DNA from: Styela clava
Taxonomy: Eukaryota; Chordata; Ascidiacea; Stolidobranchia; Styelidae
Assembly: GCF_964204865.1 (NCBI RefSeq)
Contig: NC_135263.1
Span: forward strand, 15,793,426 to 15,857,425
Direction of reading: 5' to 3'
DNA: 64,000 nt
Under the pieces are notes generated by a model. That model was not told where the DNA came from, ran no database searches, and saw only the letters and a program-made list of their open reading frames with translations. The translations under genes and the position numbers were made by a program. This document shows, piece by piece, positions 1-64,000 of the stretch (position 1 is its first letter; each line of letters starts with the position of its first letter).

Positions 1-618
1 TGGTGATCAGTGAACCCATTTATCTGCATTCTGCTGTTGCATTGTTTTTATGTCAAGTTTATTTACGTATCTCTCTTCCTTATCCAGTTTAATTTTGGTC
101 TAGATAATTTCCTATTTTAATATGAATAACATACAGTATTTAGAACGCCCAGTCTGTTTTGACCTTCGCACGTGTCGTCGAGATATGTTTAAGTTTCGGC
201 CTGTCCTTGCTCGCAGGAATACCCGAATGGCATTTGGAATTCCAAGGTATGTGGGGCATGATAAAAATATGTGGGTAGTTGTATCTGGGGTTTGCTTACG
301 AAGCTTGCAGTTCAGCTTTAGCGGTGGAAGTTTTCATTTTCACGTGTTAACCCGTATCTCAATTTTCTACGACCAAAATGATAGAACTTTTAGGGCCGTT
401 GATGGATTGGCCAATTTACAAGAATGCATGTAAATTTAACCGGTGTGTTGGTATATTCCCTAGCTATGCTAGAAGGATCGCTACGTTTTGTAAAAAAAAC
501 TATCTCTTACCAGATACAGGCAGTGAGAGAAAATTAGACGAAGGATTTTTCAAAGCATGCCTTAATTGCGTAAGAGACGATAAGCTGTTTACAATCGAGT
601 GTGATACATCTAATTTTG

Positions 619-716
619 GCGCTCCAGAAGTATGTGCACCCAGATGGCGCACAACCTGAATCATAAACTGGTACACATACTATGTTCAGGTTGTGCGCCA
701 AGATTTCTGGAGGTCC
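619..716. mobile_element. Palindromic MITE, copy 1 (98 bp)
   Basis: A short element that is almost a perfect inverted repeat: its left arm (CCAGAAGTATGTGCACC, then a GATGGCGCACAACCTGA-like stretch) is mirrored by the right arm ending TTCTGGAGGTCC. It is flanked by a direct repeat CTAATTTTG (610-618 and 717-725). A 9-bp target duplication is typical of Mutator-like elements, but 8 bp (hAT-like) cannot be excluded. It carries no coding capacity. Related copies lie at about 49189-49295 and 53150-53258. Confidence 0.75.
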
Positions 717-725
717 CTAATTTTG

Positions 726-1602
726 CCATATATATAATCTTAATTCAAGAGTAAAAGTTGACGCCCAGTAGTCTTGATGTCAAAAATATCCTCACTCATT
801 TTGCCAAAAAGGCATGTTCTGTCACAGAAGCTAAATGGACACAATCTGTTACTTTTAGGTTAAACTTCTAAGAAAATTGGTGAAATAGAAAATTTAACTT
901 TGCTGTCCTGAACTTGGTATTCTTAACTATAAGTCTAATACAGGTTTAGCAAACTATGTGGGCTCAACATATAGTTTGTGCATATCTCAGCAGAAGAATG
1001 GGAGTAAAAAGCGAAGTCCACAAAATTCTCAAAATATCTCGCTTGGCTCACAAAGCAAAAATCTTCCTCATTTCACGACCGACCTAAAAATGTGTGCAAA
1101 TTTTGCAAGGTTTGTTCTGAACTAAACCCAAGATAATTCAAGCTTCTGTAAAATTCTTGAAAGTTTTTGAGGCATCACAAAATTTGATATGTATCCCAAT
1201 GCCACGAATCAAAAGAATCACTCAAACTGCTGTGGTTTGTGGGGTTGAAGGTAGGCTAGGCTATATCACATTGTAATTTCTCCAATCGAACACATGGGCA
1301 ACTTTGTAGAGAACACTTATATCTGGACATTCTTTTATTATTAAATCATTAAGACTCTCTCGGAGATAAATAACACAAAATAAGTTAAAATAAATTACCT
1401 TTCAAGATAAGAAATATAGTAATATGATTATATATAACAAAAGTGAATGTTAAAAATATAATAAAATGTCAACAAACAATCTGACTAAATATATATATAT
1501 ATAAAATGTAGAAAAGCAGTCAATTAATTCAATGTTGACAAATGTTTTTCTAGTCGTCTCGCCGATGGCCTTGTCAACTGATTCTCATACACTCTTAAAA
1601 TA
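726..1602. other. Intergenic, nothing recognised
   Basis: AT-rich sequence downstream of the minus-strand sushi gene, with a short TA run near 1490. The open frames seen here and in 122-659 are short, show no domain and have no supporting splice pattern. Confidence 0.5.
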
Positions 1603-4600
1603 TCACAGATCTCTTGTCCCTGTAACATAAAACGACACAAAATTTAAAAACAAAACGTCATTTGTGAATTTTTAAAGTATTCCGACGGGTTTATACTAAA
1701 ATATGGACAAGAAAAGCAAAAATCTGAACACATGCTCTTGTATATGGTGACTATTGTACATCTATCAAAATGCATGATCAAGACTCCCGAGTTTAATGAA
1801 TTCTATTAGGAATTGATGAGAGCAAATAATAATTGTTTAAGAAAAAAATAACTCACAAATGAAGCTCGCACACACTGTATCTTCTTTGTCGTCCACTTTA
1901 GATAGAACTATTTTTCTCGACTGATGTTTCAGAAAATAGCCTTGTTTCGTAAATGATTCGAAGGCTGCGTATCCCTGTTTGAAAAACAACGACACAATTA
2001 TAATCATGGCAAATTTTGTGAAATCTCACGACCCAAGGATATAGGGTTGTGATGGCAAAATGAAATGACTTATATGAAACAATCATTTTTACATAACATT
2101 TATTTCCCCAGAAATTACATCAAAGTGAAAAAGCTGCGCTTGTTTGACATCATCGAGTTTGTATAATGTGGTCTATCTTTACTTGAGCAAAATGATACTT
2201 CCCACATATGCAATTAGTATTGAGCAACACCTCAATGCCAAATATGAAATAAACAATAAAATATACTGAAAAAATAAATTAGTAACTTTTTTGTTTTTAT
2301 TAAAAAAACAAGCAACCCAAGAACACCGTGCGTCTCAGGGGATCAAAATTTCTTCATATTTCTCAAATTTAACGCTTAAAGCCTTCCAATATAACACTTC
2401 CAACGTAATATTCAGAACAAGTTTTACCCTGAAAAAGTGATTCTCTCGGAGCCAAAAAGTGGCACGATCTTGTTCCAAAGGAGTGTTTTCCAACATATCA
2501 CCAGTGTACACATGCGTGCCGTTGGATTTGATATATTTGTTTCTATCGCCTTGCACGAGAATGGATACTGTGTTTTTCACGCCGTTAACTCCGGGAGATT
2601 TAACATATAGCGCCAAGTAATAATATGATTTCAGGGTCACTTGTTCACCAAAACCGACATGTATGACGTAGTTGGATGGGTCGTAAGAATGTAATAAATA
2701 TGGTCCATTTTTTCCTTCTCTCAAGATCGGTGCGTCAGCTAAAATATGCAAAATGGAATTATTCAGTAAATTTCGTTTAACTAGCCAACTTAAAATGTAA
2801 AATAACAAGATACATAAAAAACACTTAAGATACACAAAAAATATTGTATGACGAACACAAATTTCAGAATAGGTTGGAATGACAGTACACGTATAATATT
2901 AGCTAAAGTCTATGATAATACTATACCGAATTCCTGCATAGATATTAATACTTTATCATTTACTACTTCACATGTAAAATTTGAACTGCACAAGAAAATT
3001 GATGGAATAATTTCTGGAATTGGGAGTGCTGAAATTTATTTCGTTTAAATTCAACGTATCTGCCAAATAATTTCATATCCTGAAAAGGCAATTATTCCAA
3101 AACATTTCAGGCTCATTGCGTGATCTATATAAAATTAGCAAAACACTTCAGCAGGATATATTCATATAGGCCAAAAAAATTTGATTTTCGTCATTTCAAG
3201 AAAACTAATGTGATTAAATAGAAGTCTATTTCTCCGTATTTACTGTACCCATTTCAACGTCCAACAGTTAAAACAATTAAATGTAGTGAATTAATCTATT
3301 CTATTTTTTTTCTTAAATTCGGTGTCCAATCTTTTAATATATACTTAGCGAAAATAACGAAAAACTGATGTATTTCTCAAGGTTAGCAAAAGACATGAAT
3401 GTGTTGTCGAATTGAACGTGTTTCGTCATACAGATTTCACTTTTTGAACTTGCTTGAATGGTTGTACACCACTTACCTTCGCAGAATCCGATGGTGGCGT
3501 TATAATGAGGTTTTTGAGTTTCATAGTCAAAAACACATTTTGTAACTGTCGGTCCCCGGAGATGATATCCTGTTGAGGGAATAGTCAATTAATTTTTTTG
3601 TAATAATGATTATACTAATTACGTCATCCGACCTTTGGCATTTTGGTCAATTCCTGGGCACTAATATGGAAAAAATATCGTTTCACAAACAACGGATCGG
3701 ATGTACTGATAATCTGTTTACTGATGTTTTTTTTTTCGAGTAAGTGTTTATTGTTCTGTAAAATTTAAATCACGATATCTCAATAAATCTGAAATTCCAA
3801 TACTTTCGAGGAAAAATCTCTAGACTCTTAGTCAACGGCATTGTTTTCCTTTCTAAATATAAAATTATTGAATTAAATTTTATTACATATTATTATAAGT
3901 AAACATGTTTTGAACGTTTTAACATCCGCGAGTTCATGAGATTAATCCAAAGATAAAACCCACGGAGTTCAAGGTCCATATTGTCTTTCACGGATTTTCA
4001 AAATGAATGCACAAAAAACTCTCGTTAAATATAGATCATAGCTATGTAAATATATACAAAATACCCATTTTCATATTCGGTTTCCGATGTTTTATAATTC
4101 CTTAGGTGGTCGTCGTTAGTTTTCGACGTTTTTAACATAAAATTGACTGCCTTCGTGCCACCGCGAAGAAAGGGGGTGTGGCAAAATATGAGTGTTTGTG
4201 GAAATAACAATATAGTAAAATAAGAAAAACATGGTTTATTTATGGTATATGATAAGGATATTGTGAGTCATTTTAGAGAATAGCTTAATGTTATAATTAC
4301 AACATTTATAATTGACAATTGTGAAAGTGATCGCGCCTAGAGGTATGTTTTTTCCGCGGTTTTATTTCATCGCACGACTGTTTTGTGGAATTTCTAACGG
4401 AAATGTTACGTCATCGATGATTGAGAATGCTGAGAGTGCCATTTTTATCGAGAATACTGTTCACAGCAAGGTCACGCGTACTCACTCAGAAATATAGGAG
4501 ATATATCTCCGAGCAAAGTTACGGGCGATCACCGACGTTCGAAGAGAGAGAATTATAACGTAGAACTACATTTTTGGCGTTAGTGAATACCGATGAACAA

Positions 4601-6050
4601 ATAGGATGTAGCATGTAGTAGTTCTCGAGCACTACAATGTAAGCCCGGCGTTGATGATAAGTTGGCGCCTGAATATTTTTACAAGCAAGCATTAAAGCTT
4701 GAATGACTATCATGTAGTTCACTACAGTGGTATCACTATACCCAGTGCGGTACTTCGGGTTTCGTTGAAGGTGGGGCAGGGGCATTTAAACTTTGTGACG
4801 TCATAGTATGATTCAAATTTTGTATTGTGTCTTACACCAAGACAAAATGCAGCGTTACATATAGTATTAGATTTCCCGAAACAGTCTTCATTACGCTACA
4901 CGGGAAATTTATGTATGACATAGGATAAGATTTACATAGTCATCCCGAGGGAGAGGAAAGTCGATAACACGCCTTAATCATATGACGAACCACGGCCTCC
5001 TGTTCGATTACCAGTCCATGTCGGGTATGGGATTAGTTAGTTAGCCAGTTATTTGTTTTCAAATGCATGGACTTGATGTAAATAATAAATGAATTTTGAA
5101 ACTTTAGCTTTGCTACAAAATTGCAGTTGGAAACAGGCGTTTTTGGTAATGACTTCAATCAAAAAAAATCAATCTGAAAACTTTTACCCCTGAGCATGAT
5201 ATGAACATGCGCAACAAAGTCAAACTTTTTATAGTAAAAAAAACACATTCCGGTTCTCACCTTTTACGCACGAAAACCAGCATATACTTCCTATCTCTGC
5301 TTGATGTCTTTCGAATAGGCACCATTTTGTTCCGTAAAGGGGTGTTTTCTGTGGTTCACAATTTTCGTTCCCTGTATTAAAATAATTATTTAAGGCATTG
5401 TAACTCTACACTCGATTTAAAATGCGCATTATCGTTTCTGATGTAAAAAAAAATAATGAATGGAACCATGTACGATTTATGGACTCAACCAAAATCCTGA
5501 AACAAATGATCTAATCAAATCATTAATATTATATACGTAATATTGGCGCTTCGATGTATAATCAACAAATTTTGAATTTTTCTAGCATTCTGACCCAAAT
5601 CTTTATTCAAGCAAGCAAAAGGACGTCAGCAGTAAATTCTGATAGAGACATAGGAACATTGTCATTTCGATCTACGATTTCTGTTTCGCAGTTTATTAAA
5701 ATTCTTAGTGAAATCAGAGGAAAAAATTGAGTTTTTTTGATAACTACTTTTATTCTCAAATAGCATAAAATATTTTTGTATTTTTGAAACTTTTTATGCC
5801 ATTATTCGAGTTTAATTTTCAATTTAAATTCTTCATCATTTGCACCCCAGCAAGAAGATTGTCGAAGCATTTTCCGAATTAAAGTTGATATTGAAAAGTT
5901 TACGTCGTTAATTGTTCAAATTGACATAATTTAGTAACAAATCTTAAAAATACTTTAACGTCAAGTTCATCACTTACCTCTATGATGAGATGGAGCAGCG
6001 ATTGAGCTGGAAAAGCAAAATGTTATCGAGACGAGATGAATAAGGTTCAT
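1603..6050 (-). CDS. Secreted sushi plus AbfB-like beta-trefoil protein (240 aa model)
   Basis: Six exons in transcript order: 6050-5978, 5371-5261, 3569-3477, 2738-2428, 1974-1857 and 1619-1603. All phases join and the total is 723 nt. Exon 1 encodes a signal peptide (starts MNLIHLVSITFCF, Ala-rich cleavage region). Residues about 28-92 form a sushi/CCP-like module split by an intron: NCEPQ, a GSICWFSC segment, GYHLRG, then TKC and GFC. It has six Cys rather than four, and the usual Trp before the last Cys is missing. Residues about 95-240 resemble an AbfB (arabinofuranosidase B) trefoil: DRATFWLRE, then FESFTKQGYFLKHQ and IVLSKVDD. In known proteins AbfB modules bind sugars, so an extracellular carbohydrate-binding role is inferred. 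The C-terminus is uncertain: without the last splice (donor GTGAGT after 1857) the frame stops at 1837. The 5' end upstream of the ATG at 6050 is not resolved. Confidence 0.65.
4917..5078 (-). repeat. SINE fragment (3' body), intronic
   Basis: This is the 3' part of the tRNA-derived SINE seen in full at 46351-46697, on the minus strand. It shares the segment around CATACCCGACATGGACTG, the TTTCCTCTCCC block and the tail ATGTAAATCTTATCCTATG. The tRNA head is absent. It lies in an intron of the sushi gene. Confidence 0.75.
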
Positions 6051-8124
6051 TATGCTGTTTGCAATACACGGGTTCAATATACGATACAATTTATATTCTT
6101 TTCAGCTAAAATCTCTTGAAATGACATGAACTGTATGTTGGACGAAATTGGCAGAATTCCATGAAATTCCATTTATATATGAAGTGCTGAGTAACGTTTG
6201 GACCAACATGGAATGTGATGACTGATTGCATCACAAATTGCCCCAAAGGTAAAAGACACTGTTTTGAATTCGTGGTTTGGAGAAAGGTTCTGCGTGGCGA
6301 TAATTTTTCTTAAAAGCGCCACTTGTATTGCTATATTGGTCATGCTTCGTTCACATTTTTATCCACAGAATTATCAACGTTGTATCATTTAGCTCTCTCG
6401 CGTTTTTCTCATGACTTTTGCTTTTGTTTTGAATTGTTTACTTGCATCTTCTTGTTATTTAATGTTATTCATGACTGAATTTGAGTAAACAGCGAAAAAC
6501 TACTCATTGGTCGTACGAAAACAGACTGAAATATGATAATATAGTATTTTCCGATGATTCAGCCTGTCGACTAAGGATGACGTAAGCTGAAAAAACAAAT
6601 AATTAGAACCATCAAGAAAATTTTTAAGTACCTTTTTTGAGATATTTACTTCTGAAATGTCGCGTGCTCACTTAAATAGTTATTACTTGGTGTCGGAATC
6701 GCGATGAAAAATCTATTTTTATTAGTTTTTTATTTTATTAAAATATTCGGCATAAACTGAACATCAATAGGTTTTGAGAGCCTTCAACATTTCAAAACAG
6801 AAATCGACCGCAAATTATTAACTTGAGTTGGCGACGCACTACTGTGAGCGATTTCGCATTATAGGCCAGTGCGTTTCATGATCTGCTATTAATTAGATTA
6901 TATGCCAGCTGTAAGAGGCATCGGAACTGACAAATCGTACAGAAATTTTAAGCACATATCAGTATCTTCGAATACTGTTATGGGGATATTGGTAATTACT
7001 TGCCAAGCGAAGGTCATAATATAGCCTATTTTATAATACTACATGGTTTCATCAAGATACATTTCATTACGGCATAGTCAATTTGTTTAATCGGAAAGAT
7101 GGCCTGTCCTCGCACACATTCCTACAGAAACAATAAGAAGAAATCGTGTATCAAGTTTGTTGAACTCAATAAATCATGCATTGACAATAGTGTTCTAAAC
7201 AACAACAGCTGATTTGTTATATATTATATCGTGTTCTCATTTTCATTCATCGGTCTGTGATAACTTACCAAGCGAGTCCCTGCATATATTCCGCAGTTTT
7301 CCATTTCAATTTTTTTTTTATTAAACGTTATTTTAAGGAAAACTAATGTTTAGATCTCTATTGTTATAAATATGGGTTGTCACTGAAAAGGGTCTTGTAC
7401 AATGTTGACTGTGATTTAAATCATTTACCTCAATACCCCACAAACCATCGTTATGAGGTGTATTTTTAGAATATAATATAAGTTTAGAATATTTAAAAAG
7501 CATAACATGTCGCTATAAAAAGGCAATGGTAACCTAAAATTTGCCTTTTATTTTGGTTACTTTAATTTTTTTCATACGTTCCTCCCTTTTTTCTGCATTT
7601 CTGTGTGCCACTGAGAGATTTTTTTTTCGACATCTTTCTGACAGCCTTCGTAATTTTGCCGGTGCGATCAAACAAACAACAAGACGCCGAAAATCGACGA
7701 CTTCCTGGCATTGTTACGTAACAAAACAATTCGAGCAGAACTAACATCAACGTTATAAGATGTGCATTACGCGGGGGTTGCGGGGGTGGATGCTACGCCA
7801 CTGCATCAAACTATTTCCTGGTATTACGTTACTGGTATAACACAGCACTCCGGGGTGAATTTATCAATTTATATATCCCTAGTGCACAAGGTCGTCTTCA
7901 TACTCACTGTTTTTCAGTTAAGCATCAGGGAACATGCATAATAGACCCTTCGACCGGACTTCCGTCATCGTTACTATGTTCAGATTCGATACCACTCATT
8001 GTATTCAGATATGATTGCTGAGGACATAAAATGTCTAAATTAGTCCAGTTCAGCCTTCAGTCTACCCTAGTTGAAATAGCTGAGTACCGTAACTCGAATT
8101 TTTTTTATACCGCTCGAACTACTA
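6051..8124. other. Intergenic, no gene recognised
   Basis: AT-rich sequence upstream of the sushi gene. Open frames around 7541-7750 overlap on both strands and show no domain. The promoter of the minus-strand gene should lie just above 6050, but no TATA box or other element stands out. Confidence 0.4.
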
Positions 8125-8227
8125 CCGTGTTTCCTCGAAAATAAAACCTACCCTGAAAATAAGCCCTAGTGGTATTTTTCGGAAGAAAATTGAAATAAGA
8201 CTCAGTTATATTTTCGAGGAAACACAT
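8125..8227. mobile_element. Short MITE with about 20-bp terminal inverted repeats
   Basis: The left end GTGTTTCCTCGAAAATAAAA is mirrored by the right end TATTTTCGAGGAAACAC, giving a roughly 100-bp element without coding capacity. The TTTCC-TCGAAAATAA terminal motif is reminiscent of a widespread animal MITE type, an association made from memory. Target duplications are not clear. Confidence 0.65.
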
Positions 8228-9110
8228 TAGTATTTCAGAACATTTTAATTTTGGAATACTCTGATGGTATACCGACAAGCGAAACAATTTATTAAGTTGC
8301 AGCGCTCGAGGAAGCCAGATTCTGGAGAGGAAATAAGGTTAGGCCCAAGATAAAAAAACATGAAGTAACAATAGACGATTTAGCAGCCGCTAAGACACTT
8401 TTGTCACTCTGACATATTTACAGGCATGGTTGTGTACATTGTTTCGTTTTTTAGTTTAGTTTTGTCAAAGGTCGGGGAAATATTCATCAACCAAGTAGAT
8501 TACAAATTTTAAAGACTTCTAGACGACATTTTTGTTAGATCCAACTGGGGAGAAGAAATCAAATTACCGGGTTGTGGCAGTAATCACTGGGGAATATTCT
8601 AATCCGTATTTTCTTCGAAGATTTGGTATTTACGCCGGTATTGTTAAATACTCTTCCCTTTTATTATGCTATGTTTTAATTGGTAATTAAATTTGTGAAG
8701 ACGATGAATTTTTTCCACTTTTCCAGCGAAGTCGTCTTAGGGTGTGATAGGAATTAAGCATTATTACATTATATTGGAATATTAATCAGAAAACACAACA
8801 TAGTCTTGTGGGATGTCATTCGCATAAATCAGGTTAGATAATTAAGATTCAGCACTCAAAAGAATAGTTTATTGGGATCACTAAAACTATTTTTCATCGC
8901 GCATGATAAATATCAGCATTCGATCTCGGGATAATACTACGACCTGGTCATATTTAGAGTAATTTACTTTTGCAAAGTAGTCCCAGTCGTCTGTTTTCCG
9001 ACAAACAACTTTAACTTACGTGTGTAAATACAGCATTGATAAAAGCAAAGGGAATACTCGTATATCAATATAGTCAAATGTTGGAGGGAGCGAATCAAAA
9101 TGAATTAGAT

Positions 9111-9473
9111 CAGGCTTGCCCAACCTTTTTGTGTCGCGGGCCACTTTCGCACGGCGAAGTTCATTGCGGGCCGCAAACGTATGTACCAAACTCTAATACC
9201 AGCTAAGTTTTGATCTACGTTAGCATTTACATAATACATAAAAGACAAGTTTATTAACATAAAATCAATGATGTTAATAAATAAATAATGATTACGGACT
9301 AGGGTTGGGAAAAATATTCGAATATGGTATCGAATATTATAATAGCAGTTTACTATTCACACCAAAATCACGAAACATATCCGAGCCTATATATATATAT
9401 AAAATACTAAAAATTTTCGGTCACAAACTCATATAGGGCGGGCCGCATGGGGCCCCCGGGCTGGGCAGCCTCG
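9111..9473. mobile_element. Non-autonomous hAT element (363 bp)
   Basis: The left end CAGGCTTGCCCAACC and the imperfect inverted right end GGCTGGGCAGCCTCG are bordered by a perfect 8-bp direct repeat AATTAGAT (9103-9110 and 9474-9481). Both subterminal regions hold GCGGGCC runs, as in the other hAT elements here. No transposase is present. Confidence 0.85.
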
Positions 9474-10010
9474 AATTAGATTTTTTAAGATATCACAACT
9501 TAACTGTTTGATGTTTGTACGACGGCAATTCTACTAATTACTTCGACTGAATACGTTAATAAAAAGAAGTCGCGCAAAAATGTTGCAGTCTTACACTCTC
9601 AGACTTTAGAGAGCCAGCGTCATGCTTTGGATGATACCGACAACGCGCTTTTGCCCCAGGCTAAGTATAGTGCAAATGGTTTTGCTCGATAACCTCAAAT
9701 ACTATCCTAACTAAATAATCTTAAATATCAAACGTAAAGTCCAGGTAGTAATTGGAAGAATCAAGGCAATTACCTATATTTAAAGTATAGAATGTCCTAT
9801 ATCATGACAAATGGTGTATAATCCACTATAAAGACAGAGTGTAGGTCAATTTGAATCAGGGTGCAAAAGATAAATTAGATGAGTACAAAATATTATATTT
9901 ATTTGCAATGACGTTGATAACCGATTACTATATGTTTTTAGATTCTCAAAAATGAGGTAGATAATAAAAACTGTATATACCGAAATATTTTGGTTTCATC
10001 GGTTCCTGCC

Positions 10011-13000
10011 ATGTCACCGTTCGATATATTTCGCTTGATTATACCAAGTAATCCTCTGCTATCTGTGACACTGTTGCTGTGCTTTTTTAATTATTTATTA
10101 CTTCTAATGAACTATAATTACAAGCAAGGTAAGTCTGAATATTTTTTAAACGAATAAATATAGTTAGGTCGTTTATACTTGTTTAAAAGTATATATGCCC
10201 AAAAGGTCTAACATTTGTCGAAATGTGTGTCCAAAAGCAAGAAAAGTTAAAATATCGAAACTGTTGAAAGCATTAACAAAGTAATAAATGATACGAATGT
10301 GTGTTACTTTCCAGCTGGTAAATCCTTTTTGTTCTTAGTTTGCTCAGACGAAACGTTTGCGTCTGAAGGGAGGAGCCGTCAAAGGAGAGGAGTAAACGAC
10401 TTTGATCATTGGAATGTTCAAGAAAAAAATCAATTCTGGGTTGTGGAAATGGCAAAATATTCAAGTAGGTCGAAGGTTTATAGTTGCATATATATATATT
10501 AAGTTTGACATACGGTACAGAGTATGGCATGTAATACTACATACTCATACGGTACGACGGAAACTTACGTGAAACTTTTCCTAATTAAACTTCGACAAAG
10601 AGTAAAATTTTCAGTATTTTGATATATGCTATCAAAAAAAATAGCTTGAGAAATTGAATACAAATATTTCACATGTAGCTTTCAACTGGGAATCTGAGAT
10701 GGAACGGCTTTTCGAAATTATACCAGTGATGGAAATGAGAACAGATAGCGTGACTCCAGATGATGCCGAAAGACAAATCCCTATTGATCCCAATGAGCCA
10801 ACGCAATGGGGCCAAAATCTTTCAAAAAGTCACAAGTTGCCGCTTGTTACGGAATCTACTAACGAAGAGCTTATTGCTCTTGAAATGAAAAGAATTAATA
10901 GTAACTTTACAAATATATATCAAAATCTTAATAAACAGAGCAATTCAAAATGGCATTTGCTAAAAGAAAATGCGTTATTGAATGGTTTACTCAATTGCAG
11001 AGAAATTTCGCAGCTAGAGTATAGTCGAAAAGACCCGCGGATTAAATACAATTTCCGTAGTTTGTCAAAATGGAAAGGTGACATCAAAATTTCATCCACT
11101 GTAAGCGTTCCAATACTTCTAAGAAATTTCGTCAAAAAGAAAACTCCACCAGAATCATCTATAGAAAAGATGAATTATCCCACGATTGCAAGAAAAAGCG
11201 ATAAACAGTATTTTGACAAAAGCTTTGAACGTGCTAAAACTAAACTTCTTAATCTGTTGAAAATGCAAGGATGGTATGGAATACCACGTTTGTATGGATT
11301 GTGTATCACGTCATCAAGTGGAGATGACGTTACAGACGCAATATTAAATCCAACTAAAGGAACGCCTATGAAGGTCTCGGATAAAATCAGGTATATTTTG
11401 AGCAAGCTTGCACAATGTATCATAATAAAAAAAACTCCAGACATTCATATATATTGCATCATCACGATTATTTTTGTGTGTTTACATCACCGATATGCAT
11501 AAAAATCAGAATGGTGATAAAAACCTAATTCCCATCAGATATTTACTTATTCACTGGAATCCCTTGAGAAACTTTTGATAGACTAGAAAGATCAATTTAA
11601 TAAACGATTTTATCTTAAATAAAGTATTATAAATTGTATCCAAAATCGACGACAGTGTGTAAATAAAACGAGTCACGTCTGAATTTTAATTCCGAGTAGG
11701 AATTTCCCTCCTCTTTGATGATGTATATACAAAACTCTACTTGAATCCACATCTTGCATTGGAGTTAGGCACTTATAATTCTTTATCTCTTTCAGATACA
11801 TAGTTGCAAGACACGATGAAGGAACTCCACTTTGTGATTCCTATTATGCATCGTTTGAATGTCAGCGACTTCACCCAGTTATGAGGTTGACGAATACAAT
11901 GGATAAACCGCCTCTGGCGGCAATAACTATAATGTACAATACCGCAAAGCTTTTTGAGCAATTTTGGAAACACGGGTAGGTCCAATGTAAAGAATACTTT
12001 TATTTTGTCCATGGCAGCACTGAAAACAGTGAAATTTAATATTTTGGGGCATAGAAACTTATACGATTTCCGTATTCCGACTATTCAACAATTTATAGAA
12101 AAGAGAATGTAACACAGAATGTCCTATTTGATGTAGAACGCTGCAACAAATAAATATAAGTATTCTACCTGGTTTATGTAATAAATTATATCAATTTTTT
12201 TGTTGTAAATAACAATCATTAAGATTTGTACAGTAACTTTACTGAAAATATTTGCAGTGAACAACGTGGTACTTGTCTTCCACTACCATCTCTAAAATTT
12301 AAGTAGTTTACAGAGAAAGTCCTACATTTAATGTGTCTATATCGACTATTTCAACAATTGTTTACCCAATAGCATATGAATGTTTCTTTATAATTATACT
12401 TCACCATCGTTTTCAGTGCTGTATTATATGATCTGCTCGGAACAGATTTCAAAATTGACTCGAATTTAGATGTCATGATAACGGATACTAGTTCAGTAAA
12501 ATTTCTACCAAGAAATGAATGCTCAGAAAGTTCACATATACAGAGGTAAAGTATTTTTTCGAAATTAAATAGAGCGCGATGCCAGAGCAAAATAAATTAG
12601 ACAGACTTGACAATTAATCATCTTGGGAGGACCCGCTTGCTCGTGGAAAGGCATGACACACTTGGTTCACAATTATATATATATTGGAGGTCATGTTTCC
12701 ATTTATATATTTTTTCAATTATTCGACCTTTTTTATTTATCAGGTTGCTCTCGGATACAATATGTACTGAATCAACACAATGTGAACTAGTTTCTTGGCA
12801 AACAAACTCTATTTCTCTGAAACTCGGTATGCACTGTGGAGAAGTGAGAGGTTATTGTAAAAAGAACCGATGTTGGGGAATCGATTCACACGTGCATGCC
12901 TGTATATTATCAAGATGGTTTTTTACCAAACTTCATGCTGTAATTCCTACCTCTTGGTCACATGATGAGGACCTAAATAATCTTATTCAGTGTGGATCCA

Positions 13001-13095
13001 GTAACGCGCCAGATGAAAGATGTGATTGGACTCAACTAAAAACGGGCCTAAAACAGATATATGACATTGCAAAGAAAGAATGGGCTCCCAAATGA
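10011..13095 (+). CDS. FAM69/DIPK-like divergent protein kinase, type II membrane (546 aa)
   Basis: Six exons: 10011-10128, 10315-10464, 10679-11390, 11796-11975, 12417-12545 and 12744-13095. Phases join and the total is 1641 nt. The N-terminus (residues about 14-34, SVTLLLCFFNYLLLLM region) is an uncleaved signal anchor, as in ER/Golgi FAM69 proteins. The C-terminal half matches the FAM69 (PIP49_C) layout: RLYGLC, then a helix region, YDLLGTDFKID in place of the catalytic loop, MITDT in place of the DFG region, then a Cys cluster (TICTESTQCE, MHCGEV, GYCKKNRCW, HACILSRWFF). Asp is kept at the two kinase positions as aligned by eye, but the catalytic-loop Asn appears to be replaced. It may act in the secretory pathway or be a pseudokinase. 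At 546 aa it is longer than vertebrate members (about 430). A candidate polyadenylation signal lies at 13149-13154. The family call is fairly firm, the orthology is not. Confidence 0.65.
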
Positions 13096-13154
13096 AGAAA
13101 TCTGAAACGACGTGACTTCCATATACACGTCTTTTCATTAACACATTAAATAAA

Positions 13155-14854
13155 ATTTCTTTCACGTATACGTAAGTTTTTCTAAAAGAAGATAGAAATG
13201 ACAAACTCATAACAGAAACCACATACCATATATTTAAGTTATATACAAGCAAAATACTTCGTTAATTCGTGACTGTGTATAACATTAGGCGGTGTAACCT
13301 AATATTATAATTCAGCGTTATTTCAACGTTATCAAATCTATTGGCAGATAAGTTGATCATTATTGACAACGTATTTTTGGTGATGTATCTTGCTTCAATC
13401 ACTCTTTCGCCAAATAAATAACTTTTGTCACTGCCGCACACTGTGTTTTAAGCAATTTAGCCATATATGAATGCTTTCTCATTAACTCATTAGTCTCTGA
13501 TTGTATTCTAATTTATAATATATATTTATGATTTTTTTTTCTTGGAAGAAAAATGGGCGACAGGTACGACACGATTGTGCCATAAGTGCCGCAAGCATAA
13601 TATAATATTGATAAGACAGACAATGTAAATGAAGTGAAGGTAACGTCTCTAATGAAAAACACCACGAAGACAATATCAACAGTAGTTAGTTTATGTCCCA
13701 GGAAGAAGTTGGTGAATTCCATGATTTGGGCCAATGATAGGGTAGTCGACTCTTGTGATAATATTTTACTCACGAAGGGAACAGAAAATTGCCCGACTTC
13801 TGCGGTTGTTAATAACTATAAATATACTTTGAAATTGATTGGGAGTTGGGCAGTGAAAGAAGAATATATCATAGTTCAAATCTGAAAATGAAAAATCCAA
13901 ACAAAACAATATATACATCAATCAAATAACGAATAATAAATGTTTGAATAAGTTATATATATCTTGTTTTGTCTGAAGGTAGACCATGATATATTACGAA
14001 CTTATTCTAATTAGACGCTGTAATCTGTTTCAAGCAGTCTTGTTGAAGCTACATACATAAGCAATTCACAATTTCCCAATATTCTCAGTTGCAATTTTTA
14101 TTTGAGGATTGTTCGTTAAAGATAAGCTTTTACTTTCTACTACATAAGATTCACCGAATGTTAACCATTCAGTAGGGCCTATGAAATGTATTTACGTCCA
14201 AATTAGGAATTTCTGAAAGGAGTTTGAAACGTTGAAAATTACATCGTCATTCCCAAAATTCATTCTTTATCGTGGCTTTACATTGTCGTTTCTAGTTTCG
14301 ATTGAGACAAATTTTTAGTAAGATATTTTTTGGACCAATACGTCAGTTTTTATTACCATCCAAGTATGGTGTGTGGGGACTGGCCGATTTTAATTTGAAG
14401 ATTCAAATAACAAATTTGCCGGAACAGATTGACATTTTTTGAACAATTTATTGAAGCGAAGTAGCCTATATACAGTTGTCAGCCGAACATACATTCCACC
14501 TGACGAAATATTGCAAATGTGACTCATGTGAAAAGTAATGAATTTTCATGTTTGCTCGAAGCAAGCCCTATAGTACTCGCATAAAAGTAAAAATAGTTGC
14601 TGGCGAATGCTGACCCACCAACAGCTGTGAAGCTTCGTTCAGGCGACAGAGTTGTCAGTTCAAGCGGTAATGCTCCGGCCCTGCTTCTAGACACTTTTGA
14701 ATTATATTTTGAAGTTTCTTCGCCTTCTAGACATCACTGTATACATATCGCGAATCAAGGTCTGTGATTTGTTGAAATAATTTTGATATGCCCAAATGAC
14801 AAGACCGCACATATCCAAATCATGGAATTCGCTATACCCTAACCGTATATAGTC
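13155..14854. other. Intergenic, nothing recognised
   Basis: AT-rich sequence. Frames of 65-86 codons overlap on both strands at 13482-13885 (a hydrophobic minus-strand frame and a plus-strand frame). No splice pattern or domain separates them from chance. Confidence 0.4.
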
Positions 14855-15650
14855 CAGCGTTTCCTAAACTTTTTTGGCCACGGAACACTTACACTTTTTA
14901 TCTCGCCTTGCGGAACACCAAAAAATGAAAGAGTAAAAATGATAAAGAAAACTGGTGTAATGTAAACTGGTTCCCAGTGGGTTCTCGTGGCGAGTTGCTG
15001 AATGCGCCGCGAAAACTAACAGAATTGTGTTAATTAAACATACCTAAAATATGATTGAATATTTTACATAATGCATTTATTATAAATGTTTTTTTATTTT
15101 TTATTTAAATGCTGTGTATAAGAATCAATGCGTTTAGTTTACCATTCTATGTCGTTTACTTCCAATACGTAGTGTTTGCCTCTAAAGTTACGTCTAATGG
15201 AGGTAGAAGTACCCGCCGCAATTTTGCGAGCTGCAGACCTGCCGTTTATTTACCTACTGAATAGAGTTTAGCAAAAATAGGTAATTTTTCAGCATTTCAA
15301 TGTAAAACCATCAGGCGGAGATGGAGGAAGAAGAGTTGATCTTTTGCCTTTATTCTTTAGAGTTTAGACCTACTTGTTTGCCTATAGCAAAATCAATATC
15401 ATTGCAGTAAACTTGATAATGAACTTAACAGTCAACAAGCTAGGCCGATGGTTAACGAAAATACCACTACCCCACCCTAGTTAGTCCATTTTAGGCCTAA
15501 TGTGACGCGATATCAAACGGTCAATTGGGCGACAACTTCACGTTCCATAGATCGCCATGACGACCCTTTTAGACGTATTTTTGATTCCTTTTCCACGGAA
15601 CACTTCGAAGATGCTTTAGTGTTCCGCGGAACACAGTTTAGGAAACGCTG
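14855..15650. mobile_element. Non-autonomous hAT-like element (796 bp)
   Basis: Perfect 15-bp terminal inverted repeats, CAGCGTTTCCTAAAC at 14855 and its complement ending at 15650. Both ends continue into a related subterminal stretch (GGAACAC on each side). The flanking 8-mers ATATAGTC and CATAGACA match only partly, so the target duplication has decayed or the insertion is old. No transposase was found. Confidence 0.7.
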
Positions 15651-15687
15651 CATAGACAAACCAAAAACAGCCTTACATACGATAGAT

Positions 15688-16133
15688 CAGGGTCGTCCAA
15701 CCTTTTTGGCCGAAGGGCCACATGTAGTCTACTAATAACGGCGCAGCCCACTTAACATGGCAGTTATGTTCTAGTTTTGCTACACTAACTACAGGTTAAT
15801 GAAAAAATGAACAATACCATCAAACCAAATTTTCACAATTGTTAGAACAATAAAACTGTTGTTTCCCAACCATTGATGGGGCGCCATCAGGGGTTATTCC
15901 CGAAAGTTTCGCCAAAGACAAGCCGAGACGCTTGATTACTTTTATCACAGCTCCCAACAAATCAATGCCTCTAATGCTAGTCGTACTCCTAATAGGGATA
16001 ATGGCTGCAAGCTCTTCGGTAATTTCAAATCATCATCAACTCCACGCGAGAAGATCGCCAAGACATTTATACAGTGCGGGCCACTCGCAATGCTTCCGCG
16101 GGTCACATATGGCCCGCGGGTTGGACGACCCTG
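15688..16133. mobile_element. Non-autonomous hAT element (446 bp)
   Basis: The left end CAGGGTCGTCCAACC and the right end GGTTGGACGACCCTG are exact inverted repeats. A perfect 8-bp target duplication CGATAGAT (15680-15687 and 16134-16141) borders them. The subterminal CTTTTTGGCCGAAGGGCCAC is nearly the same as in the element at 52021-53027, so the two belong to one family. Confidence 0.88.
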
Positions 16134-16550
16134 CGATAGATAGAACCACAGTCGAAACTAAACGCAATAGATGTTATGAAGTTGTTGAAAGCATGTTGCC
16201 CCATTTCCATTGAACAACTGAAAAGGGGAATATATGGGTCAACCGACTTCAAGTCTGTGATAAAGTTGTGTACTTGCAAAACAGTGTTCAATGATGGAGG
16301 GCACTTCCGAACAATCAGCTACATCTAACGGATCGACCCTAGAAGGCCTTATAATTGTTTAATTAGTTATTTGAACCTTGTCGGTGCCGCTGATTGATCT
16401 CCAGCTCTGGTTCCTCACGGCTCCCCTTCATCAATTTTCTTCTTTCGAATTTTACATGCTAGTTTCAGAATGAAAAAAAAAGTGAATTTGATCATGGCCA
16501 GAATCCATTTTGAAGTTGAAGTGATTGGCGATCAAGCAAGCAAGTTGTCT

Positions 16551-17137
16551 TATAGCACAAATGATTGTTAAATGAATGTGATGTTACCGTATATTGCTAA
16601 TTTGTAGATTGTCTCAGAACTTGCAAGTCACCCGTTAACCCTTCAGCTTCAACGCCCACGTGAATGAAGATGCGTTAAAAATCTCTATATGTTTTTATTC
16701 GTATATTTCCACAACACACAGAATATAAATCTTATAACATTTATCCAGACTAGCTTAGAATGGTTTACATCGTCTTCTCTCACATCGTCCTCCTTCGAAA
16801 GATATCGGAGTCGTATTTATACGTCGATCGTACATCTAATTAAATACTGTAAACGTGAGCTCGTGATTCACGTTATAAACAGAAACTCCTATTATCTCAA
16901 TAAGGGTAATTAGGTACATCGTACGGATGGGAACTTAGAGATAATTATTTCAATCAGTGTCAAAGGTCTTGAGAATATAAATTTTAATTTGATAATGAAT
17001 GGATGGAACATGTTGTGGGTCATAAAACTGGCGTAATTTGATTCCTACGAAAGTCTTTGTTCGGATTTTGGGAAAAATTAACTTTGTTTTGATGATTTCA
17101 ACATGAAATGGGGTACATTTGGGGGTTAGTTGCTATA
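16551..17137 (-). repeat. Long terminal direct repeat, copy 1
   Basis: 587-bp repeat. In the minus-strand reading it is the 3' repeat, preceded by the purine-rich tract. It holds a 74-codon frame that is identical in both copies, which reflects repeat identity and is not evidence of a protein. Confidence 0.8.
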
Positions 17138-18482
17138 TTATCTCCCCATCTTACTAACTGGAAGTTTAAAGATTTGGCACCCTCAAATAAATTGAAAATG
17201 TATAGAAAAATACAATACACAATGCTAAAATTAATGATATAGGTCAAAAAAAAATATTTAAATGTATATGATCTATAATGAGACACGACATTGAAATGAA
17301 GAAGAGTTTATAGAAAGGGTAAAGGTTGTAAAGTAGAATTACAGAAGGATGGCGTATTTTCATTTTAAAAATTTTGGTTTGGACGGTTAAAACATATTTT
17401 CAATTTAATGTATTTCGCTAAGTTAAAATACTTATACTCGTTTTATCGCATTGTTACGATTTTGTAGACCTAGTTGGTCAATATATATATGCTTGTCCCA
17501 TGTCGGGAAGAAAAAACGCATTTTTAAGTTTATGCCATCTCAGGGCTTTTTTGAAAAAATAACGCTTTTGGATACAATTTTTGTTTAACGAGCTTATTAT
17601 TTCACCGTTCTATATGACGGCTTTGTAAATAATTAAAAGTATGACTCGCTCGAATCTACTTTTAGAAAGCATTTTAATTCTAACGAAATCTATTTAATCG
17701 AAAAGAAATGCTAACCACAAATATTCAATAATATAAATCTCTTGAAAGGTTTTGAAATCGGAATATTCAAAGTTGTTACCATCAATTAATTTATAAAAAT
17801 TAAAAGTCGAATGAAACGCCATGTATATATAAGAAGAAAAAGAAGTACTTTACCTTAGTAATAGTGGAAGAATGAAAAATGTCTGTCTCAATGAGGAGAA
17901 AAACCTGCAAATCATGAAACAAATTGTAGAATAACATGCTCCTGATTTGTATATCCATTAGGTATGCGCGAAAATTCCTCTCTCTATTATTCGGAATAGA
18001 GCGCGTAATTTACCGTAAAACAGTCCATATAGTTCATTGTTTTCAACAGTTCGTTTTTGATTAGGTTTTTCACCTCGAACATATATCATGTTCTAAAAGA
18101 GTTCATTTCGATCGATGTTCAATACAGTCCATATTCATGATTTTAACGTTTCCAGAGTCCGTTACCATAGTTCAACTGTTTTCAATTGAGATTATTGTTT
18201 TATCATAATTTTCTTCATTATTTCGACTTGTCAGCAATTTGCTACTTCAATCGTTTTTCCAGGCAATTTGAATCTCCCCGACGTTCGTAAATTGGTCGAA
18301 TTTGATTTTCGCCCGTATTGTAGAGACGGTCTCTCGGCAATTGTTGAAAACTTTCGCTTGGTCAGCTTTTTCGTTGATTCCGTCAAATTGTTGCCAGTCC
18401 TGATTGTTGTCCGTACTTGTGGTTGAACGCTGTTGATCTGCTCCGTTTCAGAAGGTTAATTCAAGTCGGCTTTGTCACCATT

Positions 18483-19069
18483 TATAGCACAAATGATTGT
18501 TAAATGAATGTGATGTTACCGTATATTGCTAATTTGTAGATTGTCTCAGAACTTGCAAGTCACCCGTTCACCCTTCAGCTTCAACGCCCACGTGAATGAA
18601 GATGCGTTAAAAATCTTTATATGTTTTTATTCGTATATTTCCACAACACACAGAATATAAATCTTATAACATTTATCCAGACTAGCTTAGAATGGTTTAC
18701 ATCGTCTTCTCTCACATCGTCCTCCTTCGAAAGATATCGGAGTCGTATTTATACGTCGATCGTACATCTAATTAAATACTGTAAACGTGAGCTCGTGATT
18801 CACGTTATAAACAGAAACTCCTATTATCTCAATAAGGGTAATTAGGTACATCGTACGGATGGGAACTTAGAGATAATTATTTCAATCAGTGTCAAAGGTC
18901 TTGAGAATATAAATTTTAATTTGATAATGAATGGATGGAACATGTTGTGGGTCATAAAACTGGCGTAATTTGATTCCTACGAAAGTCTTTGTTCGGATTT
19001 TGGGAAAAATTAACTTTGTTTTGATGATTTCAACATGAAATGGGGTACATTTGGGGGTTAGTTGCTATA
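18483..19069 (-). repeat. Long terminal direct repeat, copy 2
   Basis: 587-bp partner of the repeat at 16551-17137, with the same termini. In the minus-strand reading it is the 5' repeat, followed by the possible primer-binding site. Confidence 0.8.
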
Positions 19070-19690
19070 GTCTCACTAATCGCTAAATTTGTTTTTGAAG
19101 GCCCATAACAGCATTGAGCTGAAGGGTTCAGATTAGATTTGAATAAATTTAGTGGTCATTACTTTGTTTCACCCTTGAATGGCACATGGAGGCACTATTT
19201 TCGAAATCTTTAAAATCATTAAATTGCCCCAAAATATGCAAGCAGTCGCCAGAACAAAATGAATTTAATTTTTTATTCATACCTAAATAACTTAACAATC
19301 CGTAACTAAAAGACAAATAATCTACAAGCAAATCTAAGAGCAATTAATTTACAAAAACTAGTTAATGTTTACAATCATGCTATCTGAGAGAAAGGGTGTA
19401 TGGCAGACTGCTTAATATGAATTGTTACGTCACTGTTGAATTTTCCTGCTGATTATGCATTGTTACGGAAATAAACAAGGAAGTCTGTGCCCTGGAAATA
19501 AATATTGCAAATACAGTCGGTCCACTGTTAATATAACGCAGATAAATCTTTATGCTCAAATTGGACAATAGGTGAACAGTTACGGTACCATAGGTGTTTC
19601 TCGAGGCAGTAAGGTCAGAGGTCGGGGAACTATCGTAGTTTTTTTTATCTGGTGACCTTACGCATAACAGATCGAACCAGGAAATGAAAA

Positions 19691-22600
19691 ATGGCGACCG
19701 AGGAAAGAGACGATCTAGCAGAAATCGAACAGCCCAAAAGCATCGATTTGTTACTGCGAGCAGGTATTTATAGTATAATTTGGGATTCAAACAAAGTTCC
19801 TTACTAATAGACGATGCTGTGAATACAGAATTGAAAGGAAATACAAACCCGGAAGCTGTGATTTTTACCGGTTCACGTCAGTTTTTTACCCGGAAAAGTT
19901 ATGAACTTCCTGGTTTGAGATTGACGAATTACGCATACCGTAGTTGTAATTGGGTTCGTCTTGATCATTCATATGCACGATTTCATGTCCAAATTACAGA
20001 ATTATTCTATATTCTGAAAGCACGGTACCGGTACTACATATTTTGCACAAAATTTGGAACAACAGAACTACCCATATTCTGATATTGCTGTACTGATGTA
20101 CCGGTACGCTACCTTACTGCTGTACTGTACTTCCATACCTATATAATCACAGTACGGTATTCCATAAAATGTGAAGTACTTGAAAGTTGTGAATACGGCA
20201 GAAGAGTGCTGAAATTAGTTTTTGTTGGTATTATGATCAAAATGTTGAATTCTTTCCTGTCATGAATTAAAATAGCTTCTGGGCTTTGCAACTGAATTAA
20301 TGCTCTTTACATCCAAACCTAACAATGCAGTCTAAATCTTCAATAAATATTTTGTTAACCATTCAGTTAATTTTACATTTTCTATTTAGTTCAAGTGAGC
20401 GCTGTCGATACAGGAAAAAGCAAGAACAGCAGGGAAAATCCAGTTTTAGCTAATGGAAGTAGGCCTACTTCTGCTGGTTATGGATTGATCACTACAGAAG
20501 AGTCTCATAATATAGAATTCCAAAACCTCACGGTATGAGTTTTTGATGAATGAATTGCTTATTTATAGAGCTTGATAATTAATCTCCAGAATGTCAAGAC
20601 ATTTCCAAATGATTGTAAAAGCTATGTCATACTTTTCTATGTAGTGATAAAACATTGGTTGAATGTAGTCGACTCATCTTGCTGTCTTGGGATTATTACA
20701 TGCATATTCAATAATGAACCATTTCATTTTTTTTCACGTAGACATATAAACACATACAAATTTCACATTTCAGGTGAATGTAGAAGACTTCGCAGATGGC
20801 AATGCAACAGATGCCTTGTCATGCATTGGTCTTAGCGAAGATGTTGTCACAGATATCACCGAGTGTTCGGAATCAGAACTTGTACATCATGCTACCAATG
20901 TATTATGAAATTTGTATTTCAATAATAGGCTATCTCATTTATTTATGTCCAATGCATTTGGTTGTAAAATGCGACAGAACACCAAAAATGCCTACCATAA
21001 TTTTGAGAATTTGAAAATCTTTAATGTGGCCTTTTGTAAGCTAAGTCACTTCATATAGTGGTAGGTGCTTGTATTATAATAATTTTTAAACTAAATTCCA
21101 TTTCATTTTTAAAATTATTATTCATAAGTTATTTCACTTTTATTCAGGCATTTGAAACTTCTGGAAATGTTGAAGTAGTTGTTGATGAGAATCCTGCTGG
21201 CCAATATTCGGGCCGTTCTGCATCAGCTATTTTGGATGTTGATCCATTATCATGGTCCGAAGACGACGTTTATATCTGGATGCTTCTTGTTGCACAACTC
21301 TTTCATTTGGATAAAGCAAAGGTTGGATGAGTTCTTTGATGGTGTTATCAGATGAAGCTTGATTAAATGATAAATGAATTAATTAATAAAGTACATTGAT
21401 TTACAATGTTCCTCATCCTGATATATTCCATCACATGAGGAGGTATATATTAAAAATTTAATCGTGAACACATAATGAATTATTAGAATACTACGCTCAC
21501 TTCATTGGCTAAAGGTTTTTTCTTTATAATTTTAGGTAAAGAATCTTCACATAAATGGCAGAGAACTTGCAATGATAAGCAAACAGGAATTTATTGAACG
21601 TTTGCCTCATGGTGATGTATTGTGGGCTCACCTTGAATATTTGAGATTGCAACATGGTATGTCACTGCTCTGAACTCAATCTGTTACTTTTTGCATCCTT
21701 AATTCATAAAGACTAAGAGGATTTGGACACAAGTAGCCACTGATATATAATTAGCTATTGCAAATTTTAATAGGACGGGGATCTTTACAGCTAGGAATAG
21801 CCTACTCAGTGAAGTGGTGGTCATAAGGGTTGCAAGCCAACGCATGGTACTCATAGACCAGGCCATTACATCAAACGATAGTCGGTGGTATTTTGAATTT
21901 TTCACTTTACTTGTGCAAAATCATGCTATCTAGAGTAGGCCATATTGCTTTTTAGCTGTAGGTTCTGCCCAGATGTGGTGACATTAATAAAATTTTGAGT
22001 TGATGAAAAAAACTATTACAGAGTCAAGTTAAGAATACTTTTTGGGGTCAAAGAATTGTCTATTTCCAACAAGTATGGTTGTAGAATAGACTACAACACT
22101 CACTTTAAGATATTTAATGATAAAATTTTTCACCCACAAATAGATGATTGCTGGACTCCTCGCCGCCTTAGGGAGGTTCACGTATCCGCTGGCCGGGTAT
22201 GGCTCCATGCCCCATCAAGTCCATGCATCTGAAACAAATAACTGGCTAATTAATCTCATATCTGACATGGACTGATAACCGGACCAGAGACCGTGGTTCA
22301 CCATATGATAAAGCAGTCCTATTGGTTTTCCTCTCCCCCGGGATAAATATGTAAATCCTATCTTATTTTAGCGCCAGAAAGCACAACAGACAAGGGCAGA
22401 GCGAGAAATCGACAGAACATGAAGAGGTCTAATAAAAATAGTAAATCAAACACAGGTGAATCTTTAATTTATCTTTAAACAGATTTGTTATTTCAACCTA
22501 TAATTAAGGATCTTGATATTTTTGGAAAGCATGATTGCCAGAAGTTGTTATTTACTGCTTAGTGTTAGTTAGTTTACTGTTAGTTACTGATTTTCAACAT

Positions 22601-25600
22601 GTTACCTTTGTGAAAGAATTGTGATATATACTTTATTTAAAGCACAAAAATGCATGTTTCACTAATAAAACAGTATGGTATTAACGTAACAGTATACAGG
22701 ATTTTCAAATTGAGCTCATCTTCTTCAATATATCTAATTATCAGCTCCAAAAACTAAATATTCAAAACAAGAACAGAAGAGACTTGCATTGGAAACATTG
22801 AATGCCATCACCCAAGATAAAATAAGCAAATTTTCGACTGAAGATTCAAAACTGAGTTTTGCTGACGATGGCATAACAGATGCAAAAAAGAGAAAAACGT
22901 CTGGAAATAAGATAAAAACAACAATGAGACATAAAAGTATGTTCACCCTCTCTTATTTTACAGCTTTTTTTTTAGGTGTTGCAACTGAGAACTCAGTTGT
23001 GTCATTCTTCTGATTTCTCCAAATCTTTTAAAATAGCTCATTTAGTTAGACTAGGCCACTCACTCAGGTCTCAGATAGGTAAATATTTTCTCCCCCCCCC
23101 CTCCCTGGCTATGCTCCTTCCTTTATTCATTTTGACTGTTTTTATTCAAATCAACAGCACATGATTCCTAATTCAATTCAACTTCATGCTGTAAGGTAAC
23201 ATGCCTAAAAATGTAGTAGTATTTCACATGTTTGCAAATTGTGATTGGTTTAGAGTGTGGAGTAGAACCATGGATAACACATTTAAAGGACTGTTGCAGA
23301 GGGATATTTAGAGAGCAAAGGAAATATTACTGATTGAATATTTATGATAAAGCAAAATGGGAATATCCCCCTCCATTACGCATTAACAAGTTTTATTGAG
23401 CAAAAGCAAATTTGCCAAGAGCCATATTGACGACTATTTGATGATTTTTGCATATTATTCTGTAAGTTTAGAGTTGTTTTGTAATTTTTTTGGTAAATTT
23501 TTAGGCTCAAGCTATTTTCTATGGCAATTCATGTTGGCTCTTCTTCAAGACCCGATCACTTGTCCTAGGTTCATCAGGTAAGAAAATTTGATTATATTCA
23601 AAACGTGTGTAACTGTATTCTGTATAGTGATATTTGTTTATTTTAGGTTAGTTTAATGCAGTGCTTGAAGCAGGGATGTCCAATGGTCACGTAATAACAT
23701 TTGCGTTTTTCTGAATCAAAGAATAGTTTCAAGAGCAAATAATAAATTAATGCCTGCGAGGTTAGTGTCCTGTCAGACGCCCAGCAACTATCTGCCATCC
23801 TATTGGCCCGTTTGTTTGCTGCGAAACAATTTATACAAATATAATGTTCAAGTTTTCTGGGGACTAATTTGGGCATTTACAGGTAAAATGCGTCCCTATG
23901 TACGGGATTTTCAACTTACGAAGGGGCTTCCGGAACGAATTAATTTTGTAAATAGAGTTTCTACTGTATTTGCTAAATTAGAGTTTGCATTGTTTATTCA
24001 GCACTACTGTACCGTTCTTTTAAATCTTGATTTGTTGTTTTCAAGATGGATGGATGTATCGAAGGGAGTTTTCAAACTTGTTGATACAAAATCTGTTTCG
24101 TATTTGTGGGGAAAACTTAAAAATAAACCAAGCATGAATTACGAGTCACTGGGAAGGGCATTGAGGTAAATAAACATAAATATTATGTTATTTTGTTCAT
24201 ATTTTTATGTTAACTACCATGAGTTGGTATTGGTCGTAATATATTGTTTAATGAAAGAAACGTTATTTTGTGAGGCGAATTTGATTTTTTGTGTTAGTTG
24301 ATTCTGCATGTCAATATTTAATGGAATATTGAAAAATTATTTTGTCTCGATATTCTTGACAAAGTAGTCACCCGTGTTCAAAGCCTTGTTTGAAGCTATC
24401 CAGGTCTGATTCTAATAATATTTTGAATTCTTTTTAAGGTACTATTATCAGAAAGGTATTATGAGAAAGGTTGATGGAATTCGGCTCGTTTATCAGTTTC
24501 GTTTTCTACCTAAAGTTTTGCAACTTGTTCCTGATGACATCGAACAACAATCACCAGAAACTGTTGATTTATCAAGTGAGGCCAATATACTATTTCGGCA
24601 ACACACAACGGCATCAAAGTTTACACTATATCATACATTTAATATTAATAGAGGGGGTATTAGTTGCAACTTATGCTTTTAACAGTAATCATATGTTGTA
24701 TTCAACTATAGAATGCTGTTTTCATTCAGTTCTAGGCATCATAGTTATGTCTACAAATTTCTTTTTACAGGATGACCCAAATAAACAGAGTCCAAGTCAT
24801 TCGGAGCATATTCTAGAAAAGGAGTGGGGGGGGGGGGGGGCAAATTATGGACCACGGGTCGGGTCTGGCAAATAAGAGTTGAATAAATTTTCACTATAGT
24901 AAATAGAAATCTTTTTTGGGGTTGCCTAAACCTTGCTGTATTCAGTTGGAGTTCCTAATTTATGTTTCTAATCCCTTTCATTTTTTTTCTATTTTGGTGT
25001 TAGTTTTAGTAAATATCCATAAAAAATTGACGCAATGATTTTTTAACAGGGGTGACAGATTGGCCAGAAGCAGAAAAAGAATATGTCAAACATTTACTTG
25101 TCGATTACATCGTCCTACCCTTATCTGATGGAGCACCAGAATTATTGTCATATATTAGAATGCCCAGAATTCGACCACATGTTCAAAATGTATGTTGATT
25201 TAGGAATATTTGTAAATATTTTATGAAAATACCCCAAATTCATGAAGTTTTGTTCATGAGTTTTCTATGAAGAAGAAAAATTTCTTACCTGGAACTAGCT
25301 TACAAATTAAACAATTATTTTTTGAGGATAGTTGTGAAAAGTATGAATTTATTTGTACAATATCTTCTTTTTTTTAGCTTTCATCAAAACGTTCTTTCTG
25401 TACTGGAAATAATGCTGCAAATCTGCAACCCATCGCAAGTTCTGGAATGTTTTTGCAACCGAAAAACCAGTGGTATAAATTGGAAATTGATCCTACAAGT
25501 TCAATTAGTCAGGGTAATTATATTTACTTTACTAAACAGTTGTTGAATCTGAATCAAGACTTATTTTATTCTGAACACAAAATGCAATAGAGAGTATGAT

Positions 25601-28365
25601 TTTTGTGTTTTGCCAACCAGAAGCTGATCATTCTGACAACAAAAACATAAAACACATATTTTTTTTGTAATGACAATCGGCAGTATCGAGAAATAGAAAG
25701 TGTTGAACTATTTCTTTCTACTCAAGTTCAGCGAGCCATATTGAATCGATTGAGTGGGCCATAATTGGCCCACGACCGCAGTCTAGGAACCACTGGATTA
25801 GAAAGAGTTACTATACAACCATATATAGTCATGAGATCAACTCCATTTATAAGTGTTGTTTTTACGCAGTTTGTAAAGTTGGATTTATAAATGTGATTCC
25901 ATTTTTATATCAATAAATATATCATAAAGGCAGTGTGACGAGGTTTATTATAAATAGGGAATTTATGAAAATCTCATTGATCTGTGAAATTTCTTTTATC
26001 TTTTCGATAAATATAATTCTTTATTTAGATCAAGGGCGACAGGTTTTTTTGTGTCAGCCGGGTGGAGCTGGCATAAATGCATCTGCTGGAGCAAAGAAGG
26101 ATAGTTTAGACCAAAGTACCATACCACCTCAGGTTCACATTCAAACTTCAACCTCCAGTCACCTTTGTCATATATCACTTGATAGTCAAGATAATAAAGT
26201 GACAGAATCATCAGTCAAGACTGCAGATGGAAAAAGGAAAGTTCATTCTGGATCAATCTGGGTTTGTCTTTTGCTCCATTTTTTTATCTGGTAAATTTAC
26301 TAACTAATTTGATCCTTAAGAAGTAGATTCAACGGATGGAAAAGTAGAGAGTAAGAGTTTCAGTATGGGAAATTGTGTTCTGGTATAAAATGTCTAATGT
26401 CAAATTTATATTTCAAAAGGGTTCACAGAAATTTTTAATTAATTTGATATTTTCGTGTAATTCTAAACTGAATTGAATTATGGAATACTCAAACTCTGTG
26501 CGGTTAATGCCATGAACAAGATGTTGTCATTATAGGAATGGGTTGAGAATTTATCAATCTACCCACAGTTAAAATTTTATGGCCGTGAGTTTCTGAATTG
26601 ACTTCCAAGTTTCTGTGTCTATATTAGGACGTGTCCCTTTCAATGGCTATGTTGTGAAATCTCTGAAAAATTCTTGCTCAACTTTATTAGCAGTACATGC
26701 TCTTCATATATTTATATCATAAAATATAATATTCTCTTCTTGTATCATCATCTCCAATTTTGAATAATTGCATTGTACCAAAAATTTGTTACCTTGTGCC
26801 TTGTTTTCAATGTTTTAATTTTATACCTGTAGAGGTGTACGTAAACGGTGTTGGTTATTCTCTGTTAAAATCAGTTTTTTTCATTCTATGCAATTTGCCT
26901 AGTTATTATTGTATTGATGATCAGGTGCCTGGAACTTGCATTATGAGAGAAATTGAATGGACAGACAAGACAAAGGAGCAGAATGCTGCATCTTTCTTGT
27001 TGTTACAAGCATCGTTAAAAGCAAAGAAGGATGTCAAATCTGACAATAAACCTCTGCAGGTATGAAAATATTAGGTTTTCTCTTGGTAATCGATCCGATG
27101 TGTCATTGGTAAATAGCCTACTAATTTATTTGATTGCAATCCTCCAGAAGGAAGTTGTTTTTCGAAATAGTATTTACCATTCGATTTTATCATTTACATT
27201 CAAAATGTTGCCTTTGGTGCTTGCCTATGTCACTTGTCACCCGTGTTTAATTTTTAAGTGCATTAAAAATGTGAAAATGCTTAATTTTGTGGATACAGTT
27301 TATTAAATTGTGAACTATGAATAATCTCGTTTCCCATTCTTTATTTCTAACATTTCTATATTACTCAACCAGGTTGAAGTTCTTACTACATCAGCAGAAA
27401 CTGATAGCAGCTCTGAAGAGACTAGTTCAAAGGTATGCACCATTTTTGAAATTTAAAGTTCATATGATTGCCTAGCTCCTGGTACAAACCCTATGCTAAA
27501 GATAAAGTGTCGCAATACATTTACAAAATATTTGAAATATGATTTACATGGAATCTGCTCTCGAGCTATATACTTGACTGTTAGGGCACTGTTTAGCGTC
27601 GGATTGGTTTCATTCATATTATTCACATATATACAATGGTTGAATGGCCAATATCAATTTTTGCAGGGGAAAATGAATTCAGCACCAACAACGAGTGCAA
27701 CCAATTTACCCAAGTTTGTAGGGGTTGTCAAACCGATTCCGGTTGTAGGAAAAGCAATTCCGATTGGCACAAAACCTTTAATCATAAATTCGATAGCTGG
27801 TACAAATGCAATATTACCAGAGAAGAAGCAAAATGTTTTATCAAAGGCAAATACAATAAATGTCGGCGTACAAAGTTCATCAATTAATAGTGGTAAGGCT
27901 GCTAAGACTATGCATGGATCTCAGTCGTGCAATGCAAGGCGAAGGCAACTATCTTCGGTTTTGCGGTTACCTGCAGCAGAGAAAAAGACAATTCACAAAA
28001 CCCAGGACCGGGCGAAAGCTGTCACAAAGAATGGAACTCTTGCCAACGTCATCCATACTATTAAAAGTTCAGAATCAAACAATTTGGCAGGAGCGAGTAA
28101 CAAAACATCTAATGCAGCATCGCCTAGACCGCCTTTACCCCTTTCCTTGGTGAATAAACTTAAATCTGCTGATTCCGTTGTGACGTTGCCACTGTCAACA
28201 ACTGAAAGTGGAAAACATATTTTGACTCTTCCTGTGTCAGCTGCAGATGGTGAAGAATTGGGTGACAAGTCTGGTACTAAAAGCATTTCTTATCAGGTTA
28301 CTATGTCTGATGATCAGATTATATTGACGTTAGATAACAGTGCTGAAAGCAGTGGGGAGTGGTGA
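19691..28365 (+). CDS. ELF: ETS transcription factor: Pointed/SAM plus ELF1/2/4-type ETS domain (881 aa)
   Basis: Sixteen exons: 19691-19763, 20390-20532, 20774-20899, 21148-21321, 21536-21656, 22372-22455, 22745-22936, 23505-23577, 24046-24165, 24439-24575, 25050-25189, 25378-25513, 26029-26261, 26925-27059, 27373-27432 and 27667-28365. All phases join (2646 nt). Residues about 144-212 are a Pointed (SAM-type) domain: [42 protein letters not shown], closest by memory to GABPA. A Lys-rich segment ([13 protein letters not shown]) precedes the ETS domain at about 306-390. That domain has [35 protein letters not shown] and [13 protein letters not shown] with both recognition-helix Arg, followed by VYQF, which are signatures of ELF1/2/4. 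The long Ser/Thr-rich tail ([11 protein letters not shown]-like stretches) is probably a regulatory region. It should be a nuclear DNA-binding regulator of GGAA sites. Vertebrate ELF1/2/4 lack a Pointed domain. Confidence 0.88.
22141..22371 (+). repeat. 5'-truncated SINE abutting an exon
   Basis: The body of the tRNA-derived SINE, from the GATTGCTGGACTCCTCGCCG block to the tail GATAAATATGTAAATCCTATC. It ends directly at exon 6 of the ETS gene (exon start 22372). The tail supplies most of the polypyrimidine-like run before the acceptor AG. Confidence 0.8.
25700..25795. mobile_element. hAT-like element fragment, one end
   Basis: The segment has GGGCCATAATTGGCCCAC and a terminal TAGGAACCACTG, a typical inner-to-outer end of a CAGTGGTTC-type hAT element. 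No matching left end was found, so it looks truncated. It lies in an ETS-gene intron. Confidence 0.45.
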
Positions 28366-29696
28366 TAACTATTTGGGTTATTTATATGGATGTTCGTACT
28401 CTAGTTTTTTTTTGTTTAATATTATTCTTTCATGTTATAAACACTGTTGGAGTTTATATCTCAATTGAGTCTTGTCTGTGATGGTATGGGTTTGGGGCTA
28501 TAGATCGGTGCATGGTTTATTTTGAGGGTACTTTATGTTAGCCCCTTGGCTTGTGGTGTGAGCTGAAGTCTACAGCGGATGGTCGGGTTTTCTCGCAGCA
28601 ATGAATGCTATTAATCTAGCTTGTTAATTACACTCGCTTCATTATGAAAGTTGGCGGGAGTGTTGGGCAGTAGCGCTGAACGTTCCTCCTACTTAACTTG
28701 TGTTGGTAACCTGGAGTTTGCCTGACCTTTAGTATTAATGCCGGGCGTCTTCGACTATTGAAAAAATCATATAATGTTCGCAGACAATATGAATATATAT
28801 GCTCTTACAAAATTGCCCTTTGGAAAACAGCGTATCCGCGCGTGTGATTTTACGGCAGCTACAGACTACTTGCGGCGTTCAATATTTTGAACATTTACAT
28901 TTGAATGCATACTTTTGGAATGTAGCCTACCTTGTATTCGTTTGGGCGCTATATCTTGCTCACAAGCAAACGTGGAATAATCTGAGGCACTACACAGTTT
29001 TTTAAATTTTCCGATTTCGTATTATATATATTCTACTTTTAATTTGTTTATCTACCGTAGTCGTTGGGTATAAATCCATAACATGCCTTCAGGGCTGCCT
29101 GCAGGCAAGCCAGTAAATCAACATCTCCATTTACAAATCGACGTCTAAACGATTTGAAACAAATATGTAGTATACTTTTGTCCAGATTTCACATTTTTGA
29201 CATTGCGACATTGATTGAAAAAATAGCGAATAAATTGGATTGATAAATTCCTATGAAAAGATGGCATTTCCCTCAATATTGTACAAAATACCAAATTGGC
29301 GACAACAGACTACTAACTTGACATCATTGTAAAGCGTAAAAAAGACTGGACTGTAACTGAGCGAAAGTCCATGGCTTTCCACTAGTTCGGACCACCTCAC
29401 CGGTCATCCCAATGAAATAAATTAAAAAATCCTATCCTACCCGACCTGCAGATAGGTGCTAACTGGAAGAGGAATTGCTACAACGTGAGATCTTAATAAT
29501 TGACGAGGTATGTTTACTGGGAGTTCATGACAACTGAATTGAAACACACAATCATAAAGAGGTTTGGGGCCATCAACAAAAGAACATGTTTAGAAACGTT
29601 TCTGTAGTTTACTATTCTTCGATGTTTGGTTTTTAAAAACTAAAAATGATGACTAAATATGTATTTATATACGTACATACAAGATTTACTTCGTAA
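28366..29696. other. 3' UTR and intergenic sequence
   Basis: Sequence between the convergent ETS gene and the small minus-strand gene. The start is probably the ETS 3' UTR, though no clear AATAAA is seen close by. A possible degraded SINE tail lies near 29425-29450 (CCTATCCTACCCGACC). Confidence 0.4.
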
Positions 29697-29702
29697 ACTT
29701 TA
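29697..29702 (-). terminator. Candidate polyadenylation signal of the small minus-strand gene
   Basis: AATAAA on the minus strand (TTTATT on the plus strand), about 675 bp downstream of the stop at 30378. Confidence 0.35.
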
Positions 29703-30377
29703 TTGACTCAGGTAATTTCATAATTTAAAATGTACAATTGTGAAACAACTCAAAACATAGTGATCGTAAAAATACAAAGGGTCGAAACGAAAATAAATTT
29801 ACCAACTGATATCAAAATAGGGATGTATTATTGTTCACATATATACTCCACAAAATATATATAGATATATTTAGTTTGCGTTGAAAAACGAACCATTACA
29901 ATCTATAATTGATTTCAGGCAGTATATATATTTATGTAAGGGAGTAAGACAAACTATGCAAGGAAATAGATACGCGTTTCTATCGTTTCCCAGTATATAT
30001 CACAAATACAGATAATATTAAAACTTGCTACGGGCCTCGGGACGCTGAAACTGATAAAATATTATATCCATTACTTTTCGTTTTACTAATATTACACATT
30101 TATCAATAAACATCATTCGTAGGACTCTATTTCCTGGATTTACAAAATGAAATGAAAAATATTGTTTAGAAGGCACGTTATCCAATAAATCTAATGGAAA
30201 AATTCATCAGTCTAGCTCTAGCAATACGAGATAAATTTTGCGGAAACCTTGACCTAAACGCAAACATTATGCAAGTTACCACAATTTTTAAACAATGTGA
30301 AGGATAAATTAATAATATTCAACAATGAAGCCATCAATTATACAACCAAGAAATAAAAACTCGACACGCAAAATAGT

Positions 30378-31696
30378 TCAGCTTATCACACAGTCAGCCA
30401 TGCTGTCTTTGGCACTTTTCTTTTTCGATGAGTGAGCGGCTTGGTCTTTGGGAAGATATCGAGTTCCAACACGACGTTTCTCCATTTCAGCGAGGCGGTG
30501 AGCGATAATTAGATGTTGCTCTTTGTAATCTGACATGCTGCAATAAAAACGAAATGTCAGTTATTACCAAATTTCCGGTTCCACGCAGAGTAGAAAAACT
30601 GATATTCTTTATGTGTTTCTCGAAACAAGACCATACATATTTCGCGAACTCGAAGGTAGTAGAGTTAGACCATGTTACGTCAAAGAGAAATTACTGGAAT
30701 TTGCAGTCCGAAATTAATGTTAACTTATTTCGAATAAGTTCTTAGAAATCCATAATAGTAAAAGGAGCATAATCACTGAGCTGTTCGGAAGTATAAGAGA
30801 TATACCTAAAATCACGACAAAGAAATTTAACTGTTAGGGCCTACTCTAAAAAGTTGCTGATATATTCATTTATATCTTGTCAGACAAATGTTTGTTGAAT
30901 CTATTCGTGTTTCACTTACTATTTGAATTACTGGTTTTACAGAAACATTTGTCAATTTAAGAATCACTAAAATATAATCACTAAAATATAAATTACGGGA
31001 TTAGAAGTTATGAGTATGAACAACTGAACATTTGGGGATGATAAAAATATATAGTGTATAACTTATATAATATAACTTACGTTGTTGGTACATTTTTCTG
31101 CTTTCTTTTCTGTTGTCGAACATATCTGTAATCTTCGATGGGCATAGTTTCTTTCCATGCTACCAGTGTTCTCGATCGTGGATTTGTGTGGTGGGGTGAA
31201 GCACCCATACGCATCTTGAACATTCTAAAAACAAGTCAAATATTTTTTGCTTGCAGATTTAAGATATGAAATGTCCGTTGAAATCAAAATGTAACATTTG
31301 TTGGAATTCAGCCGGTTCGCATCGGTTCTATAGAACCGTCTCACGGAATATTATGAAATCAGCGAATCGGTTAGCATTACTGTCAATGACCTTTTGTAAC
31401 AGAACCAGGTGAAAAATATGACTTTTGTGATTAACCCGGCTGACAAAAAAATTGAATCCCACCACTGAAAATGTTGTACCGCTATACATATTTTGTATGA
31501 CGATTGGTGAGTATATTGATAATTAATATTCTACAAAATAATATTTATTTTTCAAATTTTCGATATTGAATTGATTCGATATTGTTCAATTATACGGTTA
31601 TTTTGGTACGACTTACTCTTCTGTTGCTGGATCTTCATCTTGATCATCAGGATGCAGGGAGAGAGGTGGGGATGGAGATTTCTCTCGGATTGACAT
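30378..31696 (-). CDS. Unrecognised 127-aa charged protein, three exons
   Basis: Exons in transcript order: 31696-31617, 31224-31081 and 30537-30378. Phases 2 and 2 join and the total is 384 nt. All four splice sites are canonical (donors AGTAAGT-like and CGTAAGT, pyrimidine-rich acceptors). The N-terminus is Ser/Pro and Asp/Glu rich (SPSPPLSLHPDDQDED). The middle is basic and aromatic (RTLVAWKETMPIEDYRYVRQ, then QKRKQKN). The C-terminal part has a probable helix (EQHLIIAHRLAEMEKRR) and ends in a Lys/Ser-rich tail. There is no signal peptide or membrane segment, so an intracellular protein is likely. I do not recognise the family. Small microtubule-associated ciliary proteins can look like this, but nothing here proves it. 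Confidence 0.7.
31294..31467. mobile_element. Short hAT-type MITE (174 bp)
   Basis: The right end GACAAAAAAATTGAATCCCACCACTG, read in reverse, is CAGTGGTGGGATTC. The left end (CATTTGTTGGAATTCAGCCGG) is a diverged inverted copy. Flanking 8-mers AAAATGTA (31286-31293) and AAAATGTT (31468-31475) match at seven positions. It sits in intron 1 of the small minus-strand gene, between its first two exons. Confidence 0.7.
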
Positions 31697-33825
31697 TGTT
31701 ATTTTAATTGTATTTAACTTTATTCTATAATGAAATAAAAAAGGAAATTACAGTAATCCACATTGATAAGAGCTAGCATATAATATGATCTGGGAATACT
31801 CAAGAAATGAACAATGTGGACAAATCTCGGAAATAGAGCTCAGGCTAATTCATTAATTTAGTAGACTGCTCACGCGAATATCATGCGAATCTGCGTACTA
31901 AAATGTCGGAAATAAAAAGATATTGAAATGTTAACAGCAGTAATTTGCATAATTCCACGTACATATATGGCCAAAAATACTGTCAAAATGGCCTATAAAG
32001 CTTCGATATGCTCTTTCTCTTATATACAATTAGTTGATATTTACGGTGAAAATTAAAAAGATGGGTTTGTGGACGCCAAATACCGCTCCAAGACTTAATG
32101 CATACAGTATTTCCGACGTATACTTAGTATTTTGCGTAATACAAGTTTTCAATATTTTTCATATTGTAAAATTGTGGTATATCCCGATATCAAATTCTTG
32201 GCATGTCTTTCTCTCACTGAAAACTGATCTTCTATCATTGGCATTTTTGTTTCTAAATTAAATATACAGGTATTCTCACCTGAATGAAAACTAAATCATT
32301 CGTCTTGTGTCTCTAAGTTCAAATACCAAAAAGAGCTTCTTCTTTACAACAATCAACTCATAATGAAAAAAGTATTCAGTGACGGCGTCATCGCAACAGC
32401 GATAAATTTTATCACCAACCCCTGAGGCATTTTAACGCAAAGTTACGACTGGTCTTGCTAGTTTATCACGCGAGAAGTCGCGTGTCTTGTTATGTCGTTA
32501 TTTCATTGGTTACAACATGATAAAGTTCCTAAATCACATTGACTGAACTGCCTAATTCTCGGTGGTTCCTGGTTCATTTGGATTATGGAACAAAATGACG
32601 AAAATGTTTAATTATTCCAATGCGAGAGTTTGGTGTATGACAAAGTTTTATCTCTATTATAAATTTTAAAATCATATATACAATAATTTTGTTTGGAATA
32701 ATTATGTAATATCCGCAATTCAATCATACCGCATTCTTTTGTGTGAATATATATATAAAAGGCCATAAAAATCTCATATCCGGTCGCGTTCAAACTAATT
32801 GAATAATCAGTATTGAATTAATTTATGAAAAGTAGTAACCACAACATGCAGTTGCAACTGAATATTGAGGTCATTTTGTTCTACCAATAGTAATATATCT
32901 AGAGTAGCCACATAAAAAATATCTATTGAATACCATTAGTAAGTTGTAGACTACTTGAAATTTTTCCTATGAGAAACCAAAGAACGTTCACACAGTGATA
33001 CCTGAAAACAACATAGTCATTGTAATACCATGATGCAATTTTCAGCGAAGATAAAGATTGTCCCATACAAAACTCAACTCCTTTTTTTTAAAGCTAGATA
33101 AAGTCAGTCATTTGTGTAAATGCCAAGACATAGGTAATATATACTTGACGAGAAACCAACAACATAAAGTTTCTTTTTTTAGAGATGAAAGTTGAAAGGT
33201 AAAAAGTCTAGCCAGTTTTTGGAGTTTTGTTGAGCTACCGAAGTCGGCATCAGATATTCAAATACTCTAAGCTCGAACAAGTCTGTAGATGAGCGGTCGG
33301 GCCATAATCGATGGCCTTCAGAAAGCCGAAACAAGCCTTGGATTCAAACAACAATTTGACAGTCAAACACCATCTTGCTGGTGGTGATGTTTGGCCAAAT
33401 CTTCTTGACGACGAAGTTATGAGACGGTTGAGATGTTATCGGCCGTTCCATTGATCACTTTTAGTCAAGCTTGATCATGGCCAATATGCCGAGTAAGCAA
33501 TACCTTGAACCTAAATGCTCATATTAGACATCATCGACATAAAAATATGTAAAAAGTAATGACAGGCAAAGTACAATAAGCACCCTAAAATTGTACCCAA
33601 TGTCAAACAGTCAGTTATTTTATATCTGCCATTACAAAATAACAAGTGCACAATTGGCACAAAAACGTAGCCTACCACTTCTTTTAGCATCACCTTTTAA
33701 TCTAAAACCTTACTTAAGGTTTTGTTTGCTCTCCTAATTCTATTATCAGTTTTATTCATTTTGTTTTTATCTGATATTTTATCGTCTATTATGCTGATTA
33801 GGGAGTCGAAATGAGCTTTTTTTAT
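31697..33825. other. Intergenic, nothing assigned
   Basis: AT-rich sequence upstream of the small minus-strand gene. A less AT-rich block at about 33220-33490 stands out in composition, but it gives no long frame and no repeat ends that I can see. Confidence 0.4.
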
Positions 33826-34070
33826 ACCAGCAGTCCATGTCGGGCGTGGAATTAGTTAACCAGTTTTTCGTTTCAGGTGCATGAATTTTATGGCGCGAGA
33901 AAGCCGTACCAAACCGGCGGTTACACGAAAGACCCTACGGCGGTGAAGGGTACAGCAATCCTCTCGTACATAATTACCTCCTACGGGATTCTACCCCACG
34001 CAAGGTAATCAGGGGTGCGATTACAGAGCGTATTCCTAACTCTTTGTACGATACACCACACATGAGCAAA
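33826..34070 (-). repeat. Diverged tRNA-derived SINE
   Basis: On the minus strand it carries the SINE order: AGGAATACGCTC in the tRNA head, a B-box-like GGTAGAATCCCGTAGG, GAGAGGATTGCTG, then GCCCGACATGGACTG near the end. It is more diverged than the copies at 46351 and 39519. Confidence 0.65.
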
Positions 34071-34298
34071 TCGAGAGAGAGAGATTTATTTTTAATCAAC
34101 CAGAAAAAATAGCAACAATAAAATACAATAACATATGCAAAGTTTTTCGGTATTGACTAGGAGGAGCGATACGACCGTACGGTCATCAGAGTCAACTCCC
34201 CCCATATTCACTATTTTAAATATGTATATAAGACTTATTAGGTTAGTGTATGGTGTAAATGGGAATAATTGTTGTAAAGTTGCCTGGTTTTCTACAAG

Positions 34299-34321
34299 AT
34301 ATATATATATATATATATATA
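34299..34321. repeat. (TA)n microsatellite
   Basis: An uninterrupted TA run of about 23 bases just before the hAT element. Confidence 0.9.
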
Positions 34322-34536
34322 TTCAGGTTTGACTATATAATAGGGTGACCATATTTTCAATCCCTAAAAGGAGGACATATCGTTCGGTAGAACCACATCT
34401 CATCTGTGCCCGAGATATACATTATATATCTACTGAATTCTCTAGGATTAAAAATAGAAGTGACAATGGACGATGTGACGACAGTGAGTTGATGCATTTT
34501 TGTCTTTTTTAAAAAAACATCTGCGAAATAATCGAT

Positions 34537-36397
34537 TTATTTTTCCTTAGCCCACAAGTATTTGGAAGTTCCTCTAATCCTCGTCAACATTGCTGCGTTA
34601 TTTTGTGCAATATCGTAAAACTGGCTGCAAGAAATGTCGTTAAAATTGTAAACTAAAGTGAGTATGCTAGCAACGGACTCAAATAGAAAGTTTTCGCGTT
34701 CTTTCGACCACTGTGGTTGCATTAAAGAGAAAATGCGCGAAAACGTTGGCGTTATGCGAAATAATGCTGAAGTAATATTGTGCGATCTTTATCAGTTCGC
34801 TGTAAAAGTCCTGGTGCTGCAGGATTTGAAATATTCTGTCCATCTTTCATGTGCCATGAGTTTACAGTAAGAAACTGAATTGGAATGAAGTTGCTTTTCT
34901 ACGAACTTGCATAAAGTTTGGAATTGGTCGAATAACTTGGCTTCATCAATCGAAACATTTTTTGCAAGCAGATACTCAACGCACGGTTCAACAATTCTCA
35001 TCCAGTCAAAGCATTTGAATTCCTCAAACGAAGCTGTCCATTTTTCGAGGTATTGTACGCAAGACTCGTACAATAAAGCCACATCTGAGAGAAATACATC
35101 ACATTCACGGCCTACGCAATTCAGATTTAATTTGGATTTGTATGAACGTGTGTTTTTTTCTCTCTTCAATCGTAGATTTAACAGTGCTAAGACAAGCTTT
35201 GATTTCAATAATTGAGGATTTTGAATGTTCAATATGCCTAATTTGGCCATTAAACACAGCAACAAACGATTGCAAATGTTTTAAATACAACTCACTCACA
35301 GGATTTTCATAAAATCTTTTTAGAGCAACAGGTGGCTTTTCAATAGACCGGAAATATGACTGCAGGGCAGGGTGCACCTGAATCATTCTAGATAAACTTG
35401 AATAAAGTGATAGCCACCTGGTCACGCAGTGGGGAAGTAGTTTTTTATACTGTGTATCCACAAAGTTACCATAATCCTTCAGTTGTTCTGTGCGTACAGT
35501 GTATATGCTGGAATATTGGTACGTTTTGTAAATAATATTTTCCACATCAATGCTCGTCTGATTGGTTTCATGGTGTAAACAGTTATTCAGAACATGTGCA
35601 GGGCATCCTACCCCAATCAAATTTGGCAGGTTGATTTGCAATCGAGAAAATACGTTATTGCCCTTTCTAAAAGCCAATCGGCCGAAGTTAGTATTACAGT
35701 TATCGGCAGTAAATGAAACACATTTCTTAAACAGATTCATTTTGGTCGAAGTTTCTTTAATATCATTCGCAATTGTTGAAGATTTCTCATTCGTGGTACT
35801 TTTAACTTCAAGCAACTTAGACTGCAACCCACCATTTTCCCAGTCATGATATTGTACAACTATCGCGAAAAGTTTTGTAGCGTTATGATTACTGCCGTCT
35901 GTCGCTACTCCGAGATACAAAATATCATGTTGTTGATTAGTATTTAAGGCATGTTGAACAGTCATCGGGGCTAGAATATTATTCACAATAGCTTCAACTT
36001 TTGTCCGACCACAAAAATATTTTTTTGAAATATTTGAATCTGGAAAAATCTTCTTCATTAGATTTGACGTACAATCGTTAGATCTGAAACTCTGGTGATG
36101 TTTCACACAGTGAAACGCCATTATAGCTTCGGCGACAGCGACATTTCCTTCTATTTGAGTCCCAGGCGCACAAAAGTAGTCGGTCACCTTGGCTGATGAT
36201 GTCTCTCCTCTAACAGATGTTTTATGCTTGGAACTCTCAACGTGCAACTGTAAGCTGAGTTTGCCCTTATTCGCCACAGAAACGAAAGTACCGTAGCCAC
36301 AAGAAATGCACTCCGCTTCGCTGTCAGTTCGACCTTTTCTAAAGCATGGGTACTTTTGCTTTAGTTCCTGAGAGAAAAAGGTTTTCCTTTTCTGCAT
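34537..36397 (-). pseudogene. hAT transposase pseudogene
   Basis: Minus-strand frame from 36397. It starts with a BED-type zinc finger region (ECISCGYG, then LHVESSKH), followed by hAT catalytic-core features (FTADNCNTNFGR, GCPAHVLNNCLHH, LPHCVTRWLSLYSSL). Near an A run at about 35155 the reading continues in a different frame (REKNTRSYKSK, then CVGRECDVFLS), which indicates a frameshift. That second frame meets two adjacent stop codons at about 34789-34794, and homology appears to continue beyond them to 34537. With one frameshift and tandem stops it should be inactive. An intron explanation is unlikely because no splice sites fit. Confidence 0.85.
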
Positions 36398-36553
36398 AAT
36401 TTACTGGGTTTACAAGCGCAAGGATCTGCCACAATCGAAACTTCACGGAATTGCGATATACAAAGTGAAGTGACGTAAAACAGAATTGCACAATAAATGC
36501 GATTTTTACGTCATAAACGATTGTGCAGATCAATTATGCATTTAACCTCTAGG

Positions 36554-37560
36554 CAGGCCTGCACAACATACGGCCCGCTAGATACTTCTGTGCGGCCCGC
36601 GGGTAATTTGGGAACACGCCACTTCTCAGGTCTAACAGCCTAAGCCGGCATTGTTATGCAAGCGCGCCGCTACTCCGATCGTACTCGAAATCGTGAGATT
36701 TATGTTTTGCACTAGTTTCAATAAATATCGAACGTTGTGTGAAATTGGTGTGCCCTCCGCGACCCTTGAAATTCGTCGCTCGATCTCTCGCCCCCTAGTT
36801 TGGGAAACCCTGATTTAGATATCTCAGTATTCAAACTGAATCACGCTTAAAACAATATCGATATACAATCACACACCTATTAGTGCATATTAGCAACCTA
36901 TTAATAACTCGTTATTTTTTACTAGCAGGTTATGAAACTGAAGTTTCTTTTTGAATCAAATTTAGAACTTAAAAAAGAAATTCTCGCACAAAAGATATTG
37001 CTATTTACTGTAAAATTTCAAATAAATTGAAGCAGATTTTGTAAAAACAATGTAATTTAACAGTCAAAAAAGTACAACAGAGGAAGATCTATCTATTGCT
37101 ACTAAACGGATTATTTGTCCAGCCTACAATGGAAATATCCAATAATGGTGGATATGACTAAATAAATTGTCATATATATATTTGGGACGATTTTACAAAA
37201 CGGAACCTGAGTGAAATATTTTCCTGCAGTCAGTTTATACTGCAACACGCAATACCTAATTCTAATAAAAAAGAAATATTGAAAATGAAGGGTGGGTTTT
37301 CAAGGTAGATGAACCATTAAATACATATTTGCCATCTCATATGCAAAAATACTGTACCTTGTTTTTACTTAAGAAAATAAGATTCTTCATATTTTTAAGC
37401 TCCCCAGTAATGAAAGTGTTTCATTAAATTTAACTGTTTCACAATATTATTTTGATTTGTAGTTCATCTTGTGAAATATGTATGTGGCAAAGTTTGCGGC
37501 CCGCCGGGCCTTCAGATTTATGCTTCTGGCCCTCGTGGGAATTTGAGTTGTGCAGGCTTG
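36554..37560. mobile_element. Nested non-autonomous hAT element (1007 bp)
   Basis: The left end CAGGCCTGCACAAC and the right end GTTGTGCAGGCTTG form inverted repeats with one mismatch. CGGCCCGC runs occur just inside both ends. The flanks are CTCTAGG on the left and CTCTAGAG on the right, an 8-bp duplication with one base lost. It lies inside the hAT at 34341-37820, so it inserted later. The internal TTTGGGAAACCCTG (about 36798) resembles the end of yet another hAT type. Confidence 0.85.
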
Positions 37561-37828
37561 CTCTAGAGTAACCCCGCATGTTAACATAACGCAATGCATT
37601 GCTTGTCAGTTGTCATATCCTGGTCATATCTAATGATGATTACAAGTCTATATTTACTTTTTTTAACACATCAAAAATTTTTGGTTATATATATCATAAG
37701 GAATTTTAAAATAGTTAATCCCGTCCAAAAGGAGGACATTTTGACGTTTCAGAGCGTCCTCGGAGGACGGAAAAATTTAAGCGGACAAATCCTCCAAAAG
37801 GAGGACGTATGGTCACCCTACTATATAA

Positions 37829-39278
37829 TTGTTTGAGCTTTGTACCCAAATCGGTACCGTGTTAGCCTATATGATACAGATCTAGGGTTAAAATCCACAC
37901 AAGGTCCATAGAGTTTTTTTTTTATTACAGAAGACTATCTAGCAATAAATTATGAGGAAGCAAACAACAAACGCGAAAAAAGGTGTACAACAAAGACAAT
38001 TTGGAAAAACCATATACAAAATACAAAGCGAGAAGTAAATGAACTATTTTCACAGAAGTGAATCAGATAGCATTGTATTTCCCCGACAATTCGAGTGACA
38101 ACGTCTGAAAACGGCATTTAGTCAGGCCACATCCTATTAACTGCAAAAGAAAATACTTATATCGCACAATGGACATAGACTTGCTACCGGGCTGGCAGGC
38201 CACTCAGGCGCAGGACCTTGGTCATGTTCGTCAGAAATGTTTTGTTGCGATATATTTATACTCATTACTAGGTGTCGCTAATGGGAAACCTCCTAATTAT
38301 CGCGCCTCTCCACATTCCTTTAATTAAATCTGTTGTTGTTCTATTAATGGCTTTTTACTTTTAGGTTAATTTCATACATTGAATTGTTACTTCGCTATTT
38401 TGCAGCTAAAATTCAGTAGGCCTATCAAGTATTCGCTAAATGAATGGATGAAGATACCGCTATTAAAAAGAATCTACGATACCTGGAAATGTTATTTAGT
38501 ATCTAATGTGTATTTGCACAATCAAATTCAGGTGCAACTTTGCTTGAATGCGTTTATTATATTAACCATTTTTATACCCAACCTGTATTATGTAGCCTAC
38601 GTAATTCTACTTCTAGCAGAATTTTTCTTTGCCCAAAAAGTTGATGCCTAATCGAGCGTGGCAAGGCGTTACGTTATATCAAGCGGTTCAGCGAACACAA
38701 CAACATTGTACTTTCAGATCTTTGGTGTATCAACAGAGGGACGAATAATACATTAAGGTGGAAGAGTTTACCCGGAAAGTATTATTTTCCACTGTCAACT
38801 CTTTGATATATATTTGCTCTGTTTATTTAAACAGAGCCATGGTTGGTTAGGACGATTAGGCTGATTCTAATATCGGTTTTTATTTAACTTATTTCGTTTT
38901 ATTTATCACCTTATTATTTAGTTATAATTTTTTATTTTATTCGTTTTTTTATCAATTATTTTATCATTCGGTAAAAATAAAATGAGCTCGTGATGAACTT
39001 CTACTTGAATAAAATGAAATTTTTTTTTAACATGGACCACCACTTGTGATTAATTCAGTAATTGAAGTTTAGCTTCACAATATCAATCTGTAAATCTTCA
39101 GATTTTTGAATGGTCAGTGAGCCTGAGAGATATCTCTGGAAGAAAGGTTCGTAATGTTCAACAAGACTTTTCAATTACCGTATCTGTATATTCTAGAAAA
39201 TAAACTATTACTATGTTTAACTGATCATTGTTTTTTTTATGAACCAGTGACAATTGTTAATACAACATTTCGAAGATA
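37829..39278. other. Intergenic region upstream of TMEM67
   Basis: AT-rich sequence with no recognised gene. The TMEM67 promoter should lie near its 3' end. No TATA box or repeat boundary stands out. Confidence 0.4.
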
Positions 39279-58806
<19,528 letters not shown>

Positions 58807-59178
58807 AATCAAATCTGAGTCAAATCGAATTTATATTTTTTGATTAATTCATTGAATCTAGATTATTAGAGGCCAAAAACAGATTGGAAAGGGCAAAATG
58901 CAGCATGGGTATTGATTGTTGTTTTCCAATATTTAGTAATGATTAGTATTACTTACAACACAATGAAGCAGGTTATAGTTCACTCAACATTTACTAATCT
59001 TATTGGCCTTACTGCCAAAAACATTTAAAATTTGAGCATGAGGAGCAATAGTATAATAGCAGAAGATGCATTAGAAGTCAATCAACTCTAACTTCTTATT
59101 TTGGACTATCCATGTAAATTAGGTCACATGCTTGGTAAACATGTTTTCTCCACAACACATGTCTTGGCTATTAAAAAT

Positions 59179-59184
59179 AATAAA
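59179..59184 (+). terminator. Candidate TMEM67 polyadenylation signal
   Basis: AATAAA about 370 bp after the TMEM67 stop codon at 58804-58806. Confidence 0.4.
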
Positions 59185-59699
59185 AAAGTATTGCTTATAT
59201 TGCTTCTGCTTATCAGCAAAAATGAGTTAATGATTTTGTTCGGAACTTTGATTTTATATTAAGGTAGATGTTGTGTTTGGCCAGCGGAGTGCAAAATCCA
59301 AAAATTTGATTTTGTTATTGGGGAACATGTTGTGAATTTTGTATTTTATGTAGTTGATGAACAACATACCTATTAATAAGAGTATTATCTGTTATTTTAT
59401 TGTAGTGAGGCTATTTAGAAACTTTTGTGGTATAAAGTCTATTTTTTTCAAAAAATCTTCTTGTTTGTGTGAGTAATTGTTGTCTCACTAGTTCGTTCAT
59501 TTGGGTTGGGTCAGGCAAGGTATTTAAAACATAACCACCTTACGGCGGCACTCGAATTTCGCCGTGCTTGTATATAATTTAAAAAACTTAATGCAATGTG
59601 TTTAAAGTGGTAATTGTCCCATTATCTTTACACCCACGTACATATACACACGTGAAATGCACCCGTACATTAACACTGGTGCAGGAATGGTGGAGGAAT

Positions 59700-59818
59700 C
59701 TTCTCGCACATAACTATCCCCGCATGGGATTCGAACCTGCGGACCCACGCTGAGTAATCATAGGTGCGGTGGCGAGCGTATTCCTAAAGCTTAGCACGAT
59801 GAGCCACACCGCCGCATA
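59700..59818 (-). repeat. tRNA-derived SINE head with a different 3' part
   Basis: On the minus strand it reads GCGGCGGTGTGGCTCATCG, then GCTCGCCACCGC and a B-box GGTTCGAATCC, matching the head of the SINE at 46351. The sequence that follows (59540-59699) is not the usual body, so the copy is chimeric or truncated. Confidence 0.7.
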
Positions 59819-60061
59819 TAGCGACAAACATTTATAATGTTAAACGCAGGACAATAGATGGTGCGATGAAACTCTAAGTCTAGAATAACGAAAAGTGTAC
59901 ATTTCGACTCCATAATCAGCATGACGGGCGATAAAATAATTGATAGAAATAAATTAAAAAAAAGCTGATTATAGAATCAGGCGAGCAAAAGCTTAAGGCA
60001 AGATTTTTTTTTATCCAAGTCTATTTTTGCATCTCTGCATAGTTTATCAGTAACAAACCCC

Positions 60062-60118
60062 CTTTTCCAACTCAAAGATCACATCTTATCGGCTTCCTCT
60101 ATCCCGGGATAAAAACGA
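60062..60118 (+). repeat. SINE tail fragment
   Basis: CTTATCGGCTTCCTCTATCCCGGGATAAA matches the last part of the SINE body before its tail. The remainder is missing. Confidence 0.5.
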
Positions 60119-60879
60119 TATCAACTCCTTGCAGAAAACCTAACAGTAACAATTTTGCGACCCCGTCACAGTTGCGCCTGCCAACCTTTGATACGTTCCA
60201 GCGATATTTAGAATACGTCGGAATTCAGATTTGCGAGTGCTTTTTGAGGCACACGAAGAAGTCCATTGGCCGATGATATAAAATACAGCAGTGGTTCTAC
60301 TTTTCTGCACCACAGACAGGCGAGATCAAATAAAGAGGAACCTAACGGCTAGCCGACGAAATATTGAAATGAATAGAACGGAAATAACATCGTATGCCAT
60401 TGAAAAAACTATTTGGCGACTGCGGGCCCAATGGACCCTTCTCGATTAGGAAAGGATTTACAAGACAACTTGAAAATGACACGCCATATACCTGGAAGCC
60501 GATAAAAAATTATAATCACTAAAAATGTAGTTTAGTATTCTACTTCAAAAGCAGGTAACTTTACCAGCTTTTCTAACAGTCCACAGGATATTTTTTGTTC
60601 TCCTACTCACAGATGGTGACATAAATATATAGAAATAAGCTTCACAATATTGTTTCCCAAATTTTATTTTAATTTTCCTAATTGAATGTATATGGCAATG
60701 CCGAGGTACTTGTATTGAAGACAATGCAATACATGATTCACACAAACATATGAATGATTATAACTATTCCACAGTGCTTAAACAGGCCAACACACCTGTT
60801 GGTTGTTAAATAATGCAATTGCAAAAAATTGGAAAATCAAATTTTCTTCAAAACAACCATACAATTCAATCTTGATTCA

Positions 60880-62453
60880 TCAATTCGGCAATGATAGCGG
60901 CCATTCCAGGTTTACGGAAACCACATCTAGTGAAAGAATGTCAGTGTCAGCACCAATCAAAATTCCAACATGTGGTATTGTTCGGCCAAAATCTCCATGC
61001 ACAAATTCCTTCACATAGGTTCCAGCTTGTGTTGTCATACATAGTTTGAAAAATATATACTCTTTTGGAATGAACTTTGGCATTTTAACAATTTTTGCGG
61101 CATCGGTTACATCAATCATCTCAACATCAAGTTCAAAAATAGTTCGAGAACGAACAGCAAGATTTCTTCTATGCAATACTCTCAGTGGAGTCTTTTGCTC
61201 AATTTTAATATTTTTCAATTCAGACAATTTGAGTATGTTACTTTTCAACGTTAGCTTGTTAACTTTTGGGCGTGAATGACTAATCTTAGTGTAGCACACA
61301 GCAGAGTATGATTTGGTTTTTCCCTCTTCTCCATCTTTCAAGTTTTTCGTTTCATTTTTACTTACAATTTGAAGATCTCTTACTTTTATTATATCAGTGA
61401 CCTCATTAATCTCAGTTTGCAATTTTTTAACTCTGTTTTTTTCTTCAATACATAATCGTGGATTCACTAATTCAAGCAAAAACGGTCTTCCATTACCCAA
61501 CATTCGAACATCAATATCTTCTCGTCCAGAAGATGAAAAATTATAAGAATCTGCTTTGAATAATAGTTTAATCGGATCTGCAATATATTCTTGAACTGAC
61601 ATTTCGGATATTCTTTTACCAGATATTATCCATGGTGTTTGCGAAAGTTCACGTGAATATTTGCAATACCTTCCGGCCACATAAATGGGCGTCCGCAAGA
61701 TTTTAATTTGGTCCAAAAACACAGAATTTTGAAAATAACTTTGTTCAATCAAGTCGTCTAAAACCTTGGGACTCAATTTTGATGAAGCTTGACATACCGC
61801 AGATAACGTAAATATTGTCAGATCATTTCTTGGTCTCTTCCTAGTCATCCCTTCCAATACTTTTTTAGATTGCTTGAAGCATTCAGGTAAACATTTTTCA
61901 ATTTTCGGGAGCAAGTGAGATTCTGTAAAACTATGTTTTATTACCACAGTAACTTCAAGTTCAGCATCATCATTGTATACTGCTTTTGAACAAAGAGCTT
62001 TTTCCAATTTCGGTTCAAGAACAATTTTGAAAATGTCTTTAACATCTAATCCATTTCCATTTCGCTTGTGATCCGAAATAACACTCTTATAATGATGTTG
62101 AACGAAAGCTCGAAAAAGAATAAATTGGACTGGTTGCGATATCATCAATCTGAAATTTCTAAACATATATTGTTCAGTTTGTATCTTTTGTGCTATATTT
62201 TCAACTGAAGAATGAAGAAACTGATCTTGCAGCATGCCAAGACATGAATGACAAAAATGTTTTATTTCGCCACATTCACTGGAATCTAGTATTTGTTCTT
62301 TGGAGAATATACTGGGCCATCTTGACATGAGGTTTTCCTCAATTTCTTCCTCTGATTTCCTCAATATTTCATCATCTTTAACATTAAGAAACATAAAAAT
62401 GCATCGGGGGCATAGATTTTTACCCATCATGATGCCATGTGACAAATGATTAT
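60880..62453 (-). CDS. PUS10: tRNA pseudouridine synthase Pus10 (main exon; first exon not found)
   Basis: One long exon of 524 codons after a split codon. It begins at an acceptor (TTTTAATAG) and ends at the stop at 60880. An N-terminal CxxC (NLCPRCIFMF) and a second CHSC (about 60 residues on) form the zinc-binding site of the family. The catalytic domain has YVAGRYCKYSRELSQTPWI, then the SSSGREDIDVRMLGNGRPF block with the catalytic Asp, KTPLRVLHRRNLAVR, and TQAGTYVKEFVHGDFGRT near the end. Pus10 makes pseudouridine in the T-loop of tRNA. Human PUS10 has 529 residues, so only about ten N-terminal residues appear to be missing. They should lie on a short exon between 62454 and 63456 or farther upstream, which I could not identify. 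Confidence 0.95.
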
Positions 62454-63456
62454 CTATTAAAAAAAACAATAAATTAGGAAATGGCAGTGATATGCTAAAA
62501 AAACGTATACTCTTATAAAAAACGCAGTATGGTCGATTTATAGAAATGTTGATTGCAAATATGTTAATACATTTTAGAATAGCTTAATATGAGCATTCAA
62601 CAAGCTCCAAGTCCATGTGGTGAATATGCAAAGTTCATATGTTGATTCTATCCAACATTCTCAAAGATTTGATGCAAAATATTTACTAAGTAGGAAGGTA
62701 AATATATGATTGAAACATGGTTTGCACAGAGTCTTTTTATTTCTGGGAGAATCCACCAATACACAAAATTGAAGAAAACATGTATTTACATCCTGCCAAT
62801 GCCCGATTGACATTGATTTCTATTCAAGTGAAAACAGCAACACTTCCATAAAAAATTTAACAGGGCAGTCCAAAAATCAATTATTAACAATGCATCTATA
62901 ACAAAACATTTTCTATATAATAGTGATGCTGAGCAAATTTTTGAAATAACAGTCCATCTTTTCATATCTAAACTATTCAAGAAACTTGAAGGTGTACATA
63001 GGGATCACAGGCTGAAGTACCAACTCTATTCTATAAGCTTCCCAAAGGTATCTCCAACTATATTTTTCTATTTTAAGACTATGAATCAGAAATAGCTGTC
63101 ATGTTTATCACAGAAACTTTAATGTTGAATGTTTTATGCTAATTCACAACTCTGACCCTGAGCTGAAATGTCAACTCCAATGTAACACCTAAAATCACAA
63201 GTATATGACAAAAGTGAATGGCTTTGGTCTGATACCAATTTGTTACATCTTCAAAAGTGCACATTCAGACATTAACGTTCATACTATTTTATGAACTGAT
63301 CAGCATTTACATTTATGCAATTTCACATGAAAATTATTTATGCATTTCTCATTTTTAAACCAGGGAATAAGTATGGGCATTTGAGTTTACCTCAAAATAT
63401 ATGCAGACATGTGGCGCTACCTGGTAGCAAACAATACCACATGTAAAATATAGGAA
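62454..63456. other. Gap between PUS10 and HAUS1
   Basis: This region should hold the first PUS10 exon and the HAUS1 3' UTR. Small ATG frames followed by GT were tried but none joins in the required phase (one leftover base). Confidence 0.4.
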
Positions 63457-64000
63457 TCATAGACTAGGTGCATTTGCACCAATTTCACCAAGTTTATCAG
63501 AAAATTCTTTATCAACTTGTTTAAACTCAATTTTCTTTTCTTCAAGTTTTATTTGAGCTTGAGCAAGACTTGGTTGCAGATCTTTATATGAATTTAACTG
63601 AAGTCTTAACGGCTTCAATTTCATTTCCATTTCGGAAACTTCATTTCCTAAAGATACTAATGTTTCATGCGATATATTGTCTTCATAACCAGCTGATGAA
63701 AGTAATTGTTTATTTGACCGTAATTCGGCGTCATATTGTTTGATCTTTTTTGAATGAAATGAAGTTGATTTCTTTGTGTTGCTGCTCTCTTGCTGTTGCT
63801 GCTCTTCTAACGATTCAAGTCGTGACAGCTCACGTCGCCAAAACTCCTTTGTATTAAGTATATCAGAAAATTTACTTTTATAATTTTGTATTCTTTTTTG
63901 ACTTGAATCAAGCGTTATCTCAGATTCCTGCAACTCCTGGCTTAGATCGCTTAAAGCCAAAGTTAAATTCAATGCACAGGGTGTTATAACATCCAATGCA
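63457..64000 (-). CDS. HAUS1: HAUS augmin-like complex subunit 1, C-terminal part (runs off the window)
   Basis: The frame is open from the window end to the TGA at 63457-63459 (about 180 codons), and its 5' part lies beyond 64000. It is a coiled-coil protein, with Glu/Gln/Lys/Leu-rich heptads and a Gln run (EEQQQQESS). The tail matches HAUS1: SHETLVSLGN, KPLRLQLNSYKDLQPSLAQ, AQIKLEEKKIEF and a final acidic/basic helix ending GEI. HAUS1 belongs to augmin, which recruits gamma-tubulin to spindle microtubules. It is tandem with PUS10 on the same strand about 1 kb apart, which gives no proof of a shared transcript. Confidence 0.8.
   Translation of the reverse strand, partial: ALDVITPCALNLTLALSDLSQELQESEITLDSSQKRIQNYKSKFSDILNTKEFWRRELSRLESLEEQQQQESSNTKKSTSFHSKKIKQYDAELRSNKQLLSSAGYEDNISHETLVSLGNEVSEMEMKLKPLRLQLNSYKDLQPSLAQAQIKLEEKKIEFKQVDKEFSDKLGEIGANAPSL

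Follow-up and report, generated by a model that had tools for sequence, protein, structure and literature searches.

A predicted gene of Styela clava that combines a Pointed domain with an ELF1/2/4-type ETS domain

The window, i.e. the whole stretch of 64,000 nucleotides of Styela clava DNA that was analysed (contig NC_135263.1, positions 15,793,426 to 15,857,425 of the forward strand), contains a gene of 16 exons at 19691-28365 (+), with a predicted protein of 881 amino acids and a TGA stop codon. An initial annotation had placed this gene at 21148-24575; the seven exons inside that span (exons 4-10) and the three introns that it named agree with our 16-exon model, but the gene is longer, with exons 1-3 starting from 19691 and exons 11-16 reaching to 28365. 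The exons and the evidence for each are as follows.

19691-19763, +, exon 1 with the start codon (ATG, open frame, GT donor)
20390-20532, +, exon 2 (AG/GT borders, open frame, codon score)
20774-20899, +, exon 3 (borders and frame, codon score)
21148-21321, +, exon 4, N-terminal portion of the Pointed domain (SAM_PNT) (gene model, Pfam)
21536-21656, +, exon 5, C-terminal portion of the Pointed domain (gene model, Pfam)
22372-22455, +, exon 6, 84 bp of basic linker, phase 1 at either end (gene model, codon score)
22745-22936, +, exon 7, 192 bp of basic linker including KKRK, phase 1 at either end (gene model, codon score)
23505-23577, +, exon 8, N-terminal portion of the ETS domain (gene model, Pfam, PDB match; codon score not distinctive)
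24046-24165, +, exon 9, central portion of the ETS domain (gene model, Pfam, PDB match)
24439-24575, +, exon 10, C-terminal portion of the ETS domain (gene model, Pfam, PDB match)
25050-25189, +, exon 11 (gene model, codon score)
25378-25513, +, exon 12 (gene model, codon score)
26029-26261, +, exon 13 (gene model, codon score)
26925-27059, +, exon 14 (gene model, codon score)
27373-27432, +, exon 15 (gene model, codon score)
27667-28365, +, exon 16 with the stop codon (gene model, codon score)

In the predicted splicing, the borders of all 16 exons are GT-AG, the phases match and the frame is open throughout. The unbroken phases reported earlier between the Pointed and ETS exons were recovered, with exons 4-10 showing incoming phases of 0, 0, 1, 1, 1, 2 and 2 and no stop codon. 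Coding character was assessed with a codon model trained on 1,097 codons from three other genes of the same genome and, for 15 of the 16 exons, no more than 6 of 500 length-matched intron segments scored as high, although stop codons lower the intron scores, so that the test partly measures openness of the frame. Both linker exons score as coding (6/500 and 0/500 intron segments as high for exons 6 and 7 respectively). The score of exon 8 was reached by 289 of the 500 segments, though this exon encodes the start of the ETS domain, and in exon 1 another frame was slightly ahead (0.44 compared with 0.40). We also observed a stretch repeated at window positions 16910-17044 and 18842-18976, with identical open reading frames 1932 bases apart, the second copy lying approx. 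0.7 kb upstream of exon 1.

A Pfam search of the spliced protein returned SAM_PNT at amino acids 138-210 (E 6.1e-15) and Ets at amino acids 310-389 (E 7.4e-30), and nothing beyond these two up to an E value of 1. The Pointed domain was therefore found in exons 4 and 5, as had been proposed, and in the same protein as the Ets match. Sequence comparison indicates that this is a real gene that encodes both a Pointed domain and an ETS domain of ELF1/2/4 type and is predicted to be spliced into one mRNA.

At the level of sequence, the ETS domain is of the ELF1/2/4 type. Compared with PDB chains, it scored highest with human ELF1 (138.3 bits) and ELF2 (137.1 bits), followed by SPDEF at 90.8 bits, with lower scores for EHF (84.8 bits), ELF3 (70.2 bits), ELF5 (68.6 bits) and GABPA (67.7 bits); it is identical to ELF1, and likewise to ELF2, at 56/80 positions, and none of the 22 other rows exceeds 58% identity. 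Judged against the motifs given in PMC2789578, the core motif MNYETMGRALRYYY is present, and the domain has GRALR where most groups show SR. In a tree of 25 rows, built without L017 (the second SPI gene) and without two partial sequences, an ERF-like domain (L013) and a second ESE-like copy (L019), the window domain groups with ELF1/ELF2 at 97/94. In a tree of 17 rows, which further omits the tunicate's own ELK, three ERG rows, the ETS-like row from C2, the ERF-like row from C4 and both the human and the tunicate SPI, the ELF clade has 91/93, below the tool's star. Grouping of the ETS domain with GABPA was rejected (p-AU 0.00025) and grouping with the ESE pair was weakly rejected (p-AU 0.040). 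The family assignment of the initial annotation is thus upheld, and the separate ETS phylogeny that it had suggested as a check likewise returned an ELF clade, with one of the two Pointed-bearing families, GABPA, rejected and the other, ESE, weakly rejected.

For the Pointed domain, sequence comparison gives moderate support for a grouping with GABPA. Its best single-copy PDB match is GABPA, with 56 bits, followed by ETV6 (36.6 bits) and ETS2 (35 bits); PDB chains in which ETV6 is present two or three times rank higher, their single copies reaching at most 32.6 bits in the three alignments shown. In a tree of 13 rows, constructed without an ESE row and without a SAM-like match at C3:14035778 (28 bits), the domain groups with GABPA at 87/85, below the tool's star, and within this group it joins the tunicate's own GABPA at 91/88, both tunicate end branches being long (0.74 and 0.5). 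Identity is 26/64 to the tunicate's own GABPA and also 26/64 to human GABPA, the latter being, like most human rows in the Pointed comparison, a provisional sequence; the ELF3 Pointed domain, also provisional, gave a low score. In addition, the loop that leads up to the conserved (D/E)xL is shortest in the window domain and in GABPA, the ETV6, SPDEF, ETS and ERG rows having one or two extra residues there. The earlier suggestion that the Pointed part is closer to GABPA is therefore favoured by the best score and the clade, but over 67 columns five alternative placements stand, with p-AU values of 0.087-0.255, including those with ETV6 (0.187), with the ETS group (0.159) and with SPDEF (0.087), and one in which the two GABPA domains are kept together without the window domain (0.255).

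We then place the gene among its relatives in the same genome, for which the 376.6 Mb assembly was searched exon by exon, so that the counts for Ets and for human ELF1 are lower bounds. At least 20 Ets matches were found and assigned by motif and partly by tree: GABPA, ELK, four of ERG type, ESE type (in two places), SPDEF, PEA3 (two exons), ETS (two exons), an ETS-like gene (two exons), two of SPI type, two ERF-like and the window gene; the ERF-like row takes no settled position in the ETS tree. A search with human ELF1 gave 13 places, all among these 20, and the window exon was first by identity (64%) and fifth by score, its rank by score being due to the single exon matched there. No second ELF1/2/4-type gene was recognized among the 20 Ets matches or the 13 places, both being lower bounds. 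Eight SAM_PNT matches were found, that of the window included. The separate GABPA of this tunicate is encoded by one frame of 410 amino acids with GABP-alpha, SAM_PNT and Ets matches (L001, 1339-2568 (-); contig C1 of G000, near 6161363-6162037). As the frame is uninterrupted, its coding part looks intronless, which would point to intron loss or to a retrocopy that took the place of the original gene. Four ERG-type ETS domains (L003, L004, L006 and L007) lie on one contig, C4, three of them with a nearby Pointed match, which suggests a lineage expansion, and two SPI (PU.1)-type ETS domains (L016 and L017) lie approx. 17 kb apart on contig C1 near 8.22-8.24 Mb.

The combination of a Pointed domain with an ELF-type ETS domain is unusual when compared with vertebrates, but is already in print for one tunicate. 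According to Wang & Zhang (2009, PMC2789578), who covered ten species, the Ciona intestinalis protein cisam8 is the single ELF exception with both ETS and SAM_PNT, the other ELF members, vertebrate ELF1, ELF2 and ELF4 among them, having the ETS domain only; these authors infer an ETS-only ancestor of ELF, a copy that lacked SAM_PNT, and they cite Laudet's scheme, in which ELF and ESE are united in one subfamily. The window gene has the same two domains and the same ETS subgroup as cisam8 and is also from a tunicate, a likeness drawn from the published description and not from sequence. With this exception on record, its SAM_PNT match, which departs from the usual Pointed-less state of ELF1/2/4, does not exclude it from the ELF members. 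A 2023 survey of molluscs states, in a single sentence of its main text, that one mollusc ELF “underwent a loss” of PNT (PMC10664356). This implies that other mollusc ELFs, which belong to the same subfamily and are known here from text and not from sequences, have PNT. Lg in that survey is presumably Lottia gigantea. As the architecture is reported for Ciona and implied for molluscs, the novelty of the window gene is small; in the literature searched, we met no paper devoted to the difference in Pointed presence among ELF genes.

Outside the ETS domain, which is shared with vertebrate ELF1 and ELF2 at the identity given above, little resemblance to vertebrate ELF proteins was detected. Their conserved N-terminal region constitutes the Elf-1 N-terminal family, for which the window protein gave no Pfam match up to an E value of 1. 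Similarly, nine comparisons of its N-terminus, linker and C-terminus with provisional sequences of human GABPA (one region) and human ELF1 (two regions) gave scores that 30-179 of 200 shuffles equalled, and no LxCxE motif was found in the window gene product. With GABPA the gene shares its best-scoring Pointed domain, but it has no GABP-alpha domain and its ETS domain is of another family; the ESE group (ELF3, ELF5 and EHF) likewise combines Pointed with ETS, but its scores with the window ETS domain are at most 84.8 bits.

We consider it somewhat probable (approx. 0.58) that the window gene is a tunicate orthologue of ELF1/ELF2/ELF4, with a Pointed domain for docking, a basic linker and an ELF-type ETS domain, and that the Pointed domain is old in the ELF line and was lost in vertebrates. 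ETS family domains bind GGAA, and the present one would be expected to act at GGAA sites. The Pointed domain would most likely act, by analogy with GABPA, as a monomer to which a kinase or cofactor docks. When aligned with ETV6, it has glutamate at the position of A61 and valine at that of V80, which we take to be the positions of the polymer interface in ETV6; glutamate is presumably also what GABPA has at the A61 position, which makes a monomer likelier than a polymer of the TEL/Yan type. The linker has 24 lysine or arginine residues in 93, with a KKRK cluster at amino acid 288 that is a plausible nuclear signal, and both of its exons keep the frame if skipped, so that isoforms with a shorter linker are possible.

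With regard to descent, the Pointed domain would have been present early in the ELF line and later lost in vertebrates; the ELF line of flies is not known to have it either, presumably also by loss. The architecture of cisam8 and the implied mollusc domains (PMC2789578 and PMC10664356) speak for this, and the ETS-only ancestor of Wang & Zhang, together with the Ciona protein being the only SAM_PNT-bearing ELF in their ten species, speaks against it. The gene brings to two, with Ciona, the tunicates on record for an ELF1/2/4-type factor that bears a Pointed domain. Were the domain to prove general among invertebrate ELF genes, the ETS-only state of vertebrate ELF1/2/4 would be a loss, contrary to Wang & Zhang, and little could be read about the history of ETS families from whether a Pointed domain is present.

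An ancestral architecture and a lineage-specific fusion had been put forward from the outset, and they proved the right pair of alternatives, between which the 67-column Pointed tree does not decide. The second of these, in which a Pointed domain of GABPA type was added to an ELF gene within the tunicate line and the fusion was absent from the bilaterian ancestor, appears to us unlikely, though a serious contender. The Pointed domain scores best with GABPA, shares with it the lack of one or two residues before (D/E)xL and joins the tunicate's own GABPA, a grouping which, if real, speaks for capture, as does PMC2789578, in which SAM_PNT is restricted to a Ciona ELF and an ETS-only ELF ancestor is inferred. 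However, holding the two GABPA domains together without the window domain was not rejected, the tunicate end branches are long, PNT is implied for mollusc ELFs by the sentence in PMC10664356, and an intron interrupts the coding sequence of the ELF Pointed domain but not the tunicate GABPA frame, which makes the present GABPA copy an unlikely direct donor of the exons. More doubtful still is the fuller version, in which the captured domain would have given ELF sites a GABPA-type docking module independently of any Pointed domain that mollusc ELFs may have.

Very improbable, in our estimation, is that a neighbouring Pointed-only gene and an ELF gene have been read as one. Splicing across the two parts is a prediction, the linker exons match no Pfam family, an internal methionine such as that at amino acid 301 could start an ETS-only product, and AATAAA occurs between the parts at 21986, 22431 and 22664, although it also occurs within several introns. 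In contrast, the end of exon 5 and the start of exon 8 are both in phase 1, the linker exons between them are multiples of three in phase 1 and score as coding, and the same architecture is described for Ciona (PMC2789578). That the gene is a divergent ESE or GABPA gene can be practically dismissed despite its GABPA-like Pointed domain and the union of ELF with ESE in Laudet's scheme (as cited in PMC2789578), GABPA being largely refuted by the missing GABP-alpha match, the p-AU value of 0.00025 and the separate GABPA gene, and ESE by scores of at most 84.8 bits compared with 138.3 bits for ELF1, a weak p-AU value of 0.040 and the ESE-type ETS domains elsewhere in the genome.

Other features were observed in passing. 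On contig C9 (L031), an exon of cellulose synthase-type glycosyltransferase is followed on the same strand by an exon of glycosyl hydrolase family 6, an order that resembles the tunicate CesA fusion (CesA plus GH6); according to the cited part of PMC6523144, tunicate CesA is a fusion, and its GH6 domain occurs in all eight tunicates and is absent from the 35 other animals examined. By this criterion the genome is that of a tunicate; a COX1 search gave no match. In the window, a frame of 431 amino acids at 35108-36400 (-), with no Pfam match at an E value of 0.01, looks transposon-derived by eye only, and Pfam identified coding stretches of PUS10 at 60883-62583 (-) and of HAUS1 at 63460-63999 (-).
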